NCBI RefSeq assembly: GCF_003846445.2
Contig: NZ_CP030139.2
Coordinates: 124,001-188,000, forward strand
Reading direction: 5' to 3'
Length of the DNA stretch: 64,000 nt
Source of the DNA: Synechococcus elongatus PCC 11801
GTDB taxonomy: Bacteria; Cyanobacteriota; Cyanobacteriia; Synechococcales; Synechococcaceae
The position numbers and the translations under genes are program-made. Position 1 is the first letter of the stretch. Each line of letters starts with the position of its first letter. Under the pieces are notes generated by a model that was not told the DNA's origin, ran no database searches, and saw nothing but the letters and a program-made list of their open reading frames with translations. Of this stretch, positions 1 to 64,000 are shown in pieces.

Positions 1-1066
1 CTTGGGCTTGGTTGTAACTGATATTGCGTTGCAGCACTTCCCGCTCGAGCTCTGGACGGTTTTGAAAAGCAAGGACAATACTCTCGTCGAGGCTGAGATT
101 CCAAGGTGCGGCTAGTTCTACAGGATCGGCCGTCAAGACATTGACGTTTTGCGGCAGGTTGAGAGCCTGCACTAAGGAACGGCGAGCTTTATCTTGATTT
201 CCGATGCTGTCAACCAAATTTTGTTGGTCTTGAGCAAGCTGAACCTGTTGCCGCAGCACATCAAACTGGGTACCAACGCCAGCTCTGAATAGAGCCTCTG
301 CATCTTTGAGACTTCGTTCCGAGGCAACAACCGATTCCCGCGCAATTCGAACGAGCTGGTCGGCATTCTGGAGCTGATAGTAGGCTTCAGAAACAGTGAG
401 CTGCAGGTCTTCGAGGGTGGCTTCGAGATCCAGTTCTGCTTGGGTGACTTGGTCGCGGCTGGCAGCTAGTTGGGCACCCCGGACAAAATCGAAAATCGTG
501 TAGTTCAGGTTGAGGGTTGCCCCGATCGAAGATTGTCCCAGAGTGGTGAAGAGACTACTGCCTGTGGGCTGAACGGTAGACCCTTCAGTCACATTGAGCC
601 GGTTGCCACTCTGCTGATAGCCAGCATTACCTTGAAGCCCAAGGGTTGGGTAAAGAGCAGCTTCTGTTCCTCGCAGCGCTGCCCGCCGTTGCTCAACTTG
701 GAGCTGGCGAATTTGGACTTGGGGATTGTTGAGGCGAGCTAAATTCAGCGCCTGCTCCAAAGTCAGTGGTTGGAGCGATTCGGTTTGAACTTGGTTGGGC
801 TGATTCGGAAGCTGGAAGGGATTTGGGTTAGCTTGCAACTCCTTGAGCAGATTGGCATCAGGAACTACTTCCTTGACGGGGCTCGATGGAGGCGTCGTCG
901 GTGCCGGCGTGGTTGCGGCTGGTGGTGGGGAGTTTTGGGCAATCGTGGGGGATGGGCCCGTAGCCTGAGGATCCACAATGTCCGCGATCGCCGCAGGCGG
1001 CTCCATTCCATGGGCTGCGATCGCCAGAGCGCTCAGCAAAGAGAGACGGTAGAGAAAAGCAGCCAT
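1..1066 (-). CDS. TolC-type outer membrane efflux protein (3' end outside window)
   Basis: The gene runs off the left edge; about 355 N-terminal residues are visible. It starts at ATG 1066 with a hydrophobic signal segment (MAAFLYRLSLLSALAIA), followed by a Pro/Thr/Ala-rich linker at about residues 45-70. Then come long helical stretches typical of the OEP/TolC fold, including LTLEQALNLARLNNPQVQ and LQLTVSEAYYQLQNADQLV. TolC trimers form the outer-membrane and periplasmic channel of type I secretion and RND efflux systems. No inner-membrane partner is visible. In S. elongatus such a protein could serve secretion of proteins or small molecules; the substrate cannot be read from the sequence. 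The family is clear; the C-terminus is not seen. Confidence 0.9.
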   Translation of the reverse strand, partial: MAAFLYRLSLLSALAIAAHGMEPPAAIADIVDPQATGPSPTIAQNSPPPAATTPAPTTPPSSPVKEVVPDANLLKELQANPNPFQLPNQPNQVQTESLQPLTLEQALNLARLNNPQVQIRQLQVEQRRAALRGTEAALYPTLGLQGNAGYQQSGNRLNVTEGSTVQPTGSSLFTTLGQSSIGATLNLNYTIFDFVRGAQLAASRDQVTQAELDLEATLEDLQLTVSEAYYQLQNADQLVRIARESVVASERSLKDAEALFRAGVGTQFDVLRQQVQLAQDQQNLVDSIGNQDKARRSLVQALNLPQNVNVLTADPVELAAPWNLSLDESIVLAFQNRPELEREVLQRNISYNQAQ

Positions 1067-1255
1067 GGAGGTGTTTGAACAAAAGAGCAGGGTCAAAGGG
1101 AAGCGGATCCGCAGTTAGAGAATTTTCTTCGCTCAGGGAATCCTTGCCTAATGTACCGAGAACCGCAACATTTGCACTGAGTTCCCATTGCGCTGTTCAA
1201 TCGCCGAGAACTCAGGAAACAGCCGCTTTTTAGTGAGACTCTCAGCTGCGATCGC

Positions 1256-2347
1256 TCAACGGTGGGGTAGGTCGGGGAAGGCGGCCGCGATCGCCGGATG
1301 GGCGATCTGTCCCTGAGCCACGTTCAGTCCTTCCGCCAAACCAGAATCGCGATCCAAACTACCCAAGCCGTGGGCGGCGATCGCTTGGACGTAGGGCAGT
1401 GTGCTGTTATTCAGAGCCTGTGTCGCTGTCCAAGGAACAGCCCCAGGCATATTGGGCACGCCGTAGTGAACAACGCCTGCTTCTACGTAAGTTGGTTGGC
1501 TGTGGCTAGTAGGACGCAGGGTTTCAATGCAACCACCTTGATCTACTGCCACATCCACGACAACTGAGCCGGGGTGCATCTGGGTAATCAGGTTGCGACT
1601 AACGAGCACCGGTGCACGGCGTCCGGGCACTAAAACTGCACCAATTAACAGGTCAGCTTGCGGGACGCGGGCTTCAATTTCGGCAGGACTGCTGTAGAGC
1701 AGTTCAACCCGGGACCCAAACAGTGTCTCCAGTTCAGCTAGCCGCTCAACATTGATATCGACAATCTGGACTTTGGCACCCAGGCCGATCGCCATCTTGG
1801 CAGCTTCGGTTCCGACGATCCCGCCACCCAGAATCACCACCGTGCCAGGACTGACACCGGGAACCCCACCTAGTAAAACCCCTCGTCCCCCTTGTTGGCG
1901 TTCTAGAAAGCGAGCTCCAAATTGCACCGACAGTCGACCTGCAATCCGGCTCATCGGCATTAACAACGGCAAACTGCCATTGCGGGCGGTGACAGTTTCA
2001 TAGGCGATCGCGGTCGTTCCGCTGCTGATCAGTCGCTCAGTCAGGGAGCGATCGGCTGCTAAGTGTAAGTAAGTGAACAGGAGTAAGTCCGATCGCAGGT
2101 AGTCGTATTCCTGGGGCAGCGGCTCCTTCACCTTGACCACGAGCGGCTGTTGCCAGACTTCTGCGGCCGTAGCGACGACCTTGGCACCTGCTTGTAAATA
2201 GTCTTCGTCTGGAAATCCCGATCCGACCCCAGCCCCTTGCTCAATCCAGACCTGATGTCCCTGCAGACTGAGTGATCGCACGCTGGCAGGGCTCAGCCCG
2301 ACCCGAAATTCTTGATCCTTGAGCTCACGCGGCACTCCGATGTCCAT
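1256..2347 (-). CDS. ald: Alanine dehydrogenase
   Basis: NAD-dependent enzyme (363 residues) interconverting L-alanine and pyruvate plus ammonium. Residues equivalent to the active site of characterised Ald proteins are present: Arg15 (QEFRVGLSP), Lys74 (VKVKEP), His95 (YLHLAADR) and Asp269 (DVAVDQGG). A Rossmann motif, VVILGGGIVGTEAA, lies at about residues 170-183. Length is normal for the family. The ATG at 2347 begins MDIGVPRELK, the usual N-terminus. It is transcribed divergently from the Hli gene, with about 100 bp between them. As a route for ammonium release or assimilation it fits the nitrogen theme seen elsewhere in the window, but no NtcA-type site lies in its short upstream gap. 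Confidence 0.95.
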   Translation of the reverse strand: MDIGVPRELKDQEFRVGLSPASVRSLSLQGHQVWIEQGAGVGSGFPDEDYLQAGAKVVATAAEVWQQPLVVKVKEPLPQEYDYLRSDLLLFTYLHLAADRSLTERLISSGTTAIAYETVTARNGSLPLLMPMSRIAGRLSVQFGARFLERQQGGRGVLLGGVPGVSPGTVVILGGGIVGTEAAKMAIGLGAKVQIVDINVERLAELETLFGSRVELLYSSPAEIEARVPQADLLIGAVLVPGRRAPVLVSRNLITQMHPGSVVVDVAVDQGGCIETLRPTSHSQPTYVEAGVVHYGVPNMPGAVPWTATQALNNSTLPYVQAIAAHGLGSLDRDSGLAEGLNVAQGQIAHPAIAAAFPDLPHR

Positions 2348-2455
2348 GCTGCGGTCCCGACTGAACGGGCTTATTGTGGCAGATTCCAGCGATCGCGAAC
2401 GTCACCTCCGTTTATTGACAAAATGCAACATCATGGAGAAAAGCTTGCTGCTGCT

Positions 2456-2626
2456 ATGACCACCCTAGAACCAACCATCACGCCTCGCCGCGATCGTCCT
2501 CGCTTTGGCTTCAATGAGACTGCTGAAAAGCTGAACGGGCGTTTGGCCATGCTGGGCTTTATCACGCTAATCGCCTTTGAAATCACCACTCACGAGGGCT
2601 TCCTCCATTGGCTCGGTCTGGTCTAG
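2456..2626 (+). CDS. High-light-inducible (Hli/SCP) protein
   Basis: A 56-residue protein with one chlorophyll-binding helix. The motif [16 protein letters not shown] contains the ExxNGR signature of the LHC superfamily, and a hydrophobic stretch ([11 protein letters not shown]) follows. Hli proteins bind chlorophyll and carotenoid as dimers and protect photosystem II assembly intermediates under high light. I chose ATG 2456 ([10 protein letters not shown]) because family members have a short N-terminal tail; an in-frame ATG at 2423 would add 11 residues. Its last 19 bases overlap the predicted TTG start of rlmN, so the two are probably co-transcribed and coupled. I found no clear HLR1 (RpaB) box in the short upstream gap. 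Confidence 0.9.
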
Positions 2627-3693
2627 AACCGCAAGCGGTTGCTGAAACGACTCCTTTATTGGGGCGATCGCTGCCGGAGTTACAGGATTGGGTTGTTGCC
2701 CAAGGGCAGCCCAGCTACCGTGCCAAGCAGCTGCACCAATGGCTCTACGAGCGCAGCGTCCATAACTTGGCGGAGATTAGCGTTTTCCCCAAAGACTGGC
2801 GTCAGTCCTTGCAATCGGTTCCCGTTGGGCGATCGCGCATCGCTGAGCGCAGTCAATCGCCGAGCGGCACGGTTAAATACCTGCTGCAGCTCGATGATGG
2901 CGAAATCATTGAAGCGGTTGGCATTCCCTCGGGCGATCGCCTGACAGTCTGTGTTTCCTCGCAGGTGGGTTGTGCCATGGCCTGCGACTTTTGTGCCACG
3001 GGCAAAGGGGGGTTCCGGCGGCACCTCGCGCCCCACGAAATCATCGATCAGGTGTTGACCGTTCAAGAAAACTGGCAGCAACGAGTCAGCAATATCGTTT
3101 TCATGGGCATGGGTGAACCCCTGCTCAACCTTGACTCAGTCCTGTCGGCGATTCGCTGCCTCAACCAAGACATCGGCATTGGCCAGCGCGGCATCACAGT
3201 CTCGACCGTTGGGATCCCCGGCCATATTCGCCGCCTCGCCGAAACCGGTCGCGTGGGCGATCGCCCTCTACAGTTCACCTTGGCGGTCAGTTTGCATGCG
3301 TCCAGCCAAGCAGTGCGCGACCAAATTATCCCCAGCTCACGTCACTACCCCATCACTGACTTGCTGCAGGAATGCCGCGATTACGTTCAGATCACAGGGC
3401 GGCGCGTCACCTTCGAATACATTCTGCTGGCAGGGTTGAATGACCATCCTGCTCAAGCTGAGCAACTGGCAAAACTGCTGCGAGGCTTCCAAAGCCACGT
3501 CAATCTGATCCCCTACAACCCCATTGATGAGGTTGAATATCAGCGCCCCAGCAAGGCGAGAGTGGATGCCTTTGCCGAAGCGTTGCGCCAGCAGCGAATT
3601 GCAGTCACTGTGCGTTGGTCTAAAGGATTGGGCGCCGATGCAGCCTGTGGGCAACTGCGAGCCAATCGACGGCCAACCTCTCTCACGGTCTAA
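2608..3693 (+). CDS. rlmN: 23S rRNA/tRNA adenine-C2 methyltransferase RlmN
   Basis: Radical-SAM enzyme methylating C2 of A2503 in 23S rRNA and A37 of some tRNAs. The cluster motif CxxxCxxC is Cys122-Cys126-Cys129 (CAMACDFC). A second conserved cysteine near the C-terminus (about Cys347, DAACGQLR) is the expected methyl-carrying residue. The motif MGMGEPLLN is typical of the family. Length (361) fits. The start is uncertain: no in-frame ATG precedes the conserved part, so TTG 2608 (overlapping the Hli gene) or TTG 2659 must be used. The downstream spacer holds a HIP1-based hairpin. Confidence 0.93.
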
Positions 3694-3740
3694 GCTGAGC
3701 CAGAGCTTTCCTGACCGTTGTCGCAAACTCAACAAAATCA

Positions 3741-3769
3741 AAGCGATCGCTAAAATTCAGCGATCGCTT
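3741..3769. terminator. HIP1-derived perfect hairpin after rlmN
   Basis: Two 11-base arms AAGCGATCGCT (3741-3751) and AGCGATCGCTT (3759-3769) are perfectly complementary around a 7-base A/T-rich loop. Each arm contains one HIP1 octamer. The hairpin lies between convergent genes (rlmN and the zinc-ribbon gene). There is no long T-run, so it may be a weak bidirectional terminator or a 3' end stabiliser. Confidence 0.55.
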
Positions 3770-3811
3770 CTCATGACTCTGTTTTGGTTGGTAGTCAAGG
3801 CTTGGTTGGAC

Positions 3812-4003
3812 TTAACCCCACTGGGGTGGCCGAGAACCAATGCCCGGTGCATAGGCTTCAATGACGCGGCCCGTCAGACTGCAGGTAACTAACAAATAGT
3901 CACAGCAGGGGCATTGGGTTTGCAGCACTTGGCGGCTAGCAAAATGCTCCCGTTCTGCGGGACGGCCGCAATTAGGGCAGCGAATTTGTTGAATCGTTGT
4001 CAT
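3812..4003 (-). CDS. Small double zinc-ribbon protein
   Basis: A 63-residue protein with two cysteine pairs, CPNCG near the N-terminus and CPCCD about 25 residues later, forming a four-cysteine zinc ribbon; the C-terminus is short and glycine/proline-rich (APGIGSRPPQWG). I chose ATG 4003 (MTTIQQIRCPNC); a longer frame to 4045 adds 14 poorly conserved-looking residues. Such small cyanobacterial proteins are sometimes labelled PriA-like from the zinc knuckle alone, but no helicase domain is present and I do not support that name. Function unknown; nucleic-acid or protein binding is a guess from the fold. Confidence 0.7.
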   Translation of the reverse strand: MTTIQQIRCPNCGRPAEREHFASRQVLQTQCPCCDYLLVTCSLTGRVIEAYAPGIGSRPPQWG

Positions 4004-4468
4004 GGTTATATCGATCCTTAGTCCGCAAGAGAGAACAGGCTGCATTAACAGTTTTTGTAGTCCGATTGCTGAACAGAATCGGCAATTAATGGCATCATAT
4101 CGGCGAAAACTAGACGGGGATCAAGGGAAAACTGCGAACTTTCTTTAGTTTCTAAGAAAACCTAGCAGGCTGAATGCTTTGGGGGAATTGGAAATTTTCC
4201 TAAATGCTTCAAATAACTACATCACATTTTTGAATTGGCTTCCTGTTGGCTAAGTGACATTTATGCTAAGAGCGCTGCATCAATCAAAGCGAGAAACCGC
4301 GATCGCAGTAGCGCTGCTGAGCCGCTTCTTACCCTGTCACGATGCCTTGCCTAAAGTTGAGAGAAAATCTAAAAACTTTCTAAAGAGAATTCCGATCGCG
4401 CAATCGTAATTCTTTTTCTAAGCTGCAGAACAGTGCGAAGATGAGGCCGCAGTTAGCCTTTCACCACG
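4004..4468. other. Intergenic promoter region, 465 bp
   Basis: A/T-rich spacer between the divergent zinc-ribbon gene and the symporter gene. It has a small inverted repeat CCGATT/AATCGG at about 4060-4081 and another (TTTCTT/AAGAAA) at about 4140-4160. I see no convincing gene, no GTA-N8-TAC site and no RNA gene. It probably holds both promoters. Confidence 0.5.
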
Positions 4469-6253
4469 ATGCAGCTTCTAGACTGGGTGGTCATCGGTCT
4501 TTACTTGGTCATCAGCTTAGGTATTGGTCTGTACTTTGCCCGCCGAGCCTCGCGGGGCATTGAAGACTTCTTCCTGTCGGGGCGATCGCTGCCGTGGTGG
4601 TTGTCCGGCGCCAGTATGGCCGCTACGACCTTCTCGGTTGATACGCCGCTCTACGTTGCTGGACTGGTTGGGACGCGCGGGATTGCTGGTAACTGGGAGT
4701 GGTGGTGCTTTGGTCTTGCCCACGTCAGCTTGATCTATATCTTTGCCCGTCTTTGGCGGCGATCGGAGATCATCACCGATGCGGAACTAACAGAGCTGCG
4801 CTACGGCGGTCAGACAGCAGCTTGGTTACGGGGGATCAAGGCCTTTTTGTTTGCAGTGCCGATCAACTGTATCGGCATCGGCTACGCCATTCTGGCGATG
4901 ACCAAAACAATCGAGGCGCTGGGCGTTTGGAACAGTCTGGGCTTCGATGTGGGCGAGAACAGTCGCCTCTGGAGTGTCATTGCAATTTGCCTGATCGTCT
5001 TGGTCTACTCGGGGGTCTCTGGTCTTTGGGGGGTCGTGGTTACCGATTTCTTCCAGCTCGTCCTAGCGCTGGTCGGGGCTTTGATTGTGGCGGCCAGTGC
5101 CGTCAGCAGCATTGGCGGTATGGGTAACTTGGTCGATCAGCTGCAGGCGATGGGCTTGGGGCGATCGCTCGACTTTCTTCCCTTCCGCTGGAGCGGGGGC
5201 AGCTTCGACTGGACTGAAACGGCTGGCCTGACCACAACGACATTTTTGGCCTATCTCGGCCTGCAGTGGTGGACTTTCCGTCGCAGCGATGGTGGGGGGG
5301 AGTTTATTCAGCGGTTGGCAGCCTCTCGCACCGAGGGCGACGCCGCCAAAGCGGCTTGGCTGTTCAACATCATCAATTACGTTGTACGGACATGGCCCTG
5401 GGTCATTGTTGGCTTAGCAGCCCTCGTGCTCTATCCCAACCTGAGCGATCGAGAGTTGGGCTATCCCAAGCTGATGCTGGACTTTTTGCCGCCGGGGTTG
5501 CTGGGGTTGGTGGCTGCCTCGTTACTCGCCGCCTTCATGAGTACGGTGTCGACCTCCATCAACTGGGGCGCCTCTTATCTGACGAATGACTTGTACCGCC
5601 GTTTCTGGCGATCGCAGGCTTCGGCAGCGGAACTGGTGACAGTCGGTCGGCTTGCCTCCGTGTTCGTGACTGTTTTGGGGGCTGTCACCGCTTTCTTCAG
5701 TGATGATGTCGGCACGGTCTTCCGCTTGGTGATTGCGATCGGGACTGGTCCTGGCGTTGTCCTGATTCTGCGTTGGTATTGGTGGCGGATTAACGCGGCA
5801 GCGGAATTGGCGGCGATGCTGGCAGGCTTCGTTGTTGGCCTTTCGACCTCAGTGCTGCCTTGGCTGAAAATCCCTGATTTTGGGTTACGGCTTCTGGTCA
5901 CAACCCTGATTTCAGCGGCAATCTGGATTACGGTCATGCTGCTGACCCCCCCCGAGCCCGAATCGGTTTTGCAGAGCTTCTACGCGCGAATTCGCCCGGG
6001 TGGCCCTGGCTGGCGACGACAACAACAACAGTCGGGGCTGGCTCCAATTCAAGACCTTCGTATTGATGGCCTGCGGATTGTCGCAGCCTCTTTGCTGCTA
6101 TTCGGCAGTATGTTCAGTGTTGGAGGCTTCTTGCTCTTGCAGCCTCTGACTGGCTGGCTCGCGCTGCTCACCGCTGTTTTGGGTGGGTTCTGGTTGCGGA
6201 AATTGAGCCATCACCGTCTTCCAACCCTACCCACCCCAACACTCTTGCCATGA
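4469..6253 (+). CDS. Sodium:solute symporter (SSS family)
   Basis: A 594-residue polytopic membrane protein with about 13 hydrophobic segments. The N-terminal signature (FFLSGRSLPWWLSGASMAAT followed by TFSVDTPL) is that of the SSS (SLC5) family, which includes the LeuT-fold sodium symporters for sugars, proline, pantothenate, acetate and urea. The substrate cannot be predicted. The C-terminal 60 residues carry two further hydrophobic segments. The stop codon overlaps the start of a small membrane-protein gene (ATGA, 6250-6253), suggesting translational coupling. The start at ATG 4469 gives the normal family N-terminus (MQLLDWVVIGLYL). Confidence 0.9.
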   Translation: MQLLDWVVIGLYLVISLGIGLYFARRASRGIEDFFLSGRSLPWWLSGASMAATTFSVDTPLYVAGLVGTRGIAGNWEWWCFGLAHVSLIYIFARLWRRSEIITDAELTELRYGGQTAAWLRGIKAFLFAVPINCIGIGYAILAMTKTIEALGVWNSLGFDVGENSRLWSVIAICLIVLVYSGVSGLWGVVVTDFFQLVLALVGALIVAASAVSSIGGMGNLVDQLQAMGLGRSLDFLPFRWSGGSFDWTETAGLTTTTFLAYLGLQWWTFRRSDGGGEFIQRLAASRTEGDAAKAAWLFNIINYVVRTWPWVIVGLAALVLYPNLSDRELGYPKLMLDFLPPGLLGLVAASLLAAFMSTVSTSINWGASYLTNDLYRRFWRSQASAAELVTVGRLASVFVTVLGAVTAFFSDDVGTVFRLVIAIGTGPGVVLILRWYWWRINAAAELAAMLAGFVVGLSTSVLPWLKIPDFGLRLLVTTLISAAIWITVMLLTPPEPESVLQSFYARIRPGGPGWRRQQQQSGLAPIQDLRIDGLRIVAASLLLFGSMFSVGGFLLLQPLTGWLALLTAVLGGFWLRKLSHHRLPTLPTPTLLP

Positions 6254-6402
6254 TCACCGTTCTCCGCCAGTACGTTTTGCCGCTGTTGATTGTGCTGACC
6301 TTCTTTGTGGCGTTGGTTGCGGTCAGTGCCCGCGCCTTTCTGCCCGATGACATGTCAGCACCGGCACCGATCGAGCCTGCTGCTGTGGTGCTGTGGCGGT
6401 AG
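6250..6402 (+). CDS. Small single-span membrane protein coupled to the symporter
   Basis: A 50-residue open frame. It starts at an ATG overlapping the symporter stop by four bases (ATGA) and ends at TAG 6400-6402. It has a basic N-terminus (MITVLRQYV), one hydrophobic segment at about residues 8-25 (VLPLLIVLTFFVALVAVS) and a short Pro/Ala-rich tail. Its end overlaps the start of the GNAT gene. The coupling, membrane topology and sandwich position between two real genes argue that it is translated. Some SSS transporters have small accessory membrane proteins encoded next to them (YjcH with ActP, YhdT with PanF), but I see no sequence match. A role as symporter subunit is inference. Confidence 0.65.
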   Translation: MITVLRQYVLPLLIVLTFFVALVAVSARAFLPDDMSAPAPIEPAAVVLWR

Positions 6403-6878
6403 CCTTACCTGCCGGCTATGAGTGGCAGCGTGGTCAGCCCCGCGATCGCGCTCAACTGTTGCGCTATCTCCAAGCGGGCTACAGCGAAGGCACGGCATCA
6501 CTACCACCTAGCCATCTTGCCCGAACCCTCGATCGCTTTCTGAGCGAAGAGACGTCGATCTGGTGGATCGTGACGGCTGGCGATCGCCAGATTGTCGCGG
6601 GTCTTTGGCTAGGACAGTCGCAAGACCAACGCACAGGCGATCGCCAGACCTACATCTTTCTCGTCTATGTGGAGCCGGAACATCGGCGGCGGGGGCTAGC
6701 CACTGCACTGCTGGCCCAAGCAGAAGACTGGGCCGAGTTGCAAGGCGATCGCAGCCTCAGTTTGCAGGTCTATGCCGATAATCCCGGCGCGATCGCCCTG
6801 TACCAACGTGCGGGGTTCTGTGTAGAAAGCTTGAGTCTCAGCAAGCCACTGATCCGCAACGCTGCCAGCGAGTCCTGA
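6393..6878 (+). CDS. GNAT family N-acetyltransferase
   Basis: A 161-residue acetyl-CoA-dependent acetyltransferase. The motif A region reads VYVEPEHRRRGLATALL, with the RRRGLA pyrophosphate-binding loop at about residues 98-103, and motif B contains NPGAIALYQRAGF, the usual C-terminal signature of RimI-like GNAT enzymes. It starts at GTG 6393, overlapping the upstream small membrane gene, so the symporter, small protein and GNAT genes probably form one operon. The acceptor substrate cannot be predicted. Confidence 0.88.
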   Translation: MAVALPAGYEWQRGQPRDRAQLLRYLQAGYSEGTASLPPSHLARTLDRFLSEETSIWWIVTAGDRQIVAGLWLGQSQDQRTGDRQTYIFLVYVEPEHRRRGLATALLAQAEDWAELQGDRSLSLQVYADNPGAIALYQRAGFCVESLSLSKPLIRNAASES

Positions 6879-6968
6879 CTGTCCGTGGAGGTCCTTCGAT
6901 AGACTGCCGCTAGCCCAGAGCGAACGGGACAGATCGACCCGAACCCCTCTTTGGTTAAAGTATTTTTT

Positions 6969-7721
6969 ATGCGCAGTGATGATCTCTACTTGATTGAGGA
7001 CGTGGAATCGGCTTTGGTCGATCCCCTCGATCAGCTCCTTCAGACAGAAGACACCACACCGCCAGATCCCGAAGTGATGCTGGTGCAGCTTCAGGATGCC
7101 AACGCGCTCAATCGTCTGGCAGCGGTTCGGGCTTTTGCGGCTTTGACTGAACCACGGGCGATTCCTCACCTAATCAAAGCGCTGGATGATACCTGTCCCA
7201 ATATTCGGACAGCGGCTGCCTATGCTTTGGGGCGCAATGTCAGTCACCAAGCCGTCGATGTTCTGATTGAATGTCTGCGCCACGATCAAAATGACAATGT
7301 TCGCAAAGCAGTGGCTTGGGCGCTGGGCAACTACAGCGATCGCCGCTCGATTCAACCCCTAATCGAAGCGCTGCGCCACGACATTGCGCCGGTTCGCCTT
7401 TGGGCAGCCAGCTCCTTGGGCAACACGGCCGTCGTTGATTACGAAACCGTGATCGGTGCGGTTCCCAGCTTGATTGAAGCCCTACGCCGTGATCCGGAAG
7501 CCGATGTACGCAGCAACTGTGCTTGGTCGCTGGGCCAACTGTGCCGACCACTGCCTGCCAATATCGTCTACGCCACAGTCATCGATGCCCTGATCGAGGC
7601 TTTGGTGGAAGACGAAGATATGAGTGTGCGCGAAGATGCCAAAGCCTCGCTACTGCAAGTCGGCGATGCTCGCGCCCTGCAAATGATTGAAACCCTCCAG
7701 CAAGATGGCCTGCTCTGGTAG
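6969..7721 (+). CDS. HEAT-repeat (PBS-lyase-like) protein
   Basis: A 250-residue protein built from five to six HEAT-like repeats of about 31 residues from residue 40 on, each with the Ala-rich pattern VRxxAAxALG (for example NIRTAAAYALG, NVRKAVAWALG, PVRLWAASSLG). Cyanobacterial proteins of this type include phycobilin lyase subunits (CpcE-like), the NblB family and scaffold proteins. Phycobilisome involvement is possible, but the repeats alone do not prove it. The acidic N-terminal 35 residues are outside the repeats. I chose ATG 6969 (MRSDDLYLIED) over an upstream TTG at 6951. It stands alone, with about 90 bp upstream and 290 bp downstream. Confidence 0.85.
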   Translation: MRSDDLYLIEDVESALVDPLDQLLQTEDTTPPDPEVMLVQLQDANALNRLAAVRAFAALTEPRAIPHLIKALDDTCPNIRTAAAYALGRNVSHQAVDVLIECLRHDQNDNVRKAVAWALGNYSDRRSIQPLIEALRHDIAPVRLWAASSLGNTAVVDYETVIGAVPSLIEALRRDPEADVRSNCAWSLGQLCRPLPANIVYATVIDALIEALVEDEDMSVREDAKASLLQVGDARALQMIETLQQDGLLW

Positions 7722-8012
7722 CGATCGCTGAAGCACACCCCGATTCATTTGCCTGCTTAAGGTGATTGTGTGGCAGGCAAGCCAGACCCGTTCGATGGCT
7801 CGCAGTAGTGCTGAAGCGCATGATAGGGACAAACTTGGGTGCGATCGCTCCATTGGTTTCTGGCAGTTGCAGCTCAGCCAAAAACCTAATTACTGAGCCT
7901 TAACCTCACCGAATATTTGAGCTACGGTAAGAGCATCTTGCGACAGCCAGCTCGGCTTGTCCTGATCATTGTCTGAGTCGTTCACCGCATCCCGATCGCT
8001 TGGATTGCTGCT
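7722..8012. other. Intergenic region, 291 bp
   Basis: Spacer before the DUF2997 gene. It holds scattered HIP1 sites and a single Pho-box-like octamer CTTAACCT at about 7899, without the further tandem copies a PhoB site would need. The minus-strand open frames here are not convincing. Confidence 0.4.
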
Positions 8013-8216
8013 ATGACCTTGGAAACGCTGGAGTTTGTGATTCATCCCGATGGACGGGTTGAAGAACAAGTCACGGGGATTCAGGGCAAGCATTGCACCG
8101 AAATCACTGCCGAAATCGAAGCACAGCTGGGGCAGGTTGTGACCCAACATCCTTCAGCTGACTACTTCGCTAATGCTGCAGTTGTTACCTCGGTCGAGCA
8201 ATCGACCGACTACTGA
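8013..8216 (+). CDS. DUF2997 domain protein
   Basis: A 67-residue protein with the DUF2997 pattern: a short beta-hairpin-like start (LEFVIHPDGRVEEQVTGIQG) and a Cys/Glu-rich helix (KHCTEITAEIEAQLGQVV). In cyanobacteria this family is usually encoded next to ycf35 and a 4Fe-4S ferredoxin-like gene, exactly the order seen here (gap 42 bp). Function is unknown; the context suggests an iron-sulfur or redox-linked role. The start ATG 8013 is the first in the frame and gives the family length. Confidence 0.8.
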   Translation: MTLETLEFVIHPDGRVEEQVTGIQGKHCTEITAEIEAQLGQVVTQHPSADYFANAAVVTSVEQSTDY

Positions 8217-8258
8217 TCGCGATCGCTGGCCCCGTTCGTTTGTCGGATAGAGGTTTCT

Positions 8259-8645
8259 ATGTCTCACTTCAGCCGCATCAAAACGCAGATCCGCAACCTC
8301 AACTTTCTTCAGTCGGCATTGACAGATCTCGGCATTGACTGGAAAGCAGGTCCGGTGCCGGTGCGGGGCTATCAAGGGCAAACGGAAACTGCGACCGTGG
8401 CGATCGAACAAAATAATGGCTACGACATTGGCTTCCGTTGGAATGGCCAAGAATATGAACTGGTCGCCGACCTCCAATATTGGCAGCAACCGCTGACGGT
8501 GGAGCGTTTCCTCAGCCAAGTTACCCAGCGCTATGCCTACCGCACGGTGCTCTCCACCACCGCCGATCAAGGCTTCCAAGTGGCGGAAGAAGTGAAACAA
8601 GCGGATGGTTCGATTCGCTTGGTTGTCCAACGCTGGAACGGCTAA
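8259..8645 (+). CDS. ycf35: Ycf35 / DUF1257 protein
   Basis: A 128-residue protein of the DUF1257 family, encoded as ycf35 in red-lineage plastids and in cyanobacteria. The N-terminus (MSHFSRIKTQIRNL) is the family hallmark. The protein has an alpha/beta pattern ending in the basic/hydrophobic IRLVVQRW. No catalytic motif is visible and the function is unsettled. It lies between DUF2997 (42 bp upstream) and the ferredoxin gene, which starts 2 bp after its stop, so the three are almost certainly one operon. Confidence 0.9.
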   Translation: MSHFSRIKTQIRNLNFLQSALTDLGIDWKAGPVPVRGYQGQTETATVAIEQNNGYDIGFRWNGQEYELVADLQYWQQPLTVERFLSQVTQRYAYRTVLSTTADQGFQVAEEVKQADGSIRLVVQRWNG

Positions 8646-8647
8646 CA

Positions 8648-9037
8648 ATGGATGCAGACCGCAGCGGGCTGGAGCCAGAACTGGGGGGAAGTCTCCGCAG
8701 TGGCAAAGCCCGTAGCGGACTCGAGCCGGAACTGGGCGGGGAACTGCGGCAAAAGCTGGTCTGGGTGGATGAAGTCACCTGCATTGGCTGCCGCTATTGT
8801 TCGCATGTGGCCACCAATACGTTCTACATTGAGCCGGATTACGGGCGTTCGCGAGTCGTTCGGCAGAACGGTGACCCTGAAGACCTGGTACAAGAGGCGA
8901 TCGATACCTGTCCTGTCGATTGCATCCACTGGGTCAATCCCAGCGAACTCCGGCAGTTGGAAGCGGAACGCCGTAACCAAGTCATCATGCCGCTGGGCTT
9001 TCCCCAAGAGCGATCGAAGCAGCGTCGGCGATCTTAG
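8648..9037 (+). CDS. 4Fe-4S ferredoxin-like protein with duplicated N-terminal motif
   Basis: A 129-residue protein. The iron-sulfur core has CIGCRYC (CxxCxxC) followed about 40 residues later by DTCPVDCIHW, giving one 4Fe-4S cluster plus an extra cysteine in the CPxxC. Before the core the segment RSGLEPELGG occurs twice, at residues about 5-14 and 22-31, separated by SLRSGKA. The second copy runs straight into the ferredoxin domain. The C-terminus is basic. The gene follows ycf35 by 2 bp, which suggests a partner role in electron transfer or cluster delivery. Start ATG 8648. Confidence 0.88.
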   Translation: MDADRSGLEPELGGSLRSGKARSGLEPELGGELRQKLVWVDEVTCIGCRYCSHVATNTFYIEPDYGRSRVVRQNGDPEDLVQEAIDTCPVDCIHWVNPSELRQLEAERRNQVIMPLGFPQERSKQRRRS

Positions 9038-9039
9038 AC

Positions 9040-9801
9040 GTGTCTTTCTCTGACCATTTCTCAGCGGTCGCAGCTAGCTATGCCAGGGCTCGACCTCGCT
9101 ATCCACGCCGCTGGTTTCGCTACTTGGCCCGAATTGCACCCGATCGCCAGCGGGTTTGGGACTGTGCGACGGGCAATGGTCAAGCGGCGATCGCCCTTGC
9201 AGATGATTTCAGCGAAGTGATTGGCAGTGATGCCAGTGCCGCTCAAGTTCGACAGGCGCGATCGCATTCGCGTGTTCAGTATCAAGTCTTTCCGGCAGAA
9301 GCAACGCCCTTGCCAGATACCAGTCTGGATTTGATCACCGTTGCTCAAGCGGCTCATTGGTTTGATCTGCCGCAGTTTTATGCCGAGGCACAACGACTAC
9401 TGAAACCCAACGGCGTGATTGCTCTCTGGGGCTATGGTCGGGGCAGCTTCAATCCTGATATCGATCGCGTTTTTGACCATTTCTACCGCGATTGGCTTGA
9501 CCCCTACTGGCCACCGGAACGGCAATGGGTTGAGCAAGCCTACGTTGGTCTGCCGTTCCCCTTTGAGTCGCTGCCTGTTCCCACTTTTTCAATGCAGTGT
9601 GACTGGACACTGTTTGATTTCCTTGCTTACCTGCGAACTTGGTCGGGTGTGCAGCAGTTTCAACGGCAGCGTGGCTTTGATCCGGTTTGGGCAATCGCGC
9701 CGGAACTGCAACGGGTTTGGGGCGAACCCCAACGCTATCGGCGGATGACCTGGCCGCTATTTGCCAAGGTCGGGCGCTGGCAGCCCGATTGCCTTCGCTA
9801 G
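9040..9801 (+). CDS. Class I SAM-dependent methyltransferase
   Basis: A 253-residue Methyltransf_11-type enzyme. Motif I is VWDCATGNGQAAIALA (residues about 39-54), followed by an acidic residue in GSDASAAQ and by the post-motif region TPLPDTSLDLITVAQAAHWFD, as in the family that includes trans-aconitate methyltransferase-like proteins. The acceptor is unknown. It starts at GTG 9040, two bases after the ferredoxin stop, so it probably belongs to the DUF2997-ycf35-ferredoxin transcript, although a functional link is not established. Confidence 0.87.
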   Translation: MSFSDHFSAVAASYARARPRYPRRWFRYLARIAPDRQRVWDCATGNGQAAIALADDFSEVIGSDASAAQVRQARSHSRVQYQVFPAEATPLPDTSLDLITVAQAAHWFDLPQFYAEAQRLLKPNGVIALWGYGRGSFNPDIDRVFDHFYRDWLDPYWPPERQWVEQAYVGLPFPFESLPVPTFSMQCDWTLFDFLAYLRTWSGVQQFQRQRGFDPVWAIAPELQRVWGEPQRYRRMTWPLFAKVGRWQPDCLR

Positions 9802-9828
9802 GATCACAGAGCCGCCCGATCCATTTCG

Positions 9829-11013
9829 ATGCGCTACCGACGCTTTGGCCGAACCGAGCTCTCAATGCCCGTGTTTTCCTGTGGGGGCATGCGCTATCAG
9901 CAGTCCTGGAAGGATGTTGATTGGCCGGAGATCACGCCTGAAAGCCAGAACAATCTAGAAGCGACTTTGGCGCGATCGCTGGAGTTGGGCATCAATCACA
10001 TTGAAACGGCTCGCTACTACGGCAGCTCCGAGCGGCAGTTGGGCAAAGCACTAGCCGCCTATCCGCGATCGGCAATCATCCTGCAGACGAAAGTGCCGCC
10101 CAGCGCAGATCCGGCGGAGTTTCTGGAGACCTTCGATCGCAGCATGAGTCTGCTCCAGACCGATTACGTCGACCTGCTCAGCATCCACGGCGTCAACAAT
10201 GCCGAATTGCTGGCTTGGACGCTGCGTAAGGGTGGCTGTCTTGATCTGGCGGAACGGCTGCAGGCAGAGGGACGGGCTCGCCACATTGGTTTTTCGACCC
10301 ATGCACCGTTGCCGGTGATTCTGGAGGCGATTGCTAGCGATCGCTTCAGCTACATCAACCTGCACTGGTACTACATCTTCCAGACCAATCAAGCCGCGCT
10401 AGAAGCCGCCCAAGAACACGACATGGGCGTGTTTATCATCAGTCCTTCCGACAAAGGTGGGCATCTTTACTCACCGCCACAGAAGTTGGTCGATCTTTGT
10501 CAGCCCCTGCACCCCATGGTCTTCAACGACCTTTTTTGCTTGAGCCAGCCGCAGATCCACACCCTCAGCATTGGCGCGGCTCGTCCCAGCGATTTCGATC
10601 GCCATTTGGAAACGCTGCCCCTGCTCGATCAAGCTGAAACCATCCTCGCCCCGATCCTGCGCCGCCTTGAGCAAGCAATGGCTGATGCCCTCGGTCATGA
10701 CTGGTTGGACACATGGCGGGACGGTTTACCGGCCCCCGAAACTACTCCGGGCGAAATCAACATTCCGACGATTGTTTGGCTTCACAACTTAGTTCAAGCC
10801 TTCGACATGGTCGAATATGCCAAGGCTCGCTATAACTTGCTTGGGAATGGTGGTCACTGGTTTCCGGGACAACGAGCCGGTCGGTTCGATCGCGGCACTT
10901 TGGCTACTGTTCTCAATCAGAGCCCTCACCGCGATCGCATTCTCAATATTCTTCAGGAAATGGATTCGCTGCTGGGAGGAACAGCGGTAGCGCGGCTCTC
11001 ACAAAGCGACTAG
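9829..11013 (+). CDS. Aldo/keto reductase family protein, without the usual C-terminal Fe-S motif
   Basis: A 394-residue protein. Its N-terminal 280 residues match the aldo/keto reductase barrel: MRYRRFGRTELSMPVFSCGG, then INHIETARYYGSSERQLG (the catalytic Tyr in YYG), a Lys in LQTKVPP and a His in SIHGV. The Asp of the usual tetrad appears as Glu (IETARYYG). Related long cyanobacterial AKRs (COG1453) often end in a cysteine-rich 4Fe-4S domain; here the C-terminal 110 residues contain no such cluster. Substrate unknown. It follows the methyltransferase by 27 bp. Confidence 0.85.
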   Translation: MRYRRFGRTELSMPVFSCGGMRYQQSWKDVDWPEITPESQNNLEATLARSLELGINHIETARYYGSSERQLGKALAAYPRSAIILQTKVPPSADPAEFLETFDRSMSLLQTDYVDLLSIHGVNNAELLAWTLRKGGCLDLAERLQAEGRARHIGFSTHAPLPVILEAIASDRFSYINLHWYYIFQTNQAALEAAQEHDMGVFIISPSDKGGHLYSPPQKLVDLCQPLHPMVFNDLFCLSQPQIHTLSIGAARPSDFDRHLETLPLLDQAETILAPILRRLEQAMADALGHDWLDTWRDGLPAPETTPGEINIPTIVWLHNLVQAFDMVEYAKARYNLLGNGGHWFPGQRAGRFDRGTLATVLNQSPHRDRILNILQEMDSLLGGTAVARLSQSD

Positions 11014-11229
11014 TGGATCTCGTGATCCCCTGCGCGATCGCCCAGACTTTAGGGAACTTTAAGGAAGCAGAGGACGTCCCTGTCAGGTGTGAAGCATTCA
11101 AGGACGTCTGGTATTGATTGCTGGGTCTGCAACTTACTGAAACTATTCGCTTCGGTTTTCCCTACCTAGTCATTCAAACTCATAACGACTACGATTTAGC
11201 CATCTCACTCTCCCTCACGTGTCGCCGCC

Positions 11230-12192
11230 ATGTCTACCTCCTCTACCGCCTATAGTCCTGATTTAGTCCGTGCCTACCTGCAAGAGATTGGTCGGGTACG
11301 ACTGCTCACCGCTGAGGAAGAGCTGCGCTACGGTCGGCAAGTCCAGCGCCTCATGACCCTTTTGGATATCCAAGCCGAGCTGCGCGATCGCCTAGGCCAC
11401 GAGCCGAGTAAAGAAGAGTGGGCGGCAGCCGTTGAACTTGATCTTGAGGATCTCGATCGCCAAGTTGAGCAAGGTCAGCGGGCGAAACGCAAAATGATCG
11501 AGGCTAACTTGCGCCTTGTTGTTTCGATCGCAAAAAAATACCAGAAGCGTCACATGGAATTCTTGGATCTCATCCAAGAAGGCACGCTAGGCCTCGAGCG
11601 CGGTGTCGAGAAATTCGACCCCTCCAAGGGTTACAAATTCTCGACCTATGCCTACTGGTGGATTCGCCAAGCCATTACTCGGGCGATCGCTCAGCAATCC
11701 CGAACGATTCGCCTGCCGATCCACATCACTGAAAAGCTGAACAAGCTCAAAAAAACTCAGCGTGAGCTTTCGCAGCAATTGGGTCGTAGCGCTACAGCGT
11801 CCGAGTTGGCGGAAGTGCTGGAATTACCGCTCGAGCAGGTGCGGGAATACATCCAAATGAACCGCCAGCCTGTGTCGCTCGATGTCAAAGTCGGCGATAG
11901 CCAAGATACGGAATTGCAGGAACTGTTGGAAGACGAACAGTCATCTCCCTCGGACTACGTTGAACAGGAGTCACTGCGTCGTGATCTCCGTACCTTGATG
12001 GCGGAACTGACACCGCAGCAGCAGGCGGTCATTGCTCTGCGCTACGGCTTGGATGAAGGTGATAGCCTTTCCTTGGCCAAAGTCGGTGAACGTCTCAATA
12101 TCAGTCGTGAGCGCGTCCGGAAACTTGAGCGTCAAGCCATGGATCATCTGCGCCGCCGCAGTCGCCTCTTGGCAGAATATGCTGCTAGCTAG
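11230..12192 (+). CDS. Group 2 RpoD-type sigma factor
   Basis: A 320-residue sigma-70 protein lacking the acidic region 1.1 of the principal factor. Region 1.2 (YLQEIGRVRLLTAEEE), region 2 with the RNA-polymerase and -10 binding segment (ANLRLVVSIAKKYQ, then YKFSTYAYWWIRQAI), region 3 (IHITEKLNKLKK) and the region 4 helix-turn-helix (LNISRERVRKLERQA) are all intact. S. elongatus has several group 2 sigmas involved in high-light and circadian output; I cannot tell from sequence alone which one this is, so no symbol is given. A 216-bp spacer upstream and a strong terminator downstream indicate a single-gene unit. Confidence 0.93.
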   Translation: MSTSSTAYSPDLVRAYLQEIGRVRLLTAEEELRYGRQVQRLMTLLDIQAELRDRLGHEPSKEEWAAAVELDLEDLDRQVEQGQRAKRKMIEANLRLVVSIAKKYQKRHMEFLDLIQEGTLGLERGVEKFDPSKGYKFSTYAYWWIRQAITRAIAQQSRTIRLPIHITEKLNKLKKTQRELSQQLGRSATASELAEVLELPLEQVREYIQMNRQPVSLDVKVGDSQDTELQELLEDEQSSPSDYVEQESLRRDLRTLMAELTPQQQAVIALRYGLDEGDSLSLAKVGERLNISRERVRKLERQAMDHLRRRSRLLAEYAAS

Positions 12193-12252
12193 ACCCAGCG
12201 AGGCTTTCAGGCAGCAGCTGCAACTAGCAGGGAAACAATCAAGATTCAAATC

Positions 12253-12284
12253 GCCCGAAGCTAACTCCTTCGGGCTTTGTTTTT
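12253..12284 (+). terminator. Rho-independent terminator of the sigma-factor gene
   Basis: Perfect 8-bp stem GCCCGAAG (12253-12260) / CTTCGGGC (12268-12275), 7-base loop, followed by TTTGTTTTT. It lies 60 bp after the sigma-factor stop. Confidence 0.9.
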
Positions 12285-12373
12285 AGGGAGTCATGACAGT
12301 GATTAGAAACTTGCATCTTTGGGCTGCCCAGGCAGGATAAATCGAAGTGCTTTAATGGGCACAACCCTAAAAA

Positions 12374-12387
12374 GTAGCAAAGACTAC
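12374..12387. promoter_or_regulatory. GTA-N8-TAC (NtcA-type) site just before the HPP gene
   Basis: GTA at 12374-12376 and TAC at 12385-12387 flank eight bases, the NtcA consensus. It lies only 3 bp before the chosen ATG (12391), so it cannot act as a classical class II activator of this start; 22 bases further there is no TAN3T box. It could repress, or be a chance match. Confidence 0.3.
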
Positions 12388-12390
12388 AGA

Positions 12391-12936
12391 ATGATCCCGC
12401 GATCGCTCAGACGTCTGCACTGGTACTGGCAGCAACAACGCTCGCAGTCCGTACACCTGCAACCGCGCTACTCTCGGCAGCAAGTGCTGGGGTCATGGCT
12501 GGGGGCACTTGTTGGGATTGGGCTACTGAGTTGGCTCACCCAAATTAGTGGCTATCCCCTAGTCGCTGCTCCGATGGGCGCGACGTCGGTACTGTTATTT
12601 GGCGTGCCTAGTAGTCCTCTAGCGCAGCCGCGAAACGTCATCTTAGGCAACAGCTTAGGTGCCGTTGTGGCTGTCCTGTGCGTTTTGCTGTTGGGCGGCA
12701 GTCCTTGGAGTATGGGCTTTGCTGTCGGAGTTACAATCGCGCTTACCCAACTGTTGCGTTGCGTGCATCCACCGGCCGGTGCAGTGGCTCTCTTAGGCGT
12801 GATTGTCAAAGCGCAATGGGCTTATATTTTATTGCCCGTTTTGAGTGGGTCTGTACTTTTGTGCGTCATTACAGCGCTATATAGTCGTTGGGCGCCCGAT
12901 CGCCAACATCGTCGCTATCCACTCTCTTGGTTGTAA
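12391..12936 (+). CDS. HPP family membrane protein (nitrite-transport type)
   Basis: A 181-residue protein with about four membrane segments and the family motif CVHPPAGAVALLG (His-Pro-Pro). The cytoplasmic N-terminus is basic (MIPRSLRRLHWYWQQQ). HPP-family proteins of cyanobacteria and chloroplasts have been reported to transport nitrite, so a role in nitrogen supply is a reasonable inference but not proven for this copy. Start: ATG 12391 gives the compact family length; an upstream ATG at 12355 and the frame start 12319 are alternatives. A possible promoter (TTGCAT about 12311, GGATAAAT about 12336) precedes it. Confidence 0.85.
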   Translation: MIPRSLRRLHWYWQQQRSQSVHLQPRYSRQQVLGSWLGALVGIGLLSWLTQISGYPLVAAPMGATSVLLFGVPSSPLAQPRNVILGNSLGAVVAVLCVLLLGGSPWSMGFAVGVTIALTQLLRCVHPPAGAVALLGVIVKAQWAYILLPVLSGSVLLCVITALYSRWAPDRQHRRYPLSWL

Positions 12937-13071
12937 AGACTGGTCAGACAAGCGCGATCCCAGGCATGGCATCAGTGGTAGGCATTCTTTGCGTCAGTAG
13001 AGAGTCAATTTTGATCTCAATACAGTCCTGTATCCAGTAACTTTCATTTCAATGCAGCTCAAGTGCAATGA

Positions 13072-13857
13072 TTGAAAATAGCTATCTGCTTCTGGAATCA
13101 AAACTTGAGATTTAACTGTCGTCTCTGGCCACCAGTAGTTCTAGGAAGTCTACTGGCCACTGGTCTTTGGGCTAAACCCGCGATCGCGGCAGACGGTTGG
13201 TGGATTGACCAATATGCGGTGGTGCTGTTTACGGCTTCAGGGCGACTGGATGCAGAACTCGCTGAGATGCGCATTGAGGGTGGGAAAACCCTGCTGGTGC
13301 ATGCGGATAGTTTGCCACCGCTGCTGCTCCGCTGGGTGGCTTGGCGCGCTTCGCTTCAGAACCTGCAATCTGTGGCATGGATTCAGCGACCAACCTTGGA
13401 TCGTCTAAAGCGGGCTGGAGCCTTACGTGGGTACACGGCTCTACAAGTGGATGATCACTTTTTTGCTGACCCTCTGATGAGTCTCAGTCAATTGCGGACG
13501 ATGATTGGCGAAAAACAGCTTTGGTGCTCTTTTCAACCCAGCCAATTTACTGAATCGCTTGCGCAAGCCTGTGATCATGTTGACGTGCAAATCTATCGCA
13601 AAAGCTGCCCAGAAACACTTGATTTAGCCTATGCCTTAGGTCTGGTGGGTCGCCCAAAATCAGCGATCGCGGTCTATCACGATGGGACGCAACAGGGCGA
13701 TCGCGACCTTCAGTGTTTTCGTCAAGCAGGGCGAGATGTTGGTAACGATATTTTTGTTTTTAAATGGAAAAATCCTGAGAATTTTATCAATCGGCTTTTG
13801 AGCAATCCGATCGCAGCTCGCTTAGCCCGTCTTTATGTTCAAACATTCCAGAATTAA
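13072..13857 (+). CDS. Exported protein of unknown function
   Basis: A 261-residue protein with a signal peptide (hydrophobic VVLGSLLATGLW, then AKPAIAAD with likely cleavage after AIA). The mature part has alternating strands and helices with blocks such as YTALQVDDHFFADP and SAIAVYHDGTQQGD, which resemble the strand ends of a barrel-type hydrolase, but I cannot assign a family. A TGA immediately precedes TTG 13072, so the start must be this TTG or the TTG at 13105. Cysteines (about four in the mature part) could form disulfides in the periplasm. No operon partner. Confidence 0.7.
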   Translation: MKIAICFWNQNLRFNCRLWPPVVLGSLLATGLWAKPAIAADGWWIDQYAVVLFTASGRLDAELAEMRIEGGKTLLVHADSLPPLLLRWVAWRASLQNLQSVAWIQRPTLDRLKRAGALRGYTALQVDDHFFADPLMSLSQLRTMIGEKQLWCSFQPSQFTESLAQACDHVDVQIYRKSCPETLDLAYALGLVGRPKSAIAVYHDGTQQGDRDLQCFRQAGRDVGNDIFVFKWKNPENFINRLLSNPIAARLARLYVQTFQN

Positions 13858-14005
13858 AAGGCGCTCGCTTTCCTAGTCTGATTGCAGCTAAACACTCGAT
13901 TGAGCCATTGCATGATTAGCAGATGACTGGCAGCGGCTGACCAAGACCCTTGCCAGATAGCGAGCCGCTGTGATGTGATGCGAGCGTTTACTGTCAGTCA
14001 TTGCT

Positions 14006-14578
14006 GTGCCTTCTGGACGTACCCATGATCGCCTCACGCTGTGGTTTTTGCCGGTGGTTGCTGCTGGTAGCTGGCTGATCAGCCGCCAGAGTGATGTCAG
14101 CTTAGTGCTGAGTGGCAGCTATCTCTTTGCGGGGCTCATGTTTGGCCCAGATTTGGATGTGCAGTCGCGCCAATCTCAGCGCTGGGGGCCGCTCCGATGG
14201 ATTTGGCTGCCCTATCGGCGTTGTCTGCGCCATCGATCGTGGTTCTCGCATGGCCCGATTTTAGGCACAGTGGGGCGTGTTCTCTACCTAGGGCTGTGGT
14301 TGCTCTTGTTCTTGCTGCTCATCGAAGGTGCGATCGCGCTGGTGCAAGGAGGAAACTGGAACGGGCTGAGCGATCGCCTCGGTCAACATCAGCAATGGTT
14401 TTGGACAGGGCTGAGCACCCGACCCGACTTGGGCCTTGGGGCTCTACTGGGTTTAGAGTTAGGGGCAATGAGCCATAGCCTCAGCGATTGGGTTGGCTCA
14501 ACTTGGAAACGCTGGCGGCGATCGCCCCGCAAAACTGCCCGCCAACGCCCTGTTACTTCGCGTTCTTCTCGGACTTAG
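14006..14578 (+). CDS. DUF2227 putative metal-binding membrane protein
   Basis: A 190-residue membrane protein. It has the DUF2227 pattern: MPSGRTHDRLTLWFLP at the start, GLMFGPDLDV, a basic cluster with RHRSWFSHGPILGT, and AMSHSLSDWVGS near the end. Conserved His and Asp residues lie at the membrane edge and resemble those of YdjM-type metal-dependent membrane hydrolases. Function unknown. Start GTG 14006. The mazG gene begins 5 bp after its stop (or overlaps it if GTG 14578 is used). Confidence 0.82.
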   Translation: MPSGRTHDRLTLWFLPVVAAGSWLISRQSDVSLVLSGSYLFAGLMFGPDLDVQSRQSQRWGPLRWIWLPYRRCLRHRSWFSHGPILGTVGRVLYLGLWLLLFLLLIEGAIALVQGGNWNGLSDRLGQHQQWFWTGLSTRPDLGLGALLGLELGAMSHSLSDWVGSTWKRWRRSPRKTARQRPVTSRSSRT

Positions 14579-14583
14579 TGGGT

Positions 14584-15423
14584 ATGGGTCTTGATTTCTC
14601 TGAGTCGGAACTGTCACCAGAACAGACAGCGATCGCGGCAGCCCTGCTGCGGCTGGTGGCTGTGGTGGCCCAGCTCCGCGATCCTGAGCAGGGTTGCCCT
14701 TGGGATCGAGAGCAGACGCCGACCAGTCTGATTCCCTACGTCTTGGAAGAGGCTTACGAAGTCGTTCATGCCCTGCGACAAGGCAATCCCAGCGCGATCG
14801 CCGAAGAATTGGGGGATTTGCTGCTGCAAGTGGTGTTGCAATCACAAATTGCCGGCGAAACCCAGCAGTTTGATCTGGCGACGGTGGCTGAAGGTATCAG
14901 CGAGAAGTTGATTCGCCGCCACCCCCATGTCTTTGGGGAGGCGATCGCTGAGACACCCGAAGCCGTGCAAGAAACTTGGCAGGCAATCAAAGCCAATGAG
15001 AAAGGCGAGGCGTCCGAAACCCTGACCTACCGGCTCAGTCGCTATGCTGCGACCCTGCCGCCCCTGACGGCTGCCCTGAAGATTTCTCAGCGGGCAGCCA
15101 AGGCGGGATTTGAGTGGCCGAATTTGGCAGGGGTTTGGGACAAGTTCGAAGAAGAGTTGGCAGAGCTGAAGGAAGCCCTCGATAGCGGCGATCGCGACCA
15201 TGCTGAGGCAGAGCTGGGCGATCTCCTGTTTAGCTTGGTCAATATTGCCCGCTGGTGCCAACTGGATCCTGTCGCAGCTCTCCAAGGCACCAACGATCGC
15301 TTTGTGGCTCGCTTTCAGAAGGTCGAAGCTGCTGCGGGTCAGTCCCTCGATAGCTTGGGGATTGAAGCCCTCGAAAAACTCTGGCAGCAGGCCAAGCGTG
15401 AGCTAGGGCAATCGTCTGTCTAG
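14584..15423 (+). CDS. mazG: Nucleoside triphosphate pyrophosphohydrolase MazG
   Basis: A 279-residue protein with two MazG domains that hydrolyses non-canonical or damaged NTPs to NMP and PPi. Domain 1 carries PWDREQTPTSLIPYVLEEAYEV and EELGDLLLQVV (the EExxE...ExxD metal site). Domain 2 has FEEELAELKEALD and EAELGDLLFSLVN. ATG 14584 gives the usual family N-terminus; the open frame continues upstream inside the DUF2227 gene but that extension is a shadow. It is probably co-transcribed with the DUF2227 gene. Confidence 0.92.
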   Translation: MGLDFSESELSPEQTAIAAALLRLVAVVAQLRDPEQGCPWDREQTPTSLIPYVLEEAYEVVHALRQGNPSAIAEELGDLLLQVVLQSQIAGETQQFDLATVAEGISEKLIRRHPHVFGEAIAETPEAVQETWQAIKANEKGEASETLTYRLSRYAATLPPLTAALKISQRAAKAGFEWPNLAGVWDKFEEELAELKEALDSGDRDHAEAELGDLLFSLVNIARWCQLDPVAALQGTNDRFVARFQKVEAAAGQSLDSLGIEALEKLWQQAKRELGQSSV

Positions 15424-15448
15424 TGTCTCAATTGCGATCGCTAGCCTA

Positions 15449-16162
15449 TCAAGGCTCTGTTGCAACTAATTGCTTGCGGATTTGCCAGCCGATCGCTACG
15501 AGCAAGCCAATCACTAAACTGCCGATGCCGATAAAGCTTGGCAGCCAGAACGAGGATTGCAGCTGGTTCTCGCCGGATCGCAGCTTCCAGCACTGACGCT
15601 GTAGCTTGCCCTGACGACTACTTGTGGTTGGCTCAGGTTGGCTGCGACTGCCGCGCGGTGTTTCGAGGCAGACTTCCAAATCCAGCAATGCACCGGGGTC
15701 AAACAGCACCTGTTGGCCGCGACTGGCGATCGCAAAGTCCGAGAGGTCTATGCTCAAATCGAGCTGATTACCAATTGCGAGGAGGGCATTGCTCTGCCGC
15801 ACCCTCAGGCTCGGTTCTGGTAACAGCAGCGGGGTTTGCTCCGGGCTCTCCAAGGGAGCATAGAGCTGCGCGAACTTTGTCTCGAGATCACGGCCATTAT
15901 CAAAAGGCAGAGTTAGCCACCACTCGTTGCGATCGCGCCGTACCTTGCCGCCCAACTGTTTGCCGCGCTGCGAGAGCTGCTGAAACCACTGTTTGGCCGC
16001 CGGTCGATTCAGGGCACTGAGGCGATCGTTCAACTTCACATGCTGGATCAGTTCGCCCGCTGTTTGGCTCTGAAAGCGAATCGTCGTCTCAGCTTGGACA
16101 CAGCCCCCAAGCGCGATCGCAAGCACGAGGCAAAGCAAAGGCAACAGACGACGGAAAGCCAC
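15449..16162 (-). CDS. DUF3153 lipoprotein
   Basis: A 237-residue lipoprotein. The signal sequence ends in the lipobox LGGC with Cys21, and the C-terminus has a single membrane segment (IGSLVIGLLVAIGW) followed by a basic tail. The middle matches the cyanobacterial DUF3153 pattern (hydrophobic, with WWLTLPFDNGRDLETKF). Function unknown; it is likely on the thylakoid or plasma membrane. The start is GTG 16162 with a good GAGGAG ribosome site just upstream. It lies 27 bp downstream of the TPR gene and may be the last gene of the DUF2854-argB-TPR unit. Confidence 0.82.
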   Translation of the reverse strand: MAFRRLLPLLCLVLAIALGGCVQAETTIRFQSQTAGELIQHVKLNDRLSALNRPAAKQWFQQLSQRGKQLGGKVRRDRNEWWLTLPFDNGRDLETKFAQLYAPLESPEQTPLLLPEPSLRVRQSNALLAIGNQLDLSIDLSDFAIASRGQQVLFDPGALLDLEVCLETPRGSRSQPEPTTSSRQGKLQRQCWKLRSGENQLQSSFWLPSFIGIGSLVIGLLVAIGWQIRKQLVATEP

Positions 16163-16189
16163 AGGAACTCCTCGGAAGACGCCGAAGCT

Positions 16190-16717
16190 TCAGGTTGGAC
16201 GAAATAAAATCCAACCCAACAACGCTATCAAGAACAGCAAGCCAAACCCAAGAAAGCGATTATCACGGGTGTTGATCCGACTGAGGTCATCGACGGGGGT
16301 GAGCCGATAGTCCGTCTCTTTTTTCTCCTTGGCTAAGCTGCCCGAAGCCTGCCGAAGCCGTGCCGAACTATCGTCCGAAAGGCTCGTTAGGTCAGGAATC
16401 TCTACCTGCCAATCGGCCCGCCGCGCCAGTTTGGGTGCTTCAAGGATGTAGAGCAGCTGCGCTGCCAATTGGCGTTGTTCTCGCAGGGGATGATTGGCTA
16501 ACTGTCGGCAGGCTGACCGCGCTGCCTCAATATCGCCACTGGCTTGATAGGCCGTGGCCAGCCAATAGCGAATGTCCGCCCCGATCGCAGTTGCGACACC
16601 AGCCTGTTCCGCTGCCGCTTCAAGGGCTGCGATCGCCTGTCGATAGTCTCCGCGAGCGATCGCCGCTTGCCCGATCGCTAACCCCTGCTCTGGCGAAACT
16701 GAATCGAGGTCGCTCAT
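16190..16717 (-). CDS. TPR-like protein with C-terminal membrane anchor
   Basis: A 175-residue protein. The N-terminal half has tetratricopeptide-like helices ([20 protein letters not shown], then [19 protein letters not shown]). A charged linker follows, and the last 20 residues form one membrane segment ([18 protein letters not shown]), giving a tail-anchored topology. Its ATG overlaps the argB stop by four bases (ATGA), so it is translated together with NAG kinase. A scaffold function is a guess; no catalytic residues are visible. Confidence 0.78.
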
Positions 16718-17619
16718 TGCCAGGGTTGATGAGCCTCGTGATAGCCCGAGCCAACAATCATCGTGCCAATGCCCGCATCTGTGAAAATCTCCAGCAGCAG
16801 AGCATGGGGAATGCGGCCATCAATGATGTGAGCCGCACGCACACCTTGAGCTAGGGACCGAATACAACAATCCACTTTGGGAATCATGCCGCCGCCCACA
16901 ACCCCTTGGGCAATCAGCTCACGGCTCTGGGGAATATTGAGTCGCGGAATCAAACTTTCGGGATGCTTCGGGTCTTCAAGAATGCCACGGGTGTCCGTCA
17001 GCAGAATCAGCTTTTCTGCATTCAGGGCAGCGGCAATTTCACCGGCAACCGTATCGGCATTGATGTTGTAAGACTGACCTTTCTCATCAGCGGCCACGCT
17101 GGAAATAACAGGGATGTAGCCCCGCTCCAGCAACGGTTCAATCACTTCACTGTTGACGCTGTTGACTTCGCCAACAAAGCCAATTCCTTCTTGGTCGTGA
17201 GGACGGGCAAGAACTAACCGACCATCCGTGCCGCAGAAGCCAACGGCACGGCCGCCCGTGGTATTGATCCGCGAGACGATGTCCTTATTGACGCGGCCCA
17301 CTAGCACCATTTCCACCACATCCATCGTGGCGGCATCGGTCACGCGGAGACCATTGTGGAACTGTGGCTCAATGCCGACGCGGCCCAGCCAAGCATTAAT
17401 TTCGGGCCCGCCACCATGGACGACAACTGGCCGCATGCCTACGCAGGCCAGGAAGACGATGTCACGCATCACCGCTTCCTTGAGTTCTTCCTGCTTCATG
17501 GCAGCGCCGCCGTATTTGACGACAACCGTGCGGCCAGCGAACTGCTGCAGGTAGGGCAGGGCTTCACTGAGGATGCGAACGCGATCGGCGGCCCCTGCTT
17601 CGATAAATTCGCTAGACAT
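16714..17619 (-). CDS. argB: N-acetylglutamate kinase
   Basis: A 301-residue enzyme catalysing the committed step of arginine synthesis (phosphorylation of N-acetylglutamate). The N-terminal Lys-Gly-Gly motif (VVKYGGAAM), the substrate loop [13 protein letters not shown] and the ATP-site [14 protein letters not shown] are intact. In S. elongatus NAGK is activated by the PII protein under nitrogen sufficiency, and the N-terminal helix and C-terminal GSGYHEAH region needed for arginine feedback are present. It overlaps the upstream DUF2854 gene by 8 bp and the downstream TPR gene by 4 bp, so all three are translationally linked. Confidence 0.96.
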
Positions 17620-18172
17620 TAGCCGCTGCCTCGACCGTGGTGATCAGTGCCAATTCAATGCGATCGCTGGCCGATTGCTGAATTTCAGCACGAATATTGG
17701 GGCCAAAAAAGCGACTGATCCGCTCCTGTTTCGACTGCCACGTCTCCAGGGGAACGGCAGGTGAGGCAAAGTCGAGCACAAGGGTATAGGCACCATTGCG
17801 GTCTTCCTCACGCAGGGCCACCAACTCGGGTCGCTCATCATCACTGGGGCTGAGGCCGAGTTTTTCGAGGGCAACATCAAGGTGCGCTTCTTGGCCGTAG
17901 CGGAAGCGGGTGACATCGCGACGCACTTGTTGTTGAGTGGGAGTTGCTTGGGTTTTGCGCAGCTCTAGCACCACCGATGACGCTTTGGCGAGGGGCACCG
18001 GTTTCAGTTCAGCAGACTTGAGGGCAAGGCCGCCTAAGAGCAGCGGGATGCCGTAGAAGAAACCGGCCAAGTTGAGTGTGGCGTTATCCGTGATGAAGTA
18101 GGCGTAGAAGCCGACCAAGGTCAGCACGGTGCCAACGACGGTCAAAAGATTGCCAAGGGGAAAACCGAGCAT
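17612..18172 (-). CDS. DUF2854 membrane protein
   Basis: A 186-residue protein. Two N-terminal membrane segments ([20 protein letters not shown] and [20 protein letters not shown]) are followed by a soluble domain with acidic and basic patches, as in the DUF2854 family found in cyanobacteria and plants. Function unknown. It ends 8 bp inside argB. Start ATG 18172. Confidence 0.85.
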
Positions 18173-18274
18173 GCGCGTCTAGGCAGACAAGACTCTTCCA
18201 ATCCTAAGATGTTGGCGATCGCTCCTCCAGGTTTCCGGCAGCGGTCAAGATAGAACGAGTGCTTTACTGCTGAA

Positions 18275-18478
18275 ATGACTGACGACTCGCGATCGCCCGC
18301 CGACCAAATTCGCCAACGCCTGACGCTGCTGCGTGAACAGCGCCAAGTGCTGGTGACCCTGCAAAGGCAGAACCTTGGGGAACTACAACTTGATGTCGAA
18401 CAGGCTTTAGTCGAGCTAGATGACCTGTTGCAAGAGGGTGATCGCCTCTTTCCACCCGCTGTTCCCGCAGAGTCCTGA
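18275..18478 (+). CDS. Small coiled-coil protein
   Basis: A 67-residue acidic and glutamine-rich protein. Almost the whole length is a predicted amphipathic helix (IRQRLTLLREQRQVLVTLQR, LDVEQALVELDDLLQEGDRL) with leucines at heptad-like spacing. No known domain. It is divergent from DUF2854 across a 102-bp promoter region. No convincing ribosome site is visible. Confidence 0.55.
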   Translation: MTDDSRSPADQIRQRLTLLREQRQVLVTLQRQNLGELQLDVEQALVELDDLLQEGDRLFPPAVPAES

Positions 18479-18512
18479 TTGCTCCCGCTTGCTCCTCGGT
18501 TCCAAGTGGTGC

Positions 18513-20084
18513 TCAGATCGGCGCTGCATTGACTGGGTTAGCCGATTGACTGGAGCTGCCCAGACCGCGATCGCAATAGAGACGGACGATTTGATCGGTC
18601 ACCGCTTCAATGCTAAGACCATCGGTCAGCACTTCCACAGCGTCATCGGCTTTGCGCAACGGCGCGATCGCCCGTTCACTATCCTGACGATCGCGATCGC
18701 GAATTTCGGCTTCGAGCTGTGCCAAATCAACGGTCAGCCCTTGCGCTTCGAGATCGCGGGCGCGCCGCCGGGCCCGTTCGGTGCTGGTCGCTGTCAGGAA
18801 AATTTTTAGTTCGGCGTCGGGAAAGACATGGGTGCCAATATCCCGCCCTTCTGCAACTAGACCGCCACGCTGACCGAGCTGTCGTTGTTGCTCAACTAAA
18901 AACTGACGGACGACGGGCAGCGCTGCGATCGCGGAAACCTGCGCGGTGACCGTTGGCGTACGAATCGCGGCCGTGACATCGTTGCCCTGAATGATCACCT
19001 GCAGTTGTTCACTGCCATCCGCTGCAGGCTGCGATTGCAGCTGCAGATCCGCTTGGGCTAGCAGTTCAGTCAAAGCGATCGGATCTTGAGGATCGATGCC
19101 CTGTTGTTGCACCAGCCAGGTCACGGCTCGATACATCGCGCCCGTGTCGAGGTAGAGCAGCCCCAGTTGCTGCGCAATGCGCTTGGTGACTGTCGACTTC
19201 CCAGCACCAGCGGGGCCATCAATGGCAATGATCGGTCGTCGCCCTTGCAAGGTCAGGTTATCGATCAAACGAGCAGTTCCTAAACGTGCCGCGATCGCCA
19301 GCAAAGCGCGATCGGGGATTGGGGTCAAGGGTTGGAGCGTGTCGGCATCGACGCAGTCGCAATATTCCAGTTGCACCGCTGGTGTTGTGGCTAGCACAGC
19401 CTTGGCGGCAGCAATCAGCGCTTGGCGATCACGACTGCCGGCCTGAAAGCGATCGGCGGCCGCTTGCAGGGCGCGATAGAGAACAGCGGCTTGGCTGCGC
19501 TCTTCAGGTGAGAGATAGCGGTTGCGAGAGCTAAGTGCTAGGCCATCGGGCTCTCGCACCGTTGGGCAGGGAACGATGTGGACTGGCAAGTTCAAATCTT
19601 CGACCAGCCGCTGAATGATGCGCAGTTGCTGAGCATCCTTTTCGCCAAAGTAGGCGCGCTGCGGCTGCACCAACTGCAGCAGTTTGAGCACAATCGTTGC
19701 CACGCCCTGAAAATGACCAGGCCGTTGTGGGCCGCAGAGATGCTGCATCAGGTCAGCCGGTGGCTGGACTGTGGTGCTGCGATCGCTGGGGCGGGAATAG
19801 ATGGCACTTGTCGTTGGACAGAAGACCGCATCGACGCCTGCTGCCGCACAGAGTTCAAGGTCTGCGGTCAGGGTTTGAGGATAGCGACTGAAGTCTTCCT
19901 GGGGGCCAAACTGGCGGGGATTGACGAAAATACTGACGATCACAATGTCATCTTGCTGCCGCGATCGCTCGATCAGGCTGCGGTGACCCGCATGCAAAGC
20001 CCCCATGGTTGGCACCAAGCCAACGGTGCCCGTGACGGCCTGACGATAGACTCGCAGTGCTTCCGGGCTAATTAATTGACGCAT
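18513..20084 (-). CDS. panC/cmk: Bifunctional pantothenate synthetase / cytidylate kinase
   Basis: A 523-residue fusion typical of cyanobacteria. Residues 1 to about 280 are pantoate-beta-alanine ligase (VPTMGALHAGHRSLIERS with the HxGH nucleotide motif, and the pantoate/KMSKS-like region LALSSRNRYLS). Residues about 285-523 are CMP kinase (P-loop IDGPAGAGKSTVTK, then GRDIGTHVFPDAELKIFLTA). It thus joins coenzyme A synthesis with pyrimidine nucleotide salvage. I start at ATG 20084 (MRQLISPEALRV); an 18-residue extension to 20138 is not family-like. It is followed on the minus strand by no close gene. Confidence 0.94.
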   Translation of the reverse strand: MRQLISPEALRVYRQAVTGTVGLVPTMGALHAGHRSLIERSRQQDDIVIVSIFVNPRQFGPQEDFSRYPQTLTADLELCAAAGVDAVFCPTTSAIYSRPSDRSTTVQPPADLMQHLCGPQRPGHFQGVATIVLKLLQLVQPQRAYFGEKDAQQLRIIQRLVEDLNLPVHIVPCPTVREPDGLALSSRNRYLSPEERSQAAVLYRALQAAADRFQAGSRDRQALIAAAKAVLATTPAVQLEYCDCVDADTLQPLTPIPDRALLAIAARLGTARLIDNLTLQGRRPIIAIDGPAGAGKSTVTKRIAQQLGLLYLDTGAMYRAVTWLVQQQGIDPQDPIALTELLAQADLQLQSQPAADGSEQLQVIIQGNDVTAAIRTPTVTAQVSAIAALPVVRQFLVEQQRQLGQRGGLVAEGRDIGTHVFPDAELKIFLTATSTERARRRARDLEAQGLTVDLAQLEAEIRDRDRQDSERAIAPLRKADDAVEVLTDGLSIEAVTDQIVRLYCDRGLGSSSQSANPVNAAPI

Positions 20085-20164
20085 CTTCGCCAGCTCTGAA
20101 TCAAAAGGGTGGCAGAACTCCCTTGGGCATCCTGCCACGCAGTGTGGAGCAAAGGTGAATCGCG

Positions 20165-21172
20165 CTAGCGCTGGGCGGTTTGTCTGACGCTATCCAAGAC
20201 GTCAATTCGCACTTGACCAACACCGCTGGCTCGCAGGCCAATCACCTCAGCAGCGCCCTTGGAGAGGTCAATTAGGCGGTTGCCATGGAAGGGCCCACGA
20301 TCATTGATGCGAACAACGACATTAGAGCCACTCCGCAGGTTCGTGACTCGCACCAGTGTTCCAAACGGTAAAGTGCGATGGGCTGCCGTCAGTGTGTACT
20401 GATTGAAGACTTCGCCATTGGCCGTACGACGACCATGAAATCCGGGGCCATACCAAGAGGCCATGCCCACGGTGCTACTGACAACCTGTTGCAGAGCGGC
20501 GGCAATCTCTCCACCCACTAGGTCGGGCAGGGCATTGAGGGCACTGGCTCCCAGCGCTTGGCGCAGACGATTGGCCGCAATCAGCGTGGCTTGGCGGGGA
20601 GTGCGAGCACCTCGGACGATGACAGAGGGATCGACTTTGAGTAAGTCGCGATCGCCACTGGTGATCACCGGTGCTGCTTGTCGTTCGTCCCAGCGAACTT
20701 GGATGGCGTCACCTTGGAGGCCAGATTGACTGAGTTGATTGATAATCGCAGCGATGCTGGTGGCCCGCCAGAGCGGATCTTGTTTGGCGTTGAGGGGATC
20801 AACCGCTTGGTCAGGGGTTGGCAGCTTGCTGTCTGAAGCGGCAGCTGTCACAGCAGAACGCTGCGGCGCCACAAAGGTGAGAATGGGCAGATTTTTGACG
20901 TAGAGTGTGGCCGCAGAACGACCTTGATATTGATGGGGTTGCACCTTGGCAACCACGTCGTCGGGGGGCGTTAGAACCCTTGACGCTTGAGAACTCCCAA
21001 CTTTGAGCGTCTCAGCATCAGCAGTCGCGTCAGGTTGGGGGGCTGCGATCGCAGGGGATACGGCAGTGGCAACGGAGGGCTGCTGGGTCTGCTCGGCGCG
21101 GCTGGCGGGAACCAGACTCAAGCTGGCGAGCAAGAGTGTCGAGGTCAGACCGCTAAGAGTTCTTTTCTGCAT
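20165..21172 (-). CDS. RlpA-like septal/peptidoglycan lytic protein
   Basis: A 335-residue exported protein. A signal peptide (LTSTLLLASLSLVPASRA) is followed by a low-complexity Ala/Pro/Gln region and a middle domain of unknown type. The C-terminal 90 residues are a double-psi beta-barrel RlpA domain with GMASWYGPGFHGRRTANGE, LPFGTLVRVTNL and VVRINDRGPF, including the conserved Asp of NDRGP. RlpA proteins cleave or bind denuded glycan strands. Start: ATG 21172 places the signal peptide at the N-terminus; the frame extends 52 residues further up but without family support. Confidence 0.88.
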   Translation of the reverse strand: MQKRTLSGLTSTLLLASLSLVPASRAEQTQQPSVATAVSPAIAAPQPDATADAETLKVGSSQASRVLTPPDDVVAKVQPHQYQGRSAATLYVKNLPILTFVAPQRSAVTAAASDSKLPTPDQAVDPLNAKQDPLWRATSIAAIINQLSQSGLQGDAIQVRWDERQAAPVITSGDRDLLKVDPSVIVRGARTPRQATLIAANRLRQALGASALNALPDLVGGEIAAALQQVVSSTVGMASWYGPGFHGRRTANGEVFNQYTLTAAHRTLPFGTLVRVTNLRSGSNVVVRINDRGPFHGNRLIDLSKGAAEVIGLRASGVGQVRIDVLDSVRQTAQR

Positions 21173-21788
21173 AACGGGCGAAATAAGCACACTCGATCGA
21201 GGGGTGAGCCTTTCCCAGCACCGGAGTGCAGCAAATGTCTTGCCAAAGGGGAGTGACCGACTCGTCGTAACAGCAGGAGCTTGGTGACTCTTCGAGAACA
21301 GGGTTTCGCTATCTGCAGCGATCGCCACGTTCTGGACAGTTCAGAAAGTACCAACTGTTAGGCGCTCGTTTCTACTCGTCCTAGGTAAACAACCCCCTCA
21401 CGTTACCACGGGTTTCCGAAGAGTTTTTCTCATAAAATTTACATTAATTAACTTGATTTTTGTCGATCCCCGATGAGCCCCGATGGGATCAGTGTTTTGG
21501 GGCTGTTCAAAAAAACCGTAAAATTTTCAAAAGTTTACGATTAAATTGACAAAAGCACTGACTTGTGGGGTATCTCGCTCGAGGTGGCATTTTGATGAGC
21601 AGCTTTGCCTGAGAAGCCTGTAAACCTTGATGGGGCCTTGAATGATGACTGCTTGGACAGCACCACGGGCGATCGCGGTATTCAGATCACCCTCGTAATC
21701 CACTCGCGATTGTTACCTCCTTGACTGGCAGCGATTGCGACAGATAACCGTAAATGAGTGAGCGCTCACCTTTTTCCAAATCTGAGTG
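21173..21788. other. Long 5' region of the RlpA gene, 616 bp
   Basis: No gene is visible. The segment 21400-21560 is A/T-rich and contains several inverted repeats: CGTAAA/TTTACG at about 21517-21543, AGCCCC/GGGGCT at about 21476-21506, and GGTAAC/GTTTACC around 21382-21405 (one-base bulge). A perfect 12-bp palindrome GTGAGCGCTCAC at 21759-21770 is followed by CTTTTT. The promoter and a structured leader of rlpA probably lie here; I could not match a known riboswitch. Confidence 0.45.
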
Positions 21789-23624
21789 TCAGTGATCGAT
21801 CGGTTTCAGATTTAAGGAACCAACAAGGCTGGTTGCAGATTGATAGTGAGCTAGGAGAGCAGTACTAAAAGTTTGGAGATCGCCGCGCTGTTGATTGAGG
21901 AGCGGCCAAATCGTTCCCAGTTCGCTGGTGAGCGTGAGGGGGCGATCGCCACTGAGGAGTGGGAGTAGCTCACTGGCCAGTTGTAATTCGGCAATCACCT
22001 GTGGCAGATCCTCTAGAGGGAGGCGATCGGCTAAGAGGACACCCACCCGCGGATCTTGCTGGAGCAACTGTGCCAGCAGACCCAAGACTGGGCGCTTGAG
22101 GGCGCCGGTTAAATCTTGCTGTCGCTGCAGGTGCTGTTGGTGGTGCTGGATAGTAGCGGTGATCAAATCTGCCCGTAGCTGGCGATCGCGCAGATGGGCG
22201 GCTAGTCGGATTTGAGACGCTTCGGGGCAGTGCTGGAGAAGAGCCGCGGCGATCGCTTCGAGATTCCAGCTCGGTCGTGAGCCGTTGGCATTGGCGAGGG
22301 GAAGGACGCACTCAGTGAAGTCGGCCAGTGCCGTTTGACGGTAGGCGACTGCTTCTCGAATTGCAATTTCCTTGGGGCGATCGCCCTGTTGCCAGTCGTA
22401 GGGCGGTTGCCATTCTGCCCAAGGCCGTAGGCGATCGGAATGGGTCATCCCCACCAGCAGTGGCAGGTCGGGACGACGCGATTGCAGATCCTGCAGACAG
22501 CGGCGATCGCTAGCTAGCGCCGGATCGGTGGCGGGGGTCAGCAGCACCACTGCATCAGCGGTCGTGGCGGCTGCGAGGACTTGCTCCCACAGATCCGATC
22601 GCCCAGCCTGCTCATAGCCCGGTGAATCGAGGAGTTGAAGGCGATCGCCGCTCTCCAGTTGCCAATCGTAGGTCTGAATCTCAGGTGTACTGGGCAGACA
22701 ATCAACGGTCGCTGTCTCTGTTTGAAACAGCGCATTGATTAAGCTGCTCTTGCCCGCACCGGTGCGACCGATCAATAGAAACCGTAACGGTGCGGACTCG
22801 ACGACTTGGGTGTCAGCTTGCCATTGCTGGACTTGGTCGAGCAGGCTGGCGGAGAGGGCTGACTCGGGTGCCGCGATCGCCGTAGGCAAAGGCTGGCCCC
22901 GATAGAGTTCTAGCGATCGCTGCCAGAGATTCTCGAGCGCTGCTTCGCGCATCTGTTGACCGAGGTTGGCAAACAGGGCTTGATTGGTGCGATCGCTCGC
23001 CTCGCGGGTGGCCTCCCGAGCGATCGCCCAAGCCGGATGCAGGAGCCACTGAGCTGCTTCCCAGACCTGTTGCGCTCGTTTCAGCCAGGGGGCTGCTTTC
23101 AGACTCCAGCGATAGGCCTGATAGGCCTGGGCAATCGTCAGGCGATCGAGCAGTGGCCCGTAGTTTTGCAGCCAGCGATCCAAGTCATCGACGGTGTCGC
23201 GCACCAATCGGTAGGCCTGCAGAACTTGGATATTAAGCAGGGGATACTCCACTTCTGGGTGGTAAATCCTGGCGACACCCTGCACCAGCTCTAGACAGCG
23301 CTGCCAAAACCCTGGCCAATCTTCCCAAAAGGGTCGGTCGGTGCGGCTGGCAGCCAAAACGCGCTGCAAGAGGTCTCGAGCTTGGGCATCTCGATCTGAC
23401 TCGAGGGGCAAGATTTCAGCAACGGGCGATCGCTCAACCGCTGTTGGTTGTGTCCAGCGGACCAAGAGCCAGCGCCAGCCCCAAAATCCAAGAAAAAAGC
23501 AAGGCCAGAGCCAAGTCAGATGCCAGTTGTGGAGTTGCCAGGCGGCAGCTCCCACGAGCCCTGTCAGAAGGAGGGCTGGGGGAATGGCTAGCACAGTCCA
23601 CTGCAGTGGCGTCAGACGCATCAT
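21789..23624 (-). CDS. Membrane-anchored Era/YcjX-like GTPase (second of a coupled pair)
   Basis: A 611-residue protein. Two hydrophobic segments lie near the N-terminus (WTVLAIPPALLLTGLVGAAA and WLWPCFFLGFWGWRWLL), then a helical region of about 230 residues. A GTPase domain follows: G1 LIGRTGAGKSSLINALF, G3 LLDSPGYEQ (DxPG), and a G4-like GMTHSDR instead of NKxD. The C-terminal 200 residues are helical and glutamine-rich. Start: ATG 23624 lies behind GGAGGA and overlaps the stop of the upstream GTPase gene by four bases. It is cyanobacterial and membrane-linked; its function is unknown. Confidence 0.82.
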   Translation of the reverse strand: MMRLTPLQWTVLAIPPALLLTGLVGAAAWQLHNWHLTWLWPCFFLGFWGWRWLLVRWTQPTAVERSPVAEILPLESDRDAQARDLLQRVLAASRTDRPFWEDWPGFWQRCLELVQGVARIYHPEVEYPLLNIQVLQAYRLVRDTVDDLDRWLQNYGPLLDRLTIAQAYQAYRWSLKAAPWLKRAQQVWEAAQWLLHPAWAIAREATREASDRTNQALFANLGQQMREAALENLWQRSLELYRGQPLPTAIAAPESALSASLLDQVQQWQADTQVVESAPLRFLLIGRTGAGKSSLINALFQTETATVDCLPSTPEIQTYDWQLESGDRLQLLDSPGYEQAGRSDLWEQVLAAATTADAVVLLTPATDPALASDRRCLQDLQSRRPDLPLLVGMTHSDRLRPWAEWQPPYDWQQGDRPKEIAIREAVAYRQTALADFTECVLPLANANGSRPSWNLEAIAAALLQHCPEASQIRLAAHLRDRQLRADLITATIQHHQQHLQRQQDLTGALKRPVLGLLAQLLQQDPRVGVLLADRLPLEDLPQVIAELQLASELLPLLSGDRPLTLTSELGTIWPLLNQQRGDLQTFSTALLAHYQSATSLVGSLNLKPIDH

Positions 23625-24997
23625 GGTGATTCCTCCTCTCCGTCGGCTGGGGGCCAATGGGCGCGGTAGCGGGCGAAGCTGTGCTGCAACAGTTGACGAA
23701 TGCGATCGCGATCGGGAATTTTGCCCTGCCAGCCTTCTGCAAAGTAAAAGGTGGCTGCCTCACCTAAGGCCCAGGTGTAGGCACCTGCCCAAGCAGCTGA
23801 CACAGCACTGCCAAAGCCGGGAATGAATTTCAGCAGTTCTCGCCCCGCTAGCTGTGCCAAGAAGCCTCCGCCAATACTGGCAATGAGGGCACTGGCCTGA
23901 GCCCAGTTGAGGGTTTGGCCGTAGACACGACCGATGGCCACGACCATCAATGTCTGGAGTGCTGTCAGCAGCGGCATTGCTGCAAATGGGAGGGGTGTGG
24001 CAGCAATTCCCGCCGCTGCGAGGCTAAAAGAGAGTTGATAGCGATGACTGACGCTGCGATAGAGCTGCTCTAGGGCTTGGGCCACTTCGCCCGAGACGAG
24101 CTGTTGCAAGGCATGAGCCTCGGCTTGGGGCAAAAGTTCACTCAGGGCTTCAATTAGGCGATCGCGCCCCTCAAACTGGCAATGGAAGGGATCTTCGGGT
24201 CGCGTGAAATCAATATCGACTACGCGATCGCAGCAACTGGCAAAGGTCTGGCGGTGAGACGCGATCGCCCGTTGCAGATCGACGAGTTGTTCCAATGCGC
24301 CTGGACTGGGGTGATCTACTTGCTCCGGCGGATACAACTCATGGCGGCAGGTCAGCACCAAGAGCGCCGGCACCGTTGGAAAGCGTTGTCGTAGGCTGTG
24401 GGCAAGTTGCAAGACCTCATCAACCGCAAAATCGCTGACCTTGACCGTCCAAACTAAGAGACGGGGGCGATGACTTTCACGGTCTAATTGCTGGCTGAGT
24501 TCCGTGAGGACTGCTGCGGGTTCCGACCCTGCTTCGCCCAGCCCCACGGTGTCAATAAAAGTCAGCAGCGGAAGGAGTTCAGAGGGATAGTCGTAGCGCT
24601 GGGTGTGCTGCGTATGAGGCTGGAAGCCCTGACCGACGATGTCAGATGAAGCTCCTGTTAATCCCCGAATGATCGAACTTTTTCCGGCTTGGGTTTTGCC
24701 AATCAGAATAATTTCGGTGGGTGCGAGCTGTTGCTGTACCGATTCCAGTAGTTGTGTTGCGCGCGCCCGATCGAGGCCAAACCACTGTCGCCAAGTTTCC
24801 AGCGCTTTTTGCCATATCGGTTCTGGGGAAGCTGTCGCTGGATGAGACTCAAGGGAGGGATCTGTCACTGCGATCGCCAACCAAAACGCGAGTGTTTCCA
24901 CGCTAGCGATCGCCCCCAACCGCGACAAGCGACTGAGAGATAGGGATCTCCGGCCTTGTGGCGGACGGGTGAATGCCAGCGGATCTGTGAGCGCCAA
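23621..24997 (-). CDS. DUF697-type membrane GTPase (first of a coupled pair)
   Basis: A protein of up to 458 residues. The GTPase domain has G1 LIGKTQAGKSSIIRG (residues about 97-111), G3 FIDTVGLGE and a degenerate G4 (VLTCRHELY). The C-terminal third has hydrophobic helices as in YcjF/DUF697 proteins (AAAGIAATPLPFAAMPLLTA, then ASIGGGFLAQLAGRELLKFI and a final GAYTWALGEAATFY). The start is uncertain: the frame opens at TTG 24997, with GTG 24901 an alternative and no ATG. The neighbouring GTPase starts inside its stop codon, so the two are probably made in equal amounts and act as partners. Confidence 0.82.
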   Translation of the reverse strand: MALTDPLAFTRPPQGRRSLSLSRLSRLGAIASVETLAFWLAIAVTDPSLESHPATASPEPIWQKALETWRQWFGLDRARATQLLESVQQQLAPTEIILIGKTQAGKSSIIRGLTGASSDIVGQGFQPHTQHTQRYDYPSELLPLLTFIDTVGLGEAGSEPAAVLTELSQQLDRESHRPRLLVWTVKVSDFAVDEVLQLAHSLRQRFPTVPALLVLTCRHELYPPEQVDHPSPGALEQLVDLQRAIASHRQTFASCCDRVVDIDFTRPEDPFHCQFEGRDRLIEALSELLPQAEAHALQQLVSGEVAQALEQLYRSVSHRYQLSFSLAAAGIAATPLPFAAMPLLTALQTLMVVAIGRVYGQTLNWAQASALIASIGGGFLAQLAGRELLKFIPGFGSAVSAAWAGAYTWALGEAATFYFAEGWQGKIPDRDRIRQLLQHSFARYRAHWPPADGEEESP

Positions 24998-25134
24998 GGG
25001 TAATTGTTATCGCCAATCCTGCGGCAGAGGAGACCAAAACAGGCTCACATCCAGACTCTGGAGCAGTGAACGAGGCCCGCCATCCTTCAAAATCAGCGCA
25101 GGACCTTTCGCTGAATCCTGCCTACACTGCGGCC

Positions 25135-25737
25135 ATGACCTACAGCACCGCTGACTTAATCGAGATTTTGGCGCGTGAACGACAGGCCTGTTTACGGGGC
25201 GATCGCTTGGATTTACTCACCCCCCCGACCGGCCATCCGGTCTTCGATCGCTTCTTTCAAACCGAAGGTTTGCAGAAATATGCTGCTTTTGCGGGCTTCC
25301 GCAGTCGGGTACAGGACTATCAGCAACAACATCAAATTTCGGGTCTAGTCTGGCAGCAGTTCCGTACCGAGGGAGCCTTCTTGCTGTTTCCTGAGGTGCA
25401 TCCTGATTTGCTGGCTTTGGAAAACGATCGCCAGCAATTGCAGGCGGCCTTACCGTCGGTGTTGGCCTTTTGGGAGCAAGTCAGTCGGGGCTTGGACTGC
25501 TTCTTAGCGGTCGATCGCCGTCGCGCCTTCGAACCGATTCAACCTGAGGCGATCGCGCTGATTGTGTCCCGGAGTGAATGGGCCACCCTTCGACAAGAGC
25601 CGCGATCGGGCGGTCAAGAGTGGATTTTGCAGCTTAGCTGGGGTGATCCGGCTGAGGCGCACACCTGGCGGCAATGGCCTGCATCGGGCAGCGAGTATCT
25701 CCATGCGGTGCCCTCAGGGCAAACGCCGATCGCTTAG
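25135..25737 (+). CDS. Hypothetical cyanobacterial protein
   Basis: A 200-residue soluble protein without a recognised domain. It is tryptophan-, glutamine- and aromatic-rich and has a mixed alpha/beta pattern (DLIEILARERQACLRGDRLD, FLLFPEVHPDLLALENDRQQ, QEWILQLSWGDPAEAHTWRQ). I start at ATG 25135 (MTYSTADLIEILA); the frame extends 23 residues up to 25066. It is divergent from the GTPase pair. Confidence 0.65.
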   Translation: MTYSTADLIEILARERQACLRGDRLDLLTPPTGHPVFDRFFQTEGLQKYAAFAGFRSRVQDYQQQHQISGLVWQQFRTEGAFLLFPEVHPDLLALENDRQQLQAALPSVLAFWEQVSRGLDCFLAVDRRRAFEPIQPEAIALIVSRSEWATLRQEPRSGGQEWILQLSWGDPAEAHTWRQWPASGSEYLHAVPSGQTPIA

Positions 25738-25803
25738 TGGACTGGAGCAAGCACCAGAATGCATGACTATGACAGCGCAGATTGTTCTGACTTCTCGCCA
25801 CTG

Positions 25804-25851
25804 TTGCTCATGTCTCAAGCCTCAATAACTTGAGTATTGAGACATGAGCAA
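25804..25851. repeat. Perfect 15-bp inverted repeat with competing inner stem
   Basis: TTGCTCATGTCTCAA (25804-25818) and its exact reverse complement (25837-25851) flank an 18-base centre. The centre and right arm also allow a second pairing CTCAATA (25821-25827) / TATTGAG (25835-25841). It lies between the ends of two convergent genes. There is no T-run, so it is either a bidirectional terminator of unusual form or a mobile palindrome. Confidence 0.8.
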
Positions 25852-25887
25852 TCGCTCATCGATCGCCATTCTCAAAGATGACTTGCC

Positions 25888-26811
25888 CTAAAAGCTAGCA
25901 AAGGCAATTTGGCAAGCTGCATTGAGCAATTCCGCTTCTTCAGCGGTACTAGGAGGTTGCCCATTCAGTAGTCCTTGTTCACAGTCAGCATTGACTTGGA
26001 AGGTTTGATCCTGATAGCCAAAGGCAAACTCAACTTGAGAAGTATTAATGGGATTAATGGTTCCGTAGTAGAGCTGGTAAGAGCTGTTGGGAACAGGGAT
26101 ATAAACCACGTTATTACTAATTGCATTATTCACAGAACTGCTAATTATTGCTGCACTAGCGAGTGTTGTAATTCCCCAGATTGCTGTATTTGCTGTCCAC
26201 CAGCCCCAGGGAGGACTAGTCCAGCCACCATACCAGCCATAACCTCCCCATGGACGCGAGACAGCCCAATTTCGATTAACCCAAGCTGGACGAGTATTGA
26301 TGTTGTTGATATTGATGGGGCGATTATTAATAATCGTATTCCCAGAACCAATCGGGCGATTAATAACGGGCCGATTATTGATAGGTCGGTTGGGTACGTT
26401 GATCGGTCTGTTCGGTGTATTGACGGGTCGATTAGGGACGTTGATCGGCCTGTTCGGTGTATTGATGGGTCGGTTGGGTACGTTGATCGGTCTGTTCGGT
26501 GTATTGACGGGTCGGTTGGGTACGTTGATCGGTCTGTTCGGTGTATTGACGGGTCGGTTGGGTACGTTGATCGGTCTGCTGGGTGTATTGACGGGTCGAT
26601 TGGGGACGTTGATCGGTCTGCTGGGTGTATTGACGGGTCGATTGGGGACGTTGACTGGTCGGCTCGGTCGACTCACTGGTCGACTTGGTGCTGGTCGGCT
26701 GACATTGGGTCGACTACCCCCTCCCCCTCTTGTCGGTCGTGCAACAGCAGGGAGCACTAACGCAGTATTAATCAGCAGCAGCAGACCAAAAACAGCACAG
26801 ACCTTTTTCAT
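25888..26811 (-). CDS. Exported Arg-Pro-Asn repeat protein
   Basis: A 307-residue exported protein. A signal peptide (AVFGLLLLINTALVLPAVA, cleavage near VARP) is followed by a Gly/Arg/Ser/Pro region and then 13 seven-residue repeats with consensus R-P-[VI]-N-[VT]-P-[NS] (DNA 26389-26661). After them come Asn/Ile-rich and aromatic Trp/Gly/Tyr-rich segments (WGGYGWYGGWTSPPWGWW), a short hydrophobic segment (TANTAIWGITTLASAAIISS) and an acidic C-terminal domain with two cysteines. It could be a cell-surface or matrix protein. Start ATG 26811 gives the signal peptide; the frame continues upstream. Confidence 0.75.
   Translation of the reverse strand: MKKVCAVFGLLLLINTALVLPAVARPTRGGGGSRPNVSRPAPSRPVSRPSRPVNVPNRPVNTPSRPINVPNRPVNTPSRPINVPNRPVNTPNRPINVPNRPVNTPNRPINVPNRPINTPNRPINVPNRPVNTPNRPINVPNRPINNRPVINRPIGSGNTIINNRPININNINTRPAWVNRNWAVSRPWGGYGWYGGWTSPPWGWWTANTAIWGITTLASAAIISSSVNNAISNNVVYIPVPNSSYQLYYGTINPINTSQVEFAFGYQDQTFQVNADCEQGLLNGQPPSTAEEAELLNAACQIAFASF
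26389..26661. repeat. Coding tandem repeat, 21-bp unit in 42-bp pairs
   Basis: 13 copies of a 21-bp unit encoding R-P-[VI]-N-[VT]-P-[NS]. Units alternate between VPN and TP[NS] endings, so the strongest period is 42 bp, and the copies are nearly identical in DNA. The opposite strand is also open across it, so it produces a false plus-strand frame. Confidence 0.9.
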
Positions 26812-27361
26812 AGCGTTCCCTTCCCTTGGCCGCTCAATGCTGAGCATTAAAAGCTATTACTTCAAATTTAGTTTCTTGTTCGTGCGACACAGGATTCTTA
26901 ATGAGTTCTTCATGATGCTTTTCAATGCTGGCGATCGCTAATCTTATAATCTCTATAAAGTGTGTGAATTTCCCTGAATAAATATGGCGCCAAATCAATT
27001 CTAGAAGCCTGATGACAATCAAGCCGTATAGCTTGCATAAAGCTAAAGCGATACCCGCTTGTTATACAAATTATCTTGTAAAAATTTCAGTTCTCACTGA
27101 TTTATAGATTAACCGGAGTTATTCTAAGTAGTTGTCAAGCTTAGCTAAATCTTGACTCTGTTATTGAATTTGTTTCGCTTGGAAATGATTGTCAAACACA
27201 AATCATAAATGCTTGCTGCTGAGTCGCAAAAATGATAATTTTTCTATGCAATTACTTTATTGCTGGTAATGTAAAAAAGTGTAACTTTTCATAATCCCGT
27301 GATTGACCCTAACTTGAAGGCTTCAGCAAGATAGACGCAGTTTTGTAAGCCCCCACACGTT
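26812..27361. other. A/T-rich divergent promoter region, 550 bp
   Basis: Low-GC spacer between the repeat-protein gene and petJ. It contains an HLR1-like box (27268-27285), an inverted repeat ATGATT-N10-AATCAT (27185-27206) and no convincing gene; a 62-residue minus frame at 26834-27022 is not supported. The petJ promoter lies in the last 150 bp. Confidence 0.5.
27268..27285 (-). promoter_or_regulatory. HLR1-like (RpaB) box upstream of petJ
   Basis: Read on the minus strand, the segment is GTTACA-CT-TT-TTTACA-TT, which fits the HLR1 consensus (G/T)TTACA(T/A)(T/A)NN(G/T)TTACA(T/A)(T/A) with one mismatch (C for T/A). It lies 77 bp before the petJ start. RpaB uses such boxes to control high-light genes. 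Confidence 0.5.
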
Positions 27362-27697
27362 ATGAAACGAGTTTTGGGTACGGCGCTCGCCGCCATCGTC
27401 GCGCTGTTGGCCTTTGTCGCCCCCGCCCAAGCCGCCGACCTCGCCCACGGTGGTCAGATTTTTTCTGCGAACTGCGCTGCTTGTCACTTGGGTGGCCGCA
27501 ACGTTGTCAATGCAGCGAAAACCTTGCAGAAAGCTGACCTTGAACAATACGGCATGGCCTCGATTGAAGCCATCACGACTCAAGTGACCAATGGCAAGGG
27601 TGCGATGCCTGCTTTTGGTAGCAAACTGAGTGCCGAAGACATCGCTGACGTGGCAAGCTATGTCCTCGACCAATCTGAGAAAGGCTGGCAAGGTTGA
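27362..27697 (+). CDS. petJ: Cytochrome c6 (soluble thylakoid-lumen electron carrier)
   Basis: A 111-residue precursor of the lumenal cytochrome that carries electrons from cytochrome b6f to photosystem I and cytochrome oxidase. The signal peptide ([17 protein letters not shown]) is cleaved before AADLAHGG. The haem-binding motif is CAACH, and the axial methionine lies in [10 protein letters not shown]. The C-terminal helix ([19 protein letters not shown]) is complete. S. elongatus has no plastocyanin, so this carrier is important. Its TGA overlaps the start of the TPR gene (TGATG). Confidence 0.96.
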
Positions 27698-28494
27698 TGA
27701 CTGCTTGGCTGAAGCTCAGTCTGATTCTGATCTGCGGTTGTCTCATCTGCTGGGCAGGATCGGTCTGGGCTCAGCCCCCCGTTCCTGGCTTTGCGGCGAT
27801 CCAAGCGGGACAGTATTCCCTCGCCAATCGGCAACTGACCCATGCGATCGCCCAATCGCCAGCGGAGTCTGTGCTCTACAGCAATCGTTGCTTAGCGCGT
27901 TTGTTCCTCGAACAGTACGAGGAGGCGATCGCTGACTGCAGTGAAGCAATTGCCCTGCAGCCCCATGAAACCGAAGCTTGGCTGAATCGAGGCTTGGCTT
28001 ACTATCGCCAAGGTCAAGCCCGAGAAGCGATCGCAGATTTCAGCCAGATCCTCCAGCAGACCCCCAACGACTATCGGGCTTATTACAATCGCGGCCTTGC
28101 GCATTTGGATGCCGCCCAAACCGAGGAAGCGATCGCCGACTTTCAACAAGCGCTCTCGCATCTCCCCGCTTCAGACGCGATCGCGGCTGTTGATTTGCAC
28201 ACCGACCTCTGCATGAGTGAGCTGCACCGCGCCCAGCCCATTCGAGCCGTGAGTGCCTGCACCCAAGCACTAGAACTCCAGTCGAGTGCAGCAAGAGCCC
28301 GCTACCTCCGAGCCTTGGCTCAGTGGCAACTGCATCAGCCCCAAGAGGCGATCGCTGATTTACAACAAGCGTGCAACGCCTTTGAGCAAGAGGGCGCAAC
28401 GACCGCTCTGGCTCGGGCGAAGCAACTCCTGCAACATTGGCGGCAGCAGAGCAGTCTCGTCGCTACTCTTGAGGATCTATTTCCTCCCAGTTAG
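27697..28494 (+). CDS. Exported TPR-repeat protein coupled to petJ
   Basis: A 265-residue protein. A signal peptide with cysteines (LKLSLILICGCLICWAGSVWA, then QPP) precedes five to six TPR units (for example EEAIADCSEAIALQPHETEAWL, REAIADFSQILQQTPNDYRAYY, EEAIADFQQALSHLP). ATG 27697 shares one base with the petJ stop (TGATG), so reinitiation after petJ is likely. Lumenal or periplasmic TPR proteins often help assembly of redox complexes; a link with cytochrome c6 is inference. The repeats are clear. Confidence 0.85.
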   Translation: MTAWLKLSLILICGCLICWAGSVWAQPPVPGFAAIQAGQYSLANRQLTHAIAQSPAESVLYSNRCLARLFLEQYEEAIADCSEAIALQPHETEAWLNRGLAYYRQGQAREAIADFSQILQQTPNDYRAYYNRGLAHLDAAQTEEAIADFQQALSHLPASDAIAAVDLHTDLCMSELHRAQPIRAVSACTQALELQSSAARARYLRALAQWQLHQPQEAIADLQQACNAFEQEGATTALARAKQLLQHWRQQSSLVATLEDLFPPS

Positions 28495-28642
28495 CGCTCC
28501 AGAGGAAATGAAGCCTTGCTGCGATTGCTGCAGGCGAGGAACGCTCTGACGTGATTCTCTAGCGCAATATTCTTTGATTGACCTTCGGACAGAACCGATC
28601 GCAGCCCCTAGCATGGGGCGAGAGCCCACGATCGGTGCAGCG

Positions 28643-28906
28643 ATGGCACAAGCCTTACTCAATGCTGGTTTTGGTAACTTTGTCGCTGCCGATCGCCTGA
28701 TTGCAATCGTTAGCCCCGACTCCGCTCCAATTCGACGCACCATTACCGAAGCCCGCGATCGCGGGCAACTCGTTGATGTAACCTGTGGCCGTCGCACCCG
28801 TGCTGTGCTGGTTGCTGATTCGGGCCATGTAATTCTGTCAGCCCTGCAACCGGAAACGATCGCAGGGCGCATCCTCAATAGTCGGGGCGATCTTGCCGGT
28901 GCCTGA
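28643..28906 (+). CDS. RemA / DUF370 family protein
   Basis: An 87-residue protein of the RemA (DUF370, UPF0296) family. Motifs are [21 protein letters not shown], then [22 protein letters not shown] and [17 protein letters not shown]. In Bacillus RemA is a DNA-binding activator of matrix and osmoprotection genes that forms oligomeric rings; the cyanobacterial role is not established. I chose ATG 28643, giving the usual family length; ATG 28613 (adding [10 protein letters not shown]) and TTG 28574 are alternatives. It ends 9 bp before the convergent hydrolase gene. Confidence 0.85.
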
Positions 28907-28914
28907 CTCTGATG

Positions 28915-29817
28915 CTAGACGACGGCAAGGGCTCGATTGGTGATCGTTTGGCGATCGAGCCAGTTCAGAATCAGCGGATTCACCAACTCCGGTCGCTCAT
29001 CGTGGGGACAGTGACCCGTGGCAGGCAAGGTCAGATATTCAATGGTTTGTTGGCCGCTAGCCTTCTGAAAAATCTTGCCGGCAGAAACTGGTGTCCAAGG
29101 ATCGGCTTCACCCCAGATCACCAACAATGGTCGTTGCAATTGTGGCAGCAGTTCTTGGGGAGAGGGGCCAGCGGGCGATCGCAAAATGGCTGCAAACACC
29201 TCATAGGCTCCTGGATCGCAGGAAGGCTCATAGATGAGGTCAACCAGCTCGTCGGTGACTGCTTTGCGGTTGCCATAGACCTGCCGCAGGGTTTGACGAA
29301 TGCGGAAGCGCTGGCGGACTTGATTGAACAAAAACGGGCCAATCTTGGGGGTGTTGACGACTTTGGCAAAGCTGCTCATCACCCAGCCCAAGGGCCAGAT
29401 CATTTCTTCAGGGCGGTGATTGAGACCACCGGCACAGTTAAGTAAGACACCGCCGCAAAAGCGATCGGGCTGATTGACGAGCAACATCAGGCTCAGGAGC
29501 GCTCCGATCGAATTGCCAATCACCCAAGTGGGCTGCTGAATGTGGGCGTCCCAAAAGTCCGTGACTAAGTCAGCCCATAGATCAAGGCTGTAATCGCGAT
29601 CGGGCTTATCCGAAGCACCAAAGCCCAACAAATCTAAGGCGTAGACACGGTAGCCCCCGGCTGCAAGCACGGGAATATTGTTGCGCCAGTGCCCCAAGCT
29701 CGCACCAAATCCGTGCAGCAAAATCAACGGTTGGCCTTCTCCAGCTACAGTCCAGCGGATCTGATGCCCTTGCCAATGCCAGTCTTGGGCGATCGCGGTA
29801 GCCATAGCGACAGTCAT
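28915..29817 (-). CDS. Alpha/beta hydrolase, pheophytinase-like
   Basis: A 300-residue alpha/beta hydrolase. The oxyanion region is LILLHGFGASLGHWRNN, the nucleophile elbow is GNSIGA (Ser), the acid is Asp in IWGEADPWTP and the base is His in TGHCPHDE. The GNSxGx elbow and overall pattern resemble plant pheophytinase and its cyanobacterial relatives, but the substrate cannot be fixed from sequence; haloalkane or ester hydrolases are also possible. Start ATG 29817 or ATG 29805. Confidence 0.82.
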   Translation of the reverse strand: MTVAMATAIAQDWHWQGHQIRWTVAGEGQPLILLHGFGASLGHWRNNIPVLAAGGYRVYALDLLGFGASDKPDRDYSLDLWADLVTDFWDAHIQQPTWVIGNSIGALLSLMLLVNQPDRFCGGVLLNCAGGLNHRPEEMIWPLGWVMSSFAKVVNTPKIGPFLFNQVRQRFRIRQTLRQVYGNRKAVTDELVDLIYEPSCDPGAYEVFAAILRSPAGPSPQELLPQLQRPLLVIWGEADPWTPVSAGKIFQKASGQQTIEYLTLPATGHCPHDERPELVNPLILNWLDRQTITNRALAVV

Positions 29818-30036
29818 GCGGTCTTTGTCTGGAACAGTGCTTTCGCATTTTGACGCACTCCCCCTTGACCGCGTTGCAACGAGGGAAAACGCCCTGCTCG
29901 AGCGACTTTTGCGGCTCTACGTTGCCCTGCACTCAAGACAACCGATCCTGAAGGGTCGGTTTCCTCACCTCCCCCATCAGGAGTTGCCTGCTAGATTGTT
30001 AACAAGAGTTAAGAATTTTTTCGAGGTATTTACAAA

Positions 30037-30156
30037 ATGTTGAGCAATCTACGCCTTTGGTGGTTCCTCCTCACTGATCGTGACGTTAACCGCGATCCCC
30101 AGCTCACCTCAGTGATTCGCGATCGCCTGTTCGAAAGCATGGAAGCGGCTGTTTAG
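30037..30156 (+). CDS. 39-residue small protein
   Basis: ATG 30037 to TAG 30156. The N-terminal half is hydrophobic and aromatic (MLSNLRLWWFLLTDRD) and the rest is charged (DPQLTSVIRDRLFESMEAA). A GAGG lies about 10 bases before the ATG. A strong terminator at 30194-30238 closes the unit, and the flanking genes are more than 200 bp away on both sides, which supports a small independent gene. No family recognised; membrane-peripheral location is a guess. Confidence 0.55.
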   Translation: MLSNLRLWWFLLTDRDVNRDPQLTSVIRDRLFESMEAAV

Positions 30157-30193
30157 TCGCCTGTCCCTGTGATGCTCCTGTTGAACTCCATCG

Positions 30194-30238
30194 CCCCCGA
30201 TGATGTGGCTGAACGCTGGCCGATCATCGGGGGTTTTT
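30194..30238 (+). terminator. Strong rho-independent terminator
   Basis: Perfect 11-bp stem CCCCCGATGAT (30194-30204) / ATCATCGGGGG (30223-30233), 18-base loop, then TTTTT. The rest of the gap up to ilvE at 30475 has no gene; HIP1 sites and the ilvE promoter lie there. Confidence 0.88.
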
Positions 30239-30474
30239 GCGATCGCCCGTCTTTGTTTTTGACCGTCCTCGCGATCGCTGATCACAGCATCGATCCGCTG
30301 ACCTGCTGCAGTAGTCACCAGCAGTAGCCTGCCCGCCAAAATCCCCATGCTGAGCGACTCGTTAGGGTTTCTGGATTTGTGGACGCAATCGAGATGGTGA
30401 GAAAATAACGCAGGCCCAGTCATCACACTGCAGCCTTGCTTGATCCATCGCCATTGGGAGTCTCGATCGGGGCC

Positions 30475-31395
30475 ATGCACGATTACAACTTTCTGCCCTA
30501 TGCCTTTTTCCGTGGACAGTTAGTGCCCTTCCCTGAGGCTCAAATTTCGATTGCCACCCATGCCCTGCACTACGGTACGGGTGCTTTTGGCGGTCTGCGG
30601 GGCATCCCCGATCCTGAAAACCCCGAGCGCGTGCTTTTATTTCGCCTCGATCGCCACTGTCAGCGGCTGAGCCAAAGTGCCAAGTTTTTGCATTTTGACT
30701 TGAGTGCTGAGGATATCTACAAAGCGATCGAAGCTTTTGTACAAAAGAATCAGCCTCGCCAGTCGTTCTACCTGCGCCCCTTCGTCTACACCTCCGACTT
30801 GGGGATTGCGCCGCGTCTGCACAACATCGAAAAAGACTTCTTCATCTATGGCCTGCTTCTGGGCGACTACCTCTCGCCTGAAGGGGTGAGCTGCCGGATT
30901 AGCTCTTGGTATCGCCAAGAGGACCGCAGCCTACCGCTGCGCGGCAAGATTAGCGGCGCCTACATTTCCTCATCCTTAGCCAAGACAGAAGCCGTCGCCT
31001 CCGGTTTTGACGAAGCGATCTTGATGAATAGCCAGGGCAAAGTGTCTGAAGCTACAGGCATGAACCTCTTCATTGTTCGCAATGGCCGCTTGATTGCCCC
31101 CGGCTACGATCAAGACATTCTGGAAGGTATCACCCGCGACAGCGTCATTCGTGTTGCTGAAGATTTGGGGATTCCGGTGGAGCAGCGTCCAGTCGATAAA
31201 TCTGAACTCTTCGTTGCTGATGAAGTCTTCCTGAGCGGAACGGCTGCCAAGGTGACGCCGGTCAAGCAGGTAGAAAACTACTACTTGTCGTCTGATCGCC
31301 CGATCACTGACAAAATTCGCCAGCAGCTGACTCTGATTACCGAAGGACGACTTCCGGCCTATCAAGACTGGGTCTTCCCGATCGCCCTGCGTTAA
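30475..31395 (+). CDS. ilvE: Branched-chain amino acid aminotransferase
   Basis: A 306-residue class IV PLP aminotransferase catalysing the last step of valine, leucine and isoleucine synthesis. Characteristic blocks are FPEAQISIATHALHYGTGAF, a PLP lysine in PLRGKISGAYISSSLAKTEA, SEATGMNLFIVRNG and ELFVADEVFLSGTAAKVTPV. I start at ATG 30475 (MHDYNFLPYAFF), the family N-terminus; 13 upstream residues are not conserved-looking. The hisC gene follows 31 bp later, probably co-transcribed. Confidence 0.94.
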   Translation: MHDYNFLPYAFFRGQLVPFPEAQISIATHALHYGTGAFGGLRGIPDPENPERVLLFRLDRHCQRLSQSAKFLHFDLSAEDIYKAIEAFVQKNQPRQSFYLRPFVYTSDLGIAPRLHNIEKDFFIYGLLLGDYLSPEGVSCRISSWYRQEDRSLPLRGKISGAYISSSLAKTEAVASGFDEAILMNSQGKVSEATGMNLFIVRNGRLIAPGYDQDILEGITRDSVIRVAEDLGIPVEQRPVDKSELFVADEVFLSGTAAKVTPVKQVENYYLSSDRPITDKIRQQLTLITEGRLPAYQDWVFPIALR

Positions 31396-31426
31396 CTTCC
31401 GCCTCTCTCCTCACCCCCCTTGCCCC

Positions 31427-32548
31427 ATGCTGCCGTTTCTCCGCCCTGAGCTTGCCAATTGTCAGCCCTATCACCCCAATCCGGGCGGCGACGCGATCGC
31501 GCTGGACATTCTTGATACCAATGAATGTCCCTACGATTTGCCGATTGCCCTTAAGCAAACCTTGGCTCAGCGTTATGTGGAAGCGATCGCAGCGAACCGG
31601 TATCCCGACGGCAGCCACCGAGATCTCAAGGAGGCGATCGCAGATTACCTAGGTGAGCAGACCCAAGGTTGCTGGGAACCTGGGCTGGAACATGTGACCG
31701 TTGGTAATGGTTCTGATGAGCTCATTCGCTCGATCTTAATTGCCACTTGTCTTGGGGGACAGGGATCGGTCTTGGTGGCAGACCCCACCTTCTCGATGTA
31801 CGGGATTGTGGCGGAAACGCTGGGAATTCCGGTGGTTCGAGTCGGGCGGGATCCCCAAACTTGGGAGATGGATCTGGTGGCGGCTGAGCAGGCTATTACC
31901 CAAACGGAAGGGGTACCGGTTCGGCTCTGCTTCGTCGTTCATCCCAATTCACCCACGGCTAATCCGCTGACGGAAGCCGAGATGGACTGGCTGCGCCAAG
32001 TGCCGCCGCAAATTCTCGTGGTGATTGATGAGGCCTACTTCGAGTTCAGCGGTGAGACTTTACTAGCCGAGCTCCCTCAGCACCCTAACTGGCTGATTAC
32101 GCGGACTTTTTCCAAGGCACTGCGGCTGGCAGCGCATCGCGTCGGCTATGGGGTCGGTGATCCTCAACTGATCGCCGCCCTCGAAGCGATTCGCTTGCCC
32201 TATAACCTGCCGACTGTGGCGCAACTGGCGGCAACCCTCGCCCTACAATCGCGATCGCAGCTGCTGTCTGCTATCCCTGAATTACTGGTGGAACGCGATC
32301 GCCTCTATCATGACCTGCAAGCCTTGCCCCAACTTCAGGTTTGGCCCAGCGCTGCTAACTTTCTTTTTGTGAAAGCGAACGATTCCTTGCGGGTCACAGA
32401 CCTTGCAGCGCAGTTGAAAGCCCAAGGAACGCTCGTGCGTCAGACGGCGGGTGGACTGCGAATTACCGTTGGGAGCCCTGCGGAAAATCAGCGGACACGC
32501 TCCCATTTACAAACTGCGATCGCCCAGACACTTCAGCCCTTGGTTTAA
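31427..32548 (+). CDS. hisC: Histidinol-phosphate aminotransferase
   Basis: A 373-residue class I/II PLP aminotransferase. The substrate-binding region is LDTNECPYDLP, the PLP-binding segment is TVGNGSDELI, the catalytic lysine lies in TRTFSKALRLAAHRVGYGVG, and the C-terminal arginine is in GGLRITVGSP. It converts imidazole-acetol phosphate and glutamate to histidinol phosphate and 2-oxoglutarate. Aspartate/phenylalanine aminotransferase side activity is possible. It ends overlapping the convergent small gene by four bases. Confidence 0.93.
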   Translation: MLPFLRPELANCQPYHPNPGGDAIALDILDTNECPYDLPIALKQTLAQRYVEAIAANRYPDGSHRDLKEAIADYLGEQTQGCWEPGLEHVTVGNGSDELIRSILIATCLGGQGSVLVADPTFSMYGIVAETLGIPVVRVGRDPQTWEMDLVAAEQAITQTEGVPVRLCFVVHPNSPTANPLTEAEMDWLRQVPPQILVVIDEAYFEFSGETLLAELPQHPNWLITRTFSKALRLAAHRVGYGVGDPQLIAALEAIRLPYNLPTVAQLAATLALQSRSQLLSAIPELLVERDRLYHDLQALPQLQVWPSAANFLFVKANDSLRVTDLAAQLKAQGTLVRQTAGGLRITVGSPAENQRTRSHLQTAIAQTLQPLV

Positions 32549-32736
32549 GGCATTTGAGGAATGGGCTGCGGCTGATCAACATCCCAGTTTTCCCAAAAGA
32601 AACTTGTGCTGTTGTAATGCGCTGGCTGAAGGGGATCAACCTTGAGAATGCTAGAAATGAGCAGCAGTAACAGCCCTTGCAGAATTAAGCAAGAACCGAC
32701 GGATTTGCCCAGCTGCAGAAAGCGGAAGTTCATCAT
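32545..32736 (-). CDS. Small single-span membrane protein
   Basis: A 63-residue protein: MMNFRFLQLGKS, a membrane segment (VGSCLILQGLLLLLISSIL), then an acidic, aromatic tail (FFWENWDVDQPQPIPQM). ATG 32736 and 32733 are adjacent. No family recognised and no good ribosome site, so confidence is moderate. It converges on hisC (4-bp overlap), and its upstream region carries a hairpin (32780-32810) and, further out, the divergent NtcA-type promoter of the ATP-grasp operon. Confidence 0.5.
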   Translation of the reverse strand: MMNFRFLQLGKSVGSCLILQGLLLLLISSILKVDPLQPAHYNSTSFFWENWDVDQPQPIPQMP

Positions 32737-32779
32737 AGGTCGGCGATTGAACTCGATTTCATTAGACCGCAAAGTTATC

Positions 32780-32810
32780 GGATCCTCTGTGATGCACCAC
32801 ACAGGGATCC
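32780..32810. repeat. Bulged inverted repeat GGATCC..GGATCC
   Basis: GGATCC-T-CTGTG (32780-32791) pairs with CACAG-GGATCC (32800-32810), one bulged T, 8-base loop. It lies in the 305-bp divergent region 32737-33041, 44 bp upstream of the small membrane gene. An operator or 5' leader hairpin is possible. Confidence 0.6.
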
Positions 32811-32967
32811 AAATTTTAGACAGGGATCTCGCAACTGTGTCAATTTGAGCGATCGCGGATCGCTGTCCTGCTGTTGCTATACCCGAGAACAGCACCAGTC
32901 CGACTGAATCGCCACCATCCATCGACATGCGGTCGCATCTTAATCAAATCCGAAAGATGATCCTGCC

Positions 32968-33017
32968 GTATCCCGAACTACAGAAGTCGACTCTAGGCGA
33001 TTTCTATAGTCCTTTCA
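32968..33017 (+). promoter_or_regulatory. NtcA-activated (class II) promoter of the ATP-grasp operon
   Basis: GTA (32968-32970), eight bases, TAC (32979-32981), a 23-base spacer, then TATAGT (33005-33010), matching the -10 consensus TAN3T. The predicted start is A at 33017, 25 bases before the GTG start of the ATP-grasp gene. The centre of the NtcA site falls at about -42.5, normal for class II activation. Confidence 0.7.
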
Positions 33018-33041
33018 TGACATTTACGGGGTGAGACGGGC

Positions 33042-34511
33042 GTGCTCTTTCAAAGCTACGATCCGGGGGACTTCTACGACGAGCTGTTCCTTGCTGCTGG
33101 ACAACCACGGCCTGAAGCAGAGCTTCTAGTGCGCAAGGTGGATTCTCTACCGGTTGAAGAAATCCAGCGTCGGCAGCAACTTGCCCAAAACTTCCTGATG
33201 AAAATGGGTGCCACCTTTAATGTCTATGGTGCAGAAGGCGGCATTGAGCGCATTATTCCCTTTGATATTATTCCGCGCTTAATGAATGCTACTGAATGGT
33301 GGCCCTTAGAGCGAGGCTTAAAGCAGCGAATTACAGCGCTTAACTGCTTTCTACAAGATGTATATAACGACCAAAAAATTCTCAAGGATCGGGTGATTCC
33401 TGAGGAGTTAATTCTTTCGGCAAATGGTTTTCTTAAACCCTGTATTGGCCTAAAGCCACCCCATGGAATTTGGTGCCATATTGCTGGCATTGATATGGTG
33501 CGCGATCGCGATGGTGCTTGGTACGTTCTTGAAGATAATGTCCGCTGTCCCTCTGGTGTTTCCTATTTCTTGGAAAACCGCCAAGTGATGAAGCGAACCT
33601 TCCCTGAGGTGTTCAACCGAGGTGGGGTTTTACCGGTTGATGAATATCCGGGACATCTGCTAGATACGCTGCTCCATTTAGCGCCGGATCAAGTTGATAA
33701 TCCAACGGTTGTTGTCCTCAGTCCTGGCATCTACAATTCAGCCTATTTTGAACATGCCTATCTCGCCCAGAAAATGGGTGCAGAGTTAGTTGAAGGTCGG
33801 GATTTAGTCATTGCTGATGGCTATTTACAAATGCGGACAACCCGTGGACTGAAGCGGGTGGATGTCATTTATCGGCGGATTGATGATGACTTTATTGACC
33901 CACTTGCATTCCGACCAGATTCGCTCTTGGGTATTCCGGGCTTGCTGGAAGTCTATCGCCAGGGGCGTGTGGCGATCGCCAATGCCTTGGGGACAGGAGT
34001 TGCTGACGATAAGGTGATCTACACCTATGTACCGGCGATGATTCGTTATTACCTCGGTGAAGATCCGATTTTGGATAACGTACCGACTTATCTCTGTTGG
34101 GAAGAAGACCAGCGGGCTTATGTCCTGGATCACCTCGATGAGCTCGTGGTCAAAGCAGCCGGTGAGTCCGGAGGCTACGGCATGTTAATTGGTTCGCAGG
34201 CCAGTGAAGAAGAGCGTCAAAAATTTGCTCGCTTAATTCAGGAAAATCCGCGTAACTACATTGCCCAGAAGACTCTGAGCTTGTCGCGATCGCCCACATT
34301 AATTGATGGTGAGCTAGTCGGCTGTCATGTTGATCTACGGCCTTATATTCTCTGTGGCGAAACGATCAATGTAACCCCTGGCGGCTTTACAAGAGTTGCC
34401 ATGCGGAAAGGGTCATTGGTTGTGAATTCCTCTCAAGGAGGCGGCAGCAAAGATACTTGGGTATTGACTGATGCCGGAGATTTAAATTCTACCCAAGTTC
34501 AAGTGCAATAA
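33042..34511 (+). CDS. Circularly permuted ATP-grasp ligase of the Anbu module
   Basis: A 489-residue protein of the circularly permuted ATP-grasp group (DUF404/DUF407). Conserved blocks are LEDNVRCPSGVSYFLENR, VVLSPGIYNSAYFEHAYLAQ, DVIYRRIDDDFIDPLAF, GVADDKVIYTYVP and VVKAAGESGGYGML. ATP-grasp enzymes join a carboxylate to an amine; this group has been predicted to make peptide or amide bonds as part of a module with alpha-E, transglutaminase and Anbu genes. The substrate is unknown. It starts at GTG 33042 behind GGGGTGAG. The alpha-E gene follows after 19 bp. Confidence 0.93.
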   Translation: MLFQSYDPGDFYDELFLAAGQPRPEAELLVRKVDSLPVEEIQRRQQLAQNFLMKMGATFNVYGAEGGIERIIPFDIIPRLMNATEWWPLERGLKQRITALNCFLQDVYNDQKILKDRVIPEELILSANGFLKPCIGLKPPHGIWCHIAGIDMVRDRDGAWYVLEDNVRCPSGVSYFLENRQVMKRTFPEVFNRGGVLPVDEYPGHLLDTLLHLAPDQVDNPTVVVLSPGIYNSAYFEHAYLAQKMGAELVEGRDLVIADGYLQMRTTRGLKRVDVIYRRIDDDFIDPLAFRPDSLLGIPGLLEVYRQGRVAIANALGTGVADDKVIYTYVPAMIRYYLGEDPILDNVPTYLCWEEDQRAYVLDHLDELVVKAAGESGGYGMLIGSQASEEERQKFARLIQENPRNYIAQKTLSLSRSPTLIDGELVGCHVDLRPYILCGETINVTPGGFTRVAMRKGSLVVNSSQGGGSKDTWVLTDAGDLNSTQVQVQ

Positions 34512-34530
34512 CACCCTAGGAGGCTGTCTG

Positions 34531-35487
34531 ATGCTGAGCCGAGTTGCTGACTCAATCTATTGGCTGAATCGCTATATCGAGAGAGCTGAGAATATTGCTC
34601 GTTTTGTAGATGTTAACTTCAGCTTGAATCTGGATATTGGTTCCAATACTTCTCAGCAATGGGAACCTCTGATTATTACAACTGGCGATCATGATCTATT
34701 CCGCGATCGCTATGGCGAAGCTACAGAAGAAAATGTACTCAAATTTTTGACCTTCGATCGCAACTATCCCAATTCAATCTTGAGTTGCCTAGCAGCTGCT
34801 CGGGAAAATGCACGATCAATCCGCGAGATCATCTCCTCAGAAATGTGGGAGCAGGTTAACTCGTTTTACTGGATGGTTCAGGACACCTCTAAACAGATTG
34901 ATGAGGTGGATCTCCCGCGCTTTTTCCAAGAGGTTAAGATGGCGAGCCATCTCTTTGCAGGAGTGATGGATGCGACGCTCTCTCACAATGAGGGCTGGCA
35001 CTTTGGTCATCTCGGACGGATGTTGGAGCGAGCTGATAAAACTGCACGCATCTTGGATGTTAAGTACTTCATCCTGCTCCCTTCACCCCAGGATGTGGGG
35101 ACACTGCTCGATGAGTTGCAGTGGATTGCCTTATTGCGATCCGCCAGTGCCTATGAAATGTATCGCAAACAGGGAAGACGACGTATTACCCCCTTGGGCG
35201 TAGCGGAGTTTTTAATCCTGAATCCGATTTTCCCCCGGTCTATTCGTCATTCCTTAGGTCGCGTCGAGTCTTCACTGCATAAGATTTGTGGCACGCCAGC
35301 AGGCACTTGGTCGAACTTGGCACAACGAGCGATCGGACGCCTGAGCGCTGAACTTGGCTATCTAACCATGTCTGAAATTTTTGATATTGGTCTGCACGAA
35401 TTTCTAGATGATTTGGAACAGAAAATGAACCACGTCGATCAGCAAATTTTTGAAACGTTCTTTACGCTGGACGCGATCGCGGCTTAA
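34531..35487 (+). CDS. Alpha-E domain protein (DUF403)
   Basis: A 318-residue all-helical protein with the alpha-E family start MLSRVADSIYWLNRYIERAE and the later blocks LGRMLERADKTARILDVKYF and MYRKQGRRRITPLGVAEFLI. A strong ribosome site (TAGGAGG) precedes ATG 34531. The protein accompanies circularly permuted ATP-grasp ligases and may form a peptide-tagging complex with them. No catalytic residues are known to me. The transglutaminase gene follows after 4 bp. Confidence 0.93.
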   Translation: MLSRVADSIYWLNRYIERAENIARFVDVNFSLNLDIGSNTSQQWEPLIITTGDHDLFRDRYGEATEENVLKFLTFDRNYPNSILSCLAAARENARSIREIISSEMWEQVNSFYWMVQDTSKQIDEVDLPRFFQEVKMASHLFAGVMDATLSHNEGWHFGHLGRMLERADKTARILDVKYFILLPSPQDVGTLLDELQWIALLRSASAYEMYRKQGRRRITPLGVAEFLILNPIFPRSIRHSLGRVESSLHKICGTPAGTWSNLAQRAIGRLSAELGYLTMSEIFDIGLHEFLDDLEQKMNHVDQQIFETFFTLDAIAA

Positions 35488-35491
35488 CCGA

Positions 35492-36355
35492 ATGCCTCAC
35501 TTTCGCATTCAGCATCAGATTGAGTATCGCTACGATGCTCCGGTGGAGTTGCAGCCCCATTGGATTCGACTCCAGCCTCGAGGCAATCACTTCCAGCAAC
35601 TCCGCTCCTTCCAATTACAAATTCATCCCCAGCCCAATCGCCTGTTTGAGGTGCAGGAGTTGGATGGTAACCTCTGCCAGCGCGCTTGGTTCGATCGCCC
35701 CAGCGATCACTTCAAGCTGCAAGCGATTGCAGAAGTGGTGACCTGTCTCGACAACCCCTTTGAGTTCCTGCTGGAACCTTGGGCCATTCGTTTACCCCTG
35801 CGATCTGAAGCCCAGTCCCAGCACGATCGCCTAGCGCCCTACCGCTGCAGCCTCTTGCCCGGTGGCTTTGATCCGGCTTGTGTCCGCCTCGCCCAACAGC
35901 TACTCGAACAGGCTAAGAACGACACCCTGTCCTTCCTGCTGCTGCTCAACCAATATTTGTACGAACGGATTCGCTATGTCCAGCGACCCTTTGGAGATCC
36001 TCGCTGGCCCGGTCAAACCCTTGCGCTGGGTCAAGGCTCTTGCCGCGATACGACGGTGCTCTTTCTCGAAGTTTGTCGGGTTGTGGGTCTGGCCGGTCGC
36101 TTTGTCAGTGGCTACCATTGGGGCGGGCCAGAGGCAGAAACGTTTGATCTGCATGCTTGGGCTGAGGTTTACTTGCCTGGTGCCGGTTGGCGTGGCTTCG
36201 ATCCCACCATCGGCTTGGCGACGGCAGAAGCCCATATCGCGATCGCTAGTGCGCCACTGCCCAGTCAAGCTGCCCCCACTGAGGGCAGCTACTACGGTCC
36301 TGGGATTAGCGCAACTCTGAGCTATCAAGTGGTACTGGTTCGCTTGTCGGACTGA
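35492..36355 (+). CDS. Transglutaminase-like cysteine peptidase of the Anbu module
   Basis: A 287-residue protein with an N-terminal bacterial transglutaminase-associated domain (FRIQHQIEYRYDAPVEL) and a transglutaminase core with the triad Cys184 (GQGSCRDTTVLF), His221 (DLHAWAEVY) and Asp237 (RGFDPTIG). Such proteins can cleave or form isopeptide bonds. ATG 35492 is 4 bp after the alpha-E stop; the longer frame from 35450 overlaps that gene. Its last 50 bp overlap the convergent Anbu gene. Confidence 0.92.
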   Translation: MPHFRIQHQIEYRYDAPVELQPHWIRLQPRGNHFQQLRSFQLQIHPQPNRLFEVQELDGNLCQRAWFDRPSDHFKLQAIAEVVTCLDNPFEFLLEPWAIRLPLRSEAQSQHDRLAPYRCSLLPGGFDPACVRLAQQLLEQAKNDTLSFLLLLNQYLYERIRYVQRPFGDPRWPGQTLALGQGSCRDTTVLFLEVCRVVGLAGRFVSGYHWGGPEAETFDLHAWAEVYLPGAGWRGFDPTIGLATAEAHIAIASAPLPSQAAPTEGSYYGPGISATLSYQVVLVRLSD

Positions 36356-37100
36356 GCGATCGCGGCAGATGTTGGCTCCATTCGATGTCTGGTAGCCGCA
36401 TGAATGCATCCTTGAGGGAAATTTCCCAGCGGCGACGCATTTCCACGAGGTACTCATGCCCTGCAGGGAATTGCACGAGCATCGGTGCAACGAAGCTGTC
36501 GCGCTCGTAGCGGGCGAGGTTGAGGGGCGGTCCCACCGAGAGGTTTGATCGCATGGTGGAATCGAGGGACATCAAGGCACATTTGGCAGCCATGTCCAGC
36601 GAGGTCTCGAAACTGATCGTGCGATCGAGAATTGGCTTGCCGTACTTGGTTTCGCCGATCTGGAGATAGGGTGTCTCGGGCGTGGCGTGGATGCAGTTGC
36701 CTTGGCCGTAGATCAAGTACAGCTCGATCGGCCCACCCCGAATCTGGCCACCCAGCAAGAAGTTGCAGTAGAAGTCAATGCCATCCTGCTTCAACCAGTT
36801 GCGATCGCTCTCTTGCAGCTGCCGCACTTTTTGCCCCAGATAGCGGGCCAAGTCATACATCGTGGGCAGGGTGTGCAGATTGAGGTCGGAATGCCCGGCC
36901 AAATCGCGGCGGAGTTGGCTGAGAACTGCTTGGGTAATCGACAAGTTGCCCGAGCAACAGATGACGATGGTGCGATCGCCCGCCAGCGAAAAGTCAAACA
37001 GCTTTTGATAGGTCGAGATGTAATCAATCCCCGCATTGGTGCGAGAATCGGCCGCCATGATCAGGCCAGCTTGGGTAACGATGCCGAGGCAATAGGTCAT
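36306..37100 (-). CDS. Anbu, HslV/proteasome-like self-compartmentalising protease
   Basis: A 264-residue protein of the Anbu family (ancestral beta subunit, COG3484). Met1 is followed by the presumed N-terminal nucleophile Thr2 (MTYCLGIV), with Asp18 (AADSRTNAG, Asp17 in proteasome numbering) and Lys33 (TYQKLFDF) completing the Thr-type active site. The central motif IYGQGNCIHATPETPYLQIG and ALMSLDSTMRSNLSVGPP are family-typical. Anbu rings are described as peptidases of uncertain substrate, usually encoded with ATP-grasp, alpha-E and transglutaminase genes, as here. It is transcribed towards them, overlapping the transglutaminase end by 50 bp. No NtcA-type -10 fits its own upstream side. 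Confidence 0.93.
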   Translation of the reverse strand: MTYCLGIVTQAGLIMAADSRTNAGIDYISTYQKLFDFSLAGDRTIVICCSGNLSITQAVLSQLRRDLAGHSDLNLHTLPTMYDLARYLGQKVRQLQESDRNWLKQDGIDFYCNFLLGGQIRGGPIELYLIYGQGNCIHATPETPYLQIGETKYGKPILDRTISFETSLDMAAKCALMSLDSTMRSNLSVGPPLNLARYERDSFVAPMLVQFPAGHEYLVEMRRRWEISLKDAFMRLPDIEWSQHLPRSLSPTSEPVPLDSSELR

Positions 37101-37140
37101 GCAAAGGGGGGGAAGCGGACAGAAACACGCACGGATCCAA

Positions 37141-37220
37141 CTTGCAACAGATTAGGGGAAGTCAGTGCTCACCACAAACTTGAATAAGACTTGCAACAAC
37201 GTTGAGACTGCGCTTGCAAA
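37141..37220. repeat. Three CTTGCAA direct repeats upstream of Anbu
   Basis: CTTGCAAC at 37141-37148 and 37190-37197 and CTTGCAAA at 37213-37220 in the 194-bp divergent spacer between Anbu and the ParB-like gene (spacings 49 and 23 bp). They could be binding sites for a regulator of Anbu. Confidence 0.5.
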
Positions 37221-37222
37221 CA

Positions 37223-37271
37223 GTATTCGCAGCTACGAATTAAAAGTCAGTCCCGACCTAGCTTTGGATGT
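37223..37271 (+). promoter_or_regulatory. NtcA-activated (class II) promoter of the ParB-like gene
   Basis: GTA (37223-37225), eight bases, TAC (37234-37236), exactly 22 bases, then TAGCTT (37259-37264), a perfect GTA-N8-TAC-N22-TAN3T match. The predicted start is 37271, which leaves a 24-base leader with GAGGG before ATG 37295. The site centre falls at -41.5. Confidence 0.75.
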
Positions 37272-37294
37272 TAAGCACTTTGAGGGCTAACGCG

Positions 37295-37798
37295 ATGCCC
37301 ATACTGACCGCCCCCACCTGCTGGTTGCCCAGCGAGCAGGAATATGAGCGCTTTCGCCAAAGCCTCCCCTATCCCGAATGTGATGAACAGTTTCGGTTCT
37401 ATCGCCGGGTCTGGAGTGTTGCTAAGGCGAAGTTTTTGATTGCTCAAGGTCAGGTTGCCTGCCTGCGGAATCACATCCATGTGCCCGCCATGGCGCGCTT
37501 TGAGGGCATCGACTATCCCCATCCTGAACAACCCAGTCCCTTCCGCGACAAGAACCGGCTGGCGCAGGGACGTTCCATCAATGACCTACGGATCGATCGC
37601 GCGCTCAAAGGCCTGGAGCAATTTGACCTCAGTCGGCCTTTGATTGTCGCCCAAGCACGTCAGGAGCATCCGGAAACCGTGTTACCGGTTTTGATCGACG
37701 GGGGACATCGTTTGCGCTACGCCTTTCTGTCTCGCATTTCGCATTTGTCGGCTTATCTCTTGACGCCAGAACAAACCCAGTGGATTGAGCTGCCCTAG
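37295..37798 (+). CDS. ParB/sulfiredoxin-fold-like protein next to Anbu
   Basis: A 167-residue protein. The C-terminal half contains LPVLIDGGHRLRYAFLSRIS, resembling the DGxHR nucleotide-binding motif of ParB-N/sulfiredoxin-like folds, preceded by INDLRIDRALKGLEQFDLSRP. The N-terminal 80 residues are aromatic and unassigned. ATG 37295 has GAGGG at the right distance and fits the predicted NtcA-dependent start at 37271; ATG 37268 would lie upstream of the transcript start. Function unknown. I infer membership in the nitrogen-regulated Anbu region from the promoter and position. Confidence 0.78.
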   Translation: MPILTAPTCWLPSEQEYERFRQSLPYPECDEQFRFYRRVWSVAKAKFLIAQGQVACLRNHIHVPAMARFEGIDYPHPEQPSPFRDKNRLAQGRSINDLRIDRALKGLEQFDLSRPLIVAQARQEHPETVLPVLIDGGHRLRYAFLSRISHLSAYLLTPEQTQWIELP

Positions 37799-37938
37799 CC
37801 CTTGGGACCGAGACCTGCGCGTCCTTCAATGAACTGTCGTGGCAGCGAGAGGTCTGCGATCTTAGGCCGGCCAAGCTTCAGAACGGGCGGAGGGCGATCG
37901 CGGTACCATACGCCATGAATGCAGCTAGATGGTGAGCG

Positions 37939-38130
37939 ATGGCTTTGGATGAGTTGACACCACTGTGGGAACGGATTCAGAAAGATCCGATCGCTTTTGG
38001 GGCAGGACTCCTCAGTGCAGTGCTTCAGCAATCGCCGCAACAAGAGCCGTGGCGATCGTGGCTAGCCAGTCGTGGCGCATCGACGACGACTGCTTCATCG
38101 ACCCGACCCACTCCCATCCCTTTTGATTAG
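37939..38130 (+). CDS. Small hypothetical protein
   Basis: A 63-residue frame from ATG 37939. The N-terminal 40 residues look helical (LTPLWERIQKDPIAFGAGLLSAVLQQ), followed by a Ser/Thr/Pro-rich tail. No family recognised. It lies 5 bp before the oxidoreductase gene, which supports co-transcription. Confidence 0.5.
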   Translation: MALDELTPLWERIQKDPIAFGAGLLSAVLQQSPQQEPWRSWLASRGASTTTASSTRPTPIPFD

Positions 38131-38134
38131 CCCC

Positions 38135-39250
38135 ATGCGCCCATTTGATGCCCGTCAGCCACTGCGTGTGGCGGTGCTTGGAACGGGGTTTGGAGCGAAG
38201 GTTCATATTCCAGCTCTGCAGCACCATTCTGAAACAACGGTGCAGGCGGTTTACCATCGCCGGCCGGAGCAAGCTGCTGCGATCGCCCAACAATTTGGCA
38301 TCCCCTCGGCCTACAGCGATCTCGAAGCGTTACTGGCCGATCCCGCGATCGAAGCCGTCACGATCGCCAGCCCGCCGTTTTTGCACTACTCCATGGCTTG
38401 GGCGGCGCTCTCGGCGGGGAAGTCAGTCCTGCTCGAAAAGCCGACCACCCTCAATGTCGAAGAAGCCCGCGCTCTCTGGAAACTGGCGAGTAGTCAAAGC
38501 TTGACGGTCACGCTCGACTTTGAATATCGCTTTGTGCCGGCCTGGCAGTATGTGGCTGAACTACTAGCAGAAGGCGCGATCGGGCAGCCCTGGCTGGTTA
38601 AACTCGATTGGCTCATGTCTAGCCGAGCTGATGCCAGTCGCCCTTGGAATTGGTACGCTCAGCGATCGCAGGGGGGCGGAGCTCTTGGGGCTTTAGGCAG
38701 CCACAGCTTTGACTACCTGGCGTGGTTATTGGGTCCAGCTCGGCGGTTGCAAGCTCGGTTGTTTACTGCGATTCAAGAACGACCTGATCCCAGTGATGGC
38801 CAGTTAAAGCCTGTCGATTCCGACGACACGGATCTGATTCAGTTGGAATTAGCCAACGGCGTTCCGTGCCAAATCAGCCTGAGTTCTGTCTGCCGTCAGG
38901 GTCGTGGTCACTGGCTGGAAGTCTATGGCGATCGCGGCACCCTCATTCTGGGCAGCAGCAATCAAAAGGACTACGTCCACGGCTTTCAGGTTTGGTTTGC
39001 TGCGGCTGGGCAGGAGCTGCAAGCGTTGAGCATCCCAAGCCGACTAGCATTCCCGCAGGAATTTGCCGATGGCCGCCTAGCGCCGGTGCTCCGAGTGGTC
39101 GATCACTGGCTGGCGGATATTCGCTGTGGTGAGATGACAGCGCCCAGCCTCAGGGAAGGGCTGTACTCGCAGTTGTTGATTGATCTCTGCTGGCAGTCGC
39201 AGCGGAGTGGCGAGTGGCAAACCATCCCTGAGTTGAGTCGTCTGCTGTAG
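38135..39250 (+). CDS. Gfo/Idh/MocA family oxidoreductase
   Basis: A 371-residue NAD(P)-dependent oxidoreductase. The Rossmann motif is VLGTGFGAKVHIPAL, the conserved EKP block is SVLLEKPTTLNVEEA, and the catalytic-region motif is GGGALGALGSHSFDYLAWLLG with the His of the second domain. Substrates of the family are sugars, inositols and related compounds; this one cannot be specified. ATG 38135 (MRPFDARQPLRVAVLG) is chosen over the 21-residue extension. Confidence 0.9.
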   Translation: MRPFDARQPLRVAVLGTGFGAKVHIPALQHHSETTVQAVYHRRPEQAAAIAQQFGIPSAYSDLEALLADPAIEAVTIASPPFLHYSMAWAALSAGKSVLLEKPTTLNVEEARALWKLASSQSLTVTLDFEYRFVPAWQYVAELLAEGAIGQPWLVKLDWLMSSRADASRPWNWYAQRSQGGGALGALGSHSFDYLAWLLGPARRLQARLFTAIQERPDPSDGQLKPVDSDDTDLIQLELANGVPCQISLSSVCRQGRGHWLEVYGDRGTLILGSSNQKDYVHGFQVWFAAAGQELQALSIPSRLAFPQEFADGRLAPVLRVVDHWLADIRCGEMTAPSLREGLYSQLLIDLCWQSQRSGEWQTIPELSRLL

Positions 39251-39270
39251 TAAGCGTTCTGCTAGCGATG

Positions 39271-39309
39271 AGATCGCCTTACCAAACTAATTTTGGCTGG
39301 AGGCGATCT
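39271..39309. terminator. Bidirectional hairpin between convergent genes
   Basis: Perfect 9-bp stem AGATCGCCT (39271-39279) / AGGCGATCT (39301-39309) with a 21-base loop, between the oxidoreductase and proS ends. There is no long T-run. Confidence 0.55.
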
Positions 39310-39318
39310 TATCTGCCT

Positions 39319-41121
39319 TTAGGCGATCGCTTCTGCAATCCAACCCTGCAAGGTTTCGACCACCGCTTCCACTGCGATCGCACTCGATTCCTTGCTAGCC
39401 CGCTGCACCACCTCGACCTTGCCTTCCTTGAGCGATCGCCCTGTGACGATTCGATAGGGAATACCAATTAAGTCCGCATCTTTGAATTTGACGCCCGCCC
39501 GTTCATCGCGATCGTCGAGCAGCGTTTCGATGCCCGCAGCCGTCAGCTCCGCATAGATTTTCTCAGCCGCTGCGACTTGCTCCGCATCGGTGATGTTGGG
39601 AATTACCACCACCGCTTGATAGGGCGCGATCGCCACCGGCCAAATGATGCCGTCCTTGTCGTAGGACTGCTCCACTGCGGCTTGAGCCACCCGCGACACC
39701 CCAATGCCATAGCAACCCATCCAGAGTGGTTGTTCGGCACCACTTTCCGTCGTAAAGGTCGCCCCCATCGCTTGGGAGTATTTCAGCCCCAACTGGAAGA
39801 TATGACCGGCCTCAATTCCGCGAGCAGATTCCAAAACTTGGCTGGGGTCATGTTGAGCGCGATCGCCGACTAGGGCTGTCCGTAGATCTACGACCGCTGG
39901 TTTCGGGAAATTCGTTTCCCAATTGGCGCCAACCACATGGAAGTTGATCTCGTTGGCACCCGTCACAAAGTTCTGGAGATCGGCAGCTGTCGCATCCACC
40001 AAGCGCAGGAACTTGGGAATGACGCCCTCGTTTATTGCGATCGCCGCATCCGCCAGATTCGGGCCGAGATAACCGAGGGGCAACGGAGCCGCTGTCCATT
40101 TTTTCAGGGCTTCCGCATCTGGCACTGTCAGGGCAATCACGGTTTTAGCACCGTAGTCCGCCGCGCGACGGGTCAGCTCATTGGTCAGCTTGACCTCGTT
40201 GACGCTTTGGTCGCCACGAATGCTGATCAGAATGGGCAGCAGTTTGCCGTTATCGAAGACTGCTTGATAGAGAACTTGCTTCACTACCTGCGTTGGATCG
40301 GCTTGCAAGAACTCACAGAGAGTAGCGATCGTGTCAGTACCGACGGTTTCTCGCTTTTCAAAGGTCGTGAAGGGAGAGGCGATCGCTTCTGCAGGTAATG
40401 AGACAGCTTTCTCGACGTTGGCAGCGTAGCGCCCATCTTCCGTGTAGAGAATTTCGTCTTCGCCCGCATCTGCCAGAATCATAAATTCCTGTGAGGCGGA
40501 ACCGCCAATCGCCCCCGAATCCGCTTCAACCGCACGGAATTGCAGACCACAGCGCCGGAAAATATTGCGATAAGCCTGATCCATCGTCGCGTAGGTTTGG
40601 CGCAGGCTCTCCTCATCGGCATGGAAGGAATAGGCGTCCTTCATGATGAATTCGCGACCCCGCATCAGACCGAAGCGCGGCCGAATTTCATCCCGGAATT
40701 TCGTCTGAATTTGATAGAGGTTCTGGGGTAGCTGGCGATAGGAACGAATTAGATCCCGCGCCACCGCCGTGATCACTTCCTCATGGGTCGGCCCCAAGCC
40801 CAACTGCCGTTGCTGGCGATCGTCCAAGGAGAACATGATCCCCTCAGCTTTGGTGTAGGTTTCCCAACGGCCTGACTCTTGCCAGAGTTCCGCTGGCTGG
40901 AGTTGCGGCAACAAAGTTTCCTGTGCGCCGGTGGCGTCCATTTCTTCGCGCACAATCTGCGACACCTTGTGCAGCACCCGCCACATCAGCGGTAGGTAGG
41001 CATAGATACCGCTGGCAATCCGGCGGATGTAGCCCGCCCGCAAGAGCAATTTGTGACTGGGAATTTCCGCTTCGGCTGGATCCTCGCGGAGGGTCACAAA
41101 CAGCATCTGAGAAAGGCGCAT
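39319..41121 (-). CDS. proS: Prolyl-tRNA synthetase
   Basis: A 600-residue class II synthetase charging tRNA-Pro. It is the bacterial-type enzyme with the editing (INS) insertion between motifs 2 and 3. Motif 1 region is [15 protein letters not shown], motif 2 is [20 protein letters not shown], and motif 3 lies near [17 protein letters not shown] 41121 ([13 protein letters not shown]) is the family start; a 26-residue upstream extension has no support. It is divergent from the HTH gene. Confidence 0.95.
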
Positions 41122-41327
41122 GGTGGCAATCTTGAGCAAAGAAGCACCCTTCAGCCTACCGTGCCCTTGGGTCGCTCCGTGCTGAAAAACCGATGTCACT
41201 CACGGTTGTTGAGTCGGTAATTCGGGGCTATTGAAGACTCCAGTGTGCGGAAAAATCCTGACATTTCAGGTCGATTCAGATTTTGCGTGGCACCCTGAAA
41301 GGCGGACTGCCAAGAAGAGGACCTACC

Positions 41328-41696
41328 ATGGCCATTCTCTGGAATCTCCCTCGGCTAGCACGCGATCGCAGCTTCAATGCAGCGTCTCTGGCTGAGGTGA
41401 CGGGGCTGCCGCTAACCTTGGTCGAAGGCTGGCTCCAACAGCGGTTGATGCCGCCGCTAACGGCTCACGAACTCGATCGCCTTTGCCAGGCGCTGAACTG
41501 TCAACCGGGCGATTTGCTGGTGGCGGATGCATCTGACCCAGCTGCGGACTGCGGTGGAGAGCAGTCCTGTCTGGACTCGCTCCTGGATGCCAAGCTGCAC
41601 ATTTTCCATGAAGAGATGAACGAGCATCTCACACGCTTACAGATCCTCGGCAATGAGGGAACTGCTGAGATCGATCCTGTTGGTTCCAGCGCCTAG
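41328..41696 (+). CDS. Cro/CI-like helix-turn-helix protein
   Basis: A 122-residue protein. Residues 12-65 form a helix-turn-helix of the HTH_26 (XRE) type (LAEVTGLPLTLVEGWLQQRL, then LDRLCQALNCQPGDLLV). The C-terminal 55 residues are acidic with an amphipathic helix (LDAKLHIFHEEMNEHLTRLQ) that may dimerise. ATG 41328 has AAGAAGAGG upstream. It is probably a transcription regulator with unknown target; the next gene on the same strand is a cNMP-binding protein 137 bp away. Confidence 0.82.
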   Translation: MAILWNLPRLARDRSFNAASLAEVTGLPLTLVEGWLQQRLMPPLTAHELDRLCQALNCQPGDLLVADASDPAADCGGEQSCLDSLLDAKLHIFHEEMNEHLTRLQILGNEGTAEIDPVGSSA

Positions 41697-41833
41697 TCAG
41701 TCATCGCCAGCTCTGCGATCGCAGTTAAATCCCATCGTCTTAACCCCTTCTGAATCTAAGCCTGCTATAGGTCGAAAAGGGTGTGATGCTCAGCGAGTAC
41801 CACGCCTAGCTGTTGCTGATTGGAGATGCTGTC

Positions 41834-42229
41834 ATGCCTCGTATTCGCCCTGCCGAAATTGTGGAAGCTTGGCAGAAGCATGGGGAACCCCTGTTGGTGC
41901 CTGCAGGGTCCGTCATCTTCAGCGCAGAGGAAGAAGGCAATACGATGTATGGGCTGTTAGAAGGAGAAGTCGTTCTTAAACGAGGCGATCAAGAGCTTGA
42001 GCGGATTTCGGCTGGGGATGTCTTTGGTGAAGGCGCGATCGCACAAGATCAGCACCAACGGTTTTCCACCGCGATTGCTGCAACGGATTGCAAACTGGCG
42101 ACCCTTGATCGTGAGCGCTTCCTCTTTCTGATCCACAATTCGCCTGTCTTTGCCCTCGATGTGATCGCCAGCCTTAGTACACGGCTGCGGGCGATCAAAG
42201 GAAACTTTGACACGAACTCAGGGCAGTAG
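41834..42229 (+). CDS. Single-domain cyclic-nucleotide-binding (CRP-type) protein
   Basis: A 131-residue protein consisting of one cNMP-binding domain: VPAGSVIFSAEEEGNTMYGL, then DVFGEGAIAQDQHQRFSTAI (the phosphate-binding cassette region) and a final hydrophobic helix. There is no DNA-binding helix-turn-helix, so it acts through partners or as a sensor. Ligand (cAMP, cGMP or none) cannot be decided; the usual Arg of the cassette is replaced by Gln/His/Gln-Arg. Start ATG 41834 behind GGAG. Confidence 0.85.
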   Translation: MPRIRPAEIVEAWQKHGEPLLVPAGSVIFSAEEEGNTMYGLLEGEVVLKRGDQELERISAGDVFGEGAIAQDQHQRFSTAIAATDCKLATLDRERFLFLIHNSPVFALDVIASLSTRLRAIKGNFDTNSGQ

Positions 42230-42420
42230 CGCCAGCCTGAATCAAGCCTTAGTTGCGACTTGATCGAGCATCTATCAGTCCAACCCAGACAATGCTTTCC
42301 TCCTCTCAACTCCTCTCCCGATACAAAACGGAGAGCGGGAGTTGGGGGATCAGGAAGGTCGCAGCGATCGCTGACAATTTTGTTCTGTCTCGATTGCTGC
42401 TCGCATTTCAGCAATTCAGG

Positions 42421-42451
42421 TCAAACAAAAAGGCCAGCCTGTGCTGACCTT
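42421..42451 (-). terminator. Rho-independent terminator (minus strand)
   Basis: On the minus strand AAGGTCAGC pairs with GCTGGCCTT (9-bp stem, one mismatch, 4-base loop ACAG), followed by TTTTTGTTTG. It can end the candidate sRNA and read-through from the NFACT gene. Confidence 0.85.
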
Positions 42452-42526
42452 AGCTGATTGAATGAAGTTGATACAGGCTAGTAGCTGTTCTGCAGTCCCA
42501 ATCCGCAGACAACCCCTGTAAAGCTT
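42421..42526 (-). ncRNA. Candidate NtcA-dependent small RNA, about 106 nt
   Basis: No gene lies between the cNMP-protein end (42229) and the NFACT end (42604). On the minus strand an NtcA-type promoter predicts a start at A 42526. The RNA would form an outer stem TACAGG/CCTGTA (plus coordinates 42515-42520 with 42472-42477) enclosing TCTGC/GCAGA (42505-42509 with 42489-42493), then an unpaired stretch of about 20 bases, and end in the terminator at 42421-42451. The architecture is that of a regulatory small RNA. The known NtcA-activated sRNA NsiR4 is a possible relative, but I could not compare sequences. Confidence 0.5.
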
Positions 42527-42532
42527 GGGAGT

Positions 42533-42574
42533 ACCCTTATGGTTCAAGTGTAACAAAAATGTAATCGTGGCTAC
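42533..42574 (-). promoter_or_regulatory. NtcA-type promoter of the candidate small RNA
   Basis: GTA-N8-TAC at 42561-42574. On the minus strand the -10 hexamer AAGGGT (42538-42533) keeps the conserved A and T of TAN3T. The predicted start A 42526 puts the site centre at -41.5. Two TTACA direct repeats with 11-base periodicity (42549-42564, minus strand) overlap it and resemble, with one extra base, an HLR1 box. Confidence 0.5.
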
Positions 42575-42603
42575 GTTTTCAGCCCATAGAGATTTAGGAA
42601 TAA

Positions 42604-44358
42604 TTACTTAGCGGTTGATAACGCTAGGTTATCGGTGAGTTGCGATCGCCGCTGTTGGGGTTGTGCCCAAACTACCCGCTCTTGTCGGTAGAGCACCATG
42701 CCCGGATGGGCTCCCTTGGGCTTCCAGACATTACGCGGTTCAGTCCAAACGACGGGGACTTGATCCGCTTGAGCTGCTCGGCTGTGGAGCGCTGCGAGAT
42801 CGGCGCTGAACTGGAGGTCAGCCGGATCTGGGCGATCGCCTGCGGGTAAGCGCAGCAGGACATGACTGCCGGGAATTTCTTGGGCGTGAAACCAGAGGTC
42901 GTAATCTGTGGCGCTTTGGAAGGTGAGAATTTCGTTCTGGCGATTGTTGCGCCCGACCCAAACCTCATAGCCGCTGGGGCTTTGGTAACGCAGAAAATCA
43001 GGCTGCGATCGTGTCGGTCGAGGGCGATCAGTTTTGTAGGGCCAGTAGCCCTGTTGCGCCAGCTCCTCACGAATCTCCTGCAAGGCGAGCCAGTCAGCGC
43101 GGGTTTGAGCTGTTTGCAGGGGAGCTAAGGCCGCCGCAATGCTGTCGAGGTAGCGGAGTTCGGCCTCTACTTCCGCCAGCAGGGGTAAAACCGCCTGGCG
43201 CGATCGCTTGGCTTTTTGGTGGCGACGATAGAAACGCTGAGCATTTTGCACAGCATTCAAAGCCGGATCGAGCTGGAGCTGCTGGGGTTCACCCGTCTCA
43301 AAGTCCGGCAAACTCAGGGACTCTAGTCCGGGCTGCCACTGGTCTAAAGAAGCCATCAAGAGATCGCCCTGCTGTCGCCAGCGATCGGCATCTTCAGCGG
43401 CATCTAGGCGGCCCTGAAAGTCCTGTTGTTTTTGCTGTAGCTTCTGCTGTTGTTGTTGCAATCGTTGCGAGAGTTGCTGGCGCAGTTGCTGAAACTGTTG
43501 CGAAAGCAGTTGGCGATCGTAGTAAGTAGCAATCACCGCGTTGACGCTATCGGCAGAGTCTGGCCCTGTGGGCAACAGGCGATAGCCCGACTCCTGCAAC
43601 TGCGGCTGAAATGCTGTTGTGCCCTGCAAGCCTCGCAGCCAGTCTTGCCAAGCGCTATGCAACTGCTGCCATCCTGTCGGGGCGATCGCGGCTGTATTCT
43701 GCTGTGGATCCAAGTCTGCCTGTCGGCAGAGCTGCTGCACTAGGCGACTACTGAGACCGCGATAGCACTGGATTAACTGGCGATCGAGGCGTCCCGGGAC
43801 CAACTGCAGGCGATCGCGCCAGCGTTCAAAAGGTTCATCCAGATTGGGAATCTGTGTCGTTAGCGCCGGCGGCCATTCGTAGGGTTCGCCCGTCCGTACG
43901 GTTCGTAACCGCGATTGGCGATCGCTAACTTGATGTGCCACCGTCACAATTTCGCCATCGGCATTGAGCAGGACGAGGTTGCTGTATTTGCCCATCACTT
44001 CCAGCAGCAGTTGAAAGCGCGGCGGATCGCCAGGGCGATCGCCAAAAGAGAGGGCAACAATTCGCTCCCAAGGCTGCGGTAGTTGCAAGTCAATCAGGGC
44101 AAACCCCTTCAACACTGCTTGGAGCTGCTGGCTGAGGGTAAAGGTATCGGGATCGCGAGGCGGCGGCGTATCTAAATGAAGTCGTGCGGCTTCAGGGTGC
44201 CACGACAGCAACAGCCAAGGGCGATCACTGAAGGTGCGTAAACCCAAGGAAAGGCTATGGCGATCGCGTTGATAGACCTGTTCTAGCCGAGCCGGCACAA
44301 CGGCTGTTTGGAGTTCCCGGCAGACCGCGACCAACGTGGTGTAATCGACAGGTTGCAT
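42604..44358 (-). CDS. NFACT / RqcH-like ribosome quality-control protein
   Basis: A 584-residue protein: NFACT-N domain (MQPVDYTTLVAVCRELQTAV), two helix-hairpin-helix segments, a long glutamine-rich coiled coil (residues about 290-350) and the C-terminal NFACT-R domain (GYEVWVGRNNRQNEILTF, DLWFHAQEIPGSHVLLRL). RqcH proteins bind obstructed 50S subunits and add alanine tails. The DR pair important in Bacillus RqcH appears here as Glu-Arg (WERIVALSF). I start at ATG 44358; the frame opens further upstream at 44487. Older annotations call such proteins fibronectin-binding. Confidence 0.88.
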   Translation of the reverse strand: MQPVDYTTLVAVCRELQTAVVPARLEQVYQRDRHSLSLGLRTFSDRPWLLLSWHPEAARLHLDTPPPRDPDTFTLSQQLQAVLKGFALIDLQLPQPWERIVALSFGDRPGDPPRFQLLLEVMGKYSNLVLLNADGEIVTVAHQVSDRQSRLRTVRTGEPYEWPPALTTQIPNLDEPFERWRDRLQLVPGRLDRQLIQCYRGLSSRLVQQLCRQADLDPQQNTAAIAPTGWQQLHSAWQDWLRGLQGTTAFQPQLQESGYRLLPTGPDSADSVNAVIATYYDRQLLSQQFQQLRQQLSQRLQQQQQKLQQKQQDFQGRLDAAEDADRWRQQGDLLMASLDQWQPGLESLSLPDFETGEPQQLQLDPALNAVQNAQRFYRRHQKAKRSRQAVLPLLAEVEAELRYLDSIAAALAPLQTAQTRADWLALQEIREELAQQGYWPYKTDRPRPTRSQPDFLRYQSPSGYEVWVGRNNRQNEILTFQSATDYDLWFHAQEIPGSHVLLRLPAGDRPDPADLQFSADLAALHSRAAQADQVPVVWTEPRNVWKPKGAHPGMVLYRQERVVWAQPQQRRSQLTDNLALSTAK

Positions 44359-44589
44359 GGGACTTCGGCAGGCAGACTGTTGCCAGCCTATCAGGCCAGT
44401 GAGAAGCTCCGCTTCAGTTGTGTCTAGCTGATTGTCGGCTGCTCCCCAGCGCTGTGCCTGTTGTGAGAATGTTGTGAATCCAGTCATGCTGACTCCAGCA
44501 CAAGCCCAAGTGCATGACCGGAACGCCAGTTAAAGTGCGATCGCGTTGGAATCAGGACTTGTTGCCCAACAAACTGGTATTAGGCGTGG

Positions 44590-46995
44590 CTAAGCCGACT
44601 TGTTGCTGTTTAATCCCACTGGTGCAAAGTCGGTCAAGACGCCATATATAGCCCAGATCGCCATGGGCCGAAGGTAGTGACTCGCGCGGAAAGTATCGTT
44701 GGCAGTAATGGCTTCCGGTGTGCGGAATTGCAAACCGTTGTCGTAGACCTGGCGCACGACTGTTTCCGCTACTTCAAAGCAGCGATCGCGGTAACCAAGC
44801 AGCAACCAGTAAGCTGCGATGCCGAAGTTAATCCCTGTCCAGACTTCCAGTGGGTGTGTGCCTTTTGGATCTACTGGTGAGCCATCCGGTAGCAAACCAT
44901 TGGCGAGGCCGAATTTCCCTTGATGAAACTTCTGGAAGCAAGCTTCGTAGACAATATCAGCGGTTGATTGCGCAGCTTCGATTGGAGTAACCGGCGGTAG
45001 TTTCAGCAAACGACTGTAGAAGTCACCGCAGAGTTGATCGGCCATCACAACTTCACTACCACTGCCACTGTCGAGTCGGTAGTAGCGACCATTCCAGAGG
45101 GTGTCGTGGTAGAGCGATCGCGCCTGAGTCAGCCAGGTTTGGAAGTCTTGGCGATCGCGATCATCTTTGGGCAGTGCCAAAACATCAGCGATCGCGATCG
45201 CTGATTCCAGCGCTGCAATCCATAGCCCACCGCAGTAGGCACTGATGCCCTGCAAACGCCAGTCATCAAAAGTCTGATCCGGCGCACCGCTATTCTCGGG
45301 AATGCCGTCGCCATCGAGGTCAAAGTCCTTGAGGTAGCGCAGGGCTGCCACAGCTGCCGGCCAGCAGTCCAATAGGAATTGGCGATCGCTTGCTCCCGTC
45401 AGTTGGTAATCGCGCCAAACCTGCAGGACAAAATCGCAGCCCAAATCCTTCCAGAGATTGCAGTCCTGATAGCCGGTGTAGTTGGTCTGCAACCACGGTG
45501 ACTCGTTCGGTGCGCCGAGGTCGTGGGGCGTGGCATTGGCCAGCTTGCGTTTGGCGAGCGGACTCTCTTGCCCGATCGTGAACCAGTAGCCAATCACTCG
45601 CGTGCGATCGTCGGCTTGGGGAATCGCCCGCGCAAAAGCTCGCATCACGGCTTTTTCAAGCTCTGGCCAGAGCATTAACAGCCCAAAAGCGCCGTAGAGC
45701 CGTACATCCAGACTCTCGTACCAGGCGTAGTCGAGGCATTCCAGCACGGCGAATTGGCCAACTGGATCCGCTTCACTCGCCGCTGTCCACAAACTGCCGC
45801 CGCTGCAGAGGTCGTAGAGTTCGTTGAACAGCCCCAGCTTGAAGGTGTCAGATAGATCCGCGCGATCGAGAATCGGTTGTTGCCAAGCTTCAATCGCCGT
45901 TTCCCACTCGGCGTAGTGCTGTAGTCCCGTGGCCGCGATCGCGGCAGCATTGCGACCCTCGCGACCAAAGAAATCCGTGTAGCGCCGGAAGGACTTCACG
46001 CCCGCCGCGAATTCTGTGACTGGTAAATCCCAAGCAATACTGAAGGGAATTTCGCGACTTTCTCCCGGTTGCAACGTCAGCCGAACTGCGATCGCCCCAG
46101 CCAGTCGTTCCCCTGCCACCGCCGCTGAAGAATCTTGGCGATCGGGAATCGATCCGTCAGCTGCAAAGGTTTGCCACAGTTCTGATCCATCACCAGTTGG
46201 ATTCCAGCGATCGCAGCGAAAAATCTCTAGTCCTTCGGCTTCAGCAACGGCGATCGCCCATTGGCCATCCCCTTCTTCGGGTGCCTGCGATCGCGTTTGA
46301 TCGAGCAGCAGCCCCTGCCAGCCTTCACCCTCAATTCGCTGGTTGAGATTACCTTCGCTCTGTTCCCAAGCCGGAACGTAGTCATAGACGGGGCTGCCAT
46401 CATCGCGATAGACCACCTCTGGCGCTTTGTTGGTGTTGGTGAACCAGCCGCAGAGGTTTTCCCAGCTCAGCAAAAGGCTGATCGTCAGCGGGCGATCGCT
46501 GGGATTATGGAGCTGCCAGCGAAAAATCGCGAGAGGATAGCTGGTCGCTTGATAGTCATGGGGCAGGATGGGCGAGAACTGACGGCAGTGAATCTCCGCC
46601 TGAAAGACCTGTTGATAGCTGAACTGACTGCGCGGATAGAGAGCACTGTATTCTCCGGTCGATTGCTCGGGAGTGCTAGCCGGATACCAGTTCCAACGGC
46701 TGAGGCTGCCATCCGTCGGCGCTTCAGTACTGAGTGCGTAGGCACCCGTGCCACTTTCATAGACCGCGAACTGGCAGGCGGGGATGCTGCCATACCAATG
46801 CTCGCCGCCATCCAAGTGCCAGAGCGTCACATCACCGCGCGGCGATCGCCCCCAACATCCAGCACCAAACCCACCCAGTGGCGCACCATGCCAAGGCCCA
46901 TCATCTAGATTGCTGGCGTAGCGAACGGTGTACGGTTTATCCCAGCCCAGACCAAGGGGTCGGCGCCAAGCAGCAGTGGGCAGTTCATAGGTCAT
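44590..46995 (-). CDS. GH116 family glycosidase (GBA2-like)
   Basis: An 801-residue protein of the DUF608/GH116 family, related to human non-lysosomal glucosylceramidase and to bacterial beta-glucosidases and beta-xylosidases. The N-terminal beta domain begins WHGAPLGGFGAGCWGRSPRG, and the C-terminal (alpha/alpha)6 barrel contains the probable nucleophile region LECLDYAWYESLDVRLYGAF and the acid/base region QTFDDWRLQGISAY. There is no signal peptide, so it is probably cytoplasmic. Substrate could be glucosylated lipids or small glucosides. It ends about 230 bp before the NFACT gene. Confidence 0.9.
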   Translation of the reverse strand: MTYELPTAAWRRPLGLGWDKPYTVRYASNLDDGPWHGAPLGGFGAGCWGRSPRGDVTLWHLDGGEHWYGSIPACQFAVYESGTGAYALSTEAPTDGSLSRWNWYPASTPEQSTGEYSALYPRSQFSYQQVFQAEIHCRQFSPILPHDYQATSYPLAIFRWQLHNPSDRPLTISLLLSWENLCGWFTNTNKAPEVVYRDDGSPVYDYVPAWEQSEGNLNQRIEGEGWQGLLLDQTRSQAPEEGDGQWAIAVAEAEGLEIFRCDRWNPTGDGSELWQTFAADGSIPDRQDSSAAVAGERLAGAIAVRLTLQPGESREIPFSIAWDLPVTEFAAGVKSFRRYTDFFGREGRNAAAIAATGLQHYAEWETAIEAWQQPILDRADLSDTFKLGLFNELYDLCSGGSLWTAASEADPVGQFAVLECLDYAWYESLDVRLYGAFGLLMLWPELEKAVMRAFARAIPQADDRTRVIGYWFTIGQESPLAKRKLANATPHDLGAPNESPWLQTNYTGYQDCNLWKDLGCDFVLQVWRDYQLTGASDRQFLLDCWPAAVAALRYLKDFDLDGDGIPENSGAPDQTFDDWRLQGISAYCGGLWIAALESAIAIADVLALPKDDRDRQDFQTWLTQARSLYHDTLWNGRYYRLDSGSGSEVVMADQLCGDFYSRLLKLPPVTPIEAAQSTADIVYEACFQKFHQGKFGLANGLLPDGSPVDPKGTHPLEVWTGINFGIAAYWLLLGYRDRCFEVAETVVRQVYDNGLQFRTPEAITANDTFRASHYLRPMAIWAIYGVLTDFAPVGLNSNKSA

Positions 46996-47079
46996 GGCCG
47001 CTATTGTGGCAGGGCGATCGCGATCGCCTCAAGCCGTACGCGCACCAAATTCCTGCAGGCGATCGAGACTCTGGAGGGG

Positions 47080-48186
47080 TCAAGCTCTCGCTGGGGCAGG
47101 ACAGGTTGACGTTCCGCGCCAGACCAGCGGCAGATCATAGGGATAGAGCCGGGCTTGACCAGACCGCAATTGCACCTGAACCGCAGTGCCGACCGCGATT
47201 GCTTCGCTGACTGGCCCTAACGCTTGAATTTCGAGGCCGGCTGGGAGTTGCACAAAGTAACGGTAGTCACGCCCCAGAAATTGGCGATCGCGAATTAACC
47301 CAGCACCCTCGGGATTAGGCTGTAGCCAGACTTCCTCTTGCCGCACCATCACCACAGGAGGTTCTCCGCCCGTGCGGCCACCCTCGGGAGCCATCAAGGC
47401 TTCAAAGTCTCCGAGGGCGGTGTGCCAAATATTGTCGCGGTAGTCAGTGGCCAAGAAGTTGGCCTGGGATAAGAATTCCGCCACAAACCGGCTGGCTGGG
47501 CGCTGGAATAACTCCTCCGGTGGACCCATTTGTTCAAAGCGACCCAAGCGCATCACTGCTACGCGATCGCAAATCGAGAGGGCTTCCTCTTGATCATGGG
47601 TCACCAAAATGGCAGTGGCTTGAGCTTGGCGCAGAATATCGCGCAATTCCTGTCGCAACCGTAGTCGCACTTGGACGTCCAGATTACTGAGTGGCTCGTC
47701 CAGCAAAATCAGGGGTGGCTGTGGCGCCAGTGCCCGCGCGAGGGCAACCCGTTGCTGCTGCCCCCCGGATAACTCGTGGGGATAACGTCGCTCGAGCCCC
47801 TCTAACCCGACCAAGGCCAAAGACTGTCGGGCAATACTAGCGGCTCCTTTGCGATCGCGGAGGCCAAAGCAGACATTGTCCAAGACCGTTAAATGCGGAA
47901 ACAGCGCATAGTCCTGAAAGACCATGCCCACCGCCCGCGCCTCAGGTGGCAGCGATCGCTGGGCTGTTGCGACCGTCTCACCTGCCAACTGAATGCTGCC
48001 CGACTGTAGGTTCTCAAAACCAGCAATCATTCGCAATAAGGTCGTTTTACCGCAACCCGAGGGGCCAACCAGTCCGAGAATTTCGCCTGGCGCAAGGCGG
48101 AAGCTGACCTGATCGACTGCCGCAATCGAACTCCCTGTGAATTGCTTGCAGACGCGGTCTAGGTAAAGGACCTCAGCTTGAGACAT
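47080..48186 (-). CDS. Iron(III)-type ABC transporter ATP-binding protein
   Basis: A 368-residue ATPase with Walker A GPSGCGKTTLLRMIAG, signature LSGGQQQRVALARAL, Walker B LILLDEPLSNLD and a C-terminal TOBE-type domain (QFLGRDYRYFVQLPAGLEIQ). The overall pattern matches FbpC/FutC/PotA-type importers for ferric iron, with spermidine, molybdate or sulfate types as alternatives. ATG 48186 is the natural start. It is divergent from the permease (87-bp gap), an unusual split, and no binding protein is encoded nearby. Confidence 0.87.
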   Translation of the reverse strand: MSQAEVLYLDRVCKQFTGSSIAAVDQVSFRLAPGEILGLVGPSGCGKTTLLRMIAGFENLQSGSIQLAGETVATAQRSLPPEARAVGMVFQDYALFPHLTVLDNVCFGLRDRKGAASIARQSLALVGLEGLERRYPHELSGGQQQRVALARALAPQPPLILLDEPLSNLDVQVRLRLRQELRDILRQAQATAILVTHDQEEALSICDRVAVMRLGRFEQMGPPEELFQRPASRFVAEFLSQANFLATDYRDNIWHTALGDFEALMAPEGGRTGGEPPVVMVRQEEVWLQPNPEGAGLIRDRQFLGRDYRYFVQLPAGLEIQALGPVSEAIAVGTAVQVQLRSGQARLYPYDLPLVWRGTSTCPAPARA

Positions 48187-48273
48187 GGGCAACTGCGAAG
48201 AACCGCGACAGCGGCCATAGAGAGAGCTTTTCCAGTGTAGAGTGATCTTCTGCGATTTATTCTCAATTGCCCT

Positions 48274-49980
48274 GTGAGCGCTGTCTCGTCCCCCACCGCT
48301 GTCACCCCACCCCCACAGCATTGGCCGACGCTGATGGCACGTCGAGGCAGGACGGCACTCACCCTTGGGCTGGCCTTGCTGGTGGCAGCGCCCATTCTGG
48401 TGATTCTGGCTAGCCTGTTTACCCAACAGAGCGAGGTTTGGGCTCATCTAGCAGCAACGGTACTGCCGGAATACGTTCGCCATTCCTTGGTCTTGTTGTT
48501 TGGGGTCGGCTTTGGCGTGGCGGTCATTGGCACCGCGACCGCTTGGTTAGTTACAGCCTGCCGATTTCCGGGGAGTCGCTGGCTGCAGTGGGGCTTACTG
48601 CTCCCCCTTGCGACACCAACCTACTTGCTGGCCTACACCCTCTCTGACTTTTTGGACTACTACGGACCGGTGCAAGGGCTGCTGCGGGATCTGTTTGGCT
48701 GGAGTAGTAGCCAAGACTATTGGTTTCCGTCCATTCGCTCCTTGCCGGGAGCTGTCCTGCTTTTCAGCCTGACGCTCTATCCCTACGTCTATCTGCTGGC
48801 TCGCAGCAGCTTTTTAGAGCAGTCGCACTGTACCGTCGAGGCTGCCCGCAGTCTGGGGTGTAGTCCTTGGCAAAGCTTTTGGCGCGTGGCCCTGCCTTTG
48901 GCTCGTCCGGCGATCGCAGCGGGGATGGCTTTGGCCTTGATGGAAACCCTCAATGACTTTGGGGCAGTGCAATATCTGGGCGTTAACACGTTTACCACCG
49001 GCATCTATCGCACTTGGCTGGGGCTAGGCGATCGCCCTGCAGCGACGCAGCTCTCTGCGGTTTTGCTGCTGTTTATCGCGGTGCTGCTCATTCTGGAGTG
49101 GATGTCGCGGCGGCAGGCGCGATTTTACGAGGCGGGCAGCCGCTATGCTGAGGCGCCAGTCTATCAATTACGGGGTTGGCGAGCGGGGCTAGCCGCGATC
49201 ATCTGTCTGGTGCCGGTGCTGCTGGGTCTAGTACTGCCGGTGGGCATTTTGCTGGAGCTGGCGATCCATTACAGCGAAGAGGGCAGCACAGACAACCTGC
49301 TCGACTTAACTCGCCACAGCCTGCTTTTGGCAGGCATCACTGCGATCCTCGCAACATTCTTGGGCCTAACCGTTAGCTACGGTCAGCGGTTACAGAAATC
49401 TTGGCTGATTCAGTTGGCGGTTCGCACAGCATCCCTCGGCTATGCCATTCCAGGATCGGTGCTTGCCGTCGGGATCTTACTGGCCTTGGGAGGACTGGAT
49501 CAGGGATTGACCGCCCTGAGCGATCGCCTGGGGGGAACCGCTCCCATCCTGCTGACAGGAACGTTGGTGGGGCTGGTGTTTGCCTATCTCGTCCGTTTCC
49601 TTGCGATCGCTTTTTCTGGGATCGAATCCAGTCTGGCTAAAATTCGCCCCAGCTATGATGAAGCCGCTCGAAGCCTCGGAGAGAGTAGCAGCGGCGTGCT
49701 TCGGCGTATTCACTTGCCCCTGTTGAGCGGAGGCCTACTGAGCGTCAGCATGCTGGTATTTGTCGATGTGATGAAGGAGCTGCCGGCGACTTTGGTGATG
49801 CGTCCCTTCAACTTCGATACGTTGGCAGTCCGGGTCTATCAGTACGCCTCGGACGAGCGTTTAGCTGAAGCAGCACTCCCAGCCCTGATGATTCTGGCAG
49901 CTGGGTTGCTCCCCGTCATTCTGATTAGCCGTCAGGTCACGCAATCAGCAGTGCGACGCCCCCGTCTCGACCCAGACTAG
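48274..49980 (+). CDS. Iron(III)-type ABC transporter permease (fused two-domain)
   Basis: A 568-residue permease made of two fused halves, each with about six membrane segments and one EAA loop (EAARSLGCSPWQSFWRVALP and EAARSLGESSSGVLRRIHLP). This double arrangement is characteristic of FutB/HitB/FbpB ferric-iron importers. It begins at GTG 48274 opposite the ATP-binding gene. The periplasmic iron-binding partner must be encoded elsewhere. Confidence 0.9.
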   Translation: MSAVSSPTAVTPPPQHWPTLMARRGRTALTLGLALLVAAPILVILASLFTQQSEVWAHLAATVLPEYVRHSLVLLFGVGFGVAVIGTATAWLVTACRFPGSRWLQWGLLLPLATPTYLLAYTLSDFLDYYGPVQGLLRDLFGWSSSQDYWFPSIRSLPGAVLLFSLTLYPYVYLLARSSFLEQSHCTVEAARSLGCSPWQSFWRVALPLARPAIAAGMALALMETLNDFGAVQYLGVNTFTTGIYRTWLGLGDRPAATQLSAVLLLFIAVLLILEWMSRRQARFYEAGSRYAEAPVYQLRGWRAGLAAIICLVPVLLGLVLPVGILLELAIHYSEEGSTDNLLDLTRHSLLLAGITAILATFLGLTVSYGQRLQKSWLIQLAVRTASLGYAIPGSVLAVGILLALGGLDQGLTALSDRLGGTAPILLTGTLVGLVFAYLVRFLAIAFSGIESSLAKIRPSYDEAARSLGESSSGVLRRIHLPLLSGGLLSVSMLVFVDVMKELPATLVMRPFNFDTLAVRVYQYASDERLAEAALPALMILAAGLLPVILISRQVTQSAVRRPRLDPD

Positions 49981-50151
49981 ATGGACAATTACTGCTGCTT
50001 TACTGCGAGCGCGATGATCAATCAATCTCTAGACTGCATCTCTTGTGTTGTGCTCGAATTCATCAACTAGCGAATTTAGCGATCGTCTTGAGCTGAACTG
50101 AGCGGGTCACTTTCCGTTAGGATTGCGAGGATCCCTGTCTGCCCAACAACC

Positions 50152-51873
50152 ATGTTGCGTCTCGATCGCATCTCTAAGATTTACCCCACCGGTGAGGTGC
50201 TCCGAGAGGTGAGCTGGGAAGTGAAGCCCGGCGATCGCATTGGCTTAGTGGGTGTGAATGGGGCGGGTAAATCGACCCAAATGCGCATCATCGCCGGATT
50301 GGAAGAGCCAACGAGCGGTGAAATTATTCGGCCGAGTAGTCTCAAAATTGCCTATTTGCAGCAAGAGTTTGATATCGATCCCAGTCGTACGGTTCGGGAA
50401 GAACTCTGGCAGGCCTTCGGAGAGGCAACAGCCGTTTTTAACCAACTGTCAGAGGTCGAACACCGACTCCAAACGGCAGAGCCGGATCAACTCGAGGATC
50501 TGATCCATCAGCTCGATCGCCTGCAACGGCGTTTTGAAGCCTTGGATGGCTATGCGATCGATGCGCGCATTGCCAAATTGTTGCCTGATTTAGGCTTCGG
50601 ATTAGAGGACGGCGATCGCTCTGTTGCTGCCTTTAGTGGCGGCTGGCAGATGCGGATGGGGTTGGGTAAAATCCTGCTCCAAGAGCCTGATTTACTGCTA
50701 CTAGACGAGCCAACTAACCACCTCGATCTTGAGACGATTGAATGGCTGGAAACCTACTTGAAGGGGTTGAGCCAGCCGATGGTGATCATCTCCCACGATC
50801 GCGAGTTTCTCGATCGCCTTTGTACCCAGATTGTTGAGACTGAGCGCGGTTATTCTCGGACTTATCTGGGTAACTACAGCGACTATCTGACCCAGAAAGA
50901 ACTGGAAAAGACTGCCCAGCTCGCAGCCTTTGAACGGCAACAAAAGGAACTCGCAGAGCAACAGGCGTTCATCGATCGCTTCCGAGCTAGTGCAACGCGC
51001 AGTACCCAAGCCAAGAGCCGCGAAAAGCAACTGGAGAAAATTGATCGCATTGAAGCACCGGAAGAAAGCTTGCGTGGCATTCAGTTTCGGTTCCCATCTG
51101 CGCCCCGCAGTGGCCGAGAAGTTGTAACTATTGAGGATCTGACCCATGCTTACAACGACAAGATCCTCTTTTTAGGAGCTGAGTTGCTGATTGAGCGAGG
51201 CGATCGCATTGCTTTCTTAGGACCGAATGGAGCCGGAAAATCAACACTATTGCGGCTAATTCTCGGTCGTGAAGCAGTTTTGGAGGGCAAAGTTGAGCTG
51301 GGCGCACACCAAGTGATTCCCAGCTACTTTGAACAAAATCAAGCGGAAGCTCTCGATCTCAACAAGACAGTACTCGATACGATTCACGACGAAGTACCTA
51401 GTTGGAAAGACTCAGAAGTCCGAACACTCCTCGGTAGTTTCTGCTTCCGTTCCGATACTGTTTTCAAGAAAGTCGAGGCACTCAGTGGCGGGGAGAAAGC
51501 ACGACTTGCGCTAGCTAAAATGCTGTTGCAACCTGCAAATTTACTCATCCTTGATGAGCCAACCAACCACCTTGATATTCCCGCAAAAGAAATGCTGGAA
51601 GAAGCCCTTCGGGAGTATGAAGGAACTGCTTTGATCGTGTCTCACGATCGCTACTTTGTCTCTAGAGTCGCGAATAAAATTGTTGAGATTCGGGATGGCG
51701 AATTCCGCGTTTACGCTGGCGATTATCACTATTACCTTGAACAGATTCAGCTAGAACAAGAACGCGATCGCCTTGCTGCCCTAGAAGCTGAAAAAGCTGC
51801 TAAGGCTGCTACTAAGCGGGAAAAGCAAAAAGCCAAACAACAGGCACGCCGGCAATCGCAATCTGCGGAGTGA
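50152..51873 (+). CDS. ABC-F family ATPase (translation factor type)
   Basis: A 573-residue soluble protein with two ABC domains and no membrane span. Domain 1 has Walker A GVNGAGKSTQMRIIAG, signature FSGGWQMRMGLGK and LLLLDEPTNHLDLETIEWLE. Domain 2 has GPNGAGKSTLLRLILG, LSGGEKARLALAK and LLILDEPTNHLDIP. The linker has ALAFERQQKELAEQQAFIDR-like helices (P-site interaction motif region), and the C-terminal tail is lysine/alanine-rich (KAAKAATKREKQKAKQQARR). ABC-F proteins (EttA, Uup, YheS types) act on the ribosome; the exact subgroup is not determined. Confidence 0.92.
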   Translation: MLRLDRISKIYPTGEVLREVSWEVKPGDRIGLVGVNGAGKSTQMRIIAGLEEPTSGEIIRPSSLKIAYLQQEFDIDPSRTVREELWQAFGEATAVFNQLSEVEHRLQTAEPDQLEDLIHQLDRLQRRFEALDGYAIDARIAKLLPDLGFGLEDGDRSVAAFSGGWQMRMGLGKILLQEPDLLLLDEPTNHLDLETIEWLETYLKGLSQPMVIISHDREFLDRLCTQIVETERGYSRTYLGNYSDYLTQKELEKTAQLAAFERQQKELAEQQAFIDRFRASATRSTQAKSREKQLEKIDRIEAPEESLRGIQFRFPSAPRSGREVVTIEDLTHAYNDKILFLGAELLIERGDRIAFLGPNGAGKSTLLRLILGREAVLEGKVELGAHQVIPSYFEQNQAEALDLNKTVLDTIHDEVPSWKDSEVRTLLGSFCFRSDTVFKKVEALSGGEKARLALAKMLLQPANLLILDEPTNHLDIPAKEMLEEALREYEGTALIVSHDRYFVSRVANKIVEIRDGEFRVYAGDYHYYLEQIQLEQERDRLAALEAEKAAKAATKREKQKAKQQARRQSQSAE

Positions 51874-51911
51874 GGGCAGTCGCGATCGCCGGAGCTGGAG
51901 AACGGACCTAA

Positions 51912-52007
51912 CTGCAATCGGAGCAAGCCGATTGTAGGCTGCAGCAGTCTCTGTCGTTCCTCGACTGCTGAATGTCCGTCTGATGTTCTACGGGCGGGTA
52001 GAGACGG
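51912..52007. other. Cluster of three consecutive hairpins
   Basis: CAATCGG (51915-51921) / CCGATTG (51928-51934), extendable to 10 pairs; CAGCAGT (51942-51948) / ACTGCTG (51964-51970); and CCGTCT (51976-51981) / AGACGG (52002-52007). They sit in the 250-bp spacer between convergent ABC-F and LabA-like genes. A structured RNA or complex terminator is possible. Confidence 0.5.
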
Positions 52008-52123
52008 CAAAACCACGTCCCCGTCCAATCGCTGCGCCCCGTAACCAACGAGACGCAGGACGAGATGACCGTGTCCTTACGAGTTTGGCTTTGCCTGCCC
52101 TAGGACGCTGTAGGGAGTATGCT

Positions 52124-52720
52124 TCAAGGCTGGCTGTAGCTGTCGGGAGGCACGGCCACTGAGCGACTGTAAGGCTGTCGCGGCAGTTTTTGGATGCTAG
52201 CTTTCAAGCTTTCGAGGTCGATGTAGCGATCGGCCACATTGATCAGGTTATCGCTGGTCATCGATCGCAGACTGACCACTTCCACCCGAACACCTCGATA
52301 GCCCACCACTTCCACCGCGTAGGCTAGGTCGCCGTCGCCGCTGACAAGTACGGCGGTGTCGTAGGTTCCTGCCAAAGCCAACATATCCACCGCAATCTCG
52401 ACATCGAGGTTGGCTTTTTTGGTGCCATCAGGCAGTTGAATCAAGTCTTTGGCAACGACGCGATAGCCATTGCGACGCATCCACAACAGAAAGCCCTGTT
52501 GCTTCTCATTGCTGCGATCCACTCCGGTGTAAAAGAAGGATCGCAACAGACGCGAACCATTGGTCAAACAGGCCAGCAACTTGGTGTAGTCGATCTCAAT
52601 GCCAAGCTGTAAAGCCGCATAAAACAGATTAGAACCATCGATGAAGATGGCAATCCTACCGCGGTTTTCAAGGATTGAAGCTGAACCAGAATAGCCAGGG
52701 GGTTCCTGAACAGAGGCCAT
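52124..52720 (-). CDS. LabA-like NYN-domain protein
   Basis: A 198-residue protein whose core is a NYN (PIN-like) domain: IAIFIDGSNLFYAALQLGIE, KANLDVEIAVDMLALAG and AVLVSGDGDLAYAVEVVGY supply the acidic residues of a putative RNase site. In S. elongatus, LabA (low amplitude and bright) and its paralogue LalA act in KaiC-dependent circadian output; I cannot say which one this is. The C-terminus is disordered (PYSRSVAVPPDSYSQP). ATG 52720 has AAGG upstream; the frame starts three bases earlier at TTG. Confidence 0.87.
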   Translation of the reverse strand: MASVQEPPGYSGSASILENRGRIAIFIDGSNLFYAALQLGIEIDYTKLLACLTNGSRLLRSFFYTGVDRSNEKQQGFLLWMRRNGYRVVAKDLIQLPDGTKKANLDVEIAVDMLALAGTYDTAVLVSGDGDLAYAVEVVGYRGVRVEVVSLRSMTSDNLINVADRYIDLESLKASIQKLPRQPYSRSVAVPPDSYSQP

Positions 52721-52798
52721 CAAAAGAAACCTTGCTGCTTGTTAAAAAGGGATGTTAAAAAAGCGGCAAAACCGCCCCCTCATTAAACAGCAAAAGTT

Positions 52799-54376
52799 CT
52801 AATCTGCAGATGCTAACTCAAGGCTGCGAAAGACTGGACTAGGATCCAAGAACTGTTGGTTAGCCGGTAAAAAGCCCCAACAGCCGTGGCTTTGGGGATC
52901 AAGCCGTTGGGCGACTGCCGGATCATTAAAATCTGCAACAAGCCCTAGCTGTCGATAGATCTCTTGACTGATCCCAGGCACGAGTGGCGAGAGCCAGTAG
53001 GCCGCCAAACGCACGGACTCCAGTACTGCGTAAAGAATCTCTTCAACGCGAGCTTGCTCACCCTGTTTGAAGCGCGTCCAAGGTGCTTCTTGGTCAAGGT
53101 AACGGTTACCTGCCTGAACCAGCGCCAAGATTTGACCACAGGCTTCGCTAAAGGCCAGGCGATCGTAAGCGGACTTGACCGACTCAGTTAGCGCTTCCCC
53201 TTGCTGGCGCAGAGGATTATCAGCCGCGATCGCTTCGCTACCAATTGGGATTTGCAGCTTGCAGTAGCGCTTGGCCATGCTCAGGGTGCGGTTGAGCAAG
53301 TTGCCAAGATCGTTAGCCAGATCCGCATTGACAACATTGACGAAGCGCGTTTCCTGATAGTCACCGTCGCGCCCAAATTCAATTTCTTTGAGGAAGTAGT
53401 AGCGCACGGCATCGCTACCAAAGCGATCGACTAATTCAAAGGGATCAAGCGTGTTGCCGAGGCTCTTGCCCATTTTCAGGCCATCTTTCGTCAGGAAGCC
53501 ATGACCAAAAACGCGATCGGGGAGCGGCAATCCCGCAGAGAGCAGCATTGCCGGCCAGTAAACTGCATGAAAGCGCAGAATGTCCTTGCCGATCAGGTGC
53601 AAATTTATTGGCCACCACTGACTCAGGGCATTGTCCAGCGTCGGTTCTGCATCAGGATCGAGCAACGCCGTCACATAGCCGAGCAGCGCATCAAACCAGA
53701 CATAGAGCGTGTGCTTGGGATCGTCCGGTACTGCAAAGCCCCATTCCAAGTTGACCCGTGAAATCGAGAAATCCTGTAGGCCGCGCTCCACAAAACTGAG
53801 GACTTCGTTGCGGCGGCTTTCGGGCTGGATGAATCCAGGATTCTCGGCGTAGTGAGCTTCTAGCGCTTCTTGATAACGCGAGAGGCGGAAAAAGTAGTTT
53901 TCTTCGTCGCGCCACTCAACCGCTTGGTTGGTGTGAATGGGGCAGCGCTTGTCCTCAAGGAGATCTCGATCTTCTTTGAATTCTTCGCAGGCAACGCAGT
54001 ACCAGCCCTGTTGCCGTCCAACATAGATGTCGCCCTGAGCTTCGACACGGCGATAAAAAGCTTCGACGATCGCCTGATGACGGGGATCGGTGGTGCGGCT
54101 AAAACGGTCGTAGCGAATGTTGAGCGCCTGCCAAAGGTCTTGGAAGCGCGCCACGATCGCATCGCAATGGTCTTGGGGTGGCTTGCCGTTCTTCTCCGCC
54201 GTACGCTGAATCTTTTGGCCATGCTCATCGCTGCCGGTGATCATCAGCACGCGATCGCCTTGTAGACGATGGAACCGAGCGATCGCATCTGCCGCGATCG
54301 TGGTGTAGGCACTGCCGATGTGGGGCACATCGTTGACGTAATAAAGCGGCGTCGTCAGAGCAAAAGTCGATGGCAT
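52799..54376 (-). CDS. metG: Methionyl-tRNA synthetase
   Basis: A 525-residue class I synthetase. The HIGH motif is His19-Ile-Gly-Ser (NDVPHIGSAY), the KMSKS motif is KMGKS (GLKMGKSLGN), and a zinc-type knuckle has CVACEEF with a later CPIH. The C-terminal tRNA-anticodon domain is present and there is no C-terminal EMAP-like extension. ATG 54376 (MPSTFALTTPLYYVND) gives the family start. It lies upstream of the LabA-like gene on the same strand, 78 bp apart. Confidence 0.95.
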   Translation of the reverse strand: MPSTFALTTPLYYVNDVPHIGSAYTTIAADAIARFHRLQGDRVLMITGSDEHGQKIQRTAEKNGKPPQDHCDAIVARFQDLWQALNIRYDRFSRTTDPRHQAIVEAFYRRVEAQGDIYVGRQQGWYCVACEEFKEDRDLLEDKRCPIHTNQAVEWRDEENYFFRLSRYQEALEAHYAENPGFIQPESRRNEVLSFVERGLQDFSISRVNLEWGFAVPDDPKHTLYVWFDALLGYVTALLDPDAEPTLDNALSQWWPINLHLIGKDILRFHAVYWPAMLLSAGLPLPDRVFGHGFLTKDGLKMGKSLGNTLDPFELVDRFGSDAVRYYFLKEIEFGRDGDYQETRFVNVVNADLANDLGNLLNRTLSMAKRYCKLQIPIGSEAIAADNPLRQQGEALTESVKSAYDRLAFSEACGQILALVQAGNRYLDQEAPWTRFKQGEQARVEEILYAVLESVRLAAYWLSPLVPGISQEIYRQLGLVADFNDPAVAQRLDPQSHGCWGFLPANQQFLDPSPVFRSLELASAD

Positions 54377-54512
54377 GAGCAGTGCAGGCAAAGAGAGGCC
54401 ATCGCTCGATCTTAGCGACAAGCGCCCCCCACGCCGGTCAAATCGTCATCTCTGGCACTGACAGCTCGTGATCCCTTGGCTATAACCGATAGACCCAGTT
54501 CGCGATCGCTCC

Positions 54513-55205
54513 ATGTCACCTGCTGTTTCCGTCGATGATCCCCATTTACTTGCTTGGCTGCGTGGCTTGCTGTCGATTGCACTTGCTGACGATGACTTCG
54601 AAGTGCACGAGCAGGACTTAATTTGTGGCCTGACTCAAGAGATTTTGGGCCATCCCTGCGACCTCCAAGCCCTCGGTTCGATCAGCCCGTCTGATTTAGC
54701 GGCTGACCTCGGTGATGATCCCGAGCGACGCGAAAACTTTCTGCGCACCGCTGTGATGGTGGCGCTGGCTGATGGGGTCTACACCCAAACCGAAGCAACC
54801 TTACTCCGCCAATTTGCGACTGCCCTGTCTATGAAGACTGACGTCATTGACGCCCTCGAGCACACCCGCTGCGATCGCGAGGCTCCTGCTCTCGATGCAG
54901 GGGCTGCGACCGTTGACCTGCTTGCTCCCGTTCGCCACTGGCTAGATGACTTGCAAGTCCACGAGCCAAGGCTGGCCCACTTCTTGGTTAAACTCATTCC
55001 GGCTCAATGTCCCTTCGAGCGGGATATTGTTCTGTTTGGCCACAAACTGGTCCACATTCCGCCGCTGTGCAAACTCAATCCGCTCTACGAGCAGCTAGTT
55101 TCTCTGCGTTTTCGCGCCCTTTGTTACCTTGCCGACGACTGTGGCGAGGACATTTCGGCCTATTGTTCAGCGGGATCGACGGAATCGGCTTCTTCCATTT
55201 TGTAA
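54513..55205 (+). CDS. TerB-like plus Mo-nitrogenase C-terminal domain protein
   Basis: A 230-residue protein with two parts. The N-terminal 115 residues resemble a TerB/tellurite-resistance helical bundle (LLSIALADDDFEVHEQDLIC, MVALADGVYTQTEATLLRQF) with acidic metal-binding positions. The C-terminal 80 residues match the Mo_nitro_C domain (CPFERDIVLFGHKLVHIPPL, then CKLNPLYEQLVSLRFRALCY and DDCGEDISAYC). That domain is named after nitrogenase fusions but occurs alone in non-fixing cyanobacteria. Function unknown; metal binding is suggested by cysteines and histidines. Confidence 0.85.
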   Translation: MSPAVSVDDPHLLAWLRGLLSIALADDDFEVHEQDLICGLTQEILGHPCDLQALGSISPSDLAADLGDDPERRENFLRTAVMVALADGVYTQTEATLLRQFATALSMKTDVIDALEHTRCDREAPALDAGAATVDLLAPVRHWLDDLQVHEPRLAHFLVKLIPAQCPFERDIVLFGHKLVHIPPLCKLNPLYEQLVSLRFRALCYLADDCGEDISAYCSAGSTESASSIL

Positions 55206-55223
55206 AACGAGGCGGCGATCGCT

Positions 55224-56984
55224 GTGCTTGAAACCCTCCGCACCGATGTTCTGGTTGTGGGGGGCGGCACCGGCGGTACGGCGGCAGCCCTCCAAGCCGC
55301 TCGCCGTGGTGGAGTGCAGACAATTCTGGTCAGCGAAGGACCTTGGCTAGGCGGCATGCTGACCTCGGCAGGTGTCAGCGCTCCTGATGGTAATGAACTC
55401 CGCGCCTTTCAAACCGGCATTTGGGGCGCGTTTTTGCGGGCGTTACGTCAGCGGCAACCCGGTGGTCTCAATCACGCTTGGGTCAGCTTCTTTACCTACG
55501 ATCCCCGTGTTGGCGCGCAAATTTTCGCGGACTGGGTGCAGGCGCTACCTAATCTGCATTGGATCCAAGGCGATCGCCCGAGGGCGGTAATTGGCGATCG
55601 CGATCGCCTGCGCGGTGTGGAATTTGAGCGGGTACGGATCGAGGCCAAGGTCGTCATCGATGCCACAGAACTGGGTGATCTGCTAGCAATTGCGGATGTG
55701 CCTCACCGCTGGGGATGGGAGCCGCAGGAACAGTGGCAGGAACCCAGTGCGCCAACATCGGCTCAACTCGAAAGTGACGAACGCTATCGGCGCTATCCGG
55801 TGCAGTCGCCGACTTGGGTGATGGTGATGAAAGATTATGGCCAGTCCGCGTCATTGATTCCAGTACCCAAAAGCTACAACCCCGACCTCTTTGCTGGGGC
55901 TTGGCAGACGCCGGATAACCTCGCCTTTTTGGATTACGGACGCTTGCCCAGCGATCGCTTCATGATCAACTGGCCAGGACCCGGCAATGACTACGGCGAA
56001 GGGCTACAGCGATTGATTCAGGGCGATCGCGCTCATCAGGAATGGATGCAGGAGGCGATCGCGCACAGCCAAGCTTTTGCCCACCACATTCAGGCTCACT
56101 TCGGCGATCGCTACGGCTTGGCAATGGATCAGTTCCCGAACCAAGCGATCGGTGGCGGTGCCTTTGCGCTGCAACCCTACTACCGCGAAAGTCGGCGGGT
56201 GATTGGCAGCGCAACCGTGACGGAGTTGGATCTTCTGCCACAGCCCCAAGGACAAGTCGCGAAGTTGCCCTGCAATGCGGCTGGAGAAGTGTCAGCGATC
56301 GCGATCGGTAACTACGCCAACGACCATCACTATCCCAACTGGGACTTCCGACTCCAGCCCAAATCGATGCGCTGGGGTGGCCGCTGGACGGGGACAGCCT
56401 TTAGTCTGCCCTACGACTGTCTGCTGCCCGCGCAAACCGAAGGGCTGCTTGTGTGTGAGAAAAACATCGCCGTCAGCCACATTGCCAACGGGGCAACTCG
56501 ACTCCAGCCCGTGGTGTTGGGACTCGGACAAGCAGCGGGGATGGCAGCAGCTTTAGCTGTGGAACAGGGCTGTGATCCGCGATCGCTCTCAGTGCGGGAT
56601 TTGCAAGAAGCCTTACTGACAGATCCCAATGCACCGCAGGCGATCGTGCCGCTCTACGACACCCCGCCTGAGCATCCCGACTGGCTGGCGCGGCAACGTC
56701 ACTATCTGGATCAGCCTGAGTCTTACCCCGCCACTGGGGAGCACGGAGGAGTTCCTGCCCAACCTCTAATTTCAGCTCAGGCTGAGACCCTCACAGGCCA
56801 ATTTGAGCAATTAGGTGAACAAAATTATCAATTGCACGACGGCACAAACACTTGGCAATTGGTGACACTGGATGCCGCGATCGATCAGCACTTCAAAGCA
56901 CTAAGTGATCGCACGTTACTCTCAGTTGCAGGTTTGTTGAATCCAGCTGGGCACTGGCTGATTGCTGAAGCACTCCATGCTTGA
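55224..56984 (+). CDS. FAD-dependent oxidoreductase
   Basis: A 586-residue flavoprotein of the FAD_oxidored group. The dinucleotide motif is VLVVGGGTGGTAAALQAARR (residues 9-28), followed by GGMLTSAGVS; a second FAD contact is ENIAVSHIANGATRLQPV-like near residue 420, with GLGQAAGMAAALAVEQG after it. Substrate unknown. It starts at GTG 55224, 18 bp after the TerB-type gene, so the two are probably co-transcribed. Confidence 0.85.
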   Translation: MLETLRTDVLVVGGGTGGTAAALQAARRGGVQTILVSEGPWLGGMLTSAGVSAPDGNELRAFQTGIWGAFLRALRQRQPGGLNHAWVSFFTYDPRVGAQIFADWVQALPNLHWIQGDRPRAVIGDRDRLRGVEFERVRIEAKVVIDATELGDLLAIADVPHRWGWEPQEQWQEPSAPTSAQLESDERYRRYPVQSPTWVMVMKDYGQSASLIPVPKSYNPDLFAGAWQTPDNLAFLDYGRLPSDRFMINWPGPGNDYGEGLQRLIQGDRAHQEWMQEAIAHSQAFAHHIQAHFGDRYGLAMDQFPNQAIGGGAFALQPYYRESRRVIGSATVTELDLLPQPQGQVAKLPCNAAGEVSAIAIGNYANDHHYPNWDFRLQPKSMRWGGRWTGTAFSLPYDCLLPAQTEGLLVCEKNIAVSHIANGATRLQPVVLGLGQAAGMAAALAVEQGCDPRSLSVRDLQEALLTDPNAPQAIVPLYDTPPEHPDWLARQRHYLDQPESYPATGEHGGVPAQPLISAQAETLTGQFEQLGEQNYQLHDGTNTWQLVTLDAAIDQHFKALSDRTLLSVAGLLNPAGHWLIAEALHA

Positions 56985-57092
56985 CAAAGCCCTTGGCAGG
57001 ATCGTAGAACCTCCACATTCTCCATCTTGGGCATCGTACATTGGAGAAGGATACCCCTCGCGGGAAATACAGGGATTGATGAGGCAGTAGCA

Positions 57093-58763
57093 GTGCTCTA
57101 TCTGGCGGAAGTCGGGAAGCGTGGCGGTCTGTTTGGGGGGAACAAAGTCGAGTTCCGCCTGATTGCCTTTCAGCGGCCAGATGAAGGCTGGCAAGTGCTG
57201 CCGGAAGAAGAGGTGGTCGCCAGCGATAAGAACTGTGACTTCGCCACAGGGGCGCTGGTTCTACTCGATCTCAATAACTCACGGCAGGTGCAGCGGGTTC
57301 AAGAAGCCACGCAGCGTTTGCTAGGCTTTCTGCGTGAATTTTCGCGACTCCAAGAGCGCTATCGTGCCCAAGAAGCGGAGGTCGAACAGTGGAAAGAGTC
57401 GCTGAGCATCCAGAGCCAAGAACTGAGCCGCCGTCAGCAAGAATTTGAGAGCCGCCAAGATCAGCTTCAGCAACTGCAAATGGAACTGGTGCAGTTGGAG
57501 GAGCAAAAGCAGGAAGCGATCGCGATTCAACAGCAGGCAGATGCCCTGCGCGCTGAACTCGATCGCCGCGATCGTGAACTGAAAGAAGCGTGGCAAGAGA
57601 TTGAAATCCAGCGCCAAACCTTCAGCAATCAGCCCTTTGGAGCCGTCTCCTTCTCACCTGATACCCAAGCGGCGATCGCTCGGCTCGAACAGCAGATTGC
57701 CAGCTGGAATCAAGATGACACCGTGCTCGCAGAGCTGAGCCACAAGGTCGCTGCTGCTCAACAGGATTTACAAGCTCGGATCGACTCGTTTGCAGCACCG
57801 GTGCAACCCGAAGTGGGCAACCTCGAAGAGCTACAGCAGTTACTCCAAGAGAAGCGCCGTGAGTTTCAAACTGCCCATTTGAAGTGGATGAGCCAGCAAT
57901 CACGGCTGGAACAGGGCAAGCAACATCTCAGCCAAGAACAGGCCTTGCTCTCTGGGCTTGAAAAACGTCGTCAATCCCTCGCCCATGCTTGTCAGCTGAT
58001 TCGTGCGCTTGTGGGAGAAGCCGATCGCGCTGCGCTGGAGTCGATGCCAATCGAAGAACTGAAAGAGCGAGTCGCCACGATCCAGAAGGATTACGAGCGC
58101 ATCTATTCCTTCGTGAATGACCAAGAAGAGGAACTACGACTAGAAACGACGGACCTTGAGCAGCTCCGTGCCAACCTCGAGCAGGCTAATGAGCTAGAGC
58201 GGCTAGCCTTGGAAGGGGAGCTGATAGAAGCAGAACAGCGGTGTCAACTGCTGGATGAATCCCTAGTGGCCCAACGACTGATTGCCCAAGAGCGGCTGGC
58301 TGTCTTGCAGCAGTACCAACACGTGCTGGAAAGTCGGGAGAGCGGTACCCCAATGCCCAAAGAGATGGATCTCTCGGAGCTCCGCTCACTCTTGGAAAGC
58401 GAACTGCCCGATGTCGATAGCTTGATTGCCCAAGTCCAGAGTCGGATTGAGCAGCTCCAAGCCGATTTGGACAGTTTGGAAGGCCGAATTCAGACTCAAG
58501 CCGATCACGTTTATCGCCTCAAGGAAGCCTTGGAGGCATCCGAGGAAGATTGGCGCAAGCGGGAATTGTATGTTGCTGAGATTAAGGGCTACAACCAAGC
58601 GATCGCCGGCTGTCGGGATTGGCTGCAGCAAATTATCCAAACCTACGGAGATGTCCAAGCAACGGTCAATACTTTGCTGGATCAGCAGCGACAACAGCAA
58701 GCGCAGCGCGCTGAATTACAGCAGCAGGTGTCAGAGCTTAGTCATCAGTTGATTGCAGCGTAA
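57093..58763 (+). CDS. hmpF: HmpF-like coiled-coil pilus motility protein
   Basis: A 556-residue protein. The N-terminal 60 residues form the globular HmpF domain (MLYLAEVGKRGGLFGGNK, then FRLIAFQRPDEGWQVLPEE). The rest is a long coiled coil rich in Gln, Glu and Leu. In Nostoc HmpF is needed for type IV pilus motility and hormogonium development, and homologues are conserved across cyanobacteria. I start at GTG 57093, which gives the HmpF N-terminus; TTG 57027 opens the frame. It ends 26 bp inside the convergent tilS. Confidence 0.85.
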   Translation: MLYLAEVGKRGGLFGGNKVEFRLIAFQRPDEGWQVLPEEEVVASDKNCDFATGALVLLDLNNSRQVQRVQEATQRLLGFLREFSRLQERYRAQEAEVEQWKESLSIQSQELSRRQQEFESRQDQLQQLQMELVQLEEQKQEAIAIQQQADALRAELDRRDRELKEAWQEIEIQRQTFSNQPFGAVSFSPDTQAAIARLEQQIASWNQDDTVLAELSHKVAAAQQDLQARIDSFAAPVQPEVGNLEELQQLLQEKRREFQTAHLKWMSQQSRLEQGKQHLSQEQALLSGLEKRRQSLAHACQLIRALVGEADRAALESMPIEELKERVATIQKDYERIYSFVNDQEEELRLETTDLEQLRANLEQANELERLALEGELIEAEQRCQLLDESLVAQRLIAQERLAVLQQYQHVLESRESGTPMPKEMDLSELRSLLESELPDVDSLIAQVQSRIEQLQADLDSLEGRIQTQADHVYRLKEALEASEEDWRKRELYVAEIKGYNQAIAGCRDWLQQIIQTYGDVQATVNTLLDQQRQQQAQRAELQQQVSELSHQLIAA

Positions 58764-59748
58764 GCCAGTCACCCATAACCTTCATCACTTGTCGCTGCGG
58801 CAGGCTTGAGCTGCAGCTACCCTGAGGCGCAGTAATCAGCTGTCGTAGTTCTTCCACTTGTGCCAAGGTGGGCGATCGCTGCAGATGGTCTTGGAGGAAT
58901 GCATGGAGGACTCGCCGCTGCAACGCGATCGGCTGTTGTGCCAGTAGGGAACGGCAGAGTCCGTTCTCACCTAGCGCTTGCTGATAGGCTTGCTCGGTCA
59001 ATTCCGCCAACCAGTCCGCTTCATCCGCAAACAGTTCGGCAGTATTGGCGAGGTGACGATCGCATTGGGCATTGATCTGCCGGAGTTGCGGAAAAACCTC
59101 CAGTCGCAAGCGATTACGGGCAAAGCGGCGATCGCTATTAGTACGGTCTTCCCAGACGGGGAGTTGAAACTGCTGAACCATCTGGGTTGTTTCGGCACGA
59201 GTAAAGACCAATAAGGGTCGCACCAAGGTGAGCCGATCGCTGAGCGATCGCTGCCAGCGCAGACTGGCCAAGCCCTGCAGATGGCTACCCCGCGTCAGGT
59301 TGTAGAGCAGGGTTTCGGCACGATCGCTGGCGGTGTGGCCAGTGACAAGTAAGGGGGCATCGATTTCAGCCGCGATCGCCGCGAGCGTTTGATAGCGCCA
59401 AGTCCGTGCTGCGGCTTCACCGCTTGGGGGTTCCGGCGATCGCTGGCAGTAGAAAGGCAGTTGCCATTGGTCTGCCAGCTGACGCAGATGCCCTGCATTA
59501 GCAGTTGAGTCTGATCGCCAGCCGTGGTCGCAGTGGGCGATCGCCAGCGACCAATGCCAGTGGGGTTGCAAACCGCACAGCAGGTGAACAAGTGCCAGCG
59601 AATCCTGCCCGCCAGAGACGGCGAGTAAGAGGCGCGATTGGGCAGGCAAGAGCGATCGCTGCTGTAGGAGTTGATGCAGGTGAGCGTGGAAGGGACTCCA
59701 GCAATCTGAGGGCAAAGCGCTAGGCGACGGCAAAGGGCGATGCAACAA
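58738..59748 (-). CDS. tilS: tRNA(Ile)-lysidine synthetase
   Basis: A 336-residue PP-loop ATPase that modifies C34 of tRNA-Ile(CAU) to lysidine. The P-loop motif is LLLAVSGGQDSLALVHLL, followed by SLAIAHCDHGWRSDS and LLVTGHTASDRAETLLYNLT. It is essential in bacteria. No ATG is in frame before the conserved part, so TTG 59748 is the likely start. Its 3' end overlaps hmpF by 26 bp. Confidence 0.92.
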   Translation of the reverse strand: MLHRPLPSPSALPSDCWSPFHAHLHQLLQQRSLLPAQSRLLLAVSGGQDSLALVHLLCGLQPHWHWSLAIAHCDHGWRSDSTANAGHLRQLADQWQLPFYCQRSPEPPSGEAAARTWRYQTLAAIAAEIDAPLLVTGHTASDRAETLLYNLTRGSHLQGLASLRWQRSLSDRLTLVRPLLVFTRAETTQMVQQFQLPVWEDRTNSDRRFARNRLRLEVFPQLRQINAQCDRHLANTAELFADEADWLAELTEQAYQQALGENGLCRSLLAQQPIALQRRVLHAFLQDHLQRSPTLAQVEELRQLITAPQGSCSSSLPQRQVMKVMGDWLTLQSTDD

Positions 59749-59819
59749 TGGTAAGAATTCAGCTGCGCTTGCCCAAGCGATCGCAGACTGAAGTTGGTCA
59801 CTGCTGTTAGGAAATTGCT

Positions 59820-60566
59820 ATGTCCATGCCTGGTGCGCTGCAAGCAGCCCTGTCCCAAGGTCGCGCGCTGAAAGTGATCAGCGGCCTTGCTAACTTTGAT
59901 GCCGATCACGTTGCAGCGGTGGTGCGCGCAGCTGATCGGGGTGGCGCCACCTTTGTGGATATTGCTTGCGATGCCAGCTTGGTGCGTTTGGCTCGTCAAC
60001 AGACTGCCTTGCCGATCTGTGTGTCCTCGGTGGAACCGACGGCTTTCTTGGCAGCTGTTGAAGCCGGTGCTGACCTGATCGAAATCGGTAACTACGACAG
60101 CTTCTATGCTCAAGGTCGGGAGTTCAGCGCCGCTGAAGTGCTGGAACTAACCCAAGCTACGCGATCGCTGTTGCCCGCAATCACCCTGTCGGTGACCGTT
60201 CCCCACACCCTGCCGCTGGATCAACAAGCGACGCTGGCAGAACAATTGGTGGCAGCCGGTGCGGACATCATCCAAACCGAAGGCGGCACCAGCTCAGCTC
60301 CGACCCATGCAGGCGTTCTCGGCCTGATCGAGAAAGCAGCCCCGACCTTGGCTGCCGCTTCCGTGATTTCTAAAGCAGTGAACGTACCGGTGCTCTGCGC
60401 TTCGGGCCTGTCGGACGTCACGGCTCCAATGGCGATCGCAGCCGGTGCAGCCGGCATTGGTGTGGGTTCGGCGATCAACCGCCTCGACAATGAGCTGGCG
60501 ATGATTGCTGCAGTTCAACGCTTCGTTGAAGCCCTCGATCGCGCTCGGGTTGCTCAAGCTCACTAA
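59820..60566 (+). CDS. ycf23: Ycf23 / DUF561 protein
   Basis: A 248-residue TIM-barrel-like protein of the DUF561 family, plastid-encoded as ycf23 in algae. Characteristic segments are LKVISGLANFDADHVAAVVR, GADLIEIGNYDSFYAQGREF, IIQTEGGTSSAPTHAGVLGL and VPVLCASGLSDVTAPMAIAA. It resembles enzymes of the phosphate-binding barrel type, but the reaction is unknown. Start ATG 59820. A strong terminator follows. Confidence 0.9.
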   Translation: MSMPGALQAALSQGRALKVISGLANFDADHVAAVVRAADRGGATFVDIACDASLVRLARQQTALPICVSSVEPTAFLAAVEAGADLIEIGNYDSFYAQGREFSAAEVLELTQATRSLLPAITLSVTVPHTLPLDQQATLAEQLVAAGADIIQTEGGTSSAPTHAGVLGLIEKAAPTLAAASVISKAVNVPVLCASGLSDVTAPMAIAAGAAGIGVGSAINRLDNELAMIAAVQRFVEALDRARVAQAH

Positions 60567-60620
60567 TTGCAGCGTCGCGAACTCGATCGATTGAGTTCAC
60601 GTGCTCACTGAAATACAACG

Positions 60621-60661
60621 AAAGCTCCCGTTGAGGTCTTAGCCCAGCGGGAGCTTTTTTT
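60621..60661 (+). terminator. Rho-independent terminator of ycf23
   Basis: AAAGCTCCCGTTG (60621-60633) / CAGCGGGAGCTTT (60645-60657) with one G-T pair, 11-base loop, and a seven-T run ending at 60661. Confidence 0.92.
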
Positions 60662-60729
60662 AGAAAAAGAAGTGCGATCGCCCAAGTTTTGAGCGACTGC
60701 ACCATCCAACCTCTGCCATTCCCAGAGCG

Positions 60730-63327
60730 TTACTGCTTGGCTTCGAGGGCTAACAAACGGTTTTGCAGCTTTTGATTTTCTTGGCGTAGTTGATCGACTT
60801 CCTCGCGTAGCTGCTTGAAGGATTGATCCGGCCCCAGTTGCTTCTGGACACGGGCGATCGCTTCATCTGCCAGCCGCTTGACCCGGCCATCCAAACTGGT
60901 GGCTGCGAGGGTTTGGAGCAGTGCCAAGGCTTTCGGTGTTTTCATCCGCCCCAAGGACATGACGACTGCAACCTGAGTCAAGAAGAAGTCCTCCTGCGCC
61001 AAGCTTTGTAGGGTCGCGAGGATACGAGCGATCGCGGCTTCCGTCTGACCTGCCGAAACAGGACCCAGCGCCCGAATAGCGGCTAGCCGCAGCGGTTGCG
61101 GCACACCCCGCAGGGTTTGTGCTTCGATCAGCTCTAGGGCTTCCGCAGAGTCGGAGAACTGCGCCAGCGCTGTTACAGCTGCCGATCGCACCACCTCATT
61201 CCAGCCCGATCGCTCTTTGAGGACGGTCTTGAGCAGCTTGACCACGGCTTTATCTTTGCGATCGCCGCCGATCGGTTGGCTAGCAACCTGAGCTAGCGCG
61301 GTGATGGCACTTGCTTCGGCGTAGTAGCTAGCATCTCCGGCTTCGACCGCCGCTTTCAACGCCCGATAGCGATCGCGACTACGGCTCTGCCCAAGGGCTG
61401 TAAACACAGCGCGACGAACGCGAGGGTCGCTATCTTTAACCGCTTTAATCAATGCAGTCTCCGCAGCTTCGAGGCCGATGCTGCCGAGTTGCCCGGCAAT
61501 CTCAGCGCGGACACCCCAGAACGCATCCTTGTGCAGCGCATCAGCGAGGGCTGCGATCGCTTCCCGCCCTCCCAGTTTCGCTAGTGCTGTTGCAGCTTGA
61601 ATCCGCGATACCGGATCAGAATCGTGCTGCAACTGCGATCGCAGTTCAGCCAGCGGGTAATCCAGCTCGACAGTCTTGAGGGCATGGTTGCCGACATCAA
61701 AGCTGATGAAATCGGGCTTAGTTGCCAGCGGTAGATAGAAGGTTTGTTCTGCTTCGTGGATGCGGAGTCGGAAGACTTGGCTTTCGGTTTCCACACGACG
61801 GCCACGGCCCCGCAACTGACAGAAGGCGATCGGTACCGTTAGGTCAAATAAATCCTTGCCGTCTTTTGATTGGGTCTGCTGTACCGTTAGCTTGGCGAGC
61901 TTGGCATCGGCATCCCAGCTGTAGCTGACTTTGAAGTCGGGATGGCCGCCTCGGAAGACGTACTGATCAAATAGTGGCAGCAGGTTCCGCCCTGTGGTCT
62001 GCTCGATACTGCGCAGGAGATCGACGGTCTCCACCGTTTGATGAGCATGTTGCTGCACGAATCGATGGATGGAAGCCCAGAACAGTTCTTCGCCGAGTTC
62101 CGTCCGCAGCAGGTGATAGACGCAAGCCCCCTTCTCGTAAAGGTGGCGATCGTAGAGTTCGATCGCTTCGCGGTAGACGTGGGTGACGATTGGGCGGCGG
62201 TAGCGATTGCGGTCTTCGTCGAGATAGCTACGTAGAGTCTGCAGACGGTAGTAAGCTGCCTCATCCGCGCCGTACTCATGGTCAATCCAGAGGCTTTCGG
62301 AGTAGGTCGCCATCCCCTCCTTGATCCAGCCATGGGACCAGTGGCGAATCACCAGCAGGTCGCCGAACCATTGGTGTGCAAGTTCGTGGGCGACTAATGT
62401 TTCCGAGCTGCGGTTATCGATCGCGGCCCGTTCATCCAGCAGGCAGCGATCGGTCAGGAGGGTGCAGGCGGTGTTTTCCATACCGCCGAAGATGAAGTCA
62501 TCGACGCAGACTTGCGCGTACTGGACGAAGGGATAGCGATAGCCAAAAGTGCGGCTGAAGAACTCAACCATGCGCGGCGTTTTGCCCATGGTGCGCAGGC
62601 CCTGGTCTTCGCGACCTTTTTCGACGTAGTAGCGGATGGGAATGCCATCCCAGCTATCCTCAAGCTCTGCAAAGTCACCCACTGCTAACGTCATCAGGTA
62701 GGTGGGATGCGGCTCCGACTGCCGCCAGTGAAACTGTTGCTGATTGCCTAAATCCGTAACCGCGATCGCCTCGCCATTTGAGATGGCACGGTAGGGCTTG
62801 GGCAGCGTCACCTTGAGTTCGCTTGTTGCCAGTTGCCCCGGATAGTCGAAGCAGGGGAACCAATAGCGCGAGTCTTCATCCTCGCCCTGCGTCCAAACCT
62901 GAACAGGCTTATTTGGATAGTCCTCATCCGGCTGGATGAAGTAGAGCCCGCGCTGCGGGCGATCGAGTCGGTAGTGAATCGTAATTTCTAGCGATCGCCC
63001 TGCTTTGGTGGCATTGGGCAAGTAAATGCGCAGGCGCTCTCCGTCATAGTCAAATCGCGCCGATCGTCGCCCGACATTCACTGCTTCAATCTGCTGTTGA
63101 ACCGCATCCAATTCCAGCAGCTCAATGCCATCGCGCACCGGCTTGAGGCGAATCTGACAGGTTCCTGCCACTTGCTGCTGTTGCAAATCCAGCGTCAAAT
63201 CCAGCGCAATATGCTCCACCTGACCTGGGCGATCGGGCACGTAGTGTGGCTTGGCTCCAGGCAATTCAAAACTGGGGCGATCGCTGCCATCAAAACCAAG
63301 CGAGAAAAAGCGGTGATGCTGGGGCAT
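60730..63327 (-). CDS. pepN: M1 family metallo-aminopeptidase with HEAT repeats
   Basis: An 865-residue zinc aminopeptidase. The zinc site is HELAHQWFGD...KEG (HExxH-X18-E), preceded by the N-terminal amine-binding loop GGMENTACT. From about residue 555 the protein carries HEAT-like repeats (VSRIQAATALAKLGGREAIA, PRVRRAVFTALGQSRSRDRY) and ends in a short coiled coil (VDQLRQENQKLQNRLLALEA). The C-terminal part replaces the ERAP-like domain of many M1 enzymes. It could recycle peptides. Start ATG 63327. Confidence 0.92.
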   Translation of the reverse strand: MPQHHRFFSLGFDGSDRPSFELPGAKPHYVPDRPGQVEHIALDLTLDLQQQQVAGTCQIRLKPVRDGIELLELDAVQQQIEAVNVGRRSARFDYDGERLRIYLPNATKAGRSLEITIHYRLDRPQRGLYFIQPDEDYPNKPVQVWTQGEDEDSRYWFPCFDYPGQLATSELKVTLPKPYRAISNGEAIAVTDLGNQQQFHWRQSEPHPTYLMTLAVGDFAELEDSWDGIPIRYYVEKGREDQGLRTMGKTPRMVEFFSRTFGYRYPFVQYAQVCVDDFIFGGMENTACTLLTDRCLLDERAAIDNRSSETLVAHELAHQWFGDLLVIRHWSHGWIKEGMATYSESLWIDHEYGADEAAYYRLQTLRSYLDEDRNRYRRPIVTHVYREAIELYDRHLYEKGACVYHLLRTELGEELFWASIHRFVQQHAHQTVETVDLLRSIEQTTGRNLLPLFDQYVFRGGHPDFKVSYSWDADAKLAKLTVQQTQSKDGKDLFDLTVPIAFCQLRGRGRRVETESQVFRLRIHEAEQTFYLPLATKPDFISFDVGNHALKTVELDYPLAELRSQLQHDSDPVSRIQAATALAKLGGREAIAALADALHKDAFWGVRAEIAGQLGSIGLEAAETALIKAVKDSDPRVRRAVFTALGQSRSRDRYRALKAAVEAGDASYYAEASAITALAQVASQPIGGDRKDKAVVKLLKTVLKERSGWNEVVRSAAVTALAQFSDSAEALELIEAQTLRGVPQPLRLAAIRALGPVSAGQTEAAIARILATLQSLAQEDFFLTQVAVVMSLGRMKTPKALALLQTLAATSLDGRVKRLADEAIARVQKQLGPDQSFKQLREEVDQLRQENQKLQNRLLALEAKQ

Positions 63328-63418
63328 AGGACAACTCTGGCAGGCTCGGATCTACTCTAGTTCAGGGCTTGCCTCGCTCCGTTAAACTCTCCTCAACGCA
63401 GTTCTGAACCAGCCCAGC

Positions 63419-63937
63419 ATGGCGATCGCACCTTGGATTTTTGCCTATGGCTCACTGATTTGGCGGCCTGACTTTGCATGGCAAGATCGCCAGCCAGCAG
63501 TATTACGCGGATGGAAGCGCCGCTTTTGGCAACTGTCTACGGATCATCGCGGCACACCCAGCCAGCCCGGACGAGTTGTGACCTTAGTTCCAGATGCACA
63601 GGCAGAATGCGTGGGAGTGGCATTTCAGCTTGCTGGTGATGTGGAAGCGACGCTGGCTGCTCTCGACTATCGCGAGAAGGATGGCTACGACCGGCAGAAA
63701 CTTGCAATCGAACTGCAAGACCAGCGGCAAGTCACGGCGATCGTCTATGTGGCACAAGCTCAAAATCCACGCTTTGCAGGCCCTACTCCTGTGCCCACGA
63801 TCGCTGATCAGGTACGCCGTAGTCACGGGCCTAGCGGCAGCAATACCGAGTATGTGCTCCGGCTCGACCAAGCTCTGACGGCTCTGGGCTGGGAGGATCC
63901 CCATGTCAGAGCGATCGCCTCACTCATTGCCGCCTGA
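63419..63937 (+). CDS. ChaC-like gamma-glutamylcyclotransferase
   Basis: A 172-residue protein with the ChaC signature IFAYGSLIWRPDF and the catalytic Glu in YREKDGYDR. Enzymes of this type split glutathione into 5-oxoproline and Cys-Gly. The size (about 170-180) is normal. Start ATG 63419. It is divergent from pepN (91-bp gap). The final 63 bases of the window show no further gene. Confidence 0.9.
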   Translation: MAIAPWIFAYGSLIWRPDFAWQDRQPAVLRGWKRRFWQLSTDHRGTPSQPGRVVTLVPDAQAECVGVAFQLAGDVEATLAALDYREKDGYDRQKLAIELQDQRQVTAIVYVAQAQNPRFAGPTPVPTIADQVRRSHGPSGSNTEYVLRLDQALTALGWEDPHVRAIASLIAA

Positions 63938-64000
63938 GCGTCACGAAACCTGAAGCTCCCATCCATATCCTTCCTTCTGAGCGCGAGAGTTCAGCGCTCG

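What the first reader, a model, noticed from the sequence alone, without database searches (positions are those of the whole stretch)
42421..42574. Candidate NtcA-dependent small RNA on the minus strand
A GTA-N8-TAC site (42561-42574), a -10-like AAGGGT at the correct distance, an A at the predicted +1 (42526, site centre at -41.5), two nested stems, an unpaired stretch and a rho-independent terminator with a T-run all follow in order in a gene-free spacer. The architecture is what an sRNA gene such as the NtcA-activated NsiR4 would show. Caveat: a bare GTA-N8-TAC is expected about once per 4 kb, the -10 lacks the first T, and the terminator could simply serve the NFACT gene.
Basis: partly seen in the sequence, partly recalled or inferred. 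Interest (0 to 1): 0.7.

Follow-up and report, generated by a model that had tools for sequence, protein, structure and literature searches.

The report
Conserved small RNA gene behind NFACT
Behind the NFACT gene of a freshwater cyanobacterium close to Synechococcus elongatus lies a stretch that looks like a real, lineage-specific small RNA gene, but the claim that the nitrogen regulator NtcA switches it on is only weakly supported, because the best promoter next to the NtcA-type site points the other way.

Summary
The site is rarer than stated: 151 in 2.8 Mb, one per about 18.6 kb. A sister species keeps the segment at 88.9% identity, against 58.5% at four-fold sites of the adjacent NFACT gene. 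All 29 predicted base pairs form in both species; the five changed pairs use G-U wobbles that work only in minus-strand RNA, and chance retention of the hairpin is about 0.5-0.9%. This supports a minus-strand structured RNA. No homologue was found outside the genus, no Rfam family matches, and no small protein is conserved. NtcA activation is less secure. The minus-strand -10 matches TATAAT at 2 of 6 positions and is not TAN3T. On the plus strand the same palindrome faces AATAAT (GATAAT in the sister), 5 of 6, at spacing 24, pointing antisense into NFACT. The box could activate the sRNA, repress it, or drive an antisense transcript. NsiR4 membership is unsupported. A second, better NtcA-type sRNA gene turned up in both genomes. 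Verdict: a probable new sRNA of a known kind; regulator and targets unproven.

The parts
42561..42574 (.). GTA-N8-TAC palindrome (NtcA-type site), usable in both directions
   Evidence: 14/14 bases and the surrounding 24-nt block identical in the sister species
42533..42538 (-). AAGGGT, weak -10-like hexamer at 22 nt from the site (A2 and T6 only; 2 of 6 to TATAAT)
   Evidence: sits in a 22-nt block identical in the sister species
42547..42552 (-). TACACT, alternative -10 of TAN3T type; would start transcription near 42540 with the NtcA-type box overlapping the -35 region (repressor geometry)
   Evidence: sequence, conserved in the sister; role inferred
42599..42604 (+). AATAAT (GATAAT in the sister), plus-strand -10 at 24 nt from the same palindrome; predicted start A at 42610, antisense to the NFACT 3' end
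42423..42526 (-). Predicted small RNA, about 104 nt (5' end uncertain: 42526 or about 42540)
42472..42520 (-). Two-level hairpin; 11 substitutions between species, all 17 consensus pairs kept
42454..42477 (-). CCTGTATCAACTTCATTCAATCAG: identical in both species; the first six bases close the hairpin, the rest is mostly open; candidate pairing region for targets
   Evidence: function inferred
42423..42451 (-). Rho-independent terminator (9-bp stem, T5GT3); stem one pair longer in the sister
42604..44487 (-). NFACT (RqcH/Tae2-type) protein gene upstream of the sRNA
   Evidence: PF05833 E 1e-128, PF05670

Best explanation
42526 (or about 42540) to 42423 on the minus strand is a genuine, lineage-specific small RNA gene in the spacer behind NFACT. 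It makes an RNA of about 104-118 nt: a stable two-level hairpin, a conserved open stretch (UCAACUUCAUUCAAUCAG) and a rho-independent terminator. Most likely it is a trans-acting sRNA that pairs through the open stretch with mRNAs (inferred). Its promoter most likely involves the conserved GTA-N8-TAC box, so nitrogen control by NtcA is plausible; whether NtcA activates or represses it is not settled. Shown here: conservation, strand-specific structure, terminator, no homologue found elsewhere. Inferred: transcription, NtcA binding, targets.
For: The sister genome G001 keeps 160 of 180 bases between the NFACT stop and the terminator, against 168 of 287 (58.5%) at four-fold sites of NFACT. Four spacers of a neighbouring syntenic region have 77-89%, the highest being a promoter-bearing divergent spacer. 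Two blocks are perfect: 24 nt around the NtcA-type box and 22 nt over the -10/+1. Both species fold alike. All 29 consensus pairs hold in both minus-strand RNAs, while the plus-strand RNA would break 5 and 4 of them. Retention of the hairpin by chance is 0.5-0.9% when each species' own fold is used. The 24-nt run containing the open stretch is unchanged. In G001 the downstream neighbour differs, and the conserved block ends at the terminator.
Against: Only two species are available, so covariation is thin. No transcript data could be read. The block is contiguous with the NFACT stop codon, so it could be a conserved 3' UTR. The minus-strand -10 is poor. No convincing mRNA target was found. No homologue outside the genus.
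Confidence: 0.6

Rival explanations
1. Class II NtcA activation of the minus-strand sRNA exactly: NtcA at -41.5, -10 AAGGGT, start at 42526. (A sub-case of the best explanation.)
For: Exact geometry; box, -10 and +1 identical in both species. A second NtcA-type sRNA gene in both genomes has the same layout with TACGGT/TAAGGT at 22 nt.
Against: No TAN3T on this strand at 20-24 nt and only 2 of 6 bases of TATAAT. The spacer is conserved as a whole, so box conservation alone does not single out NtcA.
Confidence: 0.35
2. The NtcA-type box drives a plus-strand transcript starting at 42610, antisense to the NFACT 3' end; the minus-strand RNA, if any, is made otherwise.
For: AATAAT, and GATAAT in the sister, at 24 nt from the palindrome, with an A at the predicted start. 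Hexamers matching TATAAT at 5 or more of 6 positions occur at 0.09% of window positions.
Against: Spacing is 2 nt above the usual 22. The structural constraint lies on the minus strand. The spacer is AT-richer than the window, which raises the chance of such a hexamer.
Confidence: 0.3
3. The segment is only the 3' UTR and terminator of NFACT, perhaps processed to a 3'-UTR-derived RNA.
For: The conserved block runs straight on from the NFACT stop and holds one strong terminator.
Against: A simple terminator needs about 30 nt, not 180 conserved nt with an NtcA-type box and a second conserved hairpin.
Confidence: 0.25
4. NtcA represses the sRNA: promoter with -10 TACACT (42552-42547), start near 42540, box overlapping the -35 region.
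For: TACACT is TAN3T and conserved. NtcA-repressed promoters such as rbcL and gor have the box downstream of the -35 (PMC3898017).
Against: No recognisable -35; TACACT could be chance.
Confidence: 0.15
5. A short protein is encoded in the segment.
For: One frame stays open through most of the segment in both species.
Against: In that frame most codon changes are non-synonymous (read), and indels shift its end. No conserved ATG start.
Confidence: 0.03

Closest known systems
NsiR4 (NtcA-activated sRNA of Synechocystis 6803 and Nostoc 7120)
   Same: Short RNA gene with a perfect GTA-N8-TAC centred at -41.5 of the (here predicted) start (NsiR4 features as described in PMC6316151).
   Different: No homologue outside one genus, although NsiR4 is reported from at least 38 genomes; poor -10; no supported pairing with gifA. 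The NsiR4 sequence itself was not available for direct alignment.
Second NtcA-type sRNA gene found here (G000:C1:1021410-1021531; G001:C1:173134-173256)
   Same: Same layout: GTA-N8-TAC, 22 nt, -10, short RNA, terminator-like palindrome.
   Different: Better -10 (TACGGT/TAAGGT); half-sites kept while N8 varies; shorter RNA (about 70 nt) of unrelated sequence; different neighbours.
Known S. elongatus sRNAs PsrR1, Yfr1, Sye_sRNA1, Sye_sRNA3
   Same: Intergenic sRNAs of the same organism group.
   Different: Different neighbours or positions as reported (PMC6091082, PMC6202907; mapping to this genome is by estimate only); Rfam models give no match here.

Membership tests
NtcA class II promoter | GTA-N8-TAC centred at about -41.5 | tested here: inconclusive
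   Site present and spacing fits, but -41.5 is relative to a predicted, unmapped start
NtcA class II promoter | -10 box TAN3T (PMC3898017) | tested here: not met
   AAGGGT; no TAN3T at 20-24 nt on the minus strand
NtcA class II promoter | NtcA binding and induction by nitrogen limitation | not testable with these tools
   needs EMSA, ChIP or expression data
NsiR4 | Sequence homology to the NsiR4 family, widespread in cyanobacteria | tested here: inconclusive
   No homologue outside the genus in 291 genomes by blastn and 390 by covariance model, which argues against membership; the NsiR4 sequence was not on hand, and Rfam gave no hit
NsiR4 | Pairing with the gifA 5' UTR | tested here: not met
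   duplex energy to the gifA leader reached by 92 of 500 shuffles; gifA-like second genes worse
Rho-independently terminated intergenic sRNA | Conserved structured RNA with terminator in a spacer | tested here: met
Rho-independently terminated intergenic sRNA | Own transcription start | not testable with these tools
   TSS tables of PMC6091082 and PMC3219970 are in supplements that could not be opened

The most novel reading that the evidence does not exclude
A single NtcA palindrome serves two divergent promoters: a lineage-specific sRNA on one strand and an RNA antisense to the 3' end of NFACT (a ribosome-quality-control factor) on the other, tying nitrogen status to NFACT expression and to a private sRNA regulon of S. 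elongatus.
Probability: 0.12. Interest if true: 0.6.

Novelty: new member of a known kind. Interest (0 to 1): 0.42.

Why it matters
S. elongatus is a model for nitrogen control, but the papers read here describe no NtcA-linked sRNA in it. A conserved candidate, with a second better one elsewhere in the genome, gives two concrete genes to test for a post-transcriptional arm of the NtcA regulon there.

Tried and rejected
Rfam at gathering and relaxed thresholds: only chance matches. Homologues outside the genus: short blastn matches without context; covariance hits of 20-30 bits were mostly terminator stems without an NtcA box. GTA-N8-TAC within 400 nt behind NFACT in other cyanobacteria: 11 of 49 loci had one or more, with no shared core sequence. 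Targets: the complement of the open stretch with G-U allowed and up to 3 mismatches gave 21 matches in the window genome (reversed-pattern control 23) and 23 in G001 (control 10); the two matches seen in both were antisense to a psbE-like gene or inside a reading frame. gifA leader pairing not significant. NsiR4 by promoter pattern in 16 cyanobacteria: no clear common family. Small protein: rejected.

Full report
Setting. The window lies in a 2.80-Mb cyanobacterial genome (G000). The only other member of its family held, G001, has a chromosome of 2,696,255 bp, the length I recall for Synechococcus elongatus PCC 6301, so the window is from a close relative of S. elongatus (the strain name is inference). 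The segment lies between the NFACT gene (42604-44487, minus strand; PF05833, PF05670) and a convergent gene for a 138-aa cNMP-binding-domain protein (41813-42229, plus strand).

Observation. Still, a lone site in a spacer is not in itself improbable.

Conservation. In G001 the region from the NFACT stop to the terminator is 160/180 identical, while four-fold degenerate sites of NFACT are 168/287 identical. In a syntenic stretch nearby, overall identity is 81% and four spacers lie at 77%, 78%, 86% (36 nt) and 89% (a divergent spacer with its own NtcA-type box). The sRNA region is thus as conserved as a promoter-rich spacer and far above neutral. Beyond the terminator the two genomes are not syntenic, and the conserved block ends at the T-run.

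Structure and strand. Both sequences fold into the same two-level hairpin, open stretch and terminator (z -2.9 and -2.4). All 29 consensus pairs form in both. Five pairs changed, each with a G-U pair in one of the two species; this is a pair in minus-strand RNA but a C-A mismatch in plus-strand RNA. With the structure taken from one species alone, the chance of retaining that many hairpin pairs is 0.5% to 0.9%. With only two sequences this is evidence, not proof, but it points to the minus strand. The 24-nt run CCTGTATCAACTTCATTCAATCAG (42477-42454) is unchanged while the hairpin arms vary, the usual pattern of a pairing region beside a scaffold stem (inference).

Promoter. Canonical NtcA-activated promoters have the box at about -41.5 and a TAN3T -10 (PMC3898017). 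On the minus strand the hexamer at 22 nt is AAGGGT in both species. It has the A and final T but not the first T, and matches TATAAT at 2 of 6. On the plus strand the same palindrome is followed at 24 nt by AATAAT (GATAAT in G001), 5 of 6; such hexamers occupy 0.09% of window positions. This would start an RNA at A42610, antisense to the NFACT 3' end. A third possibility is the conserved TACACT at 42552-42547, for which the box would lie in a repressing position, as PMC3898017 describes for rbcL and gor. The data do not choose among these.

Relatives and known families. No Rfam match. blastn in 291 and a covariance model in 390 genomes of the class gave no credible homologue outside the genus. 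NsiR4 is reported from at least 38 genomes with a perfect NtcA site in all cases (PMC6316151), so this RNA does not look like a member, though it could work like one. Pairing with the gifA leader is not above shuffles. The NsiR4 sequence itself could not be obtained, so homology was tested only indirectly.

A second case. A search for box, TAN3T -10 and A-run in the two genomes gave G001:C1:173136-173253, whose orthologue is G000:C1:1021409-1021527. There the half-sites are kept while N8 varies, the -10 is TACGGT or TAAGGT at 22 nt, and the palindromic stem shows paired changes. It lies between a PilZ-domain cellulose-synthase-like gene and a coiled-coil protein gene. It too has no credible homologue outside the genus. 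It is the stronger candidate for an NtcA-activated sRNA, and shows that the layout exists in this lineage.

Verdict. A conserved sRNA gene is likely (about 0.6). NtcA activation of it in the form proposed is about one in three. It is a new member of a known kind, of moderate interest to specialists and cheap to test from existing transcriptome tables.

Noticed in passing
G000:C1:1021410-1021531 (L139, L193) and G001:C1:173134-173256 (L137): Second sRNA-like gene with GTA-N8-TAC, 22-nt spacing, -10 TACGGT/TAAGGT and a long palindromic stem with paired changes; conserved in both genomes, not found elsewhere.
   Followed up: partly
window 32929-33041: NtcA-type box GTATCCCGAACTAC (32968-32981) with TATAGT at 23 nt, upstream of a circularly permuted ATP-grasp gene (33042-34511); the spacer is 89% identical in the sister species. 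Looks like a canonical NtcA promoter.
   Followed up: partly
window 37223-37236: GTATTCGCAGCTAC with TAGCTT at 22 nt, just upstream of a 176-aa reading frame at 37268-37798; another possible NtcA promoter.
   Followed up: no
window 1-64000: Seven GTA-N8-TAC sites against 2.4 expected from shuffles (1 of 100 shuffles reaches 7).
   Followed up: no
window 42293-42360: Long G/C-rich inverted repeat (CTCCTCTCAACTCCTCTCCCG ... CGGGAGTTGGGGGA) behind the cNMP-binding protein gene, without a T-run.
   Followed up: no
G000:C1:1053729-1053929 (L189) and G000:C1:2297646-2297825 (L191): Two gifA-like genes in the window genome; only one match was found in G001. A GTA-N8-TAC lies about 71 bases upstream of the matched gifA frame in L189.
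   Followed up: no
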